Position numbers and translations under genes: made by a program. The notes below the pieces were generated by a model. It did not search any database, was not told the DNA's origin, and saw only the letters and a program-made list of their open reading frames with translations. 64,000 bases of DNA, taken from positions 1 through 64,000 of the forward strand of contig NZ_ANFX01000005.1 of the NCBI RefSeq assembly GCF_000331285.1, read 5' to 3'. Each line of letters starts with the position of its first letter. Position 1 is the stretch's first letter. Shown piece by piece: positions 1-64,000 of this stretch. Source of the stretch: Porphyrobacter sp. AAP82. GTDB taxonomy: Bacteria; Pseudomonadota; Alphaproteobacteria; Sphingomonadales; Sphingomonadaceae.

Positions 1-148
1 CGGCGCGATCGAGCGCGGCGGCGCGGGCCGCGCTCGGCATGGCCGCGAGCCGGCGCTGGGCAGTGCGCGCAGCCAGGGCGAGCGCCGTCACCAGCGCGGC
101 GGGATCGGCAGCCTCGGCGGGCGTGAGGGCGGCGGTCATGGCGGTCAT
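1..148 (-). CDS. proA: Probable gamma-glutamyl phosphate reductase, N-terminus only
   Basis: The minus strand from an ATG at 148 (or one at 139) stays open to the window edge. It reads as an alanine-rich N-terminal helix with the pattern ARTAQRRLAAMPSAARAAAL. That resembles the start of ProA, glutamate-5-semialdehyde dehydrogenase, which makes the proline precursor in the cytoplasm. Only about 49 residues are visible and no catalytic motif lies inside them, so the call rests on the N-terminal pattern alone. The gene is divergent from the M23 peptidase that follows. Confidence 0.5.
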   Translation of the reverse strand, partial: MTAMTAALTPAEAADPAALVTALALAARTAQRRLAAMPSAARAAALDRA

Positions 149-404
149 CCGCCCGCCCTAGCACCGCGCGGCGCGCGTGTCAGGCCCGCACCCCGATCCG
201 CCCCGCAGGGCAGCGATTCGCCGCAGGGGAACGGGGGATTCGCACCTGCCGCAGGGCGCGTCTTGCAGCGCTTTTGCAAACGTTGATCGATTCGCCGCGA
301 TTCCGCATCGGCTCACCTAAGAGAGCAACTTAGGATTCGACCATAGAGGGCCTCCCTGATAGCTCCACCGCCCGGGGCACAACAAAAAAACCGGGGCCGC
401 AATC

Positions 405-1583
405 TTGTCACTCAGAGATACCGCACATGCGTGGGGCGACCGGCTGCGGCATTGGTTCCCCGACCGCGAGTTCTTCATGCGCGCCGACGGGCAGGTGCGC
501 TTCATCAAGGTCTCCTCGCAGCTCCAGATGCGCGTTGCCGGCGGCGTGGTCGTGCTGGCCTTGCTGTGGCTGGTCGCACTGGGCGTGATGGCCTGGGGCC
601 AGTACCGCGCCGAGGCCGATCTTGCCTCCTTCGTCGAAGAGAAAGCCCGGGTCGCCAAGGCGGGCGAGCGGCTCAAGGAATATGGCGGCAATCTCGACAA
701 GGTGGTCGATGATCTCAAGGAGCGGCAGGACTTCCTCGACGAGATGGCCCGGATGCTGCCCGAAGACATGGTCAAGGAAGGCGCGGCAAGCGGCACGATC
801 ACGGATTCGACCCGCGAGGCCGGCGAGACGGTCAAGAAGGTCAGCGCGCTGATCCCCGAGGCCCGCGGCCTTGCCGAACTCGAAGCCCGCCAGCTCGCCT
901 ATGTCGAGCGCCTCACCCGCTTTGCCGATGCCCGCGCGCGCCGCGCCGAGGCGGCAATGCGCAAGCTCAACCTCGATCCCCAGACCATGGCCCGCCAGGC
1001 GCAGGCGGCGATGGGCGGCCCCTTCGAGGCGCTGTCCGCCGCCGATCTCGACCCGCGTTTCGAACGGCTCGGCCTGTCGCTCGCCCGCATGACGGTGTTC
1101 GAGCGCGCGCTGGACGGCATCCCGCAGGTCGTGCCCGCCAGCATCCAGTCGATCACCTCGGGCTTCGGTTTCCGTCGCGATCCGTTCAACGGGCGCGGGG
1201 CAATGCATGCCGGGATCGACTTCAAGGGCCCGATCGGCTCGCCGATCTTCGCCGCCGCCGATGGCCGCGTGACCTTTGCCGGACGCAAATCGGGCTATGG
1301 CAATGCGATCGAGATCACCCACGCTAACGGAATGTTGACCCGCTACGCCCACTTGTCGCGGATCGATGTGCGGGTCGGTCAGGCGGTCGCGGCGGGCACG
1401 ACGATCGGCGGGCTCGGCTCGACCGGACGCTCGACCGGTCCGCACTTGCATTTCGAAGTCCGCATCAATGACCGCGCGATCAATCCGCGCCCGTTTCTGG
1501 AGGCAGCCCCCGATGTTCTCAAGGAAGTCCGCGCAGCCGGATCCGGTTCCCCTGCCACCCGCCGCAGCGCCGCGGCCCGTTAA
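405..1583 (+). CDS. M23 family metallopeptidase, membrane-anchored (LytM domain)
   Basis: A 392-residue protein with one transmembrane segment near residues 44-64, a long charged, probably coiled periplasmic region (about 70-235), and a C-terminal LytM/peptidase M23 domain (about 245-367). The zinc ligands are visible as HAGID (His268, Asp272) and HLHFE (347-351). Family members cut peptidoglycan cross-links or act as scaffolds for such enzymes in the periplasm. The start is a TTG at 405. The only early in-frame ATG is at 477, which would leave the membrane segment intact, so the start is uncertain. The stop lies 10 bases before the bactofilin ATG, so the two are probably cotranscribed. This pairing recurs in many bacteria and suggests a joint role in cell shape. 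Confidence 0.9.
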   Translation: MSLRDTAHAWGDRLRHWFPDREFFMRADGQVRFIKVSSQLQMRVAGGVVVLALLWLVALGVMAWGQYRAEADLASFVEEKARVAKAGERLKEYGGNLDKVVDDLKERQDFLDEMARMLPEDMVKEGAASGTITDSTREAGETVKKVSALIPEARGLAELEARQLAYVERLTRFADARARRAEAAMRKLNLDPQTMARQAQAAMGGPFEALSAADLDPRFERLGLSLARMTVFERALDGIPQVVPASIQSITSGFGFRRDPFNGRGAMHAGIDFKGPIGSPIFAAADGRVTFAGRKSGYGNAIEITHANGMLTRYAHLSRIDVRVGQAVAAGTTIGGLGSTGRSTGPHLHFEVRINDRAINPRPFLEAAPDVLKEVRAAGSGSPATRRSAAAR

Positions 1584-1593
1584 CAGGAGCAGC

Positions 1594-1989
1594 ATGATGG
1601 CCTCTGGCTCGACCTTTTCGGTGATCGGTGCGGATGTGACCATCACCGGCAACCTTAGCGCTTCGGCCGATCTGCATATCGACGGCACGGTGCTCGGCGA
1701 TATCACCTGCGCCAGCCTCGTGCAGGGCGAGAAGAGCACGATCAACGGCGCGGTGGTGGCCGATAGCGCGCGGCTCGCGGGCAAGGTGACCGGGTCGATC
1801 ACCGCCAAGGAGCTGGTGATCCTCAAGACCGCGCGGATCGAGGGCGATGTGCATTATGACGCGCTGACCATCGAACAGGGCGCCGAGGTCGACGGGCGCT
1901 TTGCCCCCAACGGCCGCGCCGCCCCGGCAGCTCCGGTCGCGGCAGCCGCCAAGCCCGTGCTCGAAATGGGCGCCGAAGCGGCGGAATAA
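1594..1989 (+). CDS. Bactofilin family cytoskeletal protein
   Basis: A 131-residue protein whose central part (about residues 8-105) has the repeating hydrophobic/glycine pattern of the bactofilin beta-helix: VTITGNLSASADLHIDG, then GDITC, INGAVVAD, KVTGSITAKEL and IEGDVHYDALTI. Bactofilins polymerise without nucleotides into membrane-associated filaments that position peptidoglycan enzymes. The C-terminal tail is short and Ala/Pro-rich. An AGGAG ribosome site ends six bases before the ATG at 1594, and a second in-frame ATG follows at once. The upstream M23 peptidase is the likely functional partner, as in other bactofilin-M23 operons (inference from context). Confidence 0.92.
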   Translation: MMASGSTFSVIGADVTITGNLSASADLHIDGTVLGDITCASLVQGEKSTINGAVVADSARLAGKVTGSITAKELVILKTARIEGDVHYDALTIEQGAEVDGRFAPNGRAAPAAPVAAAAKPVLEMGAEAAE

Positions 1990-1999
1990 GCCTGGCTCG

Positions 2000-2024
2000 C
2001 CCCCTCCCGCAAGCGGAAGAGGGG
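2000..2024. repeat. Degenerate GC-rich palindrome (REP-like, single copy)
   Basis: A CCCCTCCCGCAAGCGG core followed by a mismatched arm fills the gap between the convergent bactofilin and acyl-CoA ligase genes. It matches the left palindrome of the composite repeats at about 12.0, 28.8 and 30.1 kb, but one arm has decayed. Confidence 0.6.
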
Positions 2025-2031
2025 ACCGGAG

Positions 2032-3699
2032 TCAGAGCACCTCGGCCCTCAGGGTCTTGCGATCCAGCTTGCCGATCATCGTCTTGGGCAGGCTTTCGCG
2101 CACCACCACCATGTCGACCCGCTCGTGCTTGCCGATGCGGGCGTTGAGCCAGTGTGCGAGTTCCTCGCCGGTGGCGCCGGCGCCTTCGTTCAGCGTCACA
2201 TAGGCGCGCGGCACCTCGCCGCGATAGTCCTCGGGAACGCCGATCACCAGCGCCTCCTTCACGGCGGGGTGTTCGAGGATCACGTCCTCGACCACGCTCG
2301 GGAAGACCTTGAAGCCGCCCACCGCGATCATGTCCTTGATGCGGTCGACGATCTCGAGGAAGCCCTCGGCATCGATCCGCGCGACATCGCCGGTGCGCAG
2401 GTAGCGCTTGGCATCGATGGTGACGAAGGTTTCGGCATCGGTTTCGGGGCGGTTCCAGTAGCCGCGCATCACCTGCGGACCGTGGACTGCCAGCTCCCCG
2501 GGCTCGCCTTCCGGGGCAAGCCGCGCGGCGTCCTCCTTGTCGAGCAGCACCACCTGCGTCCCCGGCACCAGCTGGCCGATCGTCCCGCGCTTGCGGATGC
2601 CGTCATAGGGATTGGCCGAGACCACGCCCGAACTTTCGGTGAGGCCGTAGCCCTCACAGATGCGCACGCCGGTGACCGCCTCGAATTTTTCATGGACCGG
2701 TCCGGGCATCGGCGCGCCGCTGGAGATGCAGACTTTCAGACTGCCGAGATCGGTCTTCGCCAGATCGGGGTGATCGAGGATCGCCTGGAACATCGTCGGC
2801 ACGCCGGGAAAGCCGGTGCAGCGGTAGCGCTGGATCGTTGCGAGCACTTGGCGGGTCTCGAACCGCGGCACCATCGCGATCGCGGCGCCCGTCACCATCG
2901 CGTGATTGAGCAGCGCGGTGTTGGCGAAGACGTGGAAGAACGGCAGCGCGCCCATGAACACCTCGCCCGCCGGATTGCCGAAGGGGTTGAGCGCGGCGAC
3001 CTGCTGGGCGTTCACCGAAAGCTGGTCATGCCCCAGCATCGCGCCCTTGGGCCGCCCGGTGGTGCAGCCGGTATATTGCAGCAGGGCAAGATCGGCGGGG
3101 GTAACCTCGACCGGCACCGGATTGCCCGCCGGGGTCATTTCGGTCCAGCTCTTGATGGTCGGACCGTAAGCCACCGCGGCGATCTGGCTGCGCTTGAGGA
3201 GCCGGAGTGCCAGCCCCTTGTACCACGGCAGCTGGTCGGCAAGGCTGCCCACCACCAGCGTCTCGAGCGCCGAGGCGCCCAGCACCTTGCTCGCGGTCTT
3301 GTAGAGTTCGGGCACATCGACCGTCACCAGCACCCGGGTGCCGCTGTCGCCGACTTGCCAGCTCAGCTCCTCGACCGAATAGAGCGGCGAGAAGTTCACC
3401 ACCACCGCGCCCGCCATCATCGCCCCGTAATAGGCGGCGGCGTAGATCGGGACATTGGGCAGGAACAGACCGACGCGGTCGCCCTTCTGGATGCCGATGG
3501 TCTGGAGCCCGAGGGCAAAGGCCTTGGCCTGCTTGTGGATCTGGGCGTAGCTGTAGGTCCGCCCGAGGAAATGCAGGAACGGCGCCTGCGGGTTCATCGC
3601 CAGCGTGCGTTCGAGCAGTGCGGGCAGGCTCGCGGGCGCGAAGGTCGTCTCGAGCGGGAGCGGGTGATGATAGGCGGTTGCGACGCTACTGACAGTCAT
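2032..3699 (-). CDS. Long-chain fatty acid-CoA ligase (AMP-binding, FadD-like)
   Basis: An ANL-superfamily adenylating enzyme of 555 residues from the ATG at 3699; an in-frame TTG at 3720 is less likely. It activates fatty acids to acyl-CoA through an acyl-adenylate. Visible motifs are the P-loop region QYTGCTTGRPKG (about 208-219), the later CEGYGLTES motif, the hinge RTGD and the C-terminal catalytic lysine region KTMIGKLDRK. The normally invariant third position of the P-loop glycine run (TGG in FadD) is cysteine here, codon TGC at 3064-3066 on the minus strand. The gene is monocistronic and convergent with the bactofilin gene. Chain-length preference cannot be told from sequence. Confidence 0.9.
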   Translation of the reverse strand: MTVSSVATAYHHPLPLETTFAPASLPALLERTLAMNPQAPFLHFLGRTYSYAQIHKQAKAFALGLQTIGIQKGDRVGLFLPNVPIYAAAYYGAMMAGAVVVNFSPLYSVEELSWQVGDSGTRVLVTVDVPELYKTASKVLGASALETLVVGSLADQLPWYKGLALRLLKRSQIAAVAYGPTIKSWTEMTPAGNPVPVEVTPADLALLQYTGCTTGRPKGAMLGHDQLSVNAQQVAALNPFGNPAGEVFMGALPFFHVFANTALLNHAMVTGAAIAMVPRFETRQVLATIQRYRCTGFPGVPTMFQAILDHPDLAKTDLGSLKVCISSGAPMPGPVHEKFEAVTGVRICEGYGLTESSGVVSANPYDGIRKRGTIGQLVPGTQVVLLDKEDAARLAPEGEPGELAVHGPQVMRGYWNRPETDAETFVTIDAKRYLRTGDVARIDAEGFLEIVDRIKDMIAVGGFKVFPSVVEDVILEHPAVKEALVIGVPEDYRGEVPRAYVTLNEGAGATGEELAHWLNARIGKHERVDMVVVRESLPKTMIGKLDRKTLRAEVL

Positions 3700-3862
3700 G
3701 TCAATAATACTGGCGCACAAGCGAAACTGCCCGGGGGGCCTGCGCCAGAGAGCGAAATCCCGTCAGGCCGTGCCCGACACGGGGACCAAGTCAAACGTGA
3801 GTGGGACAGAGCAATTTCGGCCCGCCAAAGGACGGGCCGCGAGCGCACGCGCGCGAGCCGCA

Positions 3863-3901
3863 GGCGCTCAAGCCCGCAGGGCTTGAAACAGCGCCGAGGA
3901 T
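3863..3901 (+). repeat. Bulged stem-loop repeat, copy 1 (followed by GAGGAT)
   Basis: An outer stem GGCGCT (3863-3868) pairs with AGCGCC (3890-3895). An inner stem CAAGCCC (3869-3875) pairs with GGGCTTG (3879-3885) around a three-base loop. An unpaired AAAC (3886-3889) sits between the right arms, and GAGGAT follows directly. The same layout with different but complementary stem bases recurs at 55259-55293. It lies downstream of the trcR stop, in the gap before the acyl-CoA ligase. Confidence 0.6.
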
Positions 3902-3936
3902 GTGCCCGCGGAGGCGGGCACACACACAAGGGCTTC

Positions 3937-4674
3937 TCAGATAAACCCGCTCTCGGGGTCGATCTTCTCTTCGGCAGCCTCGGCTTCGCGTTTGCGGGCG
4001 AGCCAGGCTTCGGCCTCGGCTTCCTGCGCGGCCTGGGCTGCGGCCTTGTGGGTCGCATCGCGCTCGGCGCGCAGTTCCTCGATCAGCTTTTCGCGGTCGT
4101 TGCGCACCGGTGCGGCGGCGCCGTCCGCGTCTTCGGTGATCCCGGCGCGTTTGGCGGCCTTGGCAACCATCGCGTCCAGTTCACGCTGGGAACAAAGCCC
4201 GAGCGTCACCGGATCCTTGGGCTGGATGTTCTGGATGTTCCAGTGCGAGCGGTCGCGGATCGCGCCGATGGTGTTGCGGGTGGTGCCGATCAGCTTGGAG
4301 ATCTGCGCATCCGACACCTCGGGGTGGTTGCGCAGGATCCAGGCGATGCCGTCGGGCTTGTCCTGACGCTTCGAGACCGGGGTGTAGCGCGGGCCCTTGG
4401 TGCGGGTCACCTCGACGGGCGCCTTGTGCATCTTGAGCGAGTAGGCGGGATCGGCCTGGCCTTTCTCGATCTCGCCTTGCGTCAATTCGCCCGAGTGGAC
4501 CGGATCGCGGCCGGTATACTTGCTGCCCGCAAGGTCATCGGCCATCGCCTGCACTTCGAGGATGTGGAGGCCGCAGAACTCGGCGATCTGCTCGAAGGAG
4601 AGCGCGGTGTTGTCCACCAGCCAGGTCGCGGTGGCATGCGGCATCAGCGGCTTGGGCTGATCCTTGGTCGCCAT
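3937..4674 (-). CDS. TrcR/DUF1013 cell-cycle transcriptional regulator
   Basis: A 245-residue protein matching the alphaproteobacterial DUF1013 family, annotated as the cell-cycle regulator TrcR. Residues about 1-55 look like a helix-turn-helix-bearing head (LSFEQIAEFCGLH). A second DNA-binding-like stretch with SDAQISKLIGTTRNTIGAIR follows near 120-140. The C-terminal third is a charged Ala/Glu-rich coiled coil. The ATG at 4674 has GGAGA about eight bases upstream. Family members are nearly universal and conserved in alphaproteobacteria, but the regulon is not deducible here. The gene stands alone between the acyl-CoA ligase and a glycosyltransferase. Confidence 0.85.
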   Translation of the reverse strand: MATKDQPKPLMPHATATWLVDNTALSFEQIAEFCGLHILEVQAMADDLAGSKYTGRDPVHSGELTQGEIEKGQADPAYSLKMHKAPVEVTRTKGPRYTPVSKRQDKPDGIAWILRNHPEVSDAQISKLIGTTRNTIGAIRDRSHWNIQNIQPKDPVTLGLCSQRELDAMVAKAAKRAGITEDADGAAAPVRNDREKLIEELRAERDATHKAAAQAAQEAEAEAWLARKREAEAAEEKIDPESGFI

Positions 4675-4772
4675 GGGGGAATCTCCGTTGAAAATGAAAG
4701 GGCCGCCCCTTTCGGAGCGGCCGCCTTGCCAGCGCAGATAAGCGAAACCGTGCCAAACGGCAAGAAATGGAT

Positions 4773-5924
4773 TCAGAATACGTCCGGCGTTTGAAGGCTG
4801 ACAGCCTCGTCCTCTTCGAGCGCCACCAGTCCGGTCAGGAACTGCCGCGTCGCCGCGTCCCAGCTGAAGCTTGCGCCATAGCTCGCGCACAGCTTGCGGT
4901 CGCAATAGCGTGCGGCGTCGATCGCGCGGGTCAGGTCCTCGTGCATCGCCCCGACCTCGCTGGTGACGATGTCGAGCGGGCCGGGCACCGGAAAGGCGGC
5001 GACCGGCGTGCCGCAGGCGAGCGCCTCGATCATCACGAGACCGAAGGTGTCGGTGCGGCTCGGGAAGACGAACACATCCGCCCCGGCATAGCAGCCGGCG
5101 AGTTCCACGCCGCTCTTCTTGCCGAGGAAGCGCGCTTGGGGAAATTTCGCCTCGAGCGCCGCGCGGGCCGGGCCGTCGCCGACCACCACCTTGGTGCCGG
5201 GATAGGGGCAGGCGAGGAAGGCCTCGATATTCTTCTCGACCGCGATGCGCCCGACATAGAGCAGGATCGGTCCTTCAAGACCGGCATATTCGGGCGGCGG
5301 CGGGGCCTCGGGGGAGAAGCACGAAAGATCGACCCCCCGGCTCCAGTGGGTGAGCTGGGTCAGGCCCTGCTGCCGCAATTGCGCGCGGATCGTCTCGGTG
5401 GCGACCATGATGCGCTGCGCGGGGCGGTGGAACCAGCGGATATAGGGCCAGAAGACGCTCGCCGGCAGGCCGGTGCGGCGCGCGAGGTAATCGGGGAACT
5501 GGGTGTGGTAGGCGGTGGTGAAGGGCACCTTGCGGCGCAGGCAGTAACGCCTTGCGGCAAAGCCCAGGGGCCCCTCGGTCGCGATATGCACCGCTTCGGG
5601 CGCGATCTTCGCGAGCTGCCGCCCGACTGACCCCGGCGCGGTCAGCGCGAGGCGGATTTCGGGATAGGTCGGCGCGGGAACCGAGGGATAGCCCTCGGGG
5701 CTGATGACCGTGACCTCATGCCCCCAGGCGCGCAGCACGTCGCAGGTCGTCGAGAGTGTGCGCACCACCCCGTTGGTCTGCGGGTGCCAGGCATCGGTGA
5801 CGATCGCGATCGATGCGGGGACAAGCCCCGCGGGCGCGATCGATGCGGGCACAAGCCCCGCGGGCGCGATCGATGCCGGGGCGGGAGAGGCACTGTCGGT
5901 CGGGATCGTCGCCAGCCGGTTCAC
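4773..5924 (-). CDS. Glycosyltransferase family 4-type (GT-B) protein
   Basis: A 383-residue GT-B glycosyltransferase. The N-terminal Rossmann half opens with SIAIVTDAWHPQTNGVV. The C-terminal nucleotide-sugar half carries LYVGRIAVEKN and the EX7E-like donor motif FPSRTDTFGLVMIEALACG. It resembles enzymes adding mannose or glucuronic acid to diacylglycerol (MgtA/SqdX type), but donor and acceptor cannot be read from sequence. Before the first strand the protein holds a duplicated ten-residue unit PASIAPAGLV, encoded by a 30-base tandem repeat. Its ATG overlaps the stop of the phosphoesterase gene by four bases, so the two are translationally coupled and may act on the same lipid or saccharide. 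Confidence 0.88.
   Translation of the reverse strand: MNRLATIPTDSASPAPASIAPAGLVPASIAPAGLVPASIAIVTDAWHPQTNGVVRTLSTTCDVLRAWGHEVTVISPEGYPSVPAPTYPEIRLALTAPGSVGRQLAKIAPEAVHIATEGPLGFAARRYCLRRKVPFTTAYHTQFPDYLARRTGLPASVFWPYIRWFHRPAQRIMVATETIRAQLRQQGLTQLTHWSRGVDLSCFSPEAPPPPEYAGLEGPILLYVGRIAVEKNIEAFLACPYPGTKVVVGDGPARAALEAKFPQARFLGKKSGVELAGCYAGADVFVFPSRTDTFGLVMIEALACGTPVAAFPVPGPLDIVTSEVGAMHEDLTRAIDAARYCDRKLCASYGASFSWDAATRQFLTGLVALEEDEAVSLQTPDVF
5806..5876. repeat. 30-base tandem repeat, 2.3 copies, inside the glycosyltransferase gene
   Basis: Units at 5806-5835 and 5836-5865 differ by one base, and a partial third unit starts at 5866. The period is a multiple of three, so copy-number change would lengthen the N-terminal linker of the glycosyltransferase without shifting its frame. 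Confidence 0.9.
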
Positions 5925-6838
5925 GCCGCCTCGCGCGCCGGGCCCGCGACGGGCGCCCCGCCGTCGGCCGGATCGCCCGCACCCTCGGCGCGGCGCTTCA
6001 TCTCTTCGGGCCAGTGGAGGATTTCCATGCGGCCGTCATGATGTTCGACCAGCGCGTTGCAGCCTTCCACCCAGTCGCCATCGTTCCAGTATTCGATCGC
6101 CTTGCCGTTGTGATCGAACATGCGGAATTCGGCGGTGTGGATGTGGCCGCACACCACGCCATCGACGCCGCGCTCGCCGGCGGCGCGGGCGACGACTTCC
6201 TCGTACTTGCCGATGAACTCGACCGCGTTCTTGACCTTGTGCTTGGCCGCCTTGCTGAGCGACCAGTAGGGCTTGCCCATCCAGCGCCGCACGGTGTTCA
6301 CCGCGACGTTGCACTTCATCATGAAGTGGTAGGCATGGTCGCCCACGAAGGCGAGCCAGCGGTGCGAGAGCATCACCGCGTCGAACTCGTCGCCGTGGAG
6401 CACCATCAGGCGGCGACCGTCGGCGGTGTCGTGGAAGGCGGCGCGGCGGATTTCGATCCCGCCGAAGTTGAGGCCGGTGAACTGGCGGAACATCTCGTCG
6501 TGGTTGCCCGGGATGTAGACCACCCGGGTGCCGCGGCGGGCGCGCTTCATGATGCGCCACACGATGTCGTTGTGCGCGGAAGGCCAGTAAAACTTCTTCT
6601 TGAGGCGCCAGCCGTCGATGATGTCGCCGACCAGATACATGGTCTGGCTGTCGGTATGATCGAGGAAGTCGATCAGCATGTCGGCGTTGCAGCCCTTGGT
6701 GCCGAGGTGCACGTCGCTGATCCAGATCGTCCGATAGGAACGCCGCGAGTTGCCCTCGGGTTCGGGGATGCGCGGAGCGGCCGTGGGGAAGCTGGCAATA
6801 TTGTCGCTGATCAGGTCGGAGAGTTCGGCACTGGTCAT
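5921..6838 (-). CDS. LpxH-like metallophosphoesterase (UDP-2,3-diacylglucosamine diphosphatase family)
   Basis: A 305-residue calcineurin-like phosphoesterase with the full metal-ligand set: SDVHLG (about 41-46), GDIIDGW, GNHDE, HGDEFD and GHIHTAE. The LpxH family cleaves UDP-2,3-diacylglucosamine in lipid A synthesis, but this subgroup, adjacent to a GT4 glycosyltransferase, is a paralogue type whose substrate is unproven. The insert between HGDE and GHIH (with HFMMKCN) is typical of the membrane-associating cap. The tail is Ala/Gly/Pro-rich. The start ATG at 6838 has an AAGGG ribosome site. It is first in a two-gene unit with the glycosyltransferase. Confidence 0.85.
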   Translation of the reverse strand: MTSAELSDLISDNIASFPTAAPRIPEPEGNSRRSYRTIWISDVHLGTKGCNADMLIDFLDHTDSQTMYLVGDIIDGWRLKKKFYWPSAHNDIVWRIMKRARRGTRVVYIPGNHDEMFRQFTGLNFGGIEIRRAAFHDTADGRRLMVLHGDEFDAVMLSHRWLAFVGDHAYHFMMKCNVAVNTVRRWMGKPYWSLSKAAKHKVKNAVEFIGKYEEVVARAAGERGVDGVVCGHIHTAEFRMFDHNGKAIEYWNDGDWVEGCNALVEHHDGRMEILHWPEEMKRRAEGAGDPADGGAPVAGPAREAA

Positions 6839-7040
6839 GGGTAACCCTTGAGTGTCATTTCCCGTCCGATCCCCATGGCAGCCAATTGTTACAGCCGACT
6901 CACAGACAAATGACGGTTTCGCGTCATTTTCCGAAAGGTGGACGAGTCAATCGTGACCCATGCAGGCCCATTGCTGACCAGAATATGACTATTGCACGAC
7001 AAATCAAGGGCCCGCGCGGGCTGTCCGTCGATCGGCCCCG

Positions 7041-7670
7041 TCAGTCCATCGGGACGAAGCCCGGCAGCGCCCGGACCCGTTCGATCCACGCGGCGACGGC
7101 CGGATAATCCGCAAGCGCAAACCCGCCCTCGCCTGCCACATGGGTGTAGGCGAACAGCGTGATATCAGCGAGGCTCGGCGCCGCGCCGCAGAAAAACGTG
7201 CGCGGTTCCAGATGTTTGTCCATCACAGCCAGCGCCGCCTCGCCGCCTGCGGTCTTGCCGGGGATGGCGGCCAGCTGTTCGGGCGACAGGTTCGCCTCGC
7301 CGATGATCGCCAACCAGAAGCGCAAGGTCGCGATGTTGGGCTCGTGGCTATATTGCTCGAAGCACATCCAGCGCAGGCAATCGGCCTGGGCAAAGCGCTC
7401 CGCCGGGATCAGCGACGTCCCCTGCGCGAGGTACCAGCAGGCCGCGTTGCTCTCCGGCAAATACAGCGCGCCCTCGCCCGCGCCGATCTGCAGGACGGGG
7501 ATTCGCCCGTTGGCATTCACCTGCGACAGGAATGCGGGGGTGCGCGTCTCGCCCCTGGTGATGTCATAGGCCCGCCGCGCCAGCGGCAGGCCGAGCAGCG
7601 CGGCGGTCAGCACGATCTTGTAGCAATTCCCGCTGCGGGGGTCTTCGTGAAGGGTGAGGGTATCAGCCAC
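7041..7670 (-). CDS. Glutathione S-transferase family protein
   Basis: A 209-residue protein with an N-terminal thioredoxin-like domain (about 1-80: HEDPRSGNCYKIVL, NGRIPVLQ, LPESNAACWYLAQ) and an all-helical C-terminal domain (about 90-205) holding the SLADITLFAY N-capping motif. Such enzymes conjugate or reduce electrophiles with glutathione in the cytoplasm. The cysteine in SGNCYK occupies the active-site area, as in beta or omega-type GSTs. It starts with GTG at 7670 inside the last codons of the quinone oxidoreductase gene (8-base overlap), so the pair is probably a detoxification operon. Confidence 0.88.
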   Translation of the reverse strand: MADTLTLHEDPRSGNCYKIVLTAALLGLPLARRAYDITRGETRTPAFLSQVNANGRIPVLQIGAGEGALYLPESNAACWYLAQGTSLIPAERFAQADCLRWMCFEQYSHEPNIATLRFWLAIIGEANLSPEQLAAIPGKTAGGEAALAVMDKHLEPRTFFCGAAPSLADITLFAYTHVAGEGGFALADYPAVAAWIERVRALPGFVPMD

Positions 7671-8649
7671 CCGCCACTTCCAGCACGATCTTGCCGATAT
7701 GCTCGCGCGCTTCCATCCGCGCGTGGGCGGCGGCGGCTTCGGCGAGGGGGAAGCTCATGTCCATCACCGGCGCGATCTCGCCTTCGGCGAAGAGCGGCCA
7801 GGCGTTCTCGGCGATCTCGTCGGCGAGCGCGGCCTTGAAGGCGTCAGAGCGCGGGCGCAGGGTCGATCCGGTCAGCGTCAGGCGGCGCATCATCACCTGC
7901 GCCATGTTGATCTCGGCCCGCGCGCCGCCCAGCACGGCGATGGTGACGTGGCGGCCATCCTCGGCGAGGCATTTGAGGTTTTTCGCGACATAATCGCCCG
8001 AGACCATGTCGAGCACGATGTCGACGCCCTTGCCCCCGGTGTGCGCCATCACCGCTTCGGCATAGTCCTGCTGGCGGTAGTTGATGGCAAGATCGGCGCC
8101 GATGCGGGTGGCGGCGGCGCATTTGGCATCGTCGCCGCAAGTGACGATGACCTGCATGTCGAACGCCTTGGCGAGGCTGATCGCCATCGTGCCGATGCCC
8201 GAGGTGCCGCCGTGGACCAGCACGGTCTCCCCGTCGCGCGCAAGGCCGCGTTCGAACAGGTTGTGCCACACGGTGAACAGCGTTTCGGGAACCGCCGCCG
8301 CCTCGGCGAGCAGCATGCCGTCCGGCACCAGCAGGCAGTGCTGCCAGTGCGCCGCGCAATATTCGGCATAGCCCCCGCCCGGGGTGAGCGCGGCGACACG
8401 CTGCCCGATCATCTCGCGCGGGACCTCGGAGCCGACCGCGACGATCTCGCCCGAGACTTCGAGCCCGAGTAGCGGCGAGGCGCCCGGCGGCGGGGGGTAG
8501 AGCCCGGCGCGCTGGAGGCAATCGGGGCGGTTGACCCCGGCATAGGCGACCCGGATCAGCACATCATCGGGCCGCAGGCGCGGGACCGGCGCGGTCTGGA
8601 TGCGCAGCACCTCGGGCCCGCCCGGCGCGTCAAAGCCAATCGATCGCAT
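7663..8649 (-). CDS. NAD(P)H-quinone oxidoreductase (zinc-independent MDR, PIG3-like)
   Basis: A 328-residue medium-chain dehydrogenase/reductase lacking the zinc-binding cysteines. It has a GroES-like N-terminal half (VAYAGVNRPDCLQR, LGLEVSGEIVAVG) and an NADPH-binding Rossmann half (VLVHGGTSGIGTMAISLAKA). The family reduces quinones or enones with NADPH. The ATG at 8649 is preferred because GGAAA lies upstream and homologues begin near the APGGPEVL segment; an in-frame ATG at 8685 is possible. It overlaps the following GST gene by eight bases. The DUF1192 gene is divergent. Confidence 0.88.
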   Translation of the reverse strand: MRSIGFDAPGGPEVLRIQTAPVPRLRPDDVLIRVAYAGVNRPDCLQRAGLYPPPPGASPLLGLEVSGEIVAVGSEVPREMIGQRVAALTPGGGYAEYCAAHWQHCLLVPDGMLLAEAAAVPETLFTVWHNLFERGLARDGETVLVHGGTSGIGTMAISLAKAFDMQVIVTCGDDAKCAAATRIGADLAINYRQQDYAEAVMAHTGGKGVDIVLDMVSGDYVAKNLKCLAEDGRHVTIAVLGGARAEINMAQVMMRRLTLTGSTLRPRSDAFKAALADEIAENAWPLFAEGEIAPVMDMSFPLAEAAAAHARMEAREHIGKIVLEVAGG

Positions 8650-8783
8650 GGTTTCCGGAAGGCCCGATCCCTCGCTAACCCCCATTTTGTCGTCCCCGAA
8701 GTGGCGTATTAACCAATGTAGCTTCGGCGAATAACCGTCTCGCCGATTGACAGCAAGCCGCTTGGGGCGGATGCTGCACGGCA

Positions 8784-8987
8784 ATGGAAGAACCCGATCG
8801 CCCAAGGCCTGTCGGAGATGCCGCCTCGAGGCTCGCGTCCGAGGACCTCGGCCCCTACTCGCAGGCCGAGCTGGACGAGCGGATCGCGGTGTTGGAGGCG
8901 GAAATCGCGCGGGTTTCAGCCCACCGGGCCAAGGCCGCCGCGCACCGCGCCGCCGCCGACGCGCTGTTCGGGAAGGGGGGTGGATGA
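8784..8987 (+). CDS. DUF1192 small protein
   Basis: A 67-residue protein with the DUF1192 signature: an acidic and proline-containing head (EEPDRPRPVGDAA) followed by a helical segment LDERIAVLEAEIARVSAHRAKAAAHRAAAD split across about residues 30-58. Function is unknown. The family is widespread in alphaproteobacteria as a short coiled-coil protein. It is transcribed toward clpA, 128 bases upstream of it. Confidence 0.8.
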   Translation: MEEPDRPRPVGDAASRLASEDLGPYSQAELDERIAVLEAEIARVSAHRAKAAAHRAAADALFGKGGG

Positions 8988-9115
8988 TCCCCCTTCGCAT
9001 TTCCCTCGTAACTCGCCTTAGGGATTCGCAATTCCCTCTCCCCCACCCATATTGCGCTCGACCGGCTCTCTCCGCCCCCTCGCCACGGGCATCCACCCGC
9101 TGAAAGGCCTCTCCC

Positions 9116-11476
9116 ATGCCCAGCTTCGCCCAGAACCTCGAACGCACGCTGCACAACGCGCTCGGCAACGCGTCCGAACGGCGGCACGAATATGCCACGC
9201 TCGAACACCTGCTGCTGGCGCTGATCGACGATGAGGACGCGGCCGCCGTGATGGCCGCCTGCGGGGTCGACTTTGCCGAACTGGGCGAGGTCGTGAAGCA
9301 GTATCTCGACCAGGAATACCAGAGCCTCAAGACCGAGGACGGCGCCGATCCGCAGCCCACCGCCGGGTTCCAGCGGGTGATCCAGCGCGCGATCCTGCAT
9401 GTCCAGTCCTCGGGCAAGGACACCGTCACCGGCGCCAACGTGCTGGTCGCGCTGTTTTCCGAGCGCGATTCCTACGCGGTCTACTTCCTCCAGCAGCAGG
9501 ACATGAGCCGCCTGGATGCGGTCAGCTACATCAGCCACGGCATCGGCAAGGGCGGCCGGCAGATCGAAAGCAAGACCCCGCAGGGCACCGACAAGGCCGA
9601 AGAAGCCGCGCAGACCAAGCAGGAAGGCGGCAACAAGAAGGAAACCGCGCTCGACCAGTTCACCGTCAATCTCAACGCCAAGGCGGAAAGTGGCAAGATC
9701 GATCCGCTGATCGGGCGCGGGCCCGAGGTTGACCGGACGATCCAGATCCTGTGCCGCCGCTCGAAGAACAACCCGCTCTACGTGGGCGATCCCGGCGTCG
9801 GCAAGACCGCGATCGCCGAGGGTCTCGCGCGCAAGATCGTCGAGGGCGACGTGCCCGAAGTGCTCGCCGAGGCGGTGATCTACTCGCTCGACATGGGCGC
9901 GCTGCTCGCCGGCACGCGCTACCGCGGCGACTTCGAGGAGCGGCTGAAGCAGGTCGTCTCCGAGCTCGAGGGCATGCCCCATGCGGCGCTGTTCATCGAC
10001 GAGATCCACACCGTGATCGGCGCGGGCGCGACCAGCGGGGGGGCGATGGACGCCTCGAACCTGTTGAAGCCTGCCCTGTCGTCGGGCGCGATCCGCTGCA
10101 TCGGCTCGACCACCTACAAGGAGTTCCGCAACCACTTCGAAAAGGACCGCGCCCTGCTGCGCCGGTTCCAGAAGATCGACGTGAACGAACCCACGATCGA
10201 AGACACGATCAAGATCCTGAAGGGCCTCAGGACCGCCTTCGAGGATCACCACAAGGTCAAGTACACCCCCGACGCGATCAAGACCGCGGTCGAGCTGTCG
10301 GCGCGCTACATCAATGACCGCAAGCTCCCCGACAAGGCGATCGACGTGATCGACGAGGTCGGCGCGATGCAGATGCTGGTGCCGCCCAGCCGCCGCAAGA
10401 AGACCATCACCGCGCGCGAGATCGAACAGGTGATCGCGACGATGGCGCGCATCCCCCCCAAGTCGGTGAGCAAGGACGACAAGAAGGCGCTCGAGAACCT
10501 CGAACGCGATCTGAAGCACGTGGTGTTCGGGCAGGACGATGCGATCGTGCGCCTCGCCACCGCCATGAAGCTCAGCCGTGCAGGGCTTCGCGATCCCGAC
10601 AAGCCGATCGGGAGCTTCCTGTTCTCCGGCCCCACCGGCGTCGGCAAGACCGAAGTCGCGCGCCAGCTCGCCACCATCATGGGGATCGAGCTGAAGCGCT
10701 TCGACATGTCGGAATATATGGAGCGCCACTCGGTCTCCCGCCTGATCGGCGCGCCTCCGGGCTATGTCGGCTATGACCAGGGCGGCCTCCTCACCGACGC
10801 GGTCGACCAGAACCCGCATTGCGTGCTGCTGCTGGACGAGATCGAGAAGGCCCACCCGGACCTCTACAACATCCTCTTGCAGGTGATGGATAACGGCCGC
10901 CTCACCGATCACCACGGCAAGACGGTCGATTTCCGCAATGTGGTCCTGATCATGACCACCAATGCGGGCGCGGCCGATATGGCGCGGCAGGGCATCGGCT
11001 TTGGCGACGTATCGAAGGAAGATGCGGGCGACGAGGCGGTGAAGAAGATGTTCACCCCCGAATTCCGCAACCGCCTCGATGCGATCGTGCCCTTCGCCTA
11101 TCTCGGCAAGAGCATCGTTGCGCGCGTGGTCGACAAGTTCATCCTCCAGCTCGAATTGCAGCTGGCCGAACAGAACGTCCACATCCAGTTCGACAGCGAC
11201 GCCCGCGCGTGGCTCGCCGACAGGGGCTATGACAAGCTCTACGGCGCCCGCCCGATGGCCCGCCTGATCCAGGAAAAGATCAAGCAGCCGCTCGCCGAGG
11301 AACTGCTGTTCGGCAAGCTCTCCGAAGGCGGCGAGGTCCATGTCAGCATCAAGGACGGCAAGCCCGCCTTCGAGATGACCCCGGCCCCGCCCAAGGTGAA
11401 GCCGGCCAAGAAGGTCTCGGTCAAGAAGAAGGGCGCTGCGGCCAAGAAGCCCGAGACCGAGACTGACGAAGGCTGA
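9116..11476 (+). CDS. clpA: ATP-dependent Clp protease ATP-binding subunit ClpA
   Basis: A 786-residue class I Clp ATPase. It has two Clp-N repeats (about 1-145), AAA module D1 with Walker A GDPGVGKTA and Walker B LFIDEIH, and module D2 with GPTGVGKTE and LLLDEIEKAH. An IGF loop (RQGIGFGD) lies where ClpA docks on ClpP. It lacks the long middle domain of ClpB. ClpA unfolds substrates and feeds them to ClpP in the cytoplasm. The Lys/Pro-rich tail (KVKPAKKVSVKKKGAAAKK) is unusual beyond D2. The adaptor gene clpS, often next to clpA, is not in this window. Confidence 0.97.
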   Translation: MPSFAQNLERTLHNALGNASERRHEYATLEHLLLALIDDEDAAAVMAACGVDFAELGEVVKQYLDQEYQSLKTEDGADPQPTAGFQRVIQRAILHVQSSGKDTVTGANVLVALFSERDSYAVYFLQQQDMSRLDAVSYISHGIGKGGRQIESKTPQGTDKAEEAAQTKQEGGNKKETALDQFTVNLNAKAESGKIDPLIGRGPEVDRTIQILCRRSKNNPLYVGDPGVGKTAIAEGLARKIVEGDVPEVLAEAVIYSLDMGALLAGTRYRGDFEERLKQVVSELEGMPHAALFIDEIHTVIGAGATSGGAMDASNLLKPALSSGAIRCIGSTTYKEFRNHFEKDRALLRRFQKIDVNEPTIEDTIKILKGLRTAFEDHHKVKYTPDAIKTAVELSARYINDRKLPDKAIDVIDEVGAMQMLVPPSRRKKTITAREIEQVIATMARIPPKSVSKDDKKALENLERDLKHVVFGQDDAIVRLATAMKLSRAGLRDPDKPIGSFLFSGPTGVGKTEVARQLATIMGIELKRFDMSEYMERHSVSRLIGAPPGYVGYDQGGLLTDAVDQNPHCVLLLDEIEKAHPDLYNILLQVMDNGRLTDHHGKTVDFRNVVLIMTTNAGAADMARQGIGFGDVSKEDAGDEAVKKMFTPEFRNRLDAIVPFAYLGKSIVARVVDKFILQLELQLAEQNVHIQFDSDARAWLADRGYDKLYGARPMARLIQEKIKQPLAEELLFGKLSEGGEVHVSIKDGKPAFEMTPAPPKVKPAKKVSVKKKGAAAKKPETETDEG

Positions 11477-11988
11477 TGCGCTCCGGACTGACGTTACTGG
11501 CGGCGGCGGGGGTGCTTGTGGGCACCGCCGCCGCTCCCGCATTCGCCCAGCCCGCCGAGCTCGCGCCCGAAGGCATGGCCGCACACCTTGCCGAGGTCGG
11601 CAGCTGGCGCTTCGCCACCCGCGAGCGCGACAGCAAGGGCCAGCCGGTCTGCTCGGAAGTGTGGCGCTTCAACGCCGACGGCACCGCGCTGGTCGAAAGC
11701 GGGGCGGAGCGCGTCACCAAAAGCTGGCGCACGGCCGAGGACGATGGCGAGCGCTGGCTCTACACCACCTCGCTCGCCACCAACGGCGCGCCCGATTGCA
11801 CCGGGGGCACGAGCGATCCGGCGCGCTACCCGCGCGCGGAATCGGGCTTCGTGCTGATGTTCTTCAACAGCGGCATCGCGCTCACCTGCGCCCCGCCCGA
11901 GGTGGTGCAGGGCCCCGACGGCAAGCCGGTCAAGTTCGTCAGCGACGAAAGCTGCTGGGGCACGCTCGCGCCGCTGCCCAACGGCTGA
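11476..11988 (+). CDS. Secreted protein of unknown function
   Basis: A 170-residue protein with a clear signal peptide (about 1-23, cleavage after AFA). The mature part has three or four cysteines (QPVCSEVW, APDCTGG, ALTCAPPE, ESCWGT) that could form periplasmic disulfides, and a beta-rich composition. I do not recognise the family. Its ATG shares a base with the clpA stop (TGATG), so it is probably translated by re-initiation from the clpA transcript. That coupling does not show a Clp-related function, since the product is exported. Confidence 0.75.
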   Translation: MRSGLTLLAAAGVLVGTAAAPAFAQPAELAPEGMAAHLAEVGSWRFATRERDSKGQPVCSEVWRFNADGTALVESGAERVTKSWRTAEDDGERWLYTTSLATNGAPDCTGGTSDPARYPRAESGFVLMFFNSGIALTCAPPEVVQGPDGKPVKFVSDESCWGTLAPLPNG

Positions 11989-11997
11989 GCCACTTGC

Positions 11998-12082
11998 CCA
12001 CCCCCAACCCCTCCCGCAAGCGGGAGGGGGACTGGTTGGCGCTGATACTCCCCTCCCGCTTGCGGGAGGGGCCGGGGGTGGG
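11998..12082. repeat. BIME-like composite of two inverted palindromes, copy A
   Basis: CCCTCCCGCAAGCGGGAGGG and CCCTCCCGCTTGCGGGAGGG lie in opposite orientation around a short spacer containing GCGCTGATAC. The outer edges CCCACCCCC and GGGGGTGGG are also complementary, so the whole unit is one large inverted repeat. It fills most of the gap between the secreted protein gene and the exonuclease gene. Near-identical copies occur at 28816 and, decayed, at 30129. Confidence 0.8.
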
Positions 12083-12124
12083 AATGTCTCGGAACTCAAA
12101 TCACCCCATTCCCGTATCCCTCCC

Positions 12125-13135
12125 ATGACCGCCCCGCCCTTCTCCTGGATCCGGCCCGAGCCGTGGGGCATCCACATCGTCCCCGCCGACGCCTGGGTCG
12201 ATCCCTCGCGGCCCGTGCCCCGCGCGCTGGTCACCCATGGCCACGCGGACCACGCCCGCGGCGGGCACGGCATCACCATCGCCACCCCCGCGACGCTCGC
12301 GATCATGGAATTGCGCTACCAGACCCGCGAAGGGGCCTCGCCGGCCGAATATGGCGAGAGCCTCGACATCGGCGGCGGCGTGACGGCGACCTGGCTGCCT
12401 GCAGGCCACGTGCTCGGCTCTGCGCAGATCCTGCTCGAGCACGCGGGCGAGCGCGTCATCATCACCGGCGACTACAAGCGCGCCCCCGATCCGACCTGCG
12501 AAGCCTTCGCCGTCACCCCCTGCGACATCTTCATCACCGAGGCGACCTTCGGCCTGCCCCTGTTCACCCATCCCCCCATCGGCGAGGAGATCGCCAAGCT
12601 GCTCGACGCGCGTGTCGAAAATCCCGATTCCTGCATCCTCGTCGGCGCCTATGCGCTGGGCAAGGCGCAGCGGGTGATCGCGGAACTGCGGGCGGCGGGG
12701 CACACCGAGACGATCTGGCTCCACGGCGCGATGGAGGCGATGTGCCGGCTGTATGAAGAACACGGCGTCGTGCTGGGCGATCTGCGTCTGGTCAGCGATG
12801 CGCCATCGAAAGACGCGATGCGCGGGCAGATCGTGGTCGCCCCGCCCTCGGCGCTCAATGACCGCTGGAGCCGCCGCCTGCCCGAACCCGTCACCGCGAT
12901 GGCGTCAGGCTGGATGCGCGTCCGCCAGCGCGCCCGCCAACGCGGGGTCGAACTGCCGCTGGTCATCTCCGACCATGCCGACTGGGGCGAACTGACCCGC
13001 ACCATCGGCGAGGTCAACCCGGCCGAGACCTGGATCACCCATGGCCGCGAGGAAGCGCTGCTGCGCTGGTGCGAGCTGAACCAGCGCCGCGCCCGCGCGC
13101 TGGCGCTGGTGGGATACGAGGACGAGGATGATTGA
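12125..13135 (+). CDS. Ligase-associated DNA exonuclease (metallo-beta-lactamase fold)
   Basis: A 336-residue MBL/beta-CASP-type nuclease with the zinc motif THGHADHARGG (about 38-48), further ligands in AGHVLGSAQ and GDYKR, and late histidines in SDHADW and THGREEA. The family is the exonuclease of a bacterial repair set with an ATP-dependent ligase, an Lhr-type helicase and a metallophosphoesterase. It is thought to trim DNA ends in the cytoplasm before ligation. The matching ligase lies 0.56 kb downstream on the same strand, separated by an opposite-strand secreted protein gene. The helicase and phosphoesterase are not in the window. Confidence 0.9.
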   Translation: MTAPPFSWIRPEPWGIHIVPADAWVDPSRPVPRALVTHGHADHARGGHGITIATPATLAIMELRYQTREGASPAEYGESLDIGGGVTATWLPAGHVLGSAQILLEHAGERVIITGDYKRAPDPTCEAFAVTPCDIFITEATFGLPLFTHPPIGEEIAKLLDARVENPDSCILVGAYALGKAQRVIAELRAAGHTETIWLHGAMEAMCRLYEEHGVVLGDLRLVSDAPSKDAMRGQIVVAPPSALNDRWSRRLPEPVTAMASGWMRVRQRARQRGVELPLVISDHADWGELTRTIGEVNPAETWITHGREEALLRWCELNQRRARALALVGYEDEDD

Positions 13136-13148
13136 GGGGGTGGGCAAA

Positions 13149-13262
13149 TCCTCCCCCACCGGGGGAGGGAGACCGCGACCCGCAAGGTCGGGGTGGAGGG
13201 GCGAACGCCGCTCGCCCCTCCACCATGCTGCGCATGCTCCCCCTCCCCGTTCCGGGGAGGAT
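13149..13262. repeat. Cluster of GC-rich hairpins between convergent genes
   Basis: Three inverted repeats lie in tandem: CCTCCCCC/GGGGGAGG near 13149-13168, a perfect 13-base-pair stem at 13192-13204 with 13212-13224 (seven-base loop), and CCTCCCC/GGGGAGG near 13251-13262. None has a T-run. They sit between the exonuclease stop and the end of the opposite-strand secreted protein gene, where a two-way transcription block would make sense. Confidence 0.6.
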
Positions 13263-13265
13263 GAC

Positions 13266-13583
13266 TTACTTGATCGCGGCCAGATCGGCGGCGATCTTGG
13301 TCAGCATCTCGTCGGTGATGAGGCCCTGCGAGAAGGGGGCGAGCGCCTTGAGGCTGAGCGCCTTGAACTGGTCATAGGCCGGGTGCTGGGTGATGTCCTG
13401 CCCGCCGAAATTCGCGGTCACCACCGCCTTGGCGCGCTCGTCGGCCATCAGGGATTCGATCGGGATGTCGATGGTGAAGGCCGGGGCCGGCGCGGGGGTC
13501 GCGGTGTCTTGCGCCAGCACGGCGGCAGGGGCGGTCACGGCGGCAAGAGCAAGGCCGAGGGCGGCGAGAGGCGCAAACTTCAT
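13266..13583 (-). CDS. Small secreted protein of unknown function
   Basis: A 105-residue protein with a signal peptide (about 1-24, cleavage after VLA). It has a short Pro/Ala linker, then a compact helical region with the phrases IPIESLMADERAKAVV and ITQHPAYDQFKALSLKALAP. There are no cysteines in the mature part. I do not recognise a catalytic motif. It lies on the opposite strand between the two ligase-associated repair genes, which seems incidental given that it is exported. Confidence 0.75.
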   Translation of the reverse strand: MKFAPLAALGLALAAVTAPAAVLAQDTATPAPAPAFTIDIPIESLMADERAKAVVTANFGGQDITQHPAYDQFKALSLKALAPFSQGLITDEMLTKIAADLAAIK

Positions 13584-13693
13584 GAAGCGGTTTCCTTGAT
13601 GGCAAATGGGCTGACACGAATGTCAGCAACGCGCTCTAGCGGATTTATGTGGCCGCGCAATGAACGGGTGGGGCGTTCAGGGGGCGGGGCCTG

Positions 13694-15307
13694 ATGGAGG
13701 AATTCGCCGCCCTGCTCGATGCGCTGGTCTACACCACCAGCCGCAACCGCAAGCTGGCGCTGATCGCGGCCTATCTGCGGCAAGCCCCCGATCCCGACCG
13801 CGGCTGGGCGCTCGCCGCGCTGACCGACGGGCTCGATTTTCCGGCGGTGAAGTCCGCGACGATCCGGGGCCTGATGATGGAGCGGGTCGATCCGGTGCTG
13901 TGGGCGCTGAGCCGCGATTTCGTCGGCGATACGGCCGAGACCGCGAGCCTCTTGTGGCCGGAACCGCAGGACGCGCAGCCGCAGCCGCCGCTTTCGCTGG
14001 TCGCGGTGGTCGAGCGTCTCTCCGCCCTGACCCGCACCAGCGCCCCGCGCGAGTTGCCCGCGCTGTTCGACCGGCTCGACGCGCGGGGCCGCTATGCGCT
14101 GATCAAGCTCGCCACCGGAGGGATGCGCGTGGGCGTGTCGGCCCGCCTCGCCAAGACCGCTTTCGCGCAGGCCTTCGGGGTCGCGGTCGAGGAGGTCGAG
14201 GAATATTGGCACGCGCTCGCCCCGCCCTATGCCGAGCTCTTCGCCTGGGCGGCAGGCGGCGGCCCTGCCCCCGACCTTGCCCATACCCCGCGCTTCCGCC
14301 CCTTCATGCTCGCCCACCCGCTCGAGGACGGAGTGGTCGATCTGGCGGATTACGCCGCCGAGTGGAAGTGGGACGGGATCCGGGTGCAATTGGTCAGGGC
14401 CACCAATCACGAAGGGCGCGGGGAGACGCGGGTCTATTCGCGCTCGGGCGACGATATCTCGGCGACCTTCCCCGAACTGCTCGATGTTTTGCCGATGGAT
14501 GCCGTGCTCGATGGCGAATTGCTGGTGCGCGGCAGCGCGCAGGGGGGCGAGGCGGGCGGCGCGGCCAGCTTCAACGCGCTCCAGCAGCGGCTCGGGAGGA
14601 AGACCGTCTCCAAGGCGATGCTGCGCGATTATCCCGCCTTCGTGCGGCTCTATGACGTGCTGCTGCTGGAAGGCGAGGACTGGCGCGAGGCCCCGTGGAA
14701 GTCGCGCCGCGCAACTCTCGAAGCCGTGATGCCGCTCCTGCCGGCCAGCCATTTCGACCTGTCGCAACTGGTCGAGGCCGAGAATTTCGAAGCCCTCGCC
14801 CGCATCCGCGATAGCGCGCGCGACGAGGCGATCGAGGGCCTGATGCTCAAGCACCGCGACAGCCCCTACATCGCGGGCCGCAAGGTCGCGCTGTGGTACA
14901 AGTGGAAGCGCGATCCGCTGCTGGTCGATTGCGTGGTGATGTATGCCCAGCGCGGGAGCGGCAAGCGCTCGAGCTTCTACAGCGATTACACCTTCGGCTG
15001 CTGGGACGGCGATCCCGATGCCGGGGCCGAGCTGCTCCCCGTCGGCAAGGCCTATTCGGGCTTCACCGACGAGGAGCTGAAGAAGCTCGACCGTTTCGTG
15101 CGGCAGAACACGCTGAACAAGTTCGGCCCGGTGCGCGAAGTGGCGCGCAGCCTCGTGTTCGAGGTCGCCTTCGATTCGGTCCACGCCTCGAAGCGCCACA
15201 AGTCCGGTCTTGCGATGCGCTTCCCCCGCATCCACCGCATCCGCTGGGACAAGCCCGCGCACGAGGCGGACCGGATCGCGAGTCTTCGTGCGCTCATCAA
15301 GGATTAG
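13694..15307 (+). CDS. ATP-dependent DNA ligase (ligase-associated repair type)
   Basis: A 537-residue ATP-dependent ligase. The alpha-helical DNA-binding domain spans about 1-200. The adenylation domain carries the nucleotidyl lysine motif KWDG (Lys225), then VYSRSGDD, VLDGELLV and EGLMLKH. The OB-fold has ALWYKWKR near 396 and ends at about 535. This family (cisplatin-response type) seals nicks in repair and is separate from the NAD-dependent replicative LigA. The ATG at 13694 has a weak GGGGC ribosome site. The final codons ALIKD-stop are imperfectly repeated 113 bases downstream. Confidence 0.92.
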   Translation: MEEFAALLDALVYTTSRNRKLALIAAYLRQAPDPDRGWALAALTDGLDFPAVKSATIRGLMMERVDPVLWALSRDFVGDTAETASLLWPEPQDAQPQPPLSLVAVVERLSALTRTSAPRELPALFDRLDARGRYALIKLATGGMRVGVSARLAKTAFAQAFGVAVEEVEEYWHALAPPYAELFAWAAGGGPAPDLAHTPRFRPFMLAHPLEDGVVDLADYAAEWKWDGIRVQLVRATNHEGRGETRVYSRSGDDISATFPELLDVLPMDAVLDGELLVRGSAQGGEAGGAASFNALQQRLGRKTVSKAMLRDYPAFVRLYDVLLLEGEDWREAPWKSRRATLEAVMPLLPASHFDLSQLVEAENFEALARIRDSARDEAIEGLMLKHRDSPYIAGRKVALWYKWKRDPLLVDCVVMYAQRGSGKRSSFYSDYTFGCWDGDPDAGAELLPVGKAYSGFTDEELKKLDRFVRQNTLNKFGPVREVARSLVFEVAFDSVHASKRHKSGLAMRFPRIHRIRWDKPAHEADRIASLRALIKD

Positions 15308-15418
15308 CTGATCCTCGGCGCGGGTCTTCCGCCGGACTGTGTCCGGCTCCGGGTGCCTGCGGGCGGGCGGTCGCCCTTGCCGCCCCAGGGGCCGAAATGG
15401 GGGCGCTGATCAAGGATT
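15290..15418 (+). repeat. Direct repeat of the ligase 3' end flanking a hairpin insert
   Basis: GCGCTCATCAAGGATT (15290-15305, the last ligase codons) reappears as GCGCTGATCAAGGATT at 15403-15418 with one mismatch. The segment between them holds ATCCTC at 15311, a perfect seven-base-pair hairpin at 15331-15347 (GCCGGAC/GTCCGGC) and more GC-rich inverted sequence. ATCCTC followed by a hairpin matches, in reverse orientation, the bulged stem-loop family at 3863 and 55259, but less closely. Confidence 0.55.
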
Positions 15419-15472
15419 GACGCACGGCCCTGCGGCGCCCATCAAGTTGCAAATAGCAACGGAGAAATGCCC

Positions 15473-15991
15473 ATGTCCTATGCCACCGCCGCGCTTGCCA
15501 CCTATGCCAACATGCTCGGCACGCTCGATCACCTCGTCACCAAGGCGGAAGGCCACGCGAACGGCGAGGCGCTGCTGCAAGCCCGGCTCGCCGCGGATAT
15601 GTTCCCGCTCGAAACCCAGATCCGCTTCACGATCGATCAGGTGGTGACCGCGCTGAACCGGCTCGGCAATGCCGGGATCGCCGCCGACAACAGTGACATC
15701 ACCACCTTCGCCGAGACCCATGCGCGCATCGCCGCCGTGCGTGAGCTGGTGGCGAACACCGATCCCGCCACCTGGCCGGCGAGCGGCGATACGGTGGATT
15801 TCACCCTCCCCAACGGCATGGCCTTCGCGATGCAGGCGCACGAATATTGCCGCGACTGGACCACGCCGCAGTTCTACTTCCACCTGATGGCCGCCTATGC
15901 GATCCTGCGCGCCGAGGGCGTGCCGCTCGGCAAGATCGATTATGTCGGCTACATGATGCGCTACATGAAGCAGCCCGCGCCCGCCGCCTGA
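15473..15991 (+). CDS. DUF1993 domain protein
   Basis: A 172-residue protein of the DUF1993 family, related to the DinB-like four-helix bundle. Recognisable pieces are the N-terminal YANMLGTLDHLVTKAE, the mid-region LAADMFPLETQIRF and the C-terminal HEYCRDWTTPQFYFH with a late YVGYMMRY. Function is unknown. The ATG at 15473 is chosen over one at 15467 because GGAGA lies seven bases before it. It is followed after 16 bases by the DUF1275 gene. Confidence 0.85.
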   Translation: MSYATAALATYANMLGTLDHLVTKAEGHANGEALLQARLAADMFPLETQIRFTIDQVVTALNRLGNAGIAADNSDITTFAETHARIAAVRELVANTDPATWPASGDTVDFTLPNGMAFAMQAHEYCRDWTTPQFYFHLMAAYAILRAEGVPLGKIDYVGYMMRYMKQPAPAA

Positions 15992-16007
15992 GGAGACCGC
16001 CCCGACA

Positions 16008-16643
16008 ATGCACCGCTATGACCCCGCCCGCCAACGCCTCGCGCTCGGTCTTGCGGGGCTGGCGGGGCTGGTCGATGCGACGGGGTTCGTTGTGGCGGGG
16101 GGCTATTTCACCTCCTTCATGTCGGGCAACACCACGCGGATGGGGGTCGAACTGGCGCAATCCCCTGCGCTGGCGCTCGCCCCGCTGGAGCTGATCGCGG
16201 GGTTCCTGGCCGGCGTGACCGGGGGCGCGCTGGTCGGGCGGCGGGTGCGGGGGCGGCACAAGCGGGTGCTGCTCGGGTTGGTCGCGGTGCTGCTGACGGC
16301 GGGCGCAGGACTGCTGGCGGCGGGGCTTGCGGTGCCCTTCCTCGCTCTGGCCGCAATGGCGATGGGCCTCGCCAACAATGTCTTCGTGGGCGATGATGGC
16401 GAGGTGACCGTGGGCGTCACCTACATGACCGGGGCGCTGGTGCGCTTCGGGCAGGGGCTCGCGGCCAGACTGGCGGGCGAGCCGGCCGAATCCACCCGCG
16501 GCTATGGCCGCTTGTGGAGCGCGCTGGCGCTGGGCGCTGCGGCGGGCGGCGCGCTGTGTCTGGTCGCGCCGCTGTGGTCCGCCGCCCTGGCCGCTTTCGC
16601 TGCTCTGGCGCTGTGGGGCCTCGCCTTCGCGGTCGAAGGCTAG
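16008..16643 (+). CDS. YoaK/DUF1275 family inner-membrane protein
   Basis: A 211-residue protein with about six hydrophobic helices and the family signature near the N-terminus: GLVDATGFVVAGGYFTSFMSGNTTRM, split over about residues 20-45. The small loop GLANNVFVGDDGEVTVG near 120 is also typical. A transport role has been suggested for the family but not proven. Its TAG stop forms a CTAG palindrome whose other strand is the stop of the convergent DUF167 gene, so no intergenic base separates them. Confidence 0.88.
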   Translation: MHRYDPARQRLALGLAGLAGLVDATGFVVAGGYFTSFMSGNTTRMGVELAQSPALALAPLELIAGFLAGVTGGALVGRRVRGRHKRVLLGLVAVLLTAGAGLLAAGLAVPFLALAAMAMGLANNVFVGDDGEVTVGVTYMTGALVRFGQGLAARLAGEPAESTRGYGRLWSALALGAAAGGALCLVAPLWSAALAAFAALALWGLAFAVEG

Positions 16644-16921
16644 AGGTCCACCGCCAGCAGCTTCTCCCGCGAAGTCGCGCCGCGCAACACGCTCACCCGC
16701 GAGGGCGCCAGCCCGAGCGCCCGCGCCACCACCTGAAGCACCGCCGCGTTGGCCGCACCCTTGTCGGCAGGGGCGCGCACCTTGACCAGCACGGCATCGG
16801 GGGCGAGCGTCACGCTTTCCTCGCGCGCGGCGGGGGTGACCTTCACCGCCAGCCGGCCATCGGCGCCGATCCGCGCCCGCAAGGCCCCGGCATCCGGCAG
16901 CACCGCCGGAGCGCGCGCCAT
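16640..16921 (-). CDS. DUF167/YggU family protein
   Basis: A 93-residue protein with the family core RLAVKVTPAAREESV, KVRAPADKGAANAAVL and the end motif SRVSVLRGATSREKLL. It is a small alpha/beta fold of unknown function, usually found with membrane or PII-type genes. The ATG at 16921 overlaps the gamma-carbonic anhydrase stop (ATGA), so translation is coupled to it. The stop codon lies in a CTAG shared with the DUF1275 stop. Confidence 0.88.
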   Translation of the reverse strand: MARAPAVLPDAGALRARIGADGRLAVKVTPAAREESVTLAPDAVLVKVRAPADKGAANAAVLQVVARALGLAPSRVSVLRGATSREKLLAVDL

Positions 16922-17484
16922 CAGGCCAGTGCCGCCGCCACCGCCGCCGCGTGAGCCTTGGCGTTCTCGGCATAATGCGCCGTCCCGATCCGCATCCCCA
17001 TGATCGCCGCCTCGTCGAGATCGCGCATCTTCCTCGCCGGGCGCCCGCCCCACAGCTCGCGCGGCTCGATCACCTTGCCCTCGGTCAGCATCGCGCCTGC
17101 CGCGAGCATCGCGTCGCTGCCGATCACCGCCTTGTTCATCACGATCGCGCCGAGGCCGACAAAGCCGCGGTCATGGATCGTGCAGCCGTGCACCATCGCC
17201 ATGTGGCCGATCAGCACATCATCGCCGATCACCAGCGGCGAGCCCTCGGGATCGCCCGGGCGCGGCGGGTCGCAGTGAAGGATGCTCCCGTCCTGCACGT
17301 TCGTCCGCTTGCCGATGCGGATCGTGAACACGTCGGCGCGCAGCACGCAATTGTACCAGACCGAGGAGCCCTCCCCGATCCCGACATCGCCGATGATCGT
17401 GCAGCCGGGAGCGATGAAGGCGCTCTCGTGGATGCGCGGCGTCTTGCCGTGGATCGGGATGATGTTGACGCCGGGTCTATTCAT
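16921..17484 (-). CDS. Gamma-carbonic anhydrase family protein
   Basis: A 187-residue left-handed beta-helix (hexapeptide repeat) protein. The three metal-binding histidines are visible: His70 in SILHCD, His94 in IGHMAM and His99 in VHGC. Family members are zinc or iron carbonic anhydrases or inactive relatives. RADVFTIRIGKRTNVQD is the conserved early turn. The ATG at 17484 has GGGGAG upstream. It lies 11 bases after the stop of the fused MFS/spermidine synthase-like gene and overlaps DUF167 downstream. Confidence 0.9.
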   Translation of the reverse strand: MNRPGVNIIPIHGKTPRIHESAFIAPGCTIIGDVGIGEGSSVWYNCVLRADVFTIRIGKRTNVQDGSILHCDPPRPGDPEGSPLVIGDDVLIGHMAMVHGCTIHDRGFVGLGAIVMNKAVIGSDAMLAAGAMLTEGKVIEPRELWGGRPARKMRDLDEAAIMGMRIGTAHYAENAKAHAAAVAAALA

Positions 17485-17495
17485 GGGGACTCCCC

Positions 17496-19733
17496 TCAGT
17501 GGAAATTGGTCCAGATCAGATGCGGCAGGATCGAGGCATAGTCGTCGCGCCACACCTCGGCGGCGGGCGACGCGAGCGGGCGCCACTTGCCGTCCGCCGT
17601 CAGCGCCCTCAGCAGCGCCGGATCGCGCGACATCGCCACCCAGGTCGATCCGGTCTGGCCCTGCCCGGTGGGGATGTCGATCCGCACCGCGGAGGAAAGC
17701 TTGCCCTCCTTCGCCAGCGCCGAGAGCACCGGCTCCAGCCGGATGAAGCGGTTGGAGATGTGCATCAGCAGCAGGCCATCGGGGGCGAGTGTGCGGAAAT
17801 AGCCCTCCTGCGCCTCGCGCGTCATCAGGTGGAGCGGGATCGCATCGGAGGAGAAGGCGTCGACCACCAGAATGTCGAAACTCGCCGCCGGAAGCTTTTC
17901 GAGTTGCAGGCGCGCATCGCCGATGATCGTGGGCGCTTGCGGAGCGCAGCTGTTCATGAAGGTGAACTGCCCGCGGGTCGAATAGGCGAGCACCGCCGGG
18001 TCGATCTCGAAGAAGGTCCAGGTCTGGCCCGGCCGCTTGTAGCAGGCGAGCGTGCCGACCCCGAGCCCGACGACGCCGATCCGCGCCTTTTCGCCGAACA
18101 ACGCCGGCGCTTTCGCCAGCGCCAGGCCGACGCCCGCCTCGCGCCCGTAATAGGTGGTCGGCTCGAGGCGGCCATCGTCATCGAGCCGCTGCACCCCGTG
18201 GAGCGTGGTGCCGTGGATCAGCTGCCTGAGGCCGTCGGTCCCGTCGCGCACGGTGTAGATCCCGAAATAGCTGCGGCTGCGCAGCCCGGCGAGGCTGGTC
18301 TGCGCCTGCACCATCGCGCCGAGCGCCGCGATCAGCGCGGCGCAGGCGGCAACAAACGCCCAGCGCCGCGCGGCGAGCAGCACCGCGGCAAGGATCAGCG
18401 CGGCGAAGATCGCGAGGTCGATGGCGCCCCATTCGTCGTTCAGCATCGAACGGTCGAACAGCCGCAGCGCACCGATGAACAGTGCAAAGAGCAGCGCGAT
18501 GATCCCGAGGCGCGCGCCCTGCTCGCTCGGGAACAGCCTGGCGAGCAGGCCCGACCAGATGCCGAGCGGCAGCAGCGCGGCGGCGGCGAGGATCAGGATC
18601 GGGTGCTCCCACGTCCAGTCGAACACCAGCGGGGCGATCAGCGCGGTGAACAGCCCGCCCAGCACGCCGCCCGCCGACATCACGAGGTAGAACTGGGTGA
18701 GGCGCGCAGGCTCGGGCCGGTCCTCGTAGAGCCGGGCGTGGAGCGCCACCGCGACCACGAACAGCAGCGTCAGGCTCGCCGCGACCGCAAGCAGGCTCGG
18801 GCGCGAGGAGCCGAGCATCGCCAGCGCGCCGGCGGCCGCGATCACCACCGGGGCGGCCAGGGTCATGATCCGCGCAGCCCCGCGCTTCTCGGCAAAGGCG
18901 ATCGAGAAGGACAGGAGGTAGAGCCCGAGCGGGATCACCCACAAGAGCGGCATCGCGAAGATATCGGTGGTGAGGTGCGTGGTGGTCGAGAGCATCAGCC
19001 CCGAAGGCACCGCCGAAAGCGCCAGCCACAGCGCGATGCGCCTGGCATCGGGGGCGGGTCCGGCCGCGGTCTCGGCAGCAGCCGCGATTGCGGCGGGGGC
19101 CGGCGCGGTACGGCGGGCCAGCGCGACCAGCGCCACCAGCAGCACCAGCGCGCCGTAGCCGAAGGCCCAGTAGCGGCTTTGCTCGACCAGCGGCAGCAGC
19201 GGCTCGACCAGCAGGGGATAGGCGAGCAGGCCCGCAAAGCTCCCGAGGTTGGAGGCGGCATAGAGCGGATAGGGATCGCCCGCCTTGGGGTGCGCGGCGA
19301 ACCATTGCTGCATCAGCGGGGCCTGCGCCGAGACGACGAAGAACACCGGACCGATCGTCAGCAGGAACAGCCAGGGCACCCACAGCGCCTCCTGCCCGGC
19401 TTCCGGCGGGGCCAGCGCGGGCAGCGCGATGGGCAGCGTGAAGGCGGCGGCGACCAGCAGCGCGAGGTGCACCAGCGCCTGCCGCCCGACCGCGGGGCGC
19501 GAGAGCGCGTGGGCATAGGCATAGCCGCCCAGCAGCAGCGCCTGATAGACCAGCATCGCGCTGTTCCAGACATTCGGCGCACCCCCGAGCCGCGGCAGCG
19601 CAAGGCGCGCGACCAGCGGCTGGACGAGGAACAGGAGGAAGCTGCCGGTCAGGATCGTCACCGCGAACAGCCAGCGGCGCGGAGACGCGGCAGGCGCGCC
19701 GGAAAGGTCGTCAGTCAAAAGCTCGGTCCCCAT
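17496..19733 (-). CDS. Fused MFS-like membrane protein / spermidine synthase-like protein
   Basis: A 745-residue fusion. The N-terminal two thirds hold 12-14 hydrophobic helices (from about residue 22, FAVTILTGSFLLFLVQPLVARL, to about 480). The C-terminal third is a soluble class I methyltransferase-fold domain like spermidine synthase, with IGVVGLGVGTLACY, FFEIDPAVLAYS and DILVVDAFSSDAIPLHLMTREA. Such fusions are widespread but the substrate is unknown. The DAFSSDAIPLHL loop lies where polyamine synthases bind their substrate, but catalytic activity is unproven. The start overlaps the last 23 bases of a GNAT gene. Confidence 0.85.
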   Translation of the reverse strand: MGTELLTDDLSGAPAASPRRWLFAVTILTGSFLLFLVQPLVARLALPRLGGAPNVWNSAMLVYQALLLGGYAYAHALSRPAVGRQALVHLALLVAAAFTLPIALPALAPPEAGQEALWVPWLFLLTIGPVFFVVSAQAPLMQQWFAAHPKAGDPYPLYAASNLGSFAGLLAYPLLVEPLLPLVEQSRYWAFGYGALVLLVALVALARRTAPAPAAIAAAAETAAGPAPDARRIALWLALSAVPSGLMLSTTTHLTTDIFAMPLLWVIPLGLYLLSFSIAFAEKRGAARIMTLAAPVVIAAAGALAMLGSSRPSLLAVAASLTLLFVVAVALHARLYEDRPEPARLTQFYLVMSAGGVLGGLFTALIAPLVFDWTWEHPILILAAAALLPLGIWSGLLARLFPSEQGARLGIIALLFALFIGALRLFDRSMLNDEWGAIDLAIFAALILAAVLLAARRWAFVAACAALIAALGAMVQAQTSLAGLRSRSYFGIYTVRDGTDGLRQLIHGTTLHGVQRLDDDGRLEPTTYYGREAGVGLALAKAPALFGEKARIGVVGLGVGTLACYKRPGQTWTFFEIDPAVLAYSTRGQFTFMNSCAPQAPTIIGDARLQLEKLPAASFDILVVDAFSSDAIPLHLMTREAQEGYFRTLAPDGLLLMHISNRFIRLEPVLSALAKEGKLSSAVRIDIPTGQGQTGSTWVAMSRDPALLRALTADGKWRPLASPAAEVWRDDYASILPHLIWTNFH

Positions 19734-20292
19734 TGCCCCCGCGTGCCCATTGCGCGCGCGTCAATCCGTATTGGATCGTCGGGTTATACGCGGGTGACAT
19801 TGCCGGATCGTTGAAATCAAGCGCGGGCGCGCGGCTCATGCCCAGTTTCTCCATCAAGCGCCAGCTGCCGAGGTTGTTTTCGATGGTGAGCGCGACGATC
19901 AGCGGCGCGCGGTGGGTGGCAAAGCCCCACGCGATCACCGCGCGCATCGCCTCGTGGGCGTAGCCCCGCCGCCAGCGGTCTTCGCGCACCAGCCAGCCGA
20001 TCTCGTGGTCCCGGCCCGCATTGGGCGCGAGCGGGTGGGCGACATGGCGCAGCCCGCAATGGCCGACGATTGCGCCGCTCTCGCGCTCGGTCATCAGCAT
20101 GAAGCCGAAGCCGTGCGCGGCAAAGCTCGCGCGCGAGGCTTCGTGCTTGGCCGCAATCACCTCGCGCGGCTGCACCCCGCCCAGATACCGCATCACCGCC
20201 GGGGTGTTGAGCAGGGTCATGTGCGCATCGAGATCGTCCTCGCCGATCTGGCGCAGGATCAGGCGGGGGGTGGCGAGCACGGGCGCCGTCAC
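19711..20292 (-). CDS. GNAT N-acetyltransferase (RimJ/RimL type), third of three
   Basis: A 193-residue GNAT protein. It shows the family start TPRLILRQIGEDDLDAHM, the GHCGLRH strand, the acetyl-CoA loop EDRWRRGYAHEAM and the late NLGSWRLMEKLGM. I prefer the GTG at 20292: it overlaps the preceding stop as GTGA and has GGGAGG seven bases upstream. An in-frame GTG at 20307 is the alternative. Members acetylate ribosomal proteins or small molecules such as amino acids; the target here is unknown. Confidence 0.85.
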   Translation of the reverse strand: MTAPVLATPRLILRQIGEDDLDAHMTLLNTPAVMRYLGGVQPREVIAAKHEASRASFAAHGFGFMLMTERESGAIVGHCGLRHVAHPLAPNAGRDHEIGWLVREDRWRRGYAHEAMRAVIAWGFATHRAPLIVALTIENNLGSWRLMEKLGMSRAPALDFNDPAMSPAYNPTIQYGLTRAQWARGGNGDRAFD

Positions 20293-20843
20293 GCGGGGGC
20301 CTCCCACGTATCGCGGGCGATGGCATAGGCGATGATGCGCGGGTTTGCGGGGTCGAATTCGGGGCTGTCGAAATCCAGATCGGCGCGCCGCTCCATCCCC
20401 AGCCGCAGCATCAGCCCCCAGCTGGCGGTGTTGCGCTCCACCGTCAGCGCGATCACCTCCCCGGCGCCGAAGCGGGTGAAGGCGAGATCGAGCGCCGCCG
20501 CGGCGGCCTCGCGTGCATAGCCCTTGCCCCAGGCATCCTCGCGCAGCCGCCAGCCGACCTCCATCAACCCCTGTAGTCCGCCCGGCTGGTTCGAGCGCTT
20601 GAGGCCGCAGAAGCCGAGCAGCGCGCCGTCCGCGCGGCGTTCCACCACCCAGAAGGTGTGGCCGTGACCGGCAAGGTCGCTCTCGATCCGCGCCCGGAGC
20701 GCCGCCTGCCCGCTCTCGTCCATCACCCCGCCGAGCCAGCGCATCACCGGCGGCGTGTTGGTGGCGGCAAAGAACACCGGCCAGTCGCCCGGGCGCCAGT
20801 CGCGCAGAATGAGGCGGACGGTGTCGTGGCGGAACTCAGGCAT
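20289..20843 (-). CDS. GNAT N-acetyltransferase (RimJ/RimL type), second of three
   Basis: A 184-residue GNAT protein with TVRLILRDWRPGDW at the N-terminus, LGFCGLKR, the acetyl-CoA loop EDAWGKGYAREA and the ending NTASWGLMLRLGME. It is clearly homologous to its two neighbours but divergent in the acceptor region. The ATG at 20843 lies within the last codons of the upstream GNAT gene (8-base overlap). Target unknown. Confidence 0.85.
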   Translation of the reverse strand: MPEFRHDTVRLILRDWRPGDWPVFFAATNTPPVMRWLGGVMDESGQAALRARIESDLAGHGHTFWVVERRADGALLGFCGLKRSNQPGGLQGLMEVGWRLREDAWGKGYAREAAAAALDLAFTRFGAGEVIALTVERNTASWGLMLRLGMERRADLDFDSPEFDPANPRIIAYAIARDTWEAPA

Positions 20844-21393
20844 GAGGGGCCTCGAGCGACCATACGGTGGTGGGGTTATCCTCTGGCGGATAGTCGGGAT
20901 CGTCATAGCCAAGTCCGGGCCGGAAGGTGAAGCCGAGGCGCTGCATCATCCGGGTCGATCCGGCGTTGGACTGGCTGGTCTGCGCGAAGATGCGGGGCAA
21001 GCCCAATTCCCCGAAGGCGAAGCCGAGGGCCCGCCCGGCCGCCTCGGTCGCATAGCCCTTGCCCCAGTGATCTTGCGCAAAGGTCCAGCCGATCTCGCGC
21101 TCGCCCCTGAGGGCGGGCGGGGCGGCGGGGGAGCGGACGTGGAACAGACCGACGCGGCCTGCCCGCGTCAAATCATCACGCAGCCACACCGTCCAGCGCC
21201 GGTGCCCGTCAGGCGCGGCAAAGGCGGCGATATCGGCGGCGAGGCCCGCTTCGACCTCCTCCGGAGAGCGCACCCCTGCCAGGTGGCGCATGACGCCCGC
21301 GGTGTTGATGGCGGCGAGCAGCCACGGCAGGTCGTCTGCCGCCGGAGGGCGCAGGATCAGGCGCGGCGTCTGAAGCGTCTCCGCCTCAACCAT
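20836..21393 (-). CDS. GNAT N-acetyltransferase (RimJ/RimL type), first of three
   Basis: A 185-residue GNAT protein with TPRLILRPPAADDLPW, the acetyl-CoA loop QDHWGKGYATEA and NAGSTRMMQRLGF. It starts at ATG 21393, inside the last codons of hemB (8-base overlap), so the acetyltransferase run is translationally linked to a heme-synthesis gene. The three paralogues probably arose by tandem duplication followed by divergence. Confidence 0.85.
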   Translation of the reverse strand: MVEAETLQTPRLILRPPAADDLPWLLAAINTAGVMRHLAGVRSPEEVEAGLAADIAAFAAPDGHRRWTVWLRDDLTRAGRVGLFHVRSPAAPPALRGEREIGWTFAQDHWGKGYATEAAGRALGFAFGELGLPRIFAQTSQSNAGSTRMMQRLGFTFRPGLGYDDPDYPPEDNPTTVWSLEAPHA

Positions 21394-22381
21394 TCAGCAG
21401 GCGGGCGGCGTGGGCGGCGTGATAGGTGAGCACCCCGCTGCACCCGGCGCGCTTGAAGGCGAGCAGCGTCTCCAGCACCAGCGCGTCGCGGTCCCCCGCG
21501 CCGGCTGCCGCTGCGGCCTCGATCATCGCGTATTCGCCGGACACCTGATAGGCGAACACCGGCACGCCGAATTCGGCCTTCACCCGCGCGGCGATATCGA
21601 GATAGGCAAGGCCCGGCTTCACCATCACGCTGTCGGCCCCCTCGGCAAGGTCCATGGCGACTTCGCGCAGCGCCTCCTCGCCGTTGGCGGGGTCCATCTG
21701 GTAGGTCTTCTTGTCGCCCTTCAGGAGCCCCCCCGATCCCACCGCGTCGCGGAACGGGCCGTAGAAGGCGCTCGCATATTTGGCGGCATAGCTCATGATC
21801 TGGACATTGGCGTGGCCGTTCATCTCCAGCGCGCGGCGGATCGCGCCGATGCGGCCGTCCATCATGTCGCTGGGCGCGATGATGTCCGCCCCGGCGTTGG
21901 CCTGATTGACCGCCTGATCGACCAGCGCCGCCACGGTGTCGTCATTGACGACATAGCCCGCGTCATCGACCAGCCCGTCCTGCCCGTGGGAGGTGTAGGG
22001 ATCGAGCGCCACGTCGGTCAGCACGCCGATGGAATCCCCGCAGGCATCCTTGATGGCGCGGATCGCCCGGCACATCAGGTTGTCGGGGTTGTGCGCCTCG
22101 CCCCCGTCATCGCTGCGCAGCTCCCTTGGCGTGTTGGGGAACAGCGCGACCACCGGAATGCCAAGCGCGACGGCCTCCTTCGCGCGGGCGACGATGCCGT
22201 CGACCGACCAGCGCGAGACGCCCGGCAGCGTGGCGATCGGCTCCTCGACGCCTTCGCCCGAAGTCACGAACAGCGGCCAGATCAGGTCGGCCGGCGTGAC
22301 GAGGTTCTCACGGTGCAGCGCGCGGCTCCAGGGCGCGGCGCGGGTACGGCGCAGGCGGGTGTTGGGGAAGTGTCCGGTCAT
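21386..22381 (-). CDS. hemB: Delta-aminolevulinic acid dehydratase (porphobilinogen synthase)
   Basis: A 331-residue HemB that condenses two 5-aminolevulinate molecules to porphobilinogen in tetrapyrrole synthesis. Visible landmarks are LIWPLFVTSG, VALFPNTPRELRSDD, TDVALDPYTSHGQDG, APSDMMDGRIGAIR, the first Schiff-base lysine in SYAAKYASAFYGPFRDA and the second in VMVKPGLAYLD. The metal region TDVALDPYTSHGQDG has Asp and Ser-His in place of the zinc-type triple cysteine, so it is the magnesium-type enzyme. ATG at 22381 is preferred over an in-frame TTG at 22402. First gene of the overlapping minus-strand run. Confidence 0.95.
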   Translation of the reverse strand: MTGHFPNTRLRRTRAAPWSRALHRENLVTPADLIWPLFVTSGEGVEEPIATLPGVSRWSVDGIVARAKEAVALGIPVVALFPNTPRELRSDDGGEAHNPDNLMCRAIRAIKDACGDSIGVLTDVALDPYTSHGQDGLVDDAGYVVNDDTVAALVDQAVNQANAGADIIAPSDMMDGRIGAIRRALEMNGHANVQIMSYAAKYASAFYGPFRDAVGSGGLLKGDKKTYQMDPANGEEALREVAMDLAEGADSVMVKPGLAYLDIAARVKAEFGVPVFAYQVSGEYAMIEAAAAAGAGDRDALVLETLLAFKRAGCSGVLTYHAAHAARLLNG

Positions 22382-22435
22382 GGCCGCAAGACTTACGCCC
22401 AATCCTCGGCTGACGACAAGCGCTCGTTACACGGC

Positions 22436-24202
22436 TCAGGGCTTGCGGGCCGGAGGCGTGGGCGCGGCGACCTTCTCGATCTCGCGCACCGGAGCCTTGA
22501 CCTCGCCCTCCGCCGGGGCGAGCGCCTTGAGCGCGGCGCCGACCTCGACCTGCTTCAAGGTGATCAGCCGGCGGCGGAAATCGATCAGATCGGTGCCCGA
22601 AAGCAGCGCGCGGTTGACGAACTGAACGCTCGAGGGATTGACCACCCGCCCGCCGCGATACATCTCGTAATGGAGGTGTGCGCCGGTCGACAGCCCGGTC
22701 GAGCCGACATAGCCGATCACCTGCCCGCGCCGCACCTGCATGCCGGGCGCCACCGCCATGCGGCTCATGTGGCAATAGCGGGTCGACAGGCCGCCGCCGT
22801 GTTCCAGACGCACCGCGATCCCGCAGCCCCCCGCGCGGCCCGCCGAGGCGACCCGCCCGTCGCTGACCGCGACGATCGCCTGGCCGTAGCTGGCCTTGAA
22901 GTCGATCCCGGCGTGCATGCGGTTGTAGCCGAGGATCGGGTGGCGGCGCATCCCGAAGTTCGAGGTGACCGCGCCCGGCACCGGCGCCAGCAGCCCGCGG
23001 CGCTGTTCGCCCACCCCCGAGGCCTCGTAGAAACGCGCGTCGTTCCCCCAGCGCATCAGCTGGGTGCGAGGGGCGCCGGCGCGGTCGATCCCGGCATAGA
23101 GCAGCTGCCCGGCCTGGCGTTCGCCGGTGGCGGCGCGGCGATAGGCGATGATGATGTCGAATTCGTCGGAGGGGCGGACCTCGCGGTCCATGTCGATCTG
23201 CGCGTCCAAGGCCTTGAGGTAATCCTGCACCGCGCTCGCCGGGACGCCGGCCTGGCGCATCGAGCGGTAGAGGCTGCTGCCGACCTGCCCGCGCACCCGC
23301 AGCGGGGTCTCGTCGACGCGGATGACGTTGCGTTGCAGCGCCAGTGGGCCGGAGGGGACCACCGGGGTGCCGTCGGGATTGCTCTGGCCCACCCCCGGCC
23401 GGGTCAGCGCCAGTTCGAGATCGAAGCGCGCACGGAAGGCGAGGCTGTCGAGCGGGCGGGGCTGGCCGGGCGCGGTGCGGCGGCCGAGGATCAGGTCCAT
23501 CTGCGTGCCCGGCTGGATATCGCCGACCGCCACCGCCTGCCCGACCAGCGCGGCGGCGCGGTCGATATCCTCGCCCGCCACGCCTGCGCGGCGCAGCATC
23601 GAGGCGAAGCTGTCACCCGGCGCAAGGGTGACGACCATCTGGATCTGCGGCCGCTCGGGCGCGCTCTTGAGGGGGATCACCGCCTGCGTCGGCCCCATGC
23701 GGCGGCCAGAGTCGGCCCCCAGGGCGAGCGGGAGGATCATCTGGCTGCGCATCTCGGCATCGACCGCCGCGCCGCGCGGCATCGCCGGGCGGGCTTCGAG
23801 CGGCGTCAGATCGGGCCAGCAGGCGAGCGCAACCGCGCCCAGCGCAACCATCGTCCCCAGCCCGCGCAGCCAGCGGCGGCTGCCAATGTCCTCGGCAAGG
23901 TCGGGGGCGATATCGAGCCGGTCGAACCATTGCGAGGCGTCAAGCCGCCACGCCTCGTAGCGCTGCGCATAGGTACCGAGCCGCGCCGCCAGCCGCCGCC
24001 GCGCGCGCTTGGCCCGCGAGGGCGGCGCGAGCTTTTCGGCATTGCGCAGATAGGGGAGCAGATCGCGGGCGGCCTCGGCATCGAAGCCTTGTGCAGGCAC
24101 GGGCGCTGGTGCACGGGCCTCGCCCTCGCCCTCGCCGGAGGGCTCGCCGTCAGTCTCCGGGCCTTCTGCCGGATCGGTCAGTTTGCGCGCATGATCCAAC
24201 AT
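22436..24202 (-). CDS. M23 family metallopeptidase with N-terminal membrane anchor
   Basis: A 588-residue protein. It has a long acidic/proline cytoplasmic head (about 1-110), one membrane span around 118-135 (GTMVALGAVALACW), a LysM/OapA-like region with LAPGDSFASMLRRAGV near 190, and a C-terminal LytM domain with zinc motifs HAGIDF and HLHYE. It resembles MepM/ShyA-type D,D-endopeptidases that open cross-links during cell growth. The frame stays open far upstream across the antisense of the helicase gene. I place the start at ATG 24202, where the head begins and the divergent helicase promoter region must lie. Confidence 0.85.
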   Translation of the reverse strand: MLDHARKLTDPAEGPETDGEPSGEGEGEARAPAPVPAQGFDAEAARDLLPYLRNAEKLAPPSRAKRARRRLAARLGTYAQRYEAWRLDASQWFDRLDIAPDLAEDIGSRRWLRGLGTMVALGAVALACWPDLTPLEARPAMPRGAAVDAEMRSQMILPLALGADSGRRMGPTQAVIPLKSAPERPQIQMVVTLAPGDSFASMLRRAGVAGEDIDRAAALVGQAVAVGDIQPGTQMDLILGRRTAPGQPRPLDSLAFRARFDLELALTRPGVGQSNPDGTPVVPSGPLALQRNVIRVDETPLRVRGQVGSSLYRSMRQAGVPASAVQDYLKALDAQIDMDREVRPSDEFDIIIAYRRAATGERQAGQLLYAGIDRAGAPRTQLMRWGNDARFYEASGVGEQRRGLLAPVPGAVTSNFGMRRHPILGYNRMHAGIDFKASYGQAIVAVSDGRVASAGRAGGCGIAVRLEHGGGLSTRYCHMSRMAVAPGMQVRRGQVIGYVGSTGLSTGAHLHYEMYRGGRVVNPSSVQFVNRALLSGTDLIDFRRRLITLKQVEVGAALKALAPAEGEVKAPVREIEKVAAPTPPARKP

Positions 24203-24424
24203 TCTGCCCCGAAGCGGCGCCTTACCGGCCTGAGATGTGCGGCGCGAGCCTGCCGCGATCACCACGCGGCACCCTTGGCCCAGTTTTCTGCCAGAACAAA
24301 GTGAAGTCGCCGTTAACCAGCGACGAGGTGAGGGCCGCGTGCGATAAGGTGTTGTGCGTATCGCCGCGCGGAGCCCGCGCATGGCCTTGCCCGCCCGCAG
24401 CAAGCCTGCGATGACCGCCAGGCT

Positions 24425-27193
24425 GTGCCCCAGTCCCAACCCCCCCGCCCCGGCGATCCCGGGCATGTGCGCGCCGTGCTGGGTCCGACCAACACCGGCA
24501 AGACGCACCTCGCGATCGAGCGGATGTGCGGGCATTCCTCGGGGATGATGGGCTTCCCGCTGCGCCTGCTGGCGCGCGAGGTCTATGACCGGGTGCGCGC
24601 GATCAAGGGCGACAGGCGGGTCGCGCTCATCACCGGCGAGGAGCGCATCGAGCCGCCGGACGCCCGCTATTTCCTGTGCACCGCCGAGGCCATGCCGCGC
24701 ACCGCGGGAAGCCATGCCTTCGTCGCTCTCGACGAGGCGCAACTGGGCGCGGACCCGGAACGCGGGCACATCTTCACCGACCGCCTGATGCACATGCGCG
24801 GGCGCGAGGAGACGATGATCCTCGGCAGCGCCACATTGGAACCGATGGTCAAGGCGCTGATCCCCGGCGCGGAGGTGACCGGCCGGCCGCGCTTCTCGAC
24901 GCTCAGCCATGCAGGCGTGTGCAAGCTCTCGCGCCTGCCCAAGCGTTCGGCCGTGGTCGCTTTCAGCGTGGAACAGGTCTACGCCATGGCCGAGGCCTTG
25001 CGGCGGTTCAGGGGCGGCGCGGCGGTGGTGATGGGCGCGCTTTCGCCCGAGACCCGCAACAAGCAGGTCGCGATGTTCCAGGCGGGCGAGGTCGATTACA
25101 TCGTCGCAACCGACGCGATCGGGATGGGATTGAACCTCGATCTCGATCACGTCGCCTTCGCCAGCCTCTCCAAGTTCGACGGGCGGAGGAAGCGCCGCCT
25201 CACCCCCTCGGAAATGGCGCAGATCGCCGGGCGCGCCGGGCGGCACCAGCGCGACGGGACCTTCGGGACACTCGCGGGAACGGGCAAGGGCGACGGCGAC
25301 CCCCTCGAGTTCACCGACGAGGAGGTCTACGCGATCGAGGAACACAAGTTCGCCCCCCTCACCCACCTGTTCTGGCGCGAGGCCGATCCGCGCTTCGATT
25401 CGCTGGGCGCGCTGATCGCCGATCTGGAAGCGCGGCCCGACAAGGCGGTGCTGAAGGCGGCGCCCGAGGCCATCGACCTTGCCGTGCTGAAACGCCTCGC
25501 GGGCGATTCCATCGCCGACACCGTGCGCGGGGCGGGGGCGGTGCGGCGCTTCTGGGAGGCCTGCTCGCTCCCCGATTTCCGTTCGCTGGGCGTCGAACAG
25601 CACGCACGCTTCGTCGCCCGGCTGTGGGACGACCTCAAAGGCGGCTATCTCGGGGCGGATTTCGTCGCCGCACGCATCGCCGAGCTTGACCGGATGCAGG
25701 GCGACATCGACACGCTGCAAGGGCGCATCGCTGCGATTCGCAGCTGGGCCTACATCTGCCAGCGGCCCGACTGGGTGCTGGCGCGCGACGAAATGGCCGC
25801 ACGTGCGCGCGCGGTCGAGGCGAAGCTCTCGGATGCGCTGCACGCGCGGCTGACCGAGCGTTTCGTGAACCGAAGGACGACACTCTTGATGAAATCGCTG
25901 GGACAGGATGCCTCTGCGCTGCCCGTCACCCTCGAACCCGATGGCCATCTGACGGTGGAGGGCGAGAGCATCGGCCGCCTCGAAGGCTTCCGCTTCCATG
26001 TCGATCCTTCGGCGGGCGTGGCCGACCGGCGGATGCTACTCGCGGCGGGCGAGAAGGCGCTGCCCGCGCTGCTCGCGAGCCGCGCCGAGTGGCTGCTCGC
26101 GGATGGCATTGCCGAGCTGGAGATCGCCGGCGGCGCGATCCGCTGGCAAGGACGCGCGCTGGCCGAGATCGCCTTCTCCGGCCATCCCGGTTCGGGCAAT
26201 TTCGGCACCCCGCGCCTGACCCTCACCCGCGATGTCGCGCTGCTGCCGGACACCGCGAAGGCGAAGCTGGAGGCAGGACTTGCCGCGTGGCTGGAAGTGC
26301 AGCTCGAACCGCTCGCCCCCTTGCGCAAGCTCGCCGAGGCCGCGCGCGATCCCGCCGCAGGCTCGCAGGCGCGCGCGCTGGTCATCGCCCTGATCGAGGC
26401 GCGCGGGGTCATGGCCCGCGAGGAGGCGGGGCTGGAAAACCTGCCCAAGGAGATGCGGCCCTATCTCAGGAAGCTCGGGATCACCTTCGGCGCGCTCGAT
26501 ATCTTCGATGCGCCGCTCCTGAAGCCGGCGCCGCGCCGCCTGCTCCACGCGCTGGGGCTCGACACCCGCGCCGTGCAGGAAGCGATGCAGCCGGTGCTCG
26601 CCGAAGGGAGCTGGGCCAAGGGGCGGCTGCCCGCCGGCTACCGCTATGCCGGGACCCAGGCGATCCGCGTCGATCTGGCCGAGAAGATCTTTCGCGCGGC
26701 CTTCGATGCCCGCGCCAAGGTGGTCGCGGCGCATCCCAAGGAGCGCAATCGCCCGTTCCGGCTCGAATTGTCGCTGGCCGTGTCGGTCGGGCTCGAGGCC
26801 GAGAACGCCCGCCGCCTGCTCGGCAGCGCCGGCTTCCGCTGCGACAAGGCGCGCGCCCTGCCCGAAGGCGCTCACGGCCCCGCCGCCCCCGACCGCTGGT
26901 ACTGGCGCCCGCGCCGGCCCGAGGAACGTGACGCCAGAAAGGCCGAGCGCCCGCCGCATCGCAAGGACGCTCGCAAGGACGGGCGGCCCGCCGAGGGCAA
27001 GCCGCATGGCGAAAAACGCGATGATCGCCCCAAGGGCGAGCGGCGTGACCGGCGTGACGGCGGCAAGCCCGGCGCGGGCAAGGCGGGGGGCAGGCCGCCG
27101 CGCGAAAACCGTCCGCCCCTGCCCAAGCCCGACACCGGCCCGGCCCGCGCCGGCGGGGCCTTCGACAAGCTGGCGGACCTGCTCAAGGGATGA
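24425..27193 (+). CDS. SUV3-like DEAD/H-family helicase
   Basis: A 922-residue helicase like mitochondrial SUPV3L1. Walker A is GPTNTGKTH (about 19-27), then TGEER, motif II as DEAQ, SATL, and in the second RecA lobe AFSVEQVY, VATDAIGMGLNL and QIAGRAGRHQRDG. The C-terminal 70 residues are a highly basic Lys/Arg/Asp/Gly tail, probably disordered and nucleic-acid binding. In mitochondria Suv3 unwinds RNA for decay; the bacterial role is less clear. Start is a GTG at 24425; no in-frame ATG precedes it. It overlaps the S4 gene by four bases (ATGA). Confidence 0.9.
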   Translation: MPQSQPPRPGDPGHVRAVLGPTNTGKTHLAIERMCGHSSGMMGFPLRLLAREVYDRVRAIKGDRRVALITGEERIEPPDARYFLCTAEAMPRTAGSHAFVALDEAQLGADPERGHIFTDRLMHMRGREETMILGSATLEPMVKALIPGAEVTGRPRFSTLSHAGVCKLSRLPKRSAVVAFSVEQVYAMAEALRRFRGGAAVVMGALSPETRNKQVAMFQAGEVDYIVATDAIGMGLNLDLDHVAFASLSKFDGRRKRRLTPSEMAQIAGRAGRHQRDGTFGTLAGTGKGDGDPLEFTDEEVYAIEEHKFAPLTHLFWREADPRFDSLGALIADLEARPDKAVLKAAPEAIDLAVLKRLAGDSIADTVRGAGAVRRFWEACSLPDFRSLGVEQHARFVARLWDDLKGGYLGADFVAARIAELDRMQGDIDTLQGRIAAIRSWAYICQRPDWVLARDEMAARARAVEAKLSDALHARLTERFVNRRTTLLMKSLGQDASALPVTLEPDGHLTVEGESIGRLEGFRFHVDPSAGVADRRMLLAAGEKALPALLASRAEWLLADGIAELEIAGGAIRWQGRALAEIAFSGHPGSGNFGTPRLTLTRDVALLPDTAKAKLEAGLAAWLEVQLEPLAPLRKLAEAARDPAAGSQARALVIALIEARGVMAREEAGLENLPKEMRPYLRKLGITFGALDIFDAPLLKPAPRRLLHALGLDTRAVQEAMQPVLAEGSWAKGRLPAGYRYAGTQAIRVDLAEKIFRAAFDARAKVVAAHPKERNRPFRLELSLAVSVGLEAENARRLLGSAGFRCDKARALPEGAHGPAAPDRWYWRPRRPEERDARKAERPPHRKDARKDGRPAEGKPHGEKRDDRPKGERRDRRDGGKPGAGKAGGRPPRENRPPLPKPDTGPARAGGAFDKLADLLKG

Positions 27194-27546
27194 ACGGTGC
27201 GCAGTCGATCCGGATCGACCGGCTGCTCGTCTACCTGCGCTTCGCCCGCACCCGTTCGGCAGCCGACGCGCTGATCGCCACCCGGGCGGTGCGTTGCAAC
27301 CGCCAGCATGTCCTGCGCGGTGCCCAGGGCGTGAAGGCGGGCGATGTGCTGACCCTTGCGACCGGGGGCGGCGTGCGTGTGGTCGAGCTTATCGCCCTCC
27401 CCCGGCGCCGCGGCTCGCCCGCCGAGGCCGCTACCCATTATCGCGAGGTTGACGGCACGGGGCTTGACCCTAGAGGGCAAAACACAATAGGCGCGTCAGC
27501 GCCTGCGCCGGGCGTCCTGTCCGGCGATCCCGAAGACTTGTCGTGA
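27190..27546 (+). CDS. S4-domain RNA-binding protein (HslR-like)
   Basis: A 118-residue protein with an N-terminal S4 fold (about 8-60: [22 protein letters not shown], then [13 protein letters not shown]). A basic stretch and an unstructured tail with ATHYREVDG follow. HslR binds stalled 50S subunits carrying peptidyl-tRNA. Coupling to the SUV3-like helicase through an ATGA overlap suggests a shared RNA or ribosome job (inference). Confidence 0.88.
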
Positions 27547-27556
27547 AAGAGCCGCA

Positions 27557-27895
27557 ATGACCTACGTCGTCACCGAAGACTGCATCAAGTGCAAGTACAC
27601 CGACTGCGTTGAAGTGTGCCCGGTCGACTGTTTCTACGAGGGCGAGAACATGCTGGTGATCAATCCCAGCGAGTGCATCGACTGCGGCGTGTGCGAGCCG
27701 GAATGCCCGGCCGAGGCGATTCTCCCCGATACCGAGGACGGGCTGGAGAAATGGCTGGAACTGAACACCAAGTTCTCCGCCGTGTGGCCCAACATCACCA
27801 GCCAGAAGGCCCCGCCCGAGGATGCCGACGCCTTCAAGGGCGAAAAGGGCAAGTTCGAGAAGTACTTCACCGACGCGCCGGGTGACGGGGACTGA
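27557..27895 (+). CDS. fdxA: Seven-iron ferredoxin FdxA
   Basis: A 112-residue ferredoxin with the FdxA cysteine pattern [17 protein letters not shown] (first cluster area, 3Fe-4S) and [12 protein letters not shown] (4Fe-4S), plus the family's C-terminal extension ending in FEKYFT. It is a low-potential cytoplasmic electron carrier. It lies ten bases after the S4 gene stop with a GAGCCGC ribosome region. The set helicase-S4-fdxA-carD is a recurring order in alphaproteobacteria. Confidence 0.95.
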
Positions 27896-27986
27896 TCGGG
27901 GCAGGCGCCCGCACCCCGCCCGCCCTGCTACGGGACAGATGACGCTTCCATACAAACGCCGACTCGCAATTTTGTTGCAGGCGTGC

Positions 27987-27994
27987 TATATAAT
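27987..27994 (+). promoter_or_regulatory. Possible -10 element upstream of carD
   Basis: TATATAAT stands out as an AT-rich octamer in a GC-rich 275-base gap, about 175 bases before the carD start. No good -35 box is at the right spacing, so this is only a candidate promoter for carD with a long leader. The rest of the gap, to 28170, shows no further gene. Confidence 0.3.
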
Positions 27995-28170
27995 CCGCTG
28001 ACCGCGCCGGGCCCCGCCCGCGCAGGCGCCCAGAAACCAGGAAGGCCCGACACCAGCAACCCCCGAACGGACGTGTCCACCCGGCGCTCGCCCCGTGAGG
28101 AGGAGGGTCGCGTCGCCGGGTCTTTCGTTCTCTCTCCCGTTGCCAGGTCGGCCGATTGAAAGGAACGTGC

Positions 28171-28704
28171 ATGGCGAGCACCGCGAACGCATTCACCGTC
28201 GGCGATTATGTTGTCTACCCCAAGCACGGCGTGGGCCGGGTGGTCGAGCTCCAGCGCGAGGAAATCGCGGGGATGCAGCTCGAACTCTACGTGTTGCGTT
28301 TCGAGAAGGAGCGCATGACCCTGCGCGTGCCGGTCAACAAGGTCGAAGCGATCGGGATGCGCAAGCTTTCCTCGGACAAGACCCTCAAGCAGGCGATGGA
28401 AACCCTCAAGGGCAAGCCCAAGGTGAAGCGCACCATGTGGTCGCGCCGCGCGCAGGAATATGAAGCCAAGATCAACTCGGGCGACCTGGTGTCGATCGCC
28501 GAAGTGACCCGCGACCTGTTCCGCCCCGAAGACCAGCCCGAGCAGTCCTATTCGGAACGCCAGATCTTCGAAGCGGCCTCCAGCCGCCTCGCCCGCGAGT
28601 TGGCGGCGATGGAAGAGACCGATGAACCCACCGCGCTCGGCAAGATCCTCGACGTGCTGCGCGAACACGCCCCGCAATATTACGACACCGCCGAAGAAGC
28701 GTAA
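28171..28704 (+). CDS. CarD family transcriptional regulator
   Basis: A 177-residue CarD_CdnL protein. The N-terminal RNA-polymerase-interacting Tudor-like domain (about 8-65) shows FTVGDYVVYPKHGVGRVVEL and the conserved RVPVNKVEAIGMR. The rest is helical with a DNA-contacting region. CarD binds the polymerase beta subunit and stabilises open promoters, affecting rRNA and housekeeping genes. The ATG at 28171 has AAGGA upstream. A strong intrinsic terminator follows the stop. Confidence 0.93.
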   Translation: MASTANAFTVGDYVVYPKHGVGRVVELQREEIAGMQLELYVLRFEKERMTLRVPVNKVEAIGMRKLSSDKTLKQAMETLKGKPKVKRTMWSRRAQEYEAKINSGDLVSIAEVTRDLFRPEDQPEQSYSERQIFEAASSRLARELAAMEETDEPTALGKILDVLREHAPQYYDTAEEA

Positions 28705-28725
28705 GCGTCTCTCGCTGCGAGGTTG

Positions 28726-28754
28726 AAAGGGCCGTCCTTGGGGGCGGCCCTTTT
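28726..28754 (+). terminator. Rho-independent terminator after carD
   Basis: A perfect nine-base-pair stem AAAGGGCCG (28726-28734) with CGGCCCTTT (28745-28753), a ten-base loop and a short T-run continuing TTTTCGTTT. It lies 22 bases after the carD stop. Confidence 0.88.
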
Positions 28755-28815
28755 CGTTTGGGCGTCGGCTCAGGCCCACTCCGCTGCGACTAGGCCGCTG
28801 CGCGACCAAGTCTCG

Positions 28816-28891
28816 CTCCCCTCCCGCAGGCGGGAGGGGGATGGTCAGCGCTGATACACCCCTCCCGCTTGCGGGAGGGGCCGGGGGTGGG
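28816..28891. repeat. BIME-like composite of two inverted palindromes, copy B
   Basis: CCCTCCCGCAGGCGGGAGGG and CCCTCCCGCTTGCGGGAGGG in inverted arrangement around a spacer with AGCGCTGATAC, ending GGGGGTGGG. Spacer and right half are almost identical to the copy at 11998, which marks a mobile or recombining repeat family rather than chance palindromes. Confidence 0.8.
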
Positions 28892-28964
28892 CCCTCGCGA
28901 CGCCCCTTGCACCCCGTCCCAAGGTGTATTACATCAGCAATACGCCAACGGGAGAGACACGCTC

Positions 28965-29747
28965 ATGATCCACCCACGCCTCGCGGTGCTGCTCGCCGGA
29001 ACCGCGGCCCTTGCCGCCTGCGACGGCGCCGATGTCGAGATCAACGGCCAGAAAGGCGTGCCCCTCTCAGAGATCACGCTCGCCGGCGAGGCGCCCCCCA
29101 AGGTCTTCCTCGCCTCGGGCGACAATGTGATCGTCACCGAGGGCAACACCTTCGCGATCAAGGTCGAGGGGCAGGACACCGATTCCCTGCGTTTCGTGCG
29201 CGACAAGGAAGTGATCGGCATCACCCGCGTCGAGGGCTGGAACGGCAACACCGCCGCCACCATCCGCATCACCATGCCCCCGCCGAAGGAAATCATCATC
29301 GGCGGCGCGGGCACGGTCAAGGCGCAGGGCCTTGCCAGCGAGGCGGCGATCAATATCGGCGGCAGCGGCACGGTGGAGTTCGAGACATTCAACGGCCAGT
29401 CGCTCGACATCAATATCGGCGGCAGCGGCACGGTGCGCGGCAGCGGCACCGCGAAGGAGCTTGAGGTGCTGATCGGCGGGGCGGGCGAGATCGCCATGCC
29501 CGGCCTCAAGGCCGACAAGGCGGACGTCACGATCGGCGGCAGCGGCGACGTTGCCTTCGCCTCGGACGGGACCGTCGAGGCGACCATCGGCGGCGCGGGC
29601 GACATCAAGGTGTCGGGCAGCGCCAAGTGCACCGTCAACGCCTTCGGCTCGGGCACACTGACCTGTTCGCCCGGCAGCGGCAGCGCGGCGCCGGCCCAAC
29701 CTGCTTCTCCGGCCCAACCTGCTTCTCCGGCCAAGCCCGCAGAATAG
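28965..29747 (+). CDS. Lipoprotein with head GIN (DUF2807) beta-repeat domain
   Basis: A 260-residue exported lipoprotein: signal peptide with lipobox LAAC (Cys about 23), then a DUF2807 'head GIN' domain. The domain is built of repeated short strands with glycine turns such as IGGAGTV, IGGSGTVEF, IGGSGTVRGSG, IGGAGEI and IGGSGDV. Such right-handed beta-helical domains occur in surface or periplasmic proteins of unknown role. The tail is a Pro/Ala/Ser linker made by an 18-base tandem repeat. The ATG at 28965 has GGAGA upstream. Confidence 0.88.
   Translation: MIHPRLAVLLAGTAALAACDGADVEINGQKGVPLSEITLAGEAPPKVFLASGDNVIVTEGNTFAIKVEGQDTDSLRFVRDKEVIGITRVEGWNGNTAATIRITMPPPKEIIIGGAGTVKAQGLASEAAINIGGSGTVEFETFNGQSLDINIGGSGTVRGSGTAKELEVLIGGAGEIAMPGLKADKADVTIGGSGDVAFASDGTVEATIGGAGDIKVSGSAKCTVNAFGSGTLTCSPGSGSAAPAQPASPAQPASPAKPAE
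29691..29734. repeat. 18-base tandem repeat coding the lipoprotein tail
   Basis: CCGGCCCAACCTGCTTCT occurs exactly twice (29691-29708, 29709-29726) with a decayed third unit. It encodes PAQPAS units and stays in frame on expansion. Confidence 0.85.
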
Positions 29748-29785
29748 CATTTGCCAGATCGCAAGGCTTGGGCGAGGATAGCGGG

Positions 29786-30124
29786 ATGATGTCAAGGTTC
29801 CCCCTCCTCCTCGCCCTCGGGCTTGCCGCGCTCGGCCTTCAGGGCTGCGTCGCCCGGACCGTCGCCAGTGTGGTCACCGCGCCGGTGCGGGTGGTGAGCA
29901 AGGGCGTCGACCTCGCCACCACCAGCCAGTCCGAAGCCGACGAGGCGCGAGGCCGCGAAATCCGCCGCCGCGAGGCACGCATGGGCGAGCTCGAACGCGA
30001 ATACGGCAAGGCCATGGACCGCTGCGATGACGGCGACGACGACGCCTGCGAAAGCGCAAAGGCGATCCGCGCCGAGATGAAGGTGCTGGCACGGGGCATT
30101 CCGGTCGATCCCGAGGACGATTGA
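29786..30124 (+). CDS. Small lipoprotein of unknown function
   Basis: A 112-residue lipoprotein with lipobox LQGC (Cys about 21), then VARTVASVVTAPVRVVSKGVD and a charged helical region with RRREARMGELEREYGKAM. Two later cysteines lie in DRCDDGDDDACESA. Its C-terminal part is strongly acidic and alternates with arginine. It resembles short sphingomonad envelope proteins of unknown role. It follows the GIN-domain lipoprotein after 38 bases, so they may be cotranscribed. Confidence 0.78.
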   Translation: MMSRFPLLLALGLAALGLQGCVARTVASVVTAPVRVVSKGVDLATTSQSEADEARGREIRRREARMGELEREYGKAMDRCDDGDDDACESAKAIRAEMKVLARGIPVDPEDD

Positions 30125-30128
30125 GGTT

Positions 30129-30212
30129 CCACCCTGCCCCCCCGCAGGTGGGGAGGGCGACTGATCGCGCCACTCTACTCCCCTCCCGCTTGCGGGGGGG
30201 GGTGGGGGTGGG
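30129..30212. repeat. BIME-like composite repeat, decayed copy C
   Basis: The right palindrome CCCTCCCGCTTGCGGGGGG and the GGGGGTGGG edge match copies A and B. The left half (CCCCCCCGCAGGTGGGG) is mutated. It lies between the convergent lipoprotein and Sua5 genes. Confidence 0.65.
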
Positions 30213-30224
30213 CCTGTCCGGCCT

Positions 30225-31154
30225 CTAAGCCGCCGCCCTTCGCAGCCGGTCGTTGATCGCGCGGCCCACGCCTTCCTCGGGCACGGGCGCGACCGCGATG
30301 CGTGGCGCAGCCGCGCGGGCGGCCTCGTGCAGGGCCGCATAGAGGCGCGCGGCCGCCTCGGTCAGATCGCCGCTGGCGGACAGCGTCACATCGCCCGCTA
30401 CTTGGCCGAACCCGATCAGGAACTCGCCCGCCTCCGCCGCCAGCGCGTTCAGCCGCACCGGCTTGCCCGGCGCATAGTGGCTGGCGAGCTGGCCCGGAGC
30501 CTCGATATGCGCTTCGATCCCCTTCGCCCCGCCCGGCGTGCCCACAGCGATCGGCCCCGGCCGCAATTCCTCGACGCTCCCGTCGGCGCGCACCGCGACG
30601 ATGGTCGATTCCACCCCCGCCTGGGTCGCCCCGCCGTCAAGCACCATCCCGATCCGCCCGCCCAGCGAGGCGAGCACATGCGCAGGCGTGGTCGGGCTGA
30701 TGAACCCGCTGCGGTTGGCCGAGGGCGCGGCGAGCGGGAAGCCGCACCGCTCCAGCAGCGCCTGCATCACCGGATGCGCGGGTGCGCGCAGCGCGATGGT
30801 GGGGAGCCCCGCGGTCACCGCCGCTGCCAGCCCCGCGTCGGCGCGGCGCGGCAACACCAGCGTCAGCGGTCCCGGCCAGTGGGCTGCGGCAAGCGCGCGG
30901 GCCTCGGCGGAGAACTCGGCATAGCGCTCGGCCTGCGCGAGCCCCGCGACATGCACGATCAGCGGGTTGAAGTCCGGACGGCCCTTGGCGGCGTAGATCC
31001 GCGCCACCGCCTCGGCGCTGTCAGCGCGCGCGGCGAGGCCGTAGACCGTTTCGGTCGGCACCGCCACCAGCCCGCCCGATTCGAGGATCCGCGCCGCCGC
31101 CGCGATCCCTTCGGCATCCGCCAGCCGCACTTGTGTAACCTTCTTGCCGCTCAT
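30225..31154 (-). CDS. L-threonylcarbamoyladenylate synthase, Sua5 type
   Basis: A 309-residue protein with the YrdC/TsaC domain (about 10-200): the start LVAVPTETVYGLA, KGRPDFNPLIVHV, LTLVLPR and the KxR-like nucleotide region SANRSGFISPT. A Sua5 C-terminal domain (about 215-305) follows, absent from the short TsaC form. It makes threonylcarbamoyl-AMP for the universal t6A37 modification of tRNAs reading ANN codons. It is divergent from the acyl-CoA dehydrogenase gene with a 73-base shared promoter gap. Confidence 0.93.
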   Translation of the reverse strand: MSGKKVTQVRLADAEGIAAAARILESGGLVAVPTETVYGLAARADSAEAVARIYAAKGRPDFNPLIVHVAGLAQAERYAEFSAEARALAAAHWPGPLTLVLPRRADAGLAAAVTAGLPTIALRAPAHPVMQALLERCGFPLAAPSANRSGFISPTTPAHVLASLGGRIGMVLDGGATQAGVESTIVAVRADGSVEELRPGPIAVGTPGGAKGIEAHIEAPGQLASHYAPGKPVRLNALAAEAGEFLIGFGQVAGDVTLSASGDLTEAAARLYAALHEAARAAAPRIAVAPVPEEGVGRAINDRLRRAAA

Positions 31155-31227
31155 GGCCTGGCGCTATATTCGTTTGCCCGCCCTGCCAAGGCCGGGCGCA
31201 ATTTCCCACCTTGAGGACGACCCCCCA

Positions 31228-32970
31228 GTGACCCCCTTCACCCCGCCGACCGCCGACCAGCTGCTCGCCATCCGCGTCAATGCCGGGATCGGCGAATTGG
31301 CCACGAGCGAACGCTTCGCCCATGCCGAGCCGGACCTTGTCGAAGCCATCGTGGAAGGCGTCGGCCAGTTCGCGGCCGGAGAATTCGCGCCCTTGAACCG
31401 CAAGGGCGATCTGGAGGGCGCGAAGCTCGAAAACGGCGTGGTGCGCCTTCCGCAAGGCTTCGAGGCTGCCTACCACGCCTATGTCGAACAGGGCTGGAAC
31501 GCCATCGCCAGCCCTGCCGCGCACGGCGGTCAGGGCCTGCCCTTTACCCTCGCCTGCAACGTCCTTGAAAACCTCGGCGCGGCCAATATGGCCTTCTCCC
31601 TCCTCCCGATGCTGAGCGTCGGGGCGATCGAGGCGCTGGAGCACCACGGCTCCACCGCCCAGCAGGCGATGTATCTGCCCAGGCTGGTGAGCGGCGAGTG
31701 GTCGGGCACCATGAACCTCACCGAGCCCGCCGCGGGAAGCGATGTCGGCGCGCTGCGCTCCACCGCCGAGCCGATCGAGGACGGGGAGCACGCGGGCAAA
31801 TACAGGGTCACCGGCCAGAAGATCTATATTACGTGGGGCGAGCATGATCTCGCCAAAAACATCATCCATCTGGTGCTGGCGAGGCTGCCCGGCGCGCCGG
31901 AAGGCTCGCGCGGGATCAGCCTGTTCGTGGTGCCCAAGTATCATGTGAACGCCGACGGCAGCCTCGGCCCGAAGAACGACCTGCGCTGCGTCAGCCTCGA
32001 ACACAAGCTCGGCATCAACGCCTCGCCCACCTGCGTCATGTCCTACGGCGACAATGGGACATGCATCGGCGAGCTGGTCGGCGCGCCCAACAAGGGGCTC
32101 GCGGCGATGTTCACGATGATGAACAATGCGCGCATCAATGTCGGCAACCAGGGCGCGCAGATCGCCGAGCGCGCGACCCAGCAGGCGCTCGCCTATGCGG
32201 CCGGCCGGGTGCAATCGGCGCGCGCCGGATCGCCCGACAAGACCCCGGTGGCGATCATCGAACATCCCGACGTGCGGCGCATGATCCTTCGCATGAAGGC
32301 CCTGACAGAGGGCGTTCGCGCGCTGCTCTATTACTGCGCGGGGCAGGTCGATCGGGGCAATCTCGGCGACGCGGCGGCCGGGACCCGTGCGGAACTGCTG
32401 GTCCCGATGCTCAAGGCGTGGGGCACCGATGTCGGTGTCGAGGTCTCAGGCCTCGGCATCCAGATCCATGGCGGGATGGGCTTCGTCGAGGAGACCGGCG
32501 CTGCCCAGCACTGGCGCGATTCGCGGATCGCGCCGATCTATGAAGGGACCAACGGCATCCAGGCCGCCGACCTCGTCACCCGCAAGCTGGGGCTCGGCGG
32601 CGGCGAGGCGCTGGTCGCGCTGTTCGATCAGATCGCGCGCGAGGCGGCCGCAGACTATGCCCTCGCCGCGCTCGCCATGGACTGCGCGAGCGTCGCGCGG
32701 TGGATGCGCGACGATGCGAGCCTCGATGACAGGCTGGCAGGCAGCGTCCCGTTCTGCACCATGGCCGCGGTCTGCGTCGCCGGGTGGCAGCTGTCGAGGC
32801 AGGCTCAGGCCGTCGCCGCGGGGGTAGCTCCCGAACTGGCAGCAACCAAGCCGGTGACGGTGCGCTTCTTCCTTGAACGGATCGTGCCCGAGGCCGCGGG
32901 ATTGAAGGCAGGGGCGGTGGCGGGGGCGGACCTGCTCTATGCCCTCCCCGCCGAAGCGCTGGTCGCCTGA
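31228..32970 (+). CDS. Acyl-CoA dehydrogenase (long FadE-like form)
   Basis: A 580-residue acyl-CoA dehydrogenase with N-terminal and central domains (FAD-binding LTEPAAGSDVGALR near 166; YRVTGQKIYITWG near 195), and the C-terminal catalytic-base region with YEGTNGIQAADL. The 580-residue length fits the three-domain variant with an extra C-terminal helical domain found next to beta-oxidation genes. It oxidises acyl-CoA to enoyl-CoA. A GTG start at 31228 with GAGGA upstream is preferred, because a more upstream start would run into the divergent Sua5 gene. Confidence 0.9.
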   Translation: MTPFTPPTADQLLAIRVNAGIGELATSERFAHAEPDLVEAIVEGVGQFAAGEFAPLNRKGDLEGAKLENGVVRLPQGFEAAYHAYVEQGWNAIASPAAHGGQGLPFTLACNVLENLGAANMAFSLLPMLSVGAIEALEHHGSTAQQAMYLPRLVSGEWSGTMNLTEPAAGSDVGALRSTAEPIEDGEHAGKYRVTGQKIYITWGEHDLAKNIIHLVLARLPGAPEGSRGISLFVVPKYHVNADGSLGPKNDLRCVSLEHKLGINASPTCVMSYGDNGTCIGELVGAPNKGLAAMFTMMNNARINVGNQGAQIAERATQQALAYAAGRVQSARAGSPDKTPVAIIEHPDVRRMILRMKALTEGVRALLYYCAGQVDRGNLGDAAAGTRAELLVPMLKAWGTDVGVEVSGLGIQIHGGMGFVEETGAAQHWRDSRIAPIYEGTNGIQAADLVTRKLGLGGGEALVALFDQIAREAAADYALAALAMDCASVARWMRDDASLDDRLAGSVPFCTMAAVCVAGWQLSRQAQAVAAGVAPELAATKPVTVRFFLERIVPEAAGLKAGAVAGADLLYALPAEALVA

Positions 32971-33797
32971 TGTCCGAGGCCCGGGGGGGCGACGCGCTGG
33001 AGCGGATCGCCGCCGCTTTGGAGCGCCTCGCGCCTGCGCCGCTGCCGCCGACTGACTGGCTGGCCCACCCCGCTTATGTCTGGGAGGGGGTGGCCGCGCG
33101 GGCGGTGCCGGTGCTCGATGCCCTGCCGCTCGACGGGCTCCACGGGATCGAGGCGCAGAAAGTTGGCTTGCGCAACAATTGCGCGCGGCTCGCGGCGCGC
33201 GCGGCGGCGCATGACGCGCTGCTGTGGGGCGCGCGGGGCATGGGCAAGTCGGCGCTGGTGCGGGCCTGTGTCGCCGATGTGCAGCGCGAGGCCCCGGGCG
33301 CGCTGGCGCTGGTGCAGCTCGCCCCGGGCACGCTCCCGACCTTCCCCGCGCTGGTCACAGCGCTTGGCGAAGTGCCCCGCGCCTTCCTGCTGTTCATCGA
33401 CGATCTCGGCTTCGGTGCCGACGGGCGGGCGGAGATGCTCGCGCTGCGCAGCCTGCTCGAAGGCGGCATCGCCCCGCGCCCGGCGCATCTGCGCCTGGTC
33501 GTCACCGCCAACCGCCGCGGGATCGTCGAGCGGCTGGACACCTCCGGCGCGGTCCACGAGCGCGACGAGCGCGACGATGCCCTCGCCCTTGCCGACCGTT
33601 TCGGCCTCAGTCTCGGGTTCCACCCGGCGGACAAGGACACCTATCTCGCCATTCTGGAAGGCTACACCGCCCCGCTCGGCCTCGCCTTCGACGCGGAAGA
33701 GGCGATGGCCTTCGCTCTCACGCGCGGCAACCGGTCGGGCCGCACCGCGCTGCAATTTGCCACCGAACTGGCCGGGCGGGCGGGGGTGAGGCTCTAG
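32970..33797 (+). CDS. DUF815 family AAA ATPase
   Basis: A 275-residue P-loop ATPase of the DUF815 family. Walker A is WGARGMGKSALV (about 87-98), Walker B LLFIDDLGF (about 139-147), and sensor-like VVTANRRG follows. The family has no firm function; AAA fold and context do not settle it. Its ATG overlaps the preceding dehydrogenase stop by one base (TGATG). Its own stop is the CTAG shared with the convergent sorbosone dehydrogenase-like gene. Confidence 0.87.
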   Translation: MSEARGGDALERIAAALERLAPAPLPPTDWLAHPAYVWEGVAARAVPVLDALPLDGLHGIEAQKVGLRNNCARLAARAAAHDALLWGARGMGKSALVRACVADVQREAPGALALVQLAPGTLPTFPALVTALGEVPRAFLLFIDDLGFGADGRAEMLALRSLLEGGIAPRPAHLRLVVTANRRGIVERLDTSGAVHERDERDDALALADRFGLSLGFHPADKDTYLAILEGYTAPLGLAFDAEEAMAFALTRGNRSGRTALQFATELAGRAGVRL

Positions 33798-35272
33798 TTG
33801 ATCTTCTGCCCGGCCTGCTGGCGCAGGTAATCGGCCTCGAAGGCGGCGCGCGGATCGGTCAGCTCCTTGGGCGGGAGCGGCTTGCCGACCAGCCGCGCGA
33901 TCCCCGGAGCAGGCGCGGCGGTGGGCGAGCGCACGCGCCAGATGATCCCCGCCGTATCGTCCGACACCAGCAGCGCGCCATCGCCGCCCCACGTCACCCA
34001 GGTCGGCCGCCCGTGGGTCTTGCCCTCGGCGGTGAGGAAGCCGGTCAGCACCGGCTTCGGCTTGCCGACCGGATTGCCGCGATCGTCGAAGTCGACAAAC
34101 ACCACGTCATAGCCCGAAGCGGGCTTGCGGTTCCACGAACCGTGCCGCGCGATGAAGGCACCGCTGGCGAACCCCGGCCCCATCCGGTCGCCCTCCTTCG
34201 AGAACACGAGGCCCAGCGCCGCCACATGGGGGCCGAGCGCATATTCGGGCTTCCGCACATATTCCATCAGGAAGCGCGGCATCGGCGCATCGACGCGGCG
34301 GTCGCGGTTGGTGCGGTAATAGACCCAGGGCCAGCCATATTGCGCGCCCACCGGCACGTTGGTGAGATAGTCGGGCACCAGATCGCTGCCGAGCATGTCG
34401 CGCTCGTTCACCGTGGTCCACAGCTCGCCGCTCCAGGGCGAGAAATCGAGCCCGTTGGGGTTGCGCAAACCGGCTGCAAACTGGCGCTGGCGCCGGCTCG
34501 CGAAATCATATTCCCAGATCAGCGCGCGGCCTTCTTCCAGCGTCATGCCGTTCTCGCCGATATTGCTGACCGATCCGACCGCGACATACAGCCGCTTGCC
34601 ATCGGGCGAGAGCTTGAGGTTGCGCATCCAGTGCCCGCCGCCCGGGGCAAGGTCCATGATCTTCCTGCCCGGCCCGCTCACCGCATCGGCCCCCAGCGCA
34701 TAGGGGAAGGCGACCACCGCATTGTGGTTGCCCACATAAAGCGTCCCGTCCGCCCACGCGAGGCCCGAGGGCGAATCGAGCCCTTCGGCAGCGATCACCT
34801 TTCGGGTTTCCGCCGTGCCGTTGCCATCGGCATCGCGCAGCAGCACGATCCGGTTGGGGGATTTGCCGGTCGCCCCGGCCTTGGTGAGCAGGCTGTCGGC
34901 GATCCAGCCCTTGATCGTGTCCATGATCCCGCCGCCCGCATTCTCCACCTGCGGAGCGCGGGTCAGGCTGACGAGGACGTCGCCATTGGGGAGGGTATAG
35001 AGCGTGCGCGGATGTTCGAGCCCCTCGGCAAAGCGGGCGACCTCGAGCCCTTCGGCCGGCTTGGGCGCCTCGTTCGCGGCCCAGCCCACAGGCTCCGCAA
35101 CGAGCACGGTGGGGAAGGTCTGGGGATCGGCCTTTTGCAGCACCGGATCCTTGCCCGCGACCTCCTCGACGGAAAGATCGGCGGTATCGCCGCGGCTGAC
35201 GAACCACAGCCCACCAGCAGTGACGACGACGAAGACAGCAAGAGCGATTGCGATTTTGCGGAAGAATGCCAT
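33794..35272 (-). CDS. PQQ-dependent sorbosone/glucose dehydrogenase-like protein
   Basis: A 492-residue protein with an uncleaved N-terminal signal anchor (about 5-26: IAIALAVFVVVTAGGLWFV) and a six-bladed propeller of the GSDH/sorbosone dehydrogenase type: LYVGNHNAVVAF, GGGHWMRNLKLSPDGK, AAGLRNPNGLDFSPWSGELW, FIARHGSWNRKP and the ending DDTAGIIWRV. It faces the periplasm and, if active, oxidises a sugar or aldehyde with PQQ. Substrate and PQQ dependence are family-based guesses. No PQQ synthesis genes are in the window. Confidence 0.85.
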   Translation of the reverse strand: MAFFRKIAIALAVFVVVTAGGLWFVSRGDTADLSVEEVAGKDPVLQKADPQTFPTVLVAEPVGWAANEAPKPAEGLEVARFAEGLEHPRTLYTLPNGDVLVSLTRAPQVENAGGGIMDTIKGWIADSLLTKAGATGKSPNRIVLLRDADGNGTAETRKVIAAEGLDSPSGLAWADGTLYVGNHNAVVAFPYALGADAVSGPGRKIMDLAPGGGHWMRNLKLSPDGKRLYVAVGSVSNIGENGMTLEEGRALIWEYDFASRRQRQFAAGLRNPNGLDFSPWSGELWTTVNERDMLGSDLVPDYLTNVPVGAQYGWPWVYYRTNRDRRVDAPMPRFLMEYVRKPEYALGPHVAALGLVFSKEGDRMGPGFASGAFIARHGSWNRKPASGYDVVFVDFDDRGNPVGKPKPVLTGFLTAEGKTHGRPTWVTWGGDGALLVSDDTAGIIWRVRSPTAAPAPGIARLVGKPLPPKELTDPRAAFEADYLRQQAGQKIN

Positions 35273-35397
35273 GTGGCACGGATAAAGCCGCGCCGCCTCT
35301 GCGGCAACCAGCGAAAGCGTCGGGCCGGAAAGTGGGGACCGGTTTTCGGCTCCACCCGGCGCGCAAACGAACAGCCTGACGAAAGACCGGACCCGCG

Positions 35398-35898
35398 ATG
35401 TACGATTTCAAGCCCGCCGAACCGCTCGCCGCCGACGCGCTCTACCGCGAGCTCCTCGCCGCTGCGGGCGCCCTGACCGATGGCGAGCCCGACGGCGTCG
35501 CCAACATGGCCAATGTCGCCGCGCTCCTGTGGGAGTTTCTGCCCGATCTGAACTGGGCGGGGTTCTACCGTGTCGCGCCTGCCAAGGGCGGCGGAGCCGA
35601 GGAGCTGGTGCTCGGGCCCTTCACCGGGCGGCCGGCCTGCATCCGCATCCCCTTCGGCAGCGGCGTATGCGGCGCGGCGGCGCAGGCCCGCGCGACGCAG
35701 CTGGTCGAGGACGTCCACGCCTTCCCCGGCCACATCGCCTGCGACGCCGCCAGCGCGAGCGAGCTGGTGGTACCGGTGCTGCGTGACGGGCGGGTGATCG
35801 CGGTGATCGACCTCGACAGTCCCGCCCCCGCCCGCTTCACCCGGGCCGACGCCGCAGGCATCGAGGCGCTTGCCGCGCTGCTTGCAGACCGCATCTGA
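35398..35898 (+). CDS. msrC: Free methionine-R-sulfoxide reductase (GAF-domain, fRMsr)
   Basis: A 166-residue single GAF-domain protein with the three redox cysteines of the fRMsr family, in PACIRIPFG, GVCGAAA and HIACDA. It begins NVAALLWEFLPDLNWAGFYR in the usual place. It reduces free methionine-R-sulfoxide in the cytoplasm. It is a single-gene unit, divergent from the sorbosone dehydrogenase-like gene. Confidence 0.92.
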   Translation: MYDFKPAEPLAADALYRELLAAAGALTDGEPDGVANMANVAALLWEFLPDLNWAGFYRVAPAKGGGAEELVLGPFTGRPACIRIPFGSGVCGAAAQARATQLVEDVHAFPGHIACDAASASELVVPVLRDGRVIAVIDLDSPAPARFTRADAAGIEALAALLADRI

Positions 35899-36006
35899 TC
35901 CTTCCCGAAACGGGACAAGTGGCACGCCCCGCTTGGGCGTATCCCCCTCACGGTGTTAGTCTTTTGCTAACCATCAGCTTGCCTGCTGATTGAGGGGGAT
36001 TCGCCC

Positions 36007-36801
36007 ATGTCCAAGACCAATTGTGCCCTTCCGCTCGCCGCTCTCGCGCTGCTGGCGGTGCCCGCCGGCGCGCGGGCGCAGAATTACAGCGATCTGCCGC
36101 CGCTCGCCCCGATGGGCCAGAACGAGCTGCGCGAGCTGCCGGCCGACATGCGCGCCGCGCCCAGTGCCGCGCCCGTCACCGCGATCCGCCCGACCGAGAC
36201 GCTGACGATCGAGAACGGGGTCGAGACGGTCACCCGCACCCGTTACATCAATGCGCCGGGCGCGATGCCCCCGCCCCCGCCGCACCAGGGCTACGCCCCG
36301 CAAGGCTACGGCTACGGCTATGCCGCGGCCCCCGCGGTGTTCGAGCGCGGGCAGTGGCTCGACGAATGCCGCCGCCGCACCCGCGGGCAGAACCGCGACA
36401 ACACCGGCCTCATCATCGGCGGGTTGCTCGGCGCGATCGGCGGGGGGCTGATCGGCGGCCTGATCGGCAGCCTGTTCGACGATGACGACGATGACCGCTA
36501 CGATTGCGACGCGGCGCTCGATGCCTACCTGTCGCACTACGGCACCCCGGGCGCGAGCCGCCAGATCGGCGGCTATGGCGACAACTATGGCTACGCCTAT
36601 CCGCAGTCCTATGCCTATGCCTACGCCCAGCAGATGGTGATGGTGCCGGTGCGCACCGAGGTGCAGCAGCAGGTGGTGGTGCGCGAGACGATCCGCGAGG
36701 AGACCTACACCGTCCCCGGCAGCACCCGGATCATCACCGATCCGGCCCCGCGCCCCGCGCCGGGCCCGCGTCCGACCAAGAAGATGCTCCGCCAGCGCTG
36801 A
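36007..36801 (+). CDS. Exported glycine-zipper protein of unknown function
   Basis: A 264-residue protein with a signal peptide (about 1-24, cleavage after ARA). A Tyr/Gly/Pro-rich middle (QGYAPQGYGYGYAAA) follows, then a glycine zipper (GLIIGGLLGAIGGGLIGG, about 132-152) and an acidic run of six Asp (about 157-162). The C-terminal part is Tyr/Gln-rich. Glycine zippers suit outer-membrane association or oligomerisation. I recognise no enzyme motif. It is followed by a two-way terminator before parB. Confidence 0.75.
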   Translation: MSKTNCALPLAALALLAVPAGARAQNYSDLPPLAPMGQNELRELPADMRAAPSAAPVTAIRPTETLTIENGVETVTRTRYINAPGAMPPPPPHQGYAPQGYGYGYAAAPAVFERGQWLDECRRRTRGQNRDNTGLIIGGLLGAIGGGLIGGLIGSLFDDDDDDRYDCDAALDAYLSHYGTPGASRQIGGYGDNYGYAYPQSYAYAYAQQMVMVPVRTEVQQQVVVRETIREETYTVPGSTRIITDPAPRPAPGPRPTKKMLRQR

Positions 36802-36843
36802 GTTTCACATGGAACACCGGCCCCTCACAGGGGGGGCGGACAG

Positions 36844-36882
36844 AAAGGCCCCGCAAGACCAGGCGATCTTGCGGGGCTTTTT
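36844..36882. terminator. Terminator hairpin between the glycine-zipper gene and parB
   Basis: CCCCGCAAGA (36849-36858) pairs with TCTTGCGGGG (36867-36876) around an eight-base loop, and the stem extends into A/T pairs, with TTTTT on the plus strand. It lies between convergent genes. The plus-strand T-run is the better one. Confidence 0.85.
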
Positions 36883-36903
36883 CGTGCCTGAAGCGGCTTT
36901 ATC

Positions 36904-37905
36904 CTAGATTTCTCCGCCGGTCAGCCGCTGGCAGAGCAGATCGAGCTGGTCGAGCGTCGTGTAGCGGATCGTGATCGTGCCCTTGCGCGGGTCGCTCTCG
37001 GGCTTGATCTTCACCGACAGCCCGAGGAACTCCTCGAGATGCTGCTGCACCGCGACGATATCGGCGCTTTCGGTGGTGAGGTAGGGCGGCTCGGCCGGGC
37101 CGGGTTCGGGGCGCCGGGCGGGCTTCTTGGTGAGGCTCTCGATATCGCGCACCGAAAGCCCTTCGGCCACCGCGATCGCCGCCAGCTCGCGGGCATCGTC
37201 ACGGCCGATCAGCGGCCGCGCGTGGCCCATGGTCAGCTTGCCTTCCTGGATCAGGTCGAGCACATCGTCAGGCAGCGTCACCAGCCGCATCATGTTGGCG
37301 ACATGGCTGCGCGACTTTTCGACCATCTTGGCGATGTCGACCTGGATCATCCCCTCCTCTTCGGCGAGGCGGTGATAGGCGCGCGCTTCCTCGACCGGAT
37401 TGAGGTCCTCGCGCTGGAGGTTCTCGATCAGCGCGAGCGCCATGACCTCGCGGTCCGACAGGGCGCGGACCAGCGCCGGGATCTCGTGCAGCCGCGCCTT
37501 CTGCGCCGCGCGCCAGCGCCGCTCGCCGGCGACCAGCTGGTAGCCATCGCCTTCGGGATGCGGGCGGACGATGATCGGCTGGATCACCCCGCGCGTGGCG
37601 ATCGAGGCGGCGAGCTCTTCCAGCGCGGCCTCGTCGAAGACCTTGCGCGGGTTGCCCGGGAGCGGCTTGATGCTGGCAAGCGGGAGCATCCGCAAGGGCG
37701 AGGCGCCCGGCAGCGGAGCCTCGGCAGGCGCGCCGGCGCCTGAGGTAGGCGCCGAGGCGATCTCCTCGCGGCGGACGAGCGGCTCCTCGCGGCGGGTCTC
37801 GCCGAGCAAGGCGCCCAACCCCTTGCCCAGGCGACGCGGCCTTTCCGCTCCGTTCGCGCGCGAAAGTGCAGCGATTTCAGAAGTTTGATCAATATTCTCG
37901 GTCAT
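36904..37905 (-). CDS. parB: Chromosome partitioning protein ParB
   Basis: A 333-residue ParB. The N-terminal CTPase region holds box I LPGNPRK and box II GERRWRAAQ (about 114-122) with ALIENLQREDLNPVEEA. The helix-turn-helix that reads parS follows (EEGMIQVDIAKMVEKSRSHVANMMR, about 165-190), and a C-terminal dimerisation domain ends the protein. It binds parS, spreads as a CTP-loaded clamp and loads SMC. Its ATG overlaps the parA stop by four bases. Seven good parS sites lie just upstream, in the 38.8-43.7 kb stretch. Confidence 0.97.
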   Translation of the reverse strand: MTENIDQTSEIAALSRANGAERPRRLGKGLGALLGETRREEPLVRREEIASAPTSGAGAPAEAPLPGASPLRMLPLASIKPLPGNPRKVFDEAALEELAASIATRGVIQPIIVRPHPEGDGYQLVAGERRWRAAQKARLHEIPALVRALSDREVMALALIENLQREDLNPVEEARAYHRLAEEEGMIQVDIAKMVEKSRSHVANMMRLVTLPDDVLDLIQEGKLTMGHARPLIGRDDARELAAIAVAEGLSVRDIESLTKKPARRPEPGPAEPPYLTTESADIVAVQQHLEEFLGLSVKIKPESDPRKGTITIRYTTLDQLDLLCQRLTGGEI

Positions 37906-38678
37906 GCCGCCTGTCTTTCTGCGGGAAATCGCCCGATCAGCTCGCGCGCCAGCGCCATATAGGCGCGGCTGCCGGTGCAGTGCTGGTCATAGATCAGCGC
38001 GGGCAGGCCGTGGCTCGGCGCCTCGGACAGGCGCACGTTGCGCGGGATCACCGTTTCGAACACCAGCTTGCCGAGGCAGTCGCGCACGTCGTCGGAGACC
38101 TGGTCGGTCAGCCGGTTGCGCTTGTCATACATGGTCAGCGCAACGCCGATGATGCCGAGCTGCGGGTTGAACCGCTGCTGCACCTGGTCGACGGTCTGGA
38201 GCAGCTGGCTGAGGCCTTCAAGGGCGAAGAACTCGCATTGCAGCGGCACCAGCAGCGTATCGGCGGCGCACAGGGCGTTCAGCGTCAGCAAGCCGAGCGA
38301 GGGCGGGCAATCGATGAAGCAGATCTCGTGGCCGGTATAGCCGGCGAGCGCGCGGTGCAGCCGGTGGGTGCGCCCCTCGACCGCAACCAGCTCGACCTCG
38401 GCGCCCGACAGGTCGACCGTGGCAGGCACGATGTCGAGCCGCGGGATCGCGGTCGGCACGATCGCCTCGCCCAGCGCCAACTCGTCGACCAGCAGGTCAT
38501 AGCTCGAAATTTCGCGCGCGGCGGCGTCCACCCCGAGGCCGGTCGAGGCATTGCCCTGCGGATCGAGGTCGATCAGCAGCGTGCGCCATCCGGTCGCGGC
38601 CATGGCGGTGGCGATGTTGATGGCGGTGGTGGTCTTGCCCACTCCGCCCTTCTGATTGGCAATCGCGATGGTCAGCAT
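37902..38678 (-). CDS. parA: Chromosome partitioning ATPase ParA
   Basis: A 258-residue ParA/Soj ATPase with the deviant Walker A KGGVGKTTT (about 10-18), IDLDPQGNAS and FIDCPPSLGLL. It binds DNA as an ATP dimer and moves the ParB-parS complex toward the new pole. The ATG at 38678 has AGGA upstream; longer starts would add residues before the Walker A strand. It is followed by parB with a four-base overlap and preceded by rsmG. Confidence 0.97.
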   Translation of the reverse strand: MLTIAIANQKGGVGKTTTAINIATAMAATGWRTLLIDLDPQGNASTGLGVDAAAREISSYDLLVDELALGEAIVPTAIPRLDIVPATVDLSGAEVELVAVEGRTHRLHRALAGYTGHEICFIDCPPSLGLLTLNALCAADTLLVPLQCEFFALEGLSQLLQTVDQVQQRFNPQLGIIGVALTMYDKRNRLTDQVSDDVRDCLGKLVFETVIPRNVRLSEAPSHGLPALIYDQHCTGSRAYMALARELIGRFPAERQAA

Positions 38679-38736
38679 GGTGGTTCCTGTCCTCTTCGCG
38701 CGCCGATTCATGGTGAATCCGCACAGCTTTCGCGCA

Positions 38737-39393
38737 TCAGGCCTTCACGATGATCCCCGCCTCGGGATCGGTCAACGAATGTTTCACGTGAAACATTGCG
38801 CGAATCGAAGGCTTGAGCGCCTCCAATTCCTGCGCTGCCGACCGTCCCTTGGGCAACACGTATCGGGTGGCCCTTGTGGAGAAGGGTGCGGATAGATCGA
38901 GAAGTCTGGGGAGAGGCGCAAAGGCGCGTGCCGAAATGGCGCGCGCGGCGAAGGGCGTGACCTTCTCCAGACGCTGCCCTTCGACTCGGCATTTGGGAAG
39001 ATCGAGCGCTTCGATGGCCCTGTTCAGGAACTCCACCCGCCGCGCACGCGATTCGACCAGCACCACCGGCATGTTGGGGTGAAGCGCGGCTATGACGAGG
39101 CCCGGAAAGCCCGGCCCGCTCCCGAGATCGAGCCACGGGCCGCCCGCGTTCGCTCCAAAAGTTTCTGCTTTGAGCAGAGCTTCGCTTCCACGTGAAACAT
39201 CCACGAGCTGCGCCGAATCGGCGATGTGGCGCTGCCAGATATGCGGCTCGGTCGCCTTGGCGATGAGGTTCTGGCGGCTGTTCTCCGCCAGCACCAGCGC
39301 CGCGAAGGCCTCCAGCCGCGCCATGCCCGCTGCGTCGGTCAGCCCGGCGACATAGGCGCGGGCCTGCTCCTCCGTCGCAATCATGCGGCACAC
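38737..39393 (-). CDS. rsmG: 16S rRNA (guanine527-N7)-methyltransferase
   Basis: A 218-residue RsmG with the SAM motif [11 protein letters not shown] (about 89-99) and [17 protein letters not shown]. It methylates G527 of 16S rRNA. Near the C-terminus residues MFHVKH are encoded by a perfect parS palindrome at 38780-38795, so a centromere site is read as protein here. A weaker half-site lies at 39184. The start overlaps the mnmG stop by 13 bases. A GTG or ATG a few codons inside is possible. Confidence 0.94.
38780..38795. other. parS site 1 (perfect), inside rsmG
   Basis: TGTTTCACGTGAAACA, identical to the conserved bacterial parS palindrome. ParB binds it and nucleates the partition complex. 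It is read in frame as MFHVKH of RsmG. Confidence 0.93.
39184..39199. other. Weak parS-like site, inside rsmG
   Basis: GCTTCCACGTGAAACA differs from consensus at three positions, but one half is intact. It is probably a decayed or low-affinity site. Confidence 0.4.
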
Positions 39394-41231
39394 CTGCGCC
39401 GCGCATGGACCAGCAGCGCCGAGAGCGCCGCCGGCGTCACCCCCGGCACCCGTCCCGCCGCCGCAAGAGTCCCCGGCGCGGCCTTGGACAAGCGCTCGAC
39501 CATCTCGTTGGAGAGGCCCGGCACTTCGCCATAGGGAAAGTCGGCCGGCAGCGGCAGCGCCTCACTCGCGCGCAGATCGCGCAACTCGGCGTCCTGCCGC
39601 GCGAGATAGGGCGCATAGGCGGCGTCCTCGGCCATCTCCCCGGCGAGCAGCGGGTCGAGCGCCGTCACCTCGCCCAGCCAGGGGGCGAGCGCTTCGGGGG
39701 TGACGCCATCATAGCGCAGCCACTCGGCGATGGTCTTTTCCCCATGGTCGCGGCGGACAGGCAGGCCATGATCGGCGAGGGCGCGCGCGTGGACCTTCTC
39801 CGAATGTTTCACGTGAAACATTTCGCGCACCTCTTCACGCCGCTCCCACCAGCGACGACGCTCCTCGCCGATGCACCCCGCTTCGATCCCGAGCCCCGTC
39901 AGGCGCGTCGCGGCGTTGTTGGCGCGCAGGCGCAAGCGGTATTCGGCGCGGGCGGTGAGCATCCGGTAGGGCTCCGAGACGCCCTGCAAGGTGAGATCGT
40001 CAACCATCACCGCGATGTAGGAATTGGCACGATCGAGCCCGGGCGCCGCCTTGCCGAGCGCGGCAGCCGCCGCCTCCAGCCCCGCGACCAAACCCTGCGC
40101 GGCGGCTTCCTCGTAGCCCGTCGTCCCGTTGATCTGCCCTGCGCAATAGAGCCCGGGGATCGCGCGGAGCTGCAAGTCCGGCGTCAGCGCGCGCGGATCG
40201 ATGTGGTCATATTCCACCGCATAGCCCGGCTGCACGATCCGCGCCCGCCCGCACCCCGGCATGGTCCGCACCACCTCTTCCTGCACATCCACCGGAAGCG
40301 AGGTGCTGATGCCGTTGGGGTAAACGAGATGGCTGTCCAGCCCCTCGGGCTCGAGGAACACCTGGTGCCCCTCGCGGTCACCGAAGCGGTGGATCTTGTC
40401 CTCGATCGAGGGGCAATAGCGCGGCCCCGCCGCCGCAATCGCCCCCGAAAACAGCGGCGAGCGGTGGAGGTTGGCGCGGATCGCGTCGTGCCCGGCCTGG
40501 GTGGTGCGGGTAATCGCGCAGAACACCTGCGGGTTCACACGGCGCGGGGTGAGCGGCGACATCGTCCAGCCTTCCCCGTCCGAGGGCTGTTCCTCGAGCA
40601 CCGCCCAGTCGATGGTGCGGCCATCCAGACGCGGCGGCGTGCCGGTCTTGAGGCGGGCCATCGGCAGGTCGGCCCCGCGCAGCTGCCGGGCGAGGCGGTG
40701 CGCGGCATTCTCGCCGATCCGCCCGCCTTCAAAGCGCTCCTCGCCGCGAAACAGGATGCCGCCAAGGAAGGTGCCGGTGCACAGCACGCAATGTTTCACG
40801 TGAAACATTGTGCCGTCGGCGAGCTCCAGCCCCGCCACGCGCCCGCCTTCGAGCACCAGCGCGGCGGCCTCGCCCTGGACCAGCGTGAGGTTCGCCTGCG
40901 CGCGCACCATCGCCTGCACCGCCGCCTTGAAGCGCACCCGGTCGGCCTGCACCCGCGGGCCCCAAACGGCGCTGCCCTTGGAGCGGTTGAGCATCCGGTA
41001 GTGGATCGCTCCCGCATCCGCCGCGCGGGCGATGACACCGTCAAGCGCATCGACCTCGCGCACCAGATGCCCCTTGCCGAGGCCCCCGATCGCCGGATTG
41101 CAGCTCATCGCGCCAATCGCGCCGAGGTCGAAACTCACCAGCGCCGTGCGCGCACCCATCCGCGCCGCCGCGCAGGCAGCCTCCACCCCGGCGTGACCGC
41201 CGCCGATGACGAGGACATCGAAGTTGTGCAT
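39381..41231 (-). CDS. mnmG: tRNA uridine-5-carboxymethylaminomethyl modification enzyme MnmG (GidA)
   Basis: A 616-residue MnmG. FAD motif [12 protein letters not shown] (about 8-19), [21 protein letters not shown], the second conserved block [15 protein letters not shown] and [11 protein letters not shown]. With MnmE it makes cmnm5U34 in tRNAs. Two parS palindromes are read in frame as MFHVKH, once in the beta-strand before [11 protein letters not shown] and once in the C-terminal helical part. The ATG at 41231 is chosen because the FAD strand begins there. It overlaps rsmG by 13 bases. Confidence 0.96.
39805..39820. other. parS site 2 (perfect), inside mnmG 3' half
   Basis: TGTTTCACGTGAAACA, perfect palindrome, read as MFHVKH in the C-terminal part of MnmG. 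Confidence 0.93.
40792..40807. other. parS site 3 (perfect), inside mnmG 5' half
   Basis: TGTTTCACGTGAAACA, perfect palindrome, read as MFHVKH immediately before the [11 protein letters not shown] strand of MnmG. Confidence 0.93.
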
Positions 41232-41297
41232 GGGCGGGCAGATAGGGTCTGCCGGGCGAATCGTCAAAGTGGATTCGCTGGCGAAGCGGGTCGAAAA

Positions 41298-41313
41298 TGT
41301 TTCACGTGGAACA
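41298..41313. other. parS site 4 (one mismatch), mnmG-mnmE gap
   Basis: TGTTTCACGTGGAACA differs from consensus at one base. It lies between the genes, 67 bases before the mnmG start. Confidence 0.88.
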
Positions 41314-41346
41314 TTGCCGGGCACCTGGTGCGCTGCCTCTTCGGGC

Positions 41347-41415
41347 GCACACAAAGACACATTGAGGGTCGTTCTGAGACGCGGCATCGCCCGTCCTCCT
41401 GGGGCCTTTGTGTGC
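41347..41415. repeat. Ten-base inverted repeat in the mnmG-mnmE gap
   Basis: GCACACAAAG (41347-41356) pairs with CTTTGTGTGC (41406-41415), perfectly, with 49 bases between. It lies between parS sites 4 and 5 in the 249-base gap upstream of mnmG. It could be a protein-binding pair or a transcript structure. No further gene is seen in the gap. Confidence 0.5.
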
Positions 41416-41449
41416 TTTTGTGAGAAGCTGCGGCCTAACCTGCAGGCAA

Positions 41450-41465
41450 TGTTTCACGTGAAACA
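41450..41465. other. parS site 5 (perfect), mnmG-mnmE gap
   Basis: TGTTTCACGTGAAACA, perfect palindrome, 15 bases after the mnmE stop. Confidence 0.93.
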
Positions 41466-41480
41466 TTTTCGACCGGTGGC

Positions 41481-42764
41481 TCACTTCCCGACGCAGAAGC
41501 GTCCGAACAGGGTGTCGAGCATGTCTTCGGTGGTCGCGCGGCCGATCAGGCGGTCGAAGGCGAGGCGCGCGCGGCGCAGTTCCTCGGCGACCAGCAGGGG
41601 GTCGGGCAGGACCGTCGCGGCACGCAGCGCCTCCTCGGCTTCGGCAAGCCGCGCATGCTGGCGCGCGTTGAGAGTCGCCTCGCCCGGCTTGGGCAAAGCC
41701 CCGCGCGCAGCCTCGACCAGCGCCTGCTTCAAGGCCCCTACCCCCGCGCCCGTCACCGCCGAAAGCGTGAAGCGCGCACCCGGCTTCGCGGGGAGGCCTT
41801 CGCGGTCGGCCTGGGCGGCGGTCTCCCACGCGCCCGCTGGCCCTTCGCCCTCCGGCCCCAGCCACAGCACCGCGTCGGCGCGCGCCAGCGCATCCAGCGC
41901 CCGCTCGATTCCGATCGCTTCGATCGCGTCCGGAGAGCCCTCCCGCAGCCCCGCCGTGTCGACGAAGGTGAAGGGCACGCCGCCGATCGCGACCGAGCGC
42001 TCGATCACATCGCGCGTCGTCCCCGCGATGGGCGAGGTGATGGCCGCCTCGCTTTCCACCAGCGCGTTGAACAAGGTCGATTTGCCCGCATTGGGCGGTC
42101 CGGCGAGCACCACGCGGAAACCCTCCCCCAGCCTCTCGGAACGCGGGCGGGCAAGCCAATCGGCGAGTTCATCGGCCAGCGCGGCAATGTTCCACGTGAA
42201 ACATTCGGGCAGATCGGCGCTGTCCTCCTCGTCCGAGAAGTCGAGCACACCTTCGACTTCGGCCGATAGCCCGAGCAGCCGGTCGCGCCAGCCCTCGACC
42301 TGCCGCGACAACGCCCCGCCCGCATTGGCGAGGGCAGCGGCGCGCTGCAATTCGGTCTCGGCGGAAAGGAGGTCGGCAAGGCCCTCCGCCTCGGCGAGAT
42401 CGATCCGGCCATTGGCAAAGGCGCGGCGGGTGAACTCACCCGGCTCGGCGCGCCGGGTCCCGCGAAGCGCAGCGAGCGCCCCCTCCACCGCCGCCACCAC
42501 CGCGCGGCCGCCGTGACAGTGAAATTCGGCAAGGTCCTCGCCGGTCGCCGTGTTCGGCCCGGGGAACCACAGCACCAGCGCCTCGTCGAGCAGTGCGCCG
42601 TCGCCAGCGCGCAGCCGTGCCAGCGAGGCACGGCGGGGCTCGGGCGCCCTGCCCGCCAGCGCCAGCAAGGCCCCCCGCGCCGCCGGGCCCGAGACGCGGA
42701 TCACCCCCACGCCCGCCGGCGGCGCGCCGCTCGACAGCGCAAAGATCGTATCCGCAGCGCTCAC
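41481..42764 (-). CDS. mnmE: tRNA uridine modification GTPase MnmE (TrmE)
   Basis: A 427-residue MnmE. The N-terminal formyl-THF-binding domain opens with DTIFALSSGAPPAGVGVIRVSG. The G domain has GPPNAGKST and DTAGLRE, and the protein ends with FCVGK, the conserved C-terminal cysteine motif. It forms the MnmEG complex. The start is probably the GTG at 42764, because family members begin at about that place; an upstream GTG at 42800 would overlap the DUF6489 gene. A one-mismatch parS lies inside the gene at 42188. Confidence 0.93.
   Translation of the reverse strand: MSAADTIFALSSGAPPAGVGVIRVSGPAARGALLALAGRAPEPRRASLARLRAGDGALLDEALVLWFPGPNTATGEDLAEFHCHGGRAVVAAVEGALAALRGTRRAEPGEFTRRAFANGRIDLAEAEGLADLLSAETELQRAAALANAGGALSRQVEGWRDRLLGLSAEVEGVLDFSDEEDSADLPECFTWNIAALADELADWLARPRSERLGEGFRVVLAGPPNAGKSTLFNALVESEAAITSPIAGTTRDVIERSVAIGGVPFTFVDTAGLREGSPDAIEAIGIERALDALARADAVLWLGPEGEGPAGAWETAAQADREGLPAKPGARFTLSAVTGAGVGALKQALVEAARGALPKPGEATLNARQHARLAEAEEALRAATVLPDPLLVAEELRRARLAFDRLIGRATTEDMLDTLFGRFCVGK
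42188..42203. other. parS site 6 (one mismatch), inside mnmE
   Basis: TGTTCCACGTGAAACA, the reverse complement of the variant at 41298. It is read in a different frame, as CFTWNI, in MnmE. Confidence 0.88.
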
Positions 42765-42768
42765 AGCG

Positions 42769-43032
42769 TCAGTCGGAGGACTTTTTCGATCCCGCAGCAC
42801 CCGCCGCCGCCTTCATCGAGCCTTCGACAAAATTCTGGAAGAGCTTCATCCCCATCTGCCCCATCGGCGCCAGCGCACTGGCATATTGCTGGAGCTGGTC
42901 CGGGCTCGAGACACCCTGCATCGCCTTGGTGAGGTTCTCGACATAGACGTTGTTGGCCGCGCTCACATCGGGCAGGCCCATGAAGCTGCGCGCCTCTTCC
43001 GGGGTGCAGTCGATTTCGATGGTGATCTTCAC
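42769..43032 (-). CDS. DUF6489 family small protein
   Basis: An 87-residue protein beginning MKITIEIDCTPEEARSFMGLPDV, the DUF6489 signature, then a helical run with a Met/Gly-rich stretch and a Lys/Ser end. Function unknown. It lies four bases before the mnmE GTG start, so the two are probably cotranscribed. Confidence 0.85.
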   Translation of the reverse strand: MKITIEIDCTPEEARSFMGLPDVSAANNVYVENLTKAMQGVSSPDQLQQYASALAPMGQMGMKLFQNFVEGSMKAAAGAAGSKKSSD

Positions 43033-43125
43033 AGGCGCTGTCTTCCCCTCGTCATCCCTGCTTCATTTGCGCTTGGCAGGGCTGCAAGGCAAGAGATAGA
43101 CCGGCGCTGCGAAGGAGAGACCCCG

Positions 43126-43824
43126 ATGAGCCTCAATGCCACCATCCCCACGCTTGAAGGTGACGCAAGCTTCGGCGCCTATGTCGCGCAGCCCCAGGGC
43201 ATCGCGCGGGCGGCGATCATCGTCATCCAGGAAATCTTCGGGGTGAACCCCGGCATCCGCCAGAAGTGCGACAAGCTGGCGGCCGAGGGCTATCTTGCGG
43301 TCGCGCCCGATCTGTTCTGGCGGATCGAACCGGGCATCACGCTCGATCCCGATGTCGAGCCGGAATTTGGCCGAGCCCTCGGCCTGTTCGGCGAGTTCGA
43401 CCAGGACGCCGGGATCCGCGATATCGAGGCGACCATCCACCACATCCGCCGCACCCTCGGCGTCGCCAAGGTCGGCTGCGTCGGCTACTGCCTCGGCGGG
43501 CGGCTCGCGTTCATGACCGCGGCGCGCACCGATATCGACGCGAGCGTCGGCTATTACGGCGTCGGCATCGACGCGCTGCTCGGCGAGAAGCACGCGATCG
43601 CCCACCCGCTGATGCTCCATATCCCCACCAATGACGGCTTTGTTCCACGTGAAACACAGGCGGCGATGCACGCGGGGCTTGGCGATCACCCCAGGGTCAG
43701 CTTGCACGATTACGAAGGCCTCGACCACGGTTTTGCCACCGAACACGGCAAGCGCCGCAACGAGGAAGCCGCGAACCTTGCCGATGGGCGGACGGCGGCG
43801 TTCTTTGCGGAACACCTCGGGTGA
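43126..43824 (+). CDS. Dienelactone hydrolase family protein
   Basis: A 232-residue alpha/beta hydrolase with the DLH triad Cys122 (GYCLGG), Asp170 (TNDGF) and His201 (LDHGF). It hydrolyses lactones in aromatic degradation or serves as a generic carboxymethylenebutenolidase-like esterase. The ATG at 43126 has AGGAGA upstream. A one-mismatch parS at 43641 is read as VPRETQ just after the catalytic Asp. No aromatic-degradation genes are nearby. Confidence 0.9.
   Translation: MSLNATIPTLEGDASFGAYVAQPQGIARAAIIVIQEIFGVNPGIRQKCDKLAAEGYLAVAPDLFWRIEPGITLDPDVEPEFGRALGLFGEFDQDAGIRDIEATIHHIRRTLGVAKVGCVGYCLGGRLAFMTAARTDIDASVGYYGVGIDALLGEKHAIAHPLMLHIPTNDGFVPRETQAAMHAGLGDHPRVSLHDYEGLDHGFATEHGKRRNEEAANLADGRTAAFFAEHLG
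43641..43656. other. parS site 7 (one mismatch), inside the dienelactone hydrolase gene
   Basis: TGTTCCACGTGAAACA. It is the most distal good copy from parAB and the closest to the probable origin, about 4.6 kb from it. Confidence 0.85.
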
Positions 43825-43951
43825 AGACTTTCGCGCCGGCCTTCACGGCGGCGGTTCACGCGGTACACAATGAATACCCGCAAGCCCTCGCCAGCGCCGG
43901 TTTCAACGGGGACGGGCCAGGGTATCCGGACGCAATGTGAGGGAGGGAATG

Positions 43952-44353
43952 ATGGGGAACGCACAGGCAGGCCTCGCCAAATGGCACGCCTATATGGAGC
44001 ACGGCGGCGATCCCGCGCTGCTTTCCGAGCTGCTGGCTGATGACGCGGTGTTCCACTCGCCCGTGGTGCACACGCCGCAGGTCGGCAAGCCCATCGTCAT
44101 GGCCTATCTGGTCGCCGCCAGCCACACGCTGGGGAACGACAGCTTCCACTATGTCCGCGAGCTGGTGGATGGGGACGAAATGATGCTCGAATTCGTCACC
44201 GAGATGGAGGGCATCACCGTCAACGGGGTCGACATCATCCGCTTCAATGCGGAGGGAAAGATCAGTGATTTCAAAGTTATGGTCCGCCCCTTGAAAGCGA
44301 TCAACAAGGTTTGGGAAATGATGGGCGCGCAGCTTCAGGCGGCGAAGGCTTGA
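43952..44353 (+). CDS. NTF2-like (SnoaL-type) protein
   Basis: A 133-residue cone-shaped NTF2-like fold: LSELLADDAVFHSPVVHTPQVGK near the N-terminus, then MMLEFVTEMEGITVNGVDIIRFNAEGKI split around about 85-115. No catalytic set is clear, so it could be an isomerase, hydrolase or binding protein. GGGAGG upstream fits the ATG at 43952 better than those at 43949 or GTG 43937. Its last 53 bases overlap the convergent BLUF gene. Confidence 0.8.
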   Translation: MGNAQAGLAKWHAYMEHGGDPALLSELLADDAVFHSPVVHTPQVGKPIVMAYLVAASHTLGNDSFHYVRELVDGDEMMLEFVTEMEGITVNGVDIIRFNAEGKISDFKVMVRPLKAINKVWEMMGAQLQAAKA

Positions 44354-44759
44354 GCGTTTGGTGGGCGGCGAACCCGTGCACGAAGAAATCGCGCACCGCC
44401 TCCGCGATTGCCGGGCACATCCGCTCGCCCGCCTCCTCGTGCATCAGCGTCAGCGCCTTGCCGATGTGGTGGTCGTCGAAATAGCGCATCGGCCAGTGGG
44501 GGAAAGTGGCCTCGGGAATCGAGCGCTCGAACAGCACCTCGACCCCGCTGTGACGCATATCGCGGCGGATCGTCTCGAAGGTGGCAAACAGCTTCCAGGT
44601 CGGCCCTTCGAGGATCTGGAGCAGATGCTGCCCGGCCTGGAGCAACACCCCCGTCAGCCCCTTCGCCTCGTTGGCGACCCGCGCGTGATAGACCAGCCGG
44701 AACATCTCGGCCTTGTCGAGCCCGGGTGTGGCGATGCTGCGATAGATGATGCGGCGCAT
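44301..44759 (-). CDS. BLUF-domain blue-light receptor 1
   Basis: A 152-residue protein that is essentially one BLUF domain (about 2-95) plus a helical, proline-containing tail. The flavin-sensing residues are present at family spacing: Tyr6 (IIYRS), Asn30 (RVANEA) and Gln48 (LLQILEG), and a late Trp-x-Met (HWPMRYFD). BLUF proteins bind FAD and switch on blue light; short forms act through partners. ATG at 44759 with a GGGGGAG site. The tail extends over the end of the NTF2-like gene on the other strand. Confidence 0.88.
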   Translation of the reverse strand: MRRIIYRSIATPGLDKAEMFRLVYHARVANEAKGLTGVLLQAGQHLLQILEGPTWKLFATFETIRRDMRHSGVEVLFERSIPEATFPHWPMRYFDDHHIGKALTLMHEEAGERMCPAIAEAVRDFFVHGFAAHQTLKPSPPEAARPSFPKPC

Positions 44760-44839
44760 CACGCTCCCCCTGTTGGTCCGGGGGAGAGAATACCGCATGC
44801 AGCTCTGCCAGCCGCTTGCCCGCGATTAGGGGTTTTACA

Positions 44840-45232
44840 CTAGTTCAGGACCGCGAAGTTGACGATCATCTTGCGCACTTCGGGGTCGAGCGCCCGGGGC
44901 AGATCGCGCTCGAGCATCTCGCGGCGGGCTTCGATGCTTTCGGCGATCAGCACGCGTTTCATCGCCCAGTCGGGGCAGGCGCGCGCAGGGATGGTGCGGC
45001 GGTCGATCACCGAGACCCCGGCGTGGCGCGGGTCGGCGGTGATCGTGTCCATCAGCGCGGCAACCTCGGCCTCCTCGCCTTCGAGCAGTTGCAGGAAGTT
45101 GCGGCCGTTGAACAGGAGCAGCCCGGTGATGCCGCGCGCAGGGTTGTTGCGCGCGCTCGCGGCGAGGATGGCGTCCACCTCCTCGCGCGGCAGGGTCGGC
45201 GCGGTGCTGATGTAGAGATACTGGCTAAGCAC
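44840..45232 (-). CDS. BLUF-domain blue-light receptor 2
   Basis: A 130-residue single BLUF domain with Tyr7 (YLYIS), Asn30 (RNNPARG), Gln48 (FLQLLEG) and the Trp-x-Met (PDWAMK). The C-terminal 35 residues form a short helical cap. The start is a GTG at 45232. It lies upstream of the first BLUF gene on the same strand, 80 bases away, so the two may be cotranscribed. The two differ at most surface positions, pointing to old duplication or separate origins. Confidence 0.88.
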   Translation of the reverse strand: MLSQYLYISTAPTLPREEVDAILAASARNNPARGITGLLLFNGRNFLQLLEGEEAEVAALMDTITADPRHAGVSVIDRRTIPARACPDWAMKRVLIAESIEARREMLERDLPRALDPEVRKMIVNFAVLN

Positions 45233-45277
45233 GTATTCCCGTCCGTCCGTTGGCGGCCCGACCCCTCGGCCCTTTGC

Positions 45278-46543
45278 TTACTGGTTCATCGTTGCGAAGA
45301 AATCTTCGTTGGTCTTGGAATCCTTCATCTTGTCGAGCAGGAATTCCATCGCGTCTACGGTGCCCATCTGCATCAGGATGCGGCGCAGCACCCACATCTT
45401 GGAGAGATTGTCCTTCTGGACCAGCAGCTCTTCCTTGCGCGTGCCGGACTTGCCGACATCCAATGCGGGGAAGATGCGCTTGTCCGAAACCTTGCGGTCG
45501 AGCACGATTTCGGAGTTGCCGGTGCCCTTGAACTCTTCGAAGATCACCTCGTCCATGCGGCTGCCGGTGTCGATCAGCGCGGTGGCGATGATCGACAGCG
45601 AGCCGCCTTCCTCGATATTGCGCGCGGCGCCGAAGAAGCGCTTGGGCCGCTGCAATGCATTGGCGTCGACACCGCCGGTCAGCACCTTGCCCGAAGAGGG
45701 CACCACGGTGTTGTAGGCACGGCCCAGGCGCGTGATCGAATCGAGCAGGATCACCACGTCATGCTTGTGTTCGACAAGGCGCTTGGCCTTCTCGATCACC
45801 ATTTCGGCGACCTGCACGTGGCGGTTGGCGGGCTCGTCGAAGGTCGAGGAGATGACCTCGCCCTTCACGCTGCGCTGCATGTCGGTGACTTCCTCGGGGC
45901 GTTCGTCGACCAGGAGGACGATCAGGAACACCTCGGGGTGGTTGTCGGTGATCGCCTTGGCGATGTTCTGGAGCAGCACGGTCTTGCCGGTGCGCGGCGG
46001 GGCGACGATCAGCGCGCGCTGACCCTTGCCCTGCGGCGCGATGATGTCGATCACCCGTGCGCTCTTGTCCTTCACCGTCGGATCGAGCGTGTCGAGCGTC
46101 AGCTTCTGGTCGGGGTAGAGCGGGGTGAGGTTGTCGAAATTGGTGCGCAGGCGGACCGCGTCGGGATCGTCGAAATTGACCTTGGCAAGGCTGGTCAGCG
46201 CGAAATAGCGCTCGCCATCACGCGGCGCGCGGATCTCGCCTTCGACCGTGTCGCCGGTGCGCAGGCCCCAGCGGCGGACCTGGTTGGGCGAGACATAGAT
46301 GTCGTCCGGCCCGGCGAGGTAGTTGGCTTCGGGCGAGCGAAGGAAGCCGAAGCCGTCCTGCAACACCTCGATGGTGCCGATCCCCATGATCTTCTCTTCA
46401 TATTCCTCGTCCTCGGCAAGCTCGCGCAGGATCGAGAAGAGCAGATCCTGCCGGCGCATGGTCGAGGCGCCCTCGACGCCCAATTCCTCCGCCATCGCGA
46501 CCAGTTCGGCCGGGGTCTTTCGCTTGAGGTCTTTCAAATGCAT
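45278..46543 (-). CDS. rho: Transcription termination factor Rho
   Basis: A 421-residue Rho. N-terminal helical and OB-fold RNA-binding domains (about 1-125: [22 protein letters not shown] split, [13 protein letters not shown]), then the ATPase domain with [11 protein letters not shown] (about 175-185), [13 protein letters not shown] and the R-loop/Q-loop regions. Hexameric Rho terminates untranslated transcripts. In alphaproteobacteria rho commonly lies between mnmE and hemE near the origin, as here. Confidence 0.97.
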
Positions 46544-46748
46544 TTTTGTGGTGTTCCGAAAGTCTTGAAGTGGCCGGTGGGTCAGTACCGCCCCTGGCGA
46601 GCGGTGCCCCTTGATGGAGGGGGCTGGGCTTGGAGAAAGCAGACCATAAGGGAGCGCGGGTTGGCGCTCCGATACCGGATAGGTGATCGGGAAATAGAAG
46701 CGCGCGCCGCCGAGGTCAATCGGCGAATGCGCGCCCGCGATTCCCGGC

Positions 46749-47192
46749 TCAGAAGGGCTTGAGGTAGACCAGCAGCACGATCAGGATCAGCAGCACGCCC
46801 GGCACCTCGCCGATCATGCGCAGGGTCTTCTCCGAGAGCGGCCTCTGCCCACGCGCCATCTTCTTGGTCTGGCCGACCAGCCAGCCATGATAGCCGGTCA
46901 GCGCCACCACCAGCGTCAGCTTGGCGTGGAGCCAGCCCGAGGAAAGCCAGCCGCCGCCATAGGCCATCGAGAGCCCCAGCACCCAGACGATGACCAGCGA
47001 CGGGGTGAGGATGATTTTGCGCAGCTTCCCCATCCGCTCGGCCCACTTGGCTTCGCCTAGCGAACCGGGCGCATGGTCGAGCATGTAGATGCACTGGCGC
47101 GGCAGCATGAACAGCCCCGCCATCCAGAACACCATGAAGATCACGTGCCCCGACTTGAGGAACAGGTAGATCGACAAGATCAGTTCCTGCAT
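46749..47192 (-). CDS. hemJ: Protoporphyrinogen oxidase HemJ
   Basis: A 147-residue membrane protein with four hydrophobic helices and the HemJ/UPF0093 signature [18 protein letters not shown] (His16 near the heme site) plus [13 protein letters not shown] and WLHAKLTLV. It oxidises protoporphyrinogen IX in species lacking HemG or HemY. It is downstream of hemE with a four-base gap, which supports the heme role. The 205 bases from here to rho hold no gene I can see. Confidence 0.92.
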
Positions 47193-47196
47193 CGCG

Positions 47197-48213
47197 TCAG
47201 CCCCTTAGCGCTGCAAGCAATTCCTCGACATGCGAAATCGGGGTGAACTGCCCGATCCCGTGGCCGAGGTTGAAGACGTGCGGACGATCCTCGAAGGCGG
47301 CGATGATGGTTTTCACCCGCGCCGCCAAAGCCGGGCCTCCGGCCTCCAGCAGCAGCGGATCGAAATTGCCCTGCACCGGCATCCCCTCGGGCAGCGACTG
47401 GTGCGCCCAGACCGGATCGAGCGTCTCGTCGAGCCCGACCGCGTCCACCCCGGTCTCGCGGGCATAGGCGGGAAGCTTGGCACCCGCGCCCTTGGGAAAG
47501 CCGATCACCGGGGTATCGGGGTGCGATTGCTTGAGCTTGGCGGTGATTGCGGCATTGGGCGCAATCACCCACTTCTCGAACTGGTCCGGGGCAAGGCTGC
47601 CCGCCCACGAATCGAACAGCTGCACGGCTTCCGCCCCCGCATCGATCTGGCCGCGCAGATACGTGACCGAGACCTCGACGATCGCGTCGATGATCGCCTG
47701 CATCCGCGCAGGGTCGCGATAGGCGAGCAGGCGCGCCGGGCCGTGATCCTTGGAGCCCTCGCCCGCGATCATGTAGGTCGCCACCGTCCAGGGGCTCCCC
47801 GCAAAGCCGAGCATGGTCACTTCCCGCCCGATCATGCTGCGGGTCAGGCGCACGGTCTCGTAAACCGGCTCGAACCGCTCGAAGGCGGGGGTGAAGCTGT
47901 CCAGCTCCACCTCCAGCAGCGTCGGCGCAAGATGCGGACCCTCGCCTGCGGCAAAGGTCAGCCCCTGCCCCATCGCGTGCGGCACGATCAGGATGTCGGA
48001 GAACAGGATCGCCCCGTCGAATCCGAAGCGCCGGATCGGCTGGACGGTGATTTCCGCGGCGGCCGCACTGTCATATACGAGCTCGAGAAAGCCGCCCTTC
48101 TCTGCGCGCAACTCCCTGTATTCCGGCAGATAGCGCCCCGCCTGACGCATGAGCCACACGGGGGCGACATCCTGGCGGACACCTTTGAGCGTATCGAGAA
48201 GCGGACCTGGCAT
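47197..48213 (-). CDS. hemE: Uroporphyrinogen decarboxylase
   Basis: A 338-residue HemE. The substrate motif MRQAGRYLPEYR (about 23-34), then FSDILIVPHAMG, GFAGSPWTVATYM and the end GHGIGQFTPISHVEE. It converts uroporphyrinogen III to coproporphyrinogen III. hemE borders the origin in Caulobacter and Rickettsia, and its start faces the 328-base gap here. Confidence 0.96.
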   Translation of the reverse strand: MPGPLLDTLKGVRQDVAPVWLMRQAGRYLPEYRELRAEKGGFLELVYDSAAAAEITVQPIRRFGFDGAILFSDILIVPHAMGQGLTFAAGEGPHLAPTLLEVELDSFTPAFERFEPVYETVRLTRSMIGREVTMLGFAGSPWTVATYMIAGEGSKDHGPARLLAYRDPARMQAIIDAIVEVSVTYLRGQIDAGAEAVQLFDSWAGSLAPDQFEKWVIAPNAAITAKLKQSHPDTPVIGFPKGAGAKLPAYARETGVDAVGLDETLDPVWAHQSLPEGMPVQGNFDPLLLEAGGPALAARVKTIIAAFEDRPHVFNLGHGIGQFTPISHVEELLAALRG

Positions 48214-48541
48214 AGGGTTCCTTAGAGCAAATCAATTCAATTTTAAAAAGGATGGATGGAGTCTGTTGGCCCTGTGGATAGCGGGAATTACCGGCCTCTG
48301 CCGCCTTGCCCCCACATGGCCCACCGGATTCATGCCCCCATCGAATCCGCACGGATTGGACGTCAAGCCAGCTTTATCCTCAGTCTTCACAGCCTGTCGA
48401 CAAAACTTGTCCCGTGTGCGCAAATCGCCAGAGGAAATGCCTGCGAGCGGGCATGAAAATCCCTCCCCTGCTTGTCCGCCAGTCCCTCCCGTGGTTTATG
48501 CGGCGATCTGTTCACAGGGCCAATGTCGAACCGGGGCGCGC
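48214..48541. other. oriC: Probable chromosomal replication origin (oriC) between hemE and ppsR
   Basis: This is the only gap above 300 bases and the location of the origin in Caulobacter. It has an AT-rich stretch (48229-48250, including TTTTAAAAAG), a near-perfect DnaA box TGTGGATAG (48273-48281), another TTATCCTCA (48374-48382), weaker boxes GTCTTCACA (48383-48391) and CTGTTCACA (48508-48516), and three GANTC methylation sites (48259, 48327, 48343). Each box has at least one mismatch. No CtrA box of the TTAA-N7-TTAA form was found. Confidence 0.7.
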
Positions 48542-49387
48542 ATGAACCGACTCAATCTCCACCTCGTATCGGATTCGACCGGCGAGACGCTGGAAATGAT
48601 CGCCAAGGCGGCGCTCGCGCAGTTCGACAACCCGAGCGTGAACCGCCATTTCTGGCCGATGGTCCGCTCGCTCCAGCATATGGACCGGATCGTCCCCGAT
48701 CTCGCCGCGCATCCCGGCCTGGTGCTCTACACGCTGGTCAACCCAGAGACCAGGAAGCGGCTCGAGGAGCATTGCCGCCACCTTGGCCTCCCCGCCGTGC
48801 CGGTGCTCGACCAGGTGACCGCAGCGCTGGAAAGCCAATTGGGCCAGGAAGCCCATGGCCGCCCGGGCCGCCAGCACATGATGGACGAGAACTACTTCCG
48901 CCGCGTCGAGGCGATCCAGTACACGATCGCCCACGATGACGGCCTCGCCCACGAGGAGTGGGAGCAGGCCGATATCGTGCTCGTCGGCGTGTCGCGTTCA
49001 TCCAAGACGCCGACCAGCATCTATCTCGCCAATCGCGGTTTCAAGGTCGCCAATATTCCGCTGGTGGTCGAAAGCCCCCCGCCCGCCACGCTCTACCGGC
49101 TGCGGCACCCGCTGGTGGTGGGGCTGACGACCAGCCCCGAACGGCTGATCCAGATCCGCCGCAACCGGCTCCTCTCCTTGAACGAGGCGACCGAGACGGC
49201 CTATGTCGACAATGACCGGGTCAAGGCCGAGCTGCAATTCGCCCGGCGCATGTTCGGCGACAATGGCTGGCCGGTGATCGACGTCACCCGCCGCTCGATC
49301 GAGGAGACCGCGGCGGCGATCATCCGGCTGGTGCAGGAACGTGACCGCAAGCCGGCGAGCGAGGGCGGGACGGGCAAGCCGATATGA
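48542..49387 (+). CDS. Pyruvate, phosphate dikinase / PEP synthase regulatory protein
   Basis: A 281-residue DUF299 kinase/pyrophosphorylase. It opens HLVSDSTGETLEMIAKA and has the P-loop GVSRSSKTPTSIYLA (about 151-165). It uses ADP to inactivate and Pi to reactivate PPDK or PEP synthase. The homologue starts the genome in Caulobacter, where it flanks the origin. It overlaps maf by four bases (ATGA). Confidence 0.93.
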   Translation: MNRLNLHLVSDSTGETLEMIAKAALAQFDNPSVNRHFWPMVRSLQHMDRIVPDLAAHPGLVLYTLVNPETRKRLEEHCRHLGLPAVPVLDQVTAALESQLGQEAHGRPGRQHMMDENYFRRVEAIQYTIAHDDGLAHEEWEQADIVLVGVSRSSKTPTSIYLANRGFKVANIPLVVESPPPATLYRLRHPLVVGLTTSPERLIQIRRNRLLSLNEATETAYVDNDRVKAELQFARRMFGDNGWPVIDVTRRSIEETAAAIIRLVQERDRKPASEGGTGKPI

Positions 49388-49971
49388 CTCTGATTCTCGC
49401 CAGCAAATCAGCCTCCCGCCGAGCGATGCTCGATGCCGCAGGCGTCGCCTATCACAGCATCCCCGCCGATATCGACGAGCGCGCGGTCGAGGCGGGCCTT
49501 GCGGGTGCGGCTCCCTCCGAGGTCGCCGAGGCTCTGGCGGTGGCCAAGGCGGCGGCGGTCGCCGCGCTTCATCCGGGCGCGCTGGTGCTGGGGAGCGATT
49601 CGCTGGTCGTCTGCAAGGGCCGCCGTTTCGACAAGCCGAAGAGCCGCGATGAGGCTGCCGAGCACCTGCGGTTCTTCTCCGGCGCGGTGATGGAGCTGCA
49701 CTCCGCCGCGGCGCTGGTCAAGGATGGCGGGTGCGAATGGAGCCACGCCGCCCTCGCCCGGCTGCATGTGCGCGAATTGTCGGCGGATTTCATCGAACAT
49801 TACCTCGACCTCGAATGGCCCGCAATCGGCCACACCGTCGGCGCGTTCCGCATCGAGGGGCCGGGGGTGCAGCTGTTCACCGAGATCGAGGGCGACCAGT
49901 TCACGGTGCTCGGGATGCCGCTGCTGCCGCTGCTCGGCGCGCTGCGCGAGGAAGGGGTGCTGCTGGCATGA
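49384..49971 (+). CDS. Maf family nucleotide pyrophosphatase
   Basis: A 195-residue Maf protein: LASKSASRRAMLDAAGV at the start, the SDSLVVCKG strand with the catalytic Asp, KPKSRDEAAEHLRFFSG, and the end with EGDQFTVLGMPLLPLL. Maf enzymes hydrolyse non-canonical or modified nucleoside triphosphates. It overlaps the genes on both sides by four bases (ATGA). Confidence 0.92.
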   Translation: MTLILASKSASRRAMLDAAGVAYHSIPADIDERAVEAGLAGAAPSEVAEALAVAKAAAVAALHPGALVLGSDSLVVCKGRRFDKPKSRDEAAEHLRFFSGAVMELHSAAALVKDGGCEWSHAALARLHVRELSADFIEHYLDLEWPAIGHTVGAFRIEGPGVQLFTEIEGDQFTVLGMPLLPLLGALREEGVLLA

Positions 49972-50837
49972 CCCGGCCCCCCGAAACCCCCTATGCCGAG
50001 GTGATCGGCGATCCGATTGCGCAGTCCAAATCGCCCAAGATCCACGGGTTCTGGCTGGAAAAACTCGGGATCGAGGCCGCTTACCGCGCCTGCCACGTGA
50101 CGCCCGATGCCCTGACCGACTACCTTGCCGAACGCCGCGAAGACCCGCTCTGGCGCGGCTGCAATGTCACCATGCCGCACAAGCAGGCGGTGATGCCGCT
50201 GCTGGACCGCATCGATTCCCCCGCCGACGCGATCGGCGCGGTCAACACGGTTCTGCCGTCGGGCAAGGGCGTTCTGGCAGGCACCAACACCGATGCGGCA
50301 GGCTTCCTCGAACCGCTGGCGAAGGATCTCGCCGAGGCGCATTATTTCCGCATGGCGCGCATCATCGGCACCGGCGGCGCGGCGCGGGCGATCATCAGCG
50401 CGCTGGCGGGCCACGGCTTCACACTGGTCGTCGCGGGCCGCGATCCGGCCAAGGCGTGCGCGCTGCTCGATGAACTCGCGCCCGGGGGCGAACACTACGC
50501 CATCGATCTGGCACATTTCTCTGATCCCACCGACTTCGCCTTCGACGACCGCGAGGGGTGCCTCGATCTCATCGTCAACGCCTCCAGCCTCGGGATGGCG
50601 GGCCAGCCCCCCCTGCCCCTCGACTGGAGCCACGCCCCGCCGCGCGCCATCGCCTATGACATCGTCACCGCCCCGCTCGTCACCCCGCTGCTCGAAACCG
50701 CCAGGGCAGGCGGCCATCGCACCATCGACGGGCTGTCGATGCTGATCGGCCAGGCGGCGACCGCTTTCGAACGATTTTTCGGCGAGGCCCCGCCGCGCGA
50801 ACACGATGCCGAATTGCGAGCTCTCCTGACCCAATGA
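49968..50837 (+). CDS. aroE: Shikimate dehydrogenase
   Basis: A 289-residue AroE. The substrate motif GDPIAQSKSPKIHGFWL (about 15-31), catalytic lysine in NVTMPHKQAV, the NADP loop GTGGAARAI and the end with IDGLSMLIGQAATAFERF. It reduces 3-dehydroshikimate in aromatic amino-acid synthesis. ATGA overlaps on both sides tie it to maf and coaE. Confidence 0.94.
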   Translation: MTRPPETPYAEVIGDPIAQSKSPKIHGFWLEKLGIEAAYRACHVTPDALTDYLAERREDPLWRGCNVTMPHKQAVMPLLDRIDSPADAIGAVNTVLPSGKGVLAGTNTDAAGFLEPLAKDLAEAHYFRMARIIGTGGAARAIISALAGHGFTLVVAGRDPAKACALLDELAPGGEHYAIDLAHFSDPTDFAFDDREGCLDLIVNASSLGMAGQPPLPLDWSHAPPRAIAYDIVTAPLVTPLLETARAGGHRTIDGLSMLIGQAATAFERFFGEAPPREHDAELRALLTQ

Positions 50838-51421
50838 CCTCACCACAAAAAATCATCGGCCTCACCGGAAGCATCGGCATGGGCAAGTCGACCGTCGCAG
50901 GCATGTTCGCCGAGGCGGGGATCCCGGTGTTCGACGCCGATGCCGAGGTGCGCGCGATGCAGGGACCGGGGGGCGAACTCCTTGCGCCCATCGAAGCCGC
51001 CTTCCCCGGATCGACCGGCCCCGCAGGCGTCGACCGCGACCGGCTGGGCCATCAGGTCTTCGCCGACAAGCCCGCCCTCGCCCGGCTCGAAGCCATCGTT
51101 CACCCCGCGGTGGCCGCAAAACGCGCCGCCTTCCTCAAGGCCAATGCCGACAAGCCCGCGGTGGTCTTCGACATCCCGCTGCTGTTCGAACGCGGCGGGC
51201 ACGAGGCGGTCGATCTGGTGGTCGTGGTCTCCGCCCCCGAGGCCGTCCAGCGCGCCCGCGTCCTCGCCCGCCCGGGGATGACCCCGCAGAAGTTCGAGCA
51301 CATCTTCGGCCTGCAACTCCACGACACCGAGAAACGCGCCCGCGCCGACCATGTCATCGACACCGGCACCAGCCTTGCCGAAACCCGCGCCCAGGTGGCC
51401 GCGCTGATTGCTTCACTTTGA
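50834..51421 (+). CDS. coaE: Dephospho-CoA kinase
   Basis: A 195-residue CoaE. Walker A GSIGMGKST (about 12-20), VFDADAEVR, VVFDIPLLFERGG and the CoA-domain end. It phosphorylates dephospho-CoA in the last step of CoA synthesis. It overlaps aroE by four bases; 49 bases then separate it from dnaQ. Confidence 0.94.
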   Translation: MTSPQKIIGLTGSIGMGKSTVAGMFAEAGIPVFDADAEVRAMQGPGGELLAPIEAAFPGSTGPAGVDRDRLGHQVFADKPALARLEAIVHPAVAAKRAAFLKANADKPAVVFDIPLLFERGGHEAVDLVVVVSAPEAVQRARVLARPGMTPQKFEHIFGLQLHDTEKRARADHVIDTGTSLAETRAQVAALIASL

Positions 51422-51470
51422 CGACAAAGCGTGCTTGCAAGACTCGGAAACTGGGAGGATAGTCCTGCAA

Positions 51471-52175
51471 ATGCGTGAGGTCATCTTCGATACCGAAACC
51501 ACCGGGCTCGATCCCAAGACCGGGGACCGCATGGTGGAAATCGGCTGCGTCGAAATGGTCGGCCGGGTCGAGACGGGGCGCACCTTCCACGCCTATTTCA
51601 ACCCCGATCGCGACATGCCGGCCGAGGCAGAGCGGGTCCACGGCCTTTCCGCCGCCTTTCTTTCGGCCAAGCCGCGGTTTGCCGAAACGGCGGACGAACT
51701 GCTCGCGTTCCTCGGCGATTCCAACCTTGTCGCGCATGATGCCGGCTTCGATTTCGGCTTTCTCAATAACGAGCTCGAACGCGCAGGGCTGGCACCGATC
51801 AGCTACGACCGGATGGTCGATACCGTCGCCATCGCGCGCAAGAAACACCCCGGCGCCAAGCTCAGCTTGGATGCGCTGTGCACCCGCTACGGGATCGACC
51901 GGAGCCACCGCGTCAAGCACGGCGCACTGCTCGATGCCGAGCTGCTCGCGCAGGTCTATGTCGAACTGACCGGCGGGCGGCAGATCGGCCTCGGGCTGGC
52001 CGATGCCGCGCCCGATGCGCCCGCCCTCGCCGCGTTCACCCCCGATGCGCCGTGGCACCGTCCGTCTGTGGACCGGACCCGGCGCGAACCCCGCCCCCAT
52101 GTTGCCAGCCCGGAGGAGCTGGAACGCCACCGCGCATTCATCGCGCAGATCAAGGACGCAATCTGGGTTGGTTGA
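51471..52175 (+). CDS. dnaQ: DNA polymerase III epsilon subunit (proofreading exonuclease)
   Basis: A 234-residue DEDDh exonuclease. ExoI IFDTETTGLDP (about 5-15), ExoII VAHDAGFDFGFL, and ExoIII with HRVKHGALLDAELLAQVY, including the catalytic His and Asp. The C-terminal tail past 190 would bind the polymerase alpha subunit. The ATG at 51471 has GGGAGG upstream. The gene closes the origin-side set with coaE, as in Caulobacter. Confidence 0.95.
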   Translation: MREVIFDTETTGLDPKTGDRMVEIGCVEMVGRVETGRTFHAYFNPDRDMPAEAERVHGLSAAFLSAKPRFAETADELLAFLGDSNLVAHDAGFDFGFLNNELERAGLAPISYDRMVDTVAIARKKHPGAKLSLDALCTRYGIDRSHRVKHGALLDAELLAQVYVELTGGRQIGLGLADAAPDAPALAAFTPDAPWHRPSVDRTRREPRPHVASPEELERHRAFIAQIKDAIWVG

Positions 52176-52250
52176 AGCCCGGCGCGCCGCGGGTATCGCT
52201 GGCCCGCAACCCCCCTGGGATCCTCACTCTTGGACGGAGGAACACACTGC

Positions 52251-52817
52251 ATGGACATTCGGATTTCCGGCCACCAGATGGCAACCGGCGCGGCGCTTCA
52301 GGAGCACGCCTCGGACCGGCTCGGCGCGATCGTCGACAAGTATTTCGAGCGCGCGCTGTCGAGCCACGTGACCTTCGCCAAGGCGCCCGCGGGGTCCTTT
52401 ACCTGCGATATCGTCACCCATGTGATGCAGGGCCTGATCCTCAAGGCGCAAGGGTCGGCGCATGATGTCCATGTCGCGCTCGATGATGCAGTCGGCAAGA
52501 TCGAGACGCAGCTGCGGCGCTACAAGCGCCGGCTCACCTCGCGCCACGAACAGGCGAGCTATGCCCGCAGCGAGGAAGAGGCCGCCTACACCATCTTCGC
52601 CGTCGAGGAAGACGAGGAGGAAGAGGTCACCGCCGATGCCCCGCTGGTGATCGCCGAAACCCGCGTCGACATCCCCACCGCAAGCGTTGCCGACGCGGTG
52701 ATGCTGATGGACCTGCGGAACACCGGCGCGCTGTTTTTCAAAAATGCTGGCACCGGACGCCATAATATGGTCTACAGGCGCGCCGATGGCTCGATCGGAT
52801 GGGTCGAGCCTAGATAG
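52251..52817 (+). CDS. hpf: Ribosome hibernation promoting factor, long form
   Basis: A 188-residue long HPF. The N-terminal domain (about 1-100: MDIRISGHQMATGAALQEHA, then YKRRLTSRHEQASYA) binds the 30S mRNA channel. A linker of ten or so acidic residues follows, and a C-terminal dimerisation domain (about 128-185: VDIPTASVADAVMLMDL). The long form dimerises ribosomes into 100S. The ATG at 52251 has GGAGG upstream. It precedes ptsN, as is usual. Confidence 0.94.
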   Translation: MDIRISGHQMATGAALQEHASDRLGAIVDKYFERALSSHVTFAKAPAGSFTCDIVTHVMQGLILKAQGSAHDVHVALDDAVGKIETQLRRYKRRLTSRHEQASYARSEEEAAYTIFAVEEDEEEEVTADAPLVIAETRVDIPTASVADAVMLMDLRNTGALFFKNAGTGRHNMVYRRADGSIGWVEPR

Positions 52818-52828
52818 GGCCAATGCTC

Positions 52829-52849
52829 GCCTTGCCGTTACGGCAAGGC
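52829..52849. repeat. Perfect hairpin between hpf and ptsN
   Basis: GCCTTGCCG (52829-52837), loop TTA, CGGCAAGGC (52841-52849). A nine-base-pair perfect stem with a minimal loop, 12 bases after the hpf stop. The following TGCTTTCG is a poor T-run, so it could be a weak terminator, a 3' stabiliser or a regulatory leader for ptsN. Confidence 0.6.
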
Positions 52850-52976
52850 CTGCTTTCGAAGGTCCAGGCGGTCGCAGGAGGGGGCACCGCCCCGGCCCGG
52901 CACGCTCCGCCATGCGGACGTGGACAGGCCGGACCTTCGCCGTAGCAAGGCGCACAGTTTCGGGATCATTCGTGTA

Positions 52977-53438
52977 ATGGACGTCAACCTCGCTCTTTCC
53001 CCGCAGGCGATCGCATTCGCCCGGCTTGATACCAAGCCGAAGATTCTCGCCCGTGCGGCGCAGCTGCTCAGCGCGGCCTATGGCCTTGACGAGGACGAGG
53101 TGCTCGAAAACCTCGAAGCGCGCGAGGCACTGGGCAGCACCGGTTTCGGGCGCGGCGTGGCGATCCCGCATTGCCGCAGCAAGGACGTGCGCCGCCCCAG
53201 CCTCGCGCTGATCCGCCTCGAGGCGCCGATCGATTTCGCCGCTGCCGATGCGCGTCCCGTGACGCTGGTGTGCTGCCTGGTCTCGCCCGAGAACGCCGGC
53301 GCGACCCACCTCCACGCGCTCGCCGCGATCTCGCGCCTGACGCGGGACGAGACGATGCTGCAAATGCTCGCCGATGCGCCCGATACCGAGGCGGTCTATG
53401 CGCTGCTCACCAACCAGTTCCTGCGCGACGCGGCCTGA
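52977..53438 (+). CDS. ptsN: PTS IIA-like nitrogen regulatory protein PtsN
   Basis: A 153-residue EIIA-Ntr. The phosphorylatable histidine is His65 in GVAIPHCRS, and the family ends with LLTNQFLRDAA. It accepts phosphate from the PTS-Ntr chain and regulates K+ transport and other processes. The ATG at 52977 has no strong ribosome site. It follows the hpf gene and its hairpin after 159 bases. Confidence 0.93.
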   Translation: MDVNLALSPQAIAFARLDTKPKILARAAQLLSAAYGLDEDEVLENLEAREALGSTGFGRGVAIPHCRSKDVRRPSLALIRLEAPIDFAAADARPVTLVCCLVSPENAGATHLHALAAISRLTRDETMLQMLADAPDTEAVYALLTNQFLRDAA

Positions 53439-53455
53439 TCCGCCCCTGATCCACC

Positions 53456-53944
53456 ATGCCGGCCAGTGACGAGACCCTCGCCGCGAGCGGTGCTGAGCAG
53501 CATTACCGGGCATTGGAGCGGCTCTATGCCTCCGCGCCGGTCAACGCCAAGTTCGCGAGCACGCTGCACATCCCGGGCGAGGGCCGTTCGCAGCTGACCT
53601 TCACCGTCAGCCCTGAGGATTACCACGCGGCCGGCGCGGCCCACGGGACGATCTACTTCAAGATGCTCGACGATGCGGCCTTCTACGCCTGCAATTCGCT
53701 GGTGACCGACCGCTTCCTTTTGACCACCAGCTTCAACCTGTTCTTCTCCAAGCCCGTGCGCGCCGGGCAGGTCACCGCCGAAGGCCACTGGGTGAGCGGC
53801 CGCCGCCGTGTGTTCGTCGCCGAGGCGCGGCTGGTCGATGCCGAGGGCGAGGAGATCGGCCGCGGCACCGGCACCTTCATGCGCAGCCGCATCGCGCTCT
53901 CGAGCCTGCCGGGCTATGCCGCGGGCGGTCCCTCGGGGCTCTAG
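53456..53944 (+). CDS. PaaI-family thioesterase (hotdog fold)
   Basis: A 162-residue hotdog-fold protein. The helix region around AAHGTIYFKMLDDAAFYAC matches the thioesterase motif with the acidic residue in the DDAAF part. It then shows SFNLFFSKPVRAGQVTAEG. It probably hydrolyses acyl-CoA or an acyl thioester; the substrate is unknown. It lies 17 bases after ptsN and is followed two bases later by DUF1491. Confidence 0.85.
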   Translation: MPASDETLAASGAEQHYRALERLYASAPVNAKFASTLHIPGEGRSQLTFTVSPEDYHAAGAAHGTIYFKMLDDAAFYACNSLVTDRFLLTTSFNLFFSKPVRAGQVTAEGHWVSGRRRVFVAEARLVDAEGEEIGRGTGTFMRSRIALSSLPGYAAGGPSGL

Positions 53945-53946
53945 CG

Positions 53947-54288
53947 GTGGACGCGAGGCTGCCTGCGCACCTCGAAGCCGGCGCCATCATGCGCCTTGCC
54001 GAAAGCGAGGGGGGGTTCGCCACGGTGCTCGCCAAGGGGGAGCATGATGCCGGGACGATCCTTGTGGTAACCCTGTGTCGCGGGAGGGAGGGTATTCTGT
54101 TCGAAAGGATGCCCCAGCGCGACGGATCGCGCAAATTTCTTGCGGTGAAGCGAGAAGACCCTGAGAATCCTCAGGAATTTTCAGAATATCTGGCCCGAAG
54201 GCGGCGTCAGGACAGTGATATGTGGCTAATCGAGGTGGATATCGCGGATCGGGAACGGTTCGTCGCGCGTATGGCCGCCTTAACTTGA
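53947..54288 (+). CDS. DUF1491 family protein
   Basis: A 113-residue protein with the DUF1491 pattern: RLPAHLEAGAIMRLAE near the start, GDAGTILVV-like AGTILVVTLCRGREG, and the end with EYLARRRRQDSDMWLIEVDI. Function unknown; conserved in alphaproteobacteria. It starts with GTG at 53947, two bases after the thioesterase stop. The 187 bases to the next gene show no clear feature. Confidence 0.85.
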   Translation: MDARLPAHLEAGAIMRLAESEGGFATVLAKGEHDAGTILVVTLCRGREGILFERMPQRDGSRKFLAVKREDPENPQEFSEYLARRRRQDSDMWLIEVDIADRERFVARMAALT

Positions 54289-54475
54289 CCGGAAGACGGG
54301 CGGGGCTAAAGGGCCTCCACCTCCTGAGCGCAGGCTGGCAGGGCGACAATCCGGTCGCATCCTCCGGCACGCAGACGGGGAGCGGCCGGCAGGCTTCTTC
54401 GAACCCCCCACATCGGTAACGATCTGGATCGCGGTTCCCGCCTGCGCCTGTGCGCGCTCACCGCCGAATTGGTGA

Positions 54476-55138
54476 ATGTCCATGAGTCGCAAGACTGCCA
54501 CGATTGCTGCGATTGCGGGCCTCGCAATCGCAACCACGATGTTCCCCGGCGGCCCCGATGCCGCAGCGCTGGCCCAGGCCGCGCATGAACAGCTCACCGC
54601 TCCCACCCCGGTCGAAGCCCCCGAGCTGGTCCCCGAACAGATCCAATTCACCTCCGAGCCCGTGGTGCAGAGCCTGCCCGCGCCCGCGCCTCAGTCAGGC
54701 ACGCCGACGCTGACCGAAGCCGGCTCGCTCGGCGAACTGGTCGGCATGATCGACACCGCCACGCCGATGTCGCAAGACCTGCGCTGCCTTGCCGGCGCGG
54801 TCTATTTCGAGGCGCGCGGCGAGGCGCTTGCCGGGCAGCTCGCCGTGGCGCAGGTGATCGTCAACCGCACCGAGGACGGGCGCTTCCCGCGCTCCTATTG
54901 CGGCGTCGTCGCCCAGCCCGGGCAATTCTCCTTCATGCGCGGACGGCGGATGCCGGCGATCCCCGAAGGCTCGGCCGCATGGCACCGCGCCGTCGCGGTC
55001 GCCCACATCGCCGACAAGGGCCTGTGGGAAAGCGAAGCGGGCCGCGCGGTGTTCTTCCACGCGCGCTACGTGACCCCCGGCTGGACCCGCACCAAGACGC
55101 GGCTCGCCCGGATCGACACGCATGTCTTCTACAGGTGA
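54476..55138 (+). CDS. SleB-type cell wall hydrolase, exported
   Basis: A 220-residue protein with a signal peptide or anchor (about 8-35), a Pro-rich linker (about 40-80), and a C-terminal Hydrolase_2/SleB domain (about 105-218): CLAGAVYFEARGEALAGQLAVAQ (split), VIVNRTEDGRFP, SYCGVVAQPGQFSF and the end RIDTHVFYR. The glutamate in YFEARGE is the catalytic residue. It probably cuts peptidoglycan in the periplasm. The stop abuts the paired stem-loop repeat at 55137. Confidence 0.9.
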   Translation: MSMSRKTATIAAIAGLAIATTMFPGGPDAAALAQAAHEQLTAPTPVEAPELVPEQIQFTSEPVVQSLPAPAPQSGTPTLTEAGSLGELVGMIDTATPMSQDLRCLAGAVYFEARGEALAGQLAVAQVIVNRTEDGRFPRSYCGVVAQPGQFSFMRGRRMPAIPEGSAAWHRAVAVAHIADKGLWESEAGRAVFFHARYVTPGWTRTKTRLARIDTHVFYR

Positions 55139-55293
55139 TCCTCGCTCACACGCCCTTCGGGCGCGGCGCTGCGGGCGCGAGTGTTTGTCGCCCTACCACT
55201 TCGCTCCTTGAGGGGGGGGTTCGGCGCGAAGCGCCGCAAGCCCGAACGGGCGCCCGCAGCCGCTCGCCCGAAGGGCGAAACAGCGGCGAGGAT
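55137..55293. repeat. Paired inverted stem-loop repeat, copies 2 and 3
   Basis: The gap between the convergent hydrolase and xthA genes is one imperfect inverted pair. The right arm has outer stem GCCGCT (55259-55264)/AGCGGC (55282-55287), inner stem CGCCC/GGGCG, bulge AAAC (55278-55281) and GAGGAT (55288-55293). The left arm starts ATCCTC (55138) with a CGCCC/GGGCG hairpin near 55149-55161 and GGCGCTGCGGGCGC after it. The layout equals copy 1 at 3863, but the stem bases differ in a compensated way. Confidence 0.65.
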
Positions 55294-56087
55294 TACGGCT
55301 TCAGCCGCACCCAGACTCCCGTGTGGTCGCTTGCCTTCTCGCGGCCGCGAAACGCCTTGTCGACGCCGCAGGCTTCCATCCGGTCGGCGCATTCCGGCGA
55401 GAGCAGGATGTGGTCGATCCGGAACCCGTGGTCGCGCTGCCAGGCGCCGGCCTGGTAATCCCAATAGGTCCACACCCCCCCGCGCGGGTTGTGGGTGCGG
55501 ATCGCGTCGGTCCAGCCATCGGCGAGCAGGCGCGCATAGGCCGCGCGGCTTTCAGGCTGCATCAGCGCGTCGTCGGCCATCGCCTTGACCGACCACACAT
55601 CGTCATCATGCGGGACGACGTTGAAATCGCCGAGCACCACCGCGGGCACTTCCTCGGCCCAGATCGCCGCCATGCGTTCGCGTAAGGCAGCCATCCAGGC
55701 GAGCTTGTAGGTGAACTTGGGCCCTGGATGCGGGTTGCCGTTGGGGAGGTAGAGGCAGGCGATGCGGATGCCGTTGACGTCGGCTTCGAGGTATCGCGCC
55801 TGTTCCCCCTCGCCTTCGTTCGGGCCGGGAATGCCGAGGCCGCGCTGCACTTCGGTCAGGACGTAGCCGGCGCGGGTATCGGCAAGGATCGCCACGCCAT
55901 TGAAACTCTTCTGCCCGTGCCAGATCGCGGAATAACCGATCGCCTCGAAATCGCCCGCCGGAAAGCCCTCGTCCTGCGTCTTGATCTCTTGCAGGCAGGC
56001 GACCGCGGGGCGGGTTTCCTCGAGCCATTCGAGAAGGCGGGGCAGCCGCGCCTTGATCCCGTTGATGTTGAAGGTGGCGATTTTCAT
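55293..56087 (-). CDS. xthA: Exodeoxyribonuclease III
   Basis: A 264-residue AP endonuclease/exonuclease III. FNINGIKARL at the start, CLQEIKTQ with the metal-binding Glu, YLPNGNP, LGDFNVVP and the end KASDHTGVWV with the catalytic His. It repairs abasic sites and 3' blocks. Its stop TAA is fused to the GAGGAT end of the repeat. Confidence 0.95.
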   Translation of the reverse strand: MKIATFNINGIKARLPRLLEWLEETRPAVACLQEIKTQDEGFPAGDFEAIGYSAIWHGQKSFNGVAILADTRAGYVLTEVQRGLGIPGPNEGEGEQARYLEADVNGIRIACLYLPNGNPHPGPKFTYKLAWMAALRERMAAIWAEEVPAVVLGDFNVVPHDDDVWSVKAMADDALMQPESRAAYARLLADGWTDAIRTHNPRGGVWTYWDYQAGAWQRDHGFRIDHILLSPECADRMEACGVDKAFRGREKASDHTGVWVRLKP

Positions 56088-56125
56088 GCGCGCGCTTGTG
56101 CCGCAATCCGCGCGCGCGGTCTAAC

Positions 56126-56458
56126 TCAAATCCCGAAGCTCGCCCCGCAGCCGCATCCGGCGGCGGCCTGCGGGTTTTCGACCTTGAAGGCCGCGCCGCC
56201 CAGCGATTCGACGAAATCCACCGTGCTGCCTGCGATCAGATCGAGGCTGACGGGATCGACCACCAGCTTGACGCCATCGGTCTCGGACACCGAATCCTCG
56301 GCGTCCGCCCCGTCGGCCAGTTCGAACTTGTACTGGAAGCCCGAACACCCCCCGCCCTCGACCGCGAGGCGCAGGATTGCAGGGCGCGCCTGCTTGGTCG
56401 CGATGAAGGCGACCCGCCTGGCGGCGGACGGAGTGAGGATCAGGGGCGCGGCGCTCAT
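56126..56458 (-). CDS. erpA: Iron-sulfur cluster insertion protein ErpA
   Basis: A 110-residue A-type carrier with the three ligand cysteines in GGGCSGFQY and GCGCGASF. It transfers Fe-S clusters to target enzymes. It is 38 bases upstream of xthA on the same strand. The similar SufA or IscA types cannot be fully ruled out, but the tail and length fit ErpA. Confidence 0.9.
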   Translation of the reverse strand: MSAAPLILTPSAARRVAFIATKQARPAILRLAVEGGGCSGFQYKFELADGADAEDSVSETDGVKLVVDPVSLDLIAGSTVDFVESLGGAAFKVENPQAAAGCGCGASFGI

Positions 56459-56497
56459 GGCATCAATCTAGGGCTTGGCCGAGCGATCCTCAAGGCG

Positions 56498-56929
56498 TCA
56501 CACCGCCTGAATGTAGTTGCGCAGCGCCTCGGCCTCGCCCTGCACCTCGTCCATCTTGTGCTTCACGAGGTCGCCGATCGAGATGAAGGCGACCAGCGCG
56601 CCGTTTTCGACCACCGGGAAGTGGCGGAAGCGGCGGCGGGTCATCATGGCGAGCGCCTCGTCCACCGTGGTCGCCGGTTCGACCGTGATCGCGGGCGAGG
56701 TCATGATCTCCTCGACCGCGACATCGAGGCAGTCCTTCCCCCGGTCGGCCAGGCGGTAAATCACGTCGCGCTCCGAGACGATGCCGACGACGCGCCCCTC
56801 GCGCAGCACCGGCAGTGCGCCGATGCGTCTGCTGGCGAGGGTCTGCACCACCTCGCTGACGGGGGTGGTGCAATCGCAGGCGATGATGTCCGACGCGCCG
56901 CGTTGGGCGATGATGCGGGCAATGGTCAT
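56498..56929 (-). CDS. CBS-domain pair protein
   Basis: A 143-residue protein of two CBS motifs (about 5-65 and 72-130): VVQTLASRRIGALPVLREGRVVGIVSERDV split, and EALAMMTRRRFRHFPVV with ISIGDLVKHK. Such pairs bind adenosine nucleotides and sense energy status. It has no other domain. The ATG at 56929 has GGGAGAG upstream. It is divergent from the following small membrane protein. Confidence 0.88.
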   Translation of the reverse strand: MTIARIIAQRGASDIIACDCTTPVSEVVQTLASRRIGALPVLREGRVVGIVSERDVIYRLADRGKDCLDVAVEEIMTSPAITVEPATTVDEALAMMTRRRFRHFPVVENGALVAFISIGDLVKHKMDEVQGEAEALRNYIQAV

Positions 56930-57077
56930 GGGACTCTCCCTTTCTCTCCGGAGATGGAAAGTGCCATGCATCGGGCGAAAAAGCGAATCGTCCGGTCGCA
57001 TCCGATTGCACCGTGCGCGCGGGGCCTTGCAGCTTTCGCGCGTTGCAATGCCGCAAGGGGCGGGCCATGGCGGGGGC

Positions 57078-57389
57078 ATGACCCGCAAGTCCCCGCTCGA
57101 CGATCCCGTGAACGCCGCCCACGCGTGGGCGCGCTACCGCCAGATCATGAAATGGCTGCTCGCCGCCACGGTGCTGACCGTGGGCATCGCGATGGGCCTG
57201 CTGTTTGCCTATAACGGCATGATTTCCGTGCATTTCTACATCGCGGTGGCGCTGGGGATCAGCTTGACGATGCTGCTCGGCGGGGCCTTGATGGGGCTGG
57301 TGTTCCTCTCCAACGGCACCGGCCACGACGAATCGGTCGACAACCACATGCCGAGCCGGGACGAGCTGTGGAGCCCGAACGAGGACTGA
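57078..57389 (+). CDS. Small two-helix membrane protein
   Basis: A 103-residue protein with two hydrophobic helices (about 25-48, KWLLAATVLTVGIAMGLLFAY, and 53-77, AVALGISLTMLLGGALMGLVF) and a charged C-terminus with DESVDNHMPSRDELW. I do not recognise the family beyond its sphingomonad occurrence. ATG 57078 follows a GGCGGGGGC region. Confidence 0.78.
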   Translation: MTRKSPLDDPVNAAHAWARYRQIMKWLLAATVLTVGIAMGLLFAYNGMISVHFYIAVALGISLTMLLGGALMGLVFLSNGTGHDESVDNHMPSRDELWSPNED

Positions 57390-57433
57390 GAGGGCTGACG
57401 CAGGCGCGAGCCTCCGGCCCGCGCCCCCACCCC

Positions 57434-57858
57434 CTACCCCTGTGCTGGAGAGGCGGGAGGATTGAGCCGGTAGTCTTCCACCGGCCTGCCCGCGATCAGG
57501 TGTTCCTGGATGATCCGCTCAAGCACCTCAGGCGCACACGAGTGATACCACACCCCGTCCGGCCACACGACCGCGACAGGTCCGGCGGCGCAGATCTGCA
57601 AGCAATCCGCTTTGGTGCGCTGCACCCCGCCGCCCGGCCCACGCTTGCTGTCGTCATCGCGCTGCGGGCCGACCAGCCCCAGTTCCTTCAAACGCGACTT
57701 GAGGAAGCCCCACGCCTCCTCCCCCGCCTCGCGCGAGCAGCATTTCTGCTTTTCGGACAGCGCGCAGATCATGATGTGGCGGGTGATCGCGGTGCCATCT
57801 GCCGGATCGCCGTAATGCTTGGCGAGTGAATGGCGCGCGGATTCGCGCTCCTTGCGGC

Positions 57859-57862
<4 letters not shown>
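57434..57862 (-). CDS. Thioredoxin-like [2Fe-2S] ferredoxin domain protein
   Basis: A 142-residue thioredoxin-like [2Fe-2S] ferredoxin. Cysteines in [13 protein letters not shown] (about 32-44) and [12 protein letters not shown] (about 84-95) fit the four-ligand pattern. The end is [15 protein letters not shown]. It may hand electrons to an unknown partner. The ATG at 57862 overlaps the S9 peptidase stop (ATGA), so it is coupled to that gene. Confidence 0.85.
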
Positions 57863-60024
<2,162 letters not shown>

Positions 60025-60077
60025 GGCCGAAAGGCGTTAGACCTCCCGGCGCCCCCGCGCTAGCCCCGAGCGATCCC

Positions 60078-60581
60078 TCAGCGGCGCTTGCCGACGATCC
60101 GGGCGATTTCCGCCTGCACGAGGTTTTCGACCATCGCCGGCAGGTTCGCCTCGAGCCATTCGGCGAGCATCGGGCGCAGCAGCTCGCGGGTCAGGCCTTC
60201 CAGCGACGTCTCCCCCGAACGCACGATCTGCGGGCGCGCAGGGGGCTCGGCCAGCATGGCGAGCGCGGCGAGGTTTTCTTGCATCGCACCCAGCACCTGA
60301 TCGGCGATCAGCGGGGTTTCGTCGGCGTGTTCCATCGGCATGACGGGTTTGCGAGCCGGTTCCTCGGGCGCCACATCCATTTCGTCCAGATCGAGCACTT
60401 CCTCGGCATCGCGGACCTTGTGGGTGCGGGCGAGCGGGGCGGGCTGGGCCGAATCGTCTTCCGAAACCAGCATCCGCCGCCGCCGCGCTTCCATCGCGCC
60501 GACGCGGTTGTCGCGGGCAATCACTTTCTTGATCGATTCGAGGATCTCCTCGACCGAAGCTTCCCCGTTTTCCTGACCCAT
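60078..60581 (-). CDS. PopZ-like polar organizing protein (DUF2497)
   Basis: A 167-residue DUF2497 protein. The N-terminal helix EENGEASVEEILESIKKVIARD-like start reads EASVEEILESIKKVIARD, the middle is acidic and Pro-rich (about 35-105), and the C-terminal helices carry EGLTRELLRPMLAEWLEANLP and VENLVQAEIARI. In Caulobacter PopZ multimerises at the pole and anchors ParB-parS. The N-helix, acidic linker and C-helix order fits PopZ. The ATG at 60581 starts the conserved part; 60614 is a less likely start. Confidence 0.85.
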   Translation of the reverse strand: MGQENGEASVEEILESIKKVIARDNRVGAMEARRRRMLVSEDDSAQPAPLARTHKVRDAEEVLDLDEMDVAPEEPARKPVMPMEHADETPLIADQVLGAMQENLAALAMLAEPPARPQIVRSGETSLEGLTRELLRPMLAEWLEANLPAMVENLVQAEIARIVGKRR

Positions 60582-60641
60582 GCCTAGCCCCGTATGCCTG
60601 CCCGCCATTTGCACTTCTGGCGTCCCGAATCGGGACCGCGT

Positions 60642-62111
60642 TCACTCGCCGGGCAGCAATTGCGGGCCGATTGTCGCCGTGGCCGGGGGAATGTCAACGG
60701 TTCTGGTCGAATCCGGGGCCGGTTCGGGATCGCGGTCCCAATCGTTCAGCTTGCTGCTGACGCGGTCGGCATTGACCTGCGGATCGTAAAGCGGCCCGCC
60801 GACATCGAGGTTGAGATCGCGGGCCTCGGCCTTGCCCATCAGCGCCAGCAGATTGAACCCGGCGACATAGGCGTTGCGCCGCGCGGTCACCAGCTGGGCG
60901 CGGGACTGCACCAGTTCCTGCTCGGCATTGAGCACGTCGAGGATCTGGCGGTTGCCGATCGAGTTCTCCGCGCGCACGCCTTCAAGGCTGAGTTCGGCCG
61001 CTTCGACCGCGGCCTGCGAGCTCTTGATGACAGCGTTGGCGGCTTGCCAGGCGGCATAGGTCGAGCGGGTTTCGGCGATGATCTGGCGTTCGGATTCGAT
61101 CACGTCGGTCAGCGCGGCGCTTTCGCGGGCGCTGGCCTGACGCTGGCGGGCGGCGGGCAGGCCACCCTGGAAGATCGGGATCGTCACCCGCACCCCGGCG
61201 TTGGCGGTCTTCTCGCTCTGCGCGAACTGCGCCGCCACCGGACCGCCCAGCGTGCCGTAGAAATCGCTGTACTGGCCGTTGGCGAACAGGCTGACGGTCG
61301 GCAGCCGTCCGGCACCAGCGGCCTTGGTGTCGAACCCGGCGGCCTCGGCGCGCTGCCTGGCGGCTTCGAGGTTGGGATTGTTGTCGAGCGCCGTGACGAT
61401 CGCCTCTCCCACCGTATCGGGCAGGCCCGGCAGCGGGGGCGGAGCGTCGAGCTCGCCCGGGGCCCGGCCGACGAGCCGGATATAGGTCTCGCGCGCGGCG
61501 ATGAGGTTCGATTGCGCGGTCTGGAGATCGCCCTCGGCCACCGCCAGGCGCGAGCGCGACTGGGCGACGTCGGTGATGGTCAGATCGCCGATCTGGAAGC
61601 GGTCGCTGGTCGCCTCGAGATTGGTGCGCAGCACCGCGACATTGTTGGTCGACAGCGCCACCAGCGCCTCGGTCCGCAGCACGTCCATGTAAGCGGCGAC
61701 GACCTGCGAGAACAGCGTGCTTTCGGTGTTGCGCAGGTCCGCCTGCCCGGCCTCGACCCTGTCCTTGGCCGCGGCGATCGCATTGCGCACCGCGCCGCCC
61801 GAATAGATCGGCGCGACCAGCGCCGCGGTCACCCCGAGATTGCGTTCGGGCGCGGTGAAGGAGTTGGCCGACTGGCGCAGGAACTCGATATGGGTCGCGG
61901 TGATATCGACCGAGGGCAGCCCCGATGCGCGCGCGATCGGCACGTTCTCGTCGGTGGCGCGCTGGCTGTCGCGCGCGCCTTCGAGCGTGGGGTTGGTATT
62001 GTAGGCCGCGGCGAGCGCCTCGCGCAGGGTATCGGCCTCAGCCGGGGCGGCGGCGAGCGCCAGCAGGCTCGCCGCTCCCGCGAGGCGCAGCGCAGGGGAG
62101 CGGCGCGTCAT
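60642..62111 (-). CDS. TolC family outer membrane efflux channel
   Basis: A 489-residue TolC/OEP protein with signal peptide (about 1-26) and two coiled OEP repeats: TLREALAAAYNTNPTLEGARD, LAVAEGDLQTAQSNLIAARETYIRLVG (split), and NAEQELVQSRAQLVTARRNAYVAGFNLLALMG in the second half. It forms the outer-membrane tunnel of type I secretion or RND efflux. No inner-membrane partner is adjacent. It overlaps pcm by four bases (ATGA). Confidence 0.92.
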   Translation of the reverse strand: MTRRSPALRLAGAASLLALAAAPAEADTLREALAAAYNTNPTLEGARDSQRATDENVPIARASGLPSVDITATHIEFLRQSANSFTAPERNLGVTAALVAPIYSGGAVRNAIAAAKDRVEAGQADLRNTESTLFSQVVAAYMDVLRTEALVALSTNNVAVLRTNLEATSDRFQIGDLTITDVAQSRSRLAVAEGDLQTAQSNLIAARETYIRLVGRAPGELDAPPPLPGLPDTVGEAIVTALDNNPNLEAARQRAEAAGFDTKAAGAGRLPTVSLFANGQYSDFYGTLGGPVAAQFAQSEKTANAGVRVTIPIFQGGLPAARQRQASARESAALTDVIESERQIIAETRSTYAAWQAANAVIKSSQAAVEAAELSLEGVRAENSIGNRQILDVLNAEQELVQSRAQLVTARRNAYVAGFNLLALMGKAEARDLNLDVGGPLYDPQVNADRVSSKLNDWDRDPEPAPDSTRTVDIPPATATIGPQLLPGE

Positions 62112-62713
62112 GCGAAGGTCCAGCGCCTGGGCGCGGCGAAGGCGGCGAGGACGGGAATGCCGAGATCCTCGAGCGGCTGGAGCGCCACGCTGCCGGCGAC
62201 CTTGCGCCCGCTCGCGAGCCGGGTGACCTGGCGCAGCACCAGGCCGGTGACGATCCGGCCATCATCGGCCAGCACCGCCGCGAGCCCTTCGGGCAGCTGC
62301 TCGATCGCGCCGTCGATGACGACAAGGTCATATTCGCCCGCGCCTTGCAAAGCGGCGGCCTCGGCGGCGGTGACTTCGGTGACGGTCCCTGCGAGCGGAG
62401 CGATCAGCGCCGTGAGGTAGCCGGTGCCCCCGTTCACCACCAGCACCCGCGCGTCGGGCGCCGGCGCCGCTTCGAGCAGCAGCTTGCCGTAGAACAGCGG
62501 GCTGGCGAGGTGGCCGGCATCGCCGAGCGCGACCGCGCGGTCGATATAGGCCTGCGCGCGCCTTTCGGCCGGAAGGAAATCCTCGCGCGGGACGGCGAGC
62601 ATCCGGGCGAGCACATATTCCTCGTTCACGCCGCTGGTGCGCAGCTGGCTGTCGATCATCACGCGGCGGGCGGTTCGGGTGTCGGCAAGGGTCTGCGTCA
62701 TGGTGCTCATCAT
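62108..62713 (-). CDS. Protein-L-isoaspartate O-methyltransferase family protein
   Basis: A 201-residue PCMT-like protein: IDSQLRTSGV, FLPAERRAQAYIDRAVALG, the SAM loop VLVVNGGTGYLTALIAPL and VVIDGAIEQLP. The family repairs isoaspartyl residues, but this short form is the alphaproteobacterial TolC-linked subtype and may have another target. The order pcm-tolC with four-base overlap is common in sphingomonads. The start could be any of the ATGs at 62713, 62710 or 62701. Confidence 0.85.
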   Translation of the reverse strand: MMSTMTQTLADTRTARRVMIDSQLRTSGVNEEYVLARMLAVPREDFLPAERRAQAYIDRAVALGDAGHLASPLFYGKLLLEAAPAPDARVLVVNGGTGYLTALIAPLAGTVTEVTAAEAAALQGAGEYDLVVIDGAIEQLPEGLAAVLADDGRIVTGLVLRQVTRLASGRKVAGSVALQPLEDLGIPVLAAFAAPRRWTFA

Positions 62714-62915
62714 TTCTCGGGTGACTGTATTAGGGTCGCAATACAGCCGGTCAACCCTCTCCTTAAACGGGCCGGCGCGTGCTTCCAAGGCTTTTGCCCG
62801 CTTTCGGCGCGGCCGGAGGCTGACGATTTTACGCCTTTGACCTTGCCGCGCGCTGGTGCTTAGGGAAGCGCGTAAGGCAGTGTGGCGCAATTCGACTTAG
62901 AGAGGGATGGCTTCG

Positions 62916-64000
62916 ATGAGTGACATGACGGGCAACGGGCAGGACGTGCGGATCGAAACCGATTCGCTGGGCGAAGTGGCGGTTCCGGCGAACATGCACT
63001 GGGGCGCGCAGACGCAGCGCTCGATCGTCAACTTTCCGATCGGCGGCGAAACCATGCCGCCGGCACTGGTGCGCGCTCTGGGCGTGCAGAAGCTCTCCGC
63101 CGCGCGCGCGAACATGAAGCTCGGCGTACTCGATGCCGGAATCGGCGAAGCGATCGTCCAGGCCGCGCGCGAGGTGATCGACGGCACTCTTGCCGACCAG
63201 TTCCCGCTGGTGGTGTGGCAGACCGGCAGCGGCACCCAGTCGAACATGAACGCCAACGAGGTGATCGCGAGCCGCGCGAACGAGATTCTCACCGGCCAGA
63301 AGGGCGGCAAGACCCCCGTCCACCCCAACGATCACTGCAACATGGGCCAGTCGTCGAACGACACATTTCCTACCGCGATGCACATCGCCGCGGCGGTCGA
63401 GGCGCTGGATCACCTGATCCCGGCGCTGAAGAAGCTCCACGGCGCGCTTGACGCCAAGGCGCAGGAATTCAGCCAGATCGTCAAGATCGGCCGCACCCAT
63501 TTGCAGGATGCGACCCCGATGACGCTGGGGCAGGAGTTTTCCGGCTACGCCGCGCAGGTTGGTTACGGGATCAAGCGTGTGGAAGCGGCGCTCCCCCGTG
63601 TGCTCGAACTGGCGCAGGGCGGCACCGCCGTGGGCACCGGGATCAACGCCAAGGTCGGCTTCGACACGGCTTTCGCGGCCGAAGTCGCTGCCGAAACCGG
63701 CCACGCTTTCGTCACCGCCCCCAACAAGTTCGAAGCGCTCGCCGCGCATGATGCGATGGTCGAGATTTCGGGCGCGCTCAATGTGCTGGCGGTCAGCCTG
63801 ATGAAGATCGCCAACGACATCCGCCTCTTGGGCTCGGGCCCGCGTTCCGGCCTCGGCGAACTCTCGCTGCCCGCCAACGAGCCGGGCTCCTCGATCATGC
63901 CGGGCAAGGTCAACCCGACCCAGTGCGAGGCGATGACGATGGTCTGCGCGCAGGTGATGGGCAATCACGTGGCGGTGACGGTCGCCGGATCGCACGGGCA
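62916..64000 (+). CDS. fumC: Class II fumarate hydratase, 3' end beyond the window
   Basis: The first 361 residues or so of a FumC, which interconverts fumarate and malate. [35 protein letters not shown] and the signature [11 protein letters not shown] are visible, including the catalytic serine loop. About 100 residues lie beyond the window. Start ATG at 62916 has AGAGGG at ten bases; an in-frame ATG at 62907 is the alternative. It is divergent from pcm; the 202-base gap between them holds no gene. Confidence 0.95.

Follow-up and report, generated by a model that had tools for sequence, protein, structure and literature searches.

The origin of replication of Caulobacter crescentus, Cori, is flanked by hemE and a ppsR-type gene (RP001), carries DnaA boxes and has parABS nearby, and CtrA blocks it through boxes within the origin itself. 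Consensus strings were used here for DnaA, CtrA, KOPS (GGGNAGGG) and parS. In the Sphingomonadaceae an origin beside hemE is predicted for most members in DoriC, and DnaA boxes together with a putative unwinding element have been described for Sphingopyxis granuli TFA (PMC4741004). The predicted origin of Novosphingobium PP1Y is also close to hemE (PMC4059872), and in work on the order as a whole Ori-Finder positions have been used and dnaA is described as not conserved close to ori (PMC8116508).

The DNA analysed here, which we refer to as the window, belongs to Porphyrobacter sp. AAP82, whose 2.9 Mb genome is a draft in 52 contigs. It takes up the first 64,000 bases of contig C5, which has a length of 68,180 bases. 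The original prediction placed a probable oriC in the gap between hemE and ppsR, and these two genes do run divergently from the gap, both scoring over their NCBIfam cut-offs (Table 1). The further claim that no other gap of the window is longer is not established: a crude codon-usage caller ranked it fourth. Of the three longer stretches two contain plausible missed ORFs (44301-44798 and 53947-54288) and the third, 8650-9115, contains mainly short ORFs, such as one of 67 aa at 8784-8987. The ORF at 44301-44798 and its neighbour at 44840-45232, both on the minus strand, resemble BLUF blue-light sensor domains by eye. To the left of the gap mnmE, a ParA-like gene and parB were recognised with NCBIfam models, and rho, mnmG and rsmG by eye from the ORF lists. 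No RNA family match was found up to E = 1 in an Rfam search of 46500-50000.

Table 1. Features in and around the hemE-ppsR gap (positions are those of the window)
Feature	Position	Strand	Remark
parB	36904-37905	-	over NCBIfam cut-off
ParA-like gene	37902-38711	-	under NCBIfam cut-offs
seven parS sites	38780, 39805, 40792, 41298, 41450, 42188, 43641 (span 38780-43656)		0 in 100 shuffles
hemE, left flank of gap	47197-48213	-	TIGR01464, 371.8 bits, over cut-off; start at 48213
hemE-ppsR gap, likely oriC	48214-48541 (328 bp)		DnaA-box and GANTC counts, synteny
AT-rich predicted unwinding region	48218-48258		ranks with the most AT-rich 30-mers of the 64 kb (composition); AT-rich start also in relatives
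GANTC (GAGTC)	48259-48263		between AT-rich stretch and DnaA box 1
conserved GTTGGCCC	48265-48272	+	runs into box 1
DnaA-like box 1, CTATCCACA	48273-48281	-	1 mismatch
GANTC (GATTC)	48327-48331		
imperfect inverted repeat TCGAATCCG/CGGATTGGA	48341-48360		includes GANTC at 48343 (GAATC)
DnaA-like box 2, TTATCCTCA	48374-48382	+	1 mismatch
weak DnaA-like box, TTGTCGACA	48395-48403	-	
CCGTGGTTTAT block	48489-48499	+	224 bp from 48265
weak DnaA-like box, CTGTTCACA	48508-48516	+	CTGTCCACA in many relatives
ppsR, right flank of gap	48542-49387	+	NF003742, 337.1 bits, over cut-off; ATG at 48542
maf, aroE, coaE, dnaQ, downstream of ppsR	49384-52175	+	maf and aroE just or clearly under curated NCBIfam cut-offs

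The gap resembles Cori in its hemE and ppsR-type flanks, its DnaA boxes, its several GANTC sites (those of Cori are reported in PMC3973325) and the proximity of parABS; it is unlike Cori in that TTAAN7TTAA or TTAACCAT CtrA boxes are not present above chance, and in that dnaA is on a different contig, C29, from the hemE-ppsR gap. With the predicted hemE-type origins of the Sphingomonadaceae it shares the place beside hemE and the DnaA boxes, and with that of Sphingopyxis also the gene order and the putative unwinding element; PP1Y, as described, has a dnaA gene near its predicted origin (PMC4059872), whereas here dnaA is on a separate contig. The 182 distinct gaps compared here go beyond those predictions: part of the family has a CCGTGGTTTAT block at a fixed spacing, every gap of the family has GANTC, and one genus is without ppsR. 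Among the open-licence literature matches listed, no title or abstract deals with GANTC or with spacing in sphingomonad origins. An oriC on the hemE side is already known as a prediction in relatives, and what is added here, as read from sequence comparison, is the rigid internal spacing, the near absence of CtrA sites and the presence of GANTC in every closely related gap compared.

Within the gap the AT-rich stretch that had been pointed out is borne out by a ranking of 30-mers across the whole window: the GC content of the gap is 0.57 as against 0.68 for the 64 kb, and the twelve AT-richest 30-mers of the whole 64 kb start at 48217-48229, all of them in the gap. Four DnaA-box-like motifs had been proposed, a number that stands if weak ones are counted, but only two (48273 on the minus strand and 48374 on the plus strand) are at one mismatch to TTATCCACA; 1 in 1000 dinucleotide shuffles of the gap has as many. 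The weaker boxes of the gap have two mismatches to TTWTNCACA, those at 48395 (minus) and 48508 (plus) among them, and no perfect TTATCCACA is present in the gap of the window. The three GANTC sites said to fall within 90 bases do so, at 48259, 48327 and 48343, together spanning 89 bases, and this count taken alone is not above chance, as 143 of 1000 shuffles reach three. In the inverted repeat 48341-48360 the majority letters of a 78-row alignment read GATTC, a further GANTC, at the place of GATTG in the window. Across the genome of AAP82 perfect TTATCCACA occurs four times, as against 12 for the pattern reversed, and strong DnaA boxes may be avoided in this genome.

The basal unwinding system that includes the DnaA-trio is described (PMC8287927) with an AT-rich region adjoining a DnaA box, as is found here; the window differs in that NAN triplets next to box 1, within 16 bp of the box, form no run longer than a single triplet, by a scoring that is our own and not the threshold of that paper. 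From the same scan 35 of 185 gaps were dropped as no box was recognised in them; of the 124 family gaps that remained, 25 have a run of at least three. In families f5, f6 and f8 TAG or TTG repeats are visible by eye at this place in several gaps.

The arrangement is conserved well beyond AAP82. In 77 of 80 loci hemE faces ppsR, the three remaining contigs ending 31-373 bp upstream of ppsR. In the order 178 of 197 genomes have ppsR, and of the 177 besides AAP82 itself 89 were read, all 89 with hemE across the gap; at the level of the class hemE is opposite ppsR in 26 of the 27 genomes read, these being the best-scoring 27 of 80 genomes with a match, of which three belong to the order. The 80-locus set and the order-genome set overlap, and counts of distinct gaps were computed separately. 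The family of the window is f1, and the 80-locus set is counted with it, some of its members being titled only Sphingomonadales or Alphaproteobacteria, so that a few may belong elsewhere; counts over 77 gaps leave out the three loci without hemE on the contig, and the enrichment counts by family group omit one 976-bp family gap (L204) of 59.

Across the 77 gaps DnaA-like boxes (TTATCCACA with up to two mismatches) stand at 14.7 per kb compared with 1.6 per kb in the flanks, with 384 observed where 59 are expected from shuffles, a count that 0 of 50 shuffles reach, and the enrichment is present in each of four family groups. GANTC is at 10.3 per kb in the same gaps and 1.9 per kb in the flanks (270 observed, 105 expected, again with 0 of 50 shuffles reaching the count). 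In one genus, g12, no match to ppsR was found in any of 17 genomes, all of which retain the order hemE-gap-maf, with a gap of 298-347 bp that carries one to three boxes at up to one mismatch and three to nine GANTC; the gap is therefore not kept for ppsR alone. ppsR was also without a match in the one sampled genome of g35. In another genome, G184 (locus L238), no ppsR or maf match was found within 4 kb beside hemE, and the long AT-rich region there contains at least six perfect TTATCCACA by eye; this locus was left out of the hemE-maf comparison.

The inside of the gap has a rigid layout. The CCGTGGTTTAT block is found at up to one mismatch in 112 of 185 gaps. Both it and the GTTGGCCCTGTGGA core at box 1 are present in 105 distinct gaps, and in 103 of these they are 219-225 bp apart; over this stretch the mean ungapped identity is 0.64 among the 26 gaps that share the commonest spacing. 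The next gene starts 16 to 150 bp beyond the block, counted over distinct gaps with gene starts extrapolated from alignments. A DnaA-like box follows 7-9 bp after the block in 102 of the 112, by the listed patterns; the other ten comprise three in which the gap ends first, six with a variant and one (L213) with the block elsewhere. The block is not at this place, at up to two mismatches, in 30 gaps of other families, and it is missing also from some gaps of the window's own family. From the constant spacing between box 1 and the block, combined with the variable distance to the next gene, we infer that this stretch may be organised as a single nucleoprotein complex spanning about 21 turns. Exact copies of CCGTGGTTTAT in the AAP82 genome number two, the second of which (G000:C24:68758-68768) is about 0.3 kb from a contig end.

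In Erythrobacter NAP1, which is a single contig, GGGNAGGG is mostly on the minus strand in nine of ten 20-kb samples to the left of the gap, the remaining one having none, and mostly on the plus strand in nine of ten to the right, the remaining one being a tie; within 100 kb the counts are 1+/10- on the left and 9+/3- on the right, with the switch between +3 and +8 kb. The sampled GC skew of NAP1 is best or nearly best separated with an origin placed -17 to +123 kb from the gap, and its local cumulative minimum is 47 kb off the gap. In a 200-kb stretch of KMU-140 the cumulative minimum falls 2.5 kb from the gap, and GGGNAGGG to the right of the gap is mixed (5+/6-). Averaged over 10 kb either side of the loci, GC skew gives too weak a signal to place an origin. 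The strand polarity of GGGNAGGG switches within 10 kb of the gap in NAP1, is mixed in KMU-140 and shows no clean switch at the gap in the 68-kb contig of AAP82 (left 5+/14-, right 1+/4-), one of the 52 of the draft. In the window parAB and the parS sites lie 4.6-11.3 kb from the gap; several of the parS sites are inside ORFs of the rsmG-mnmG-mnmE stretch, where they are translated as peptides such as MFHVKH.

Could the true origin be at another place, such as next to dnaA, where many bacteria have theirs? The genome is a draft without a clean polarity switch at the gap in its own contig, and PP1Y has a predicted origin described as near hemE and also near a dnaA gene (PMC4059872), but the GGGNAGGG switch of NAP1 and the 3.5 kb around the dnaA of AAP82, in which no DnaA box at one mismatch was found, make this very improbable. 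It would seem extremely improbable that the gap is merely the shared regulatory region of hemE and ppsR, with the conserved blocks as promoter elements: whilst the flanking genes are divergent and divergent promoters can be conserved, the gap persists in the 17 of 17 genomes without a ppsR match, the length of the array is constant as its end moves between 16 and 150 bp from the next gene, and each of the four family groups shows an enrichment of DnaA boxes. A scan of 48000-48700 for promoters and terminators was empty, which says little as only E. coli-type sigma-70 promoters were sought and 0.1 would be expected.

The hemE-ppsR gap is very probably the chromosomal replication origin, oriC, and the original prediction is supported in this by the synteny, the enrichment of boxes over shuffles and flanks, the AT-rich stretch, the neighbouring parAB and parS, the polarity switch in NAP1, the gaps that persist without ppsR and the lack of a one-mismatch box in the 3.5 kb around dnaA. 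The poor match of the boxes in the window, none of them a perfect TTATCCACA, the NAN run of one and the weak loci-averaged GC skew count against it, as do the GGGNAGGG strands in the AAP82 contig and on the right side of KMU-140 and the distant GC-skew minimum of NAP1. The predicted target of DnaA is an array about 240 bp in length, in which most boxes are weak. DnaA on its two end boxes, which point in opposite directions, and on the weak boxes that lie between would form one complex over about 21 helical turns. This complex would melt the duplex at about 48218-48258, next to hemE, for helicase loading, and ParB on the parS cluster would then separate the copied origins.

CtrA boxes of the Caulobacter type had been described as not obvious, and this holds over 182 distinct gaps, in none of which TTAACCAT occurs and in only one of which (family gap L200) TTAAN7TTAA is perfect; the gap of the window has one TTAAN7TTAA at one mismatch, at 48232 within the AT-rich stretch, and none better. 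CtrA sites at one mismatch number 11 in the 77 gaps as against 6.9 expected, and no family group shows a clear enrichment of CtrA-type sites. Such sites are detected where they are present, with perfect TTAAN7TTAA in four of 27 class regions and TTAACCAT in 12 of the 22 promoter regions recognised upstream of ccrM in the order, that of AAP82 being without it. Judged by these motifs, CtrA is not expected to act directly at the gap.

All 151 distinct gaps that were counted with the family of the window contain GANTC. In the 60-bp predicted opening region it is present in 62 of 78, 47 of 59 and 11 of 17 gaps of the family sets, where shuffles give 13, 9 and 3, and in other families in 6 of 17 (f5), 5 of 9 (f2,3,4,6,7) and 1 of 5 (f8), where shuffles give about 1, about 1 and 0.3. 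The site shifts its place among opening regions, and 31 of 142 distinct family regions have none; another GANTC is present in 43 of the 74 regions without the usual GAGTC-type site, as against 12 of the 68 with it (Fisher p 9e-7, uncorrected for kinship). Over the whole gap GANTC is not enriched in f8 (4 observed, 6 expected) or in f3,4,6,7 (12 and 12). In f5 54 are observed with 25 expected, and two genomes account for 26 of these; the gaps L176 and L177 have 13 GANTC each in 457 bp, other f5 gaps that were read having 0-4.

The RAMA domain of CcrM type (PF18755) is present in 80 of 80 genomes searched, out of a list of 87. PF18284 was rejected as a marker of CcrM, as among 14 controls it matches E. 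coli only, and PF18755, which matches Caulobacter only, was used instead. The CcrM-like protein of AAP82 scores 598 bits with NF050803, under the model cut-off of 830, and GcrA is represented in this genome by two partial matches, on contigs C42 and C51. Of 27 ccrM promoter regions CTTGAC was recognised in 22, the other five being dropped from the counts; 15 of the 22 have two GANTC and 11 have a TGTGGATA or TGTGGACA box. In the ccrM promoter region of AAP82 itself (L245:1100-1160, contig C38) a TTGAC element is accompanied by two GANTC that lie about 11 bp apart, and directly behind these is a DnaA box, TGTGGATAA. This box is one of the four perfect TTATCCACA of the genome and stands before or just inside the reading frame depending on the start codon.

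The GANTC sites of the gap would be methylated by the cell's own CcrM-like enzyme, and oriC might additionally be timed by it, with full methylation of the GANTC in the opening region easing melting, hemimethylated new copies resisting it and the role of CtrA being replaced. Such timing would suit a family in which all 151 distinct gaps carry GANTC, with 270 where 105 are expected in the 77 gaps, and in which the site is above shuffles in the opening region and turns over there (43 of 74 compared with 12 of 68); it would also suit the RAMA domain in 80 of 80 genomes, the two partial GcrA matches and the near absence of CtrA sites. GcrA-dependent transcription of hemE could, however, also retain GANTC, 31 of 142 distinct family opening regions are without it, and the gaps of f8 and of f3,4,6,7 are not enriched despite the RAMA domain in those genomes. 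Furthermore, deletion of ccrM in Caulobacter, whose origin has several GANTC, is reported to leave a DNA-content profile like that of wild type, with control of initiation intact (PMC3973325). In view of this result and of the unenriched families the methylation clock is held here as an idea, and a rather unlikely one. It is distinctly unlikely that the origin switch of the Sphingomonadaceae has moved from CtrA to methylation in a wider sense, with a CcrM site kept by turnover in the melting DNA, DnaA at the ccrM promoter behind a GANTC pair and a DnaA-CcrM clock licensing one opening of oriC per cycle.

For Porphyrobacter sp. AAP82 the likely origin has been located in a draft genome, and the family gains a precise map of it, with the 300 bp that would be needed, the place at which it would open and a CCGTGGTTTAT block awaiting its partner. 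With CtrA sites nearly absent and GANTC universal in the family, what limits initiation in alphaproteobacteria without CtrA boxes in oriC would become a question for the mutation of sites.
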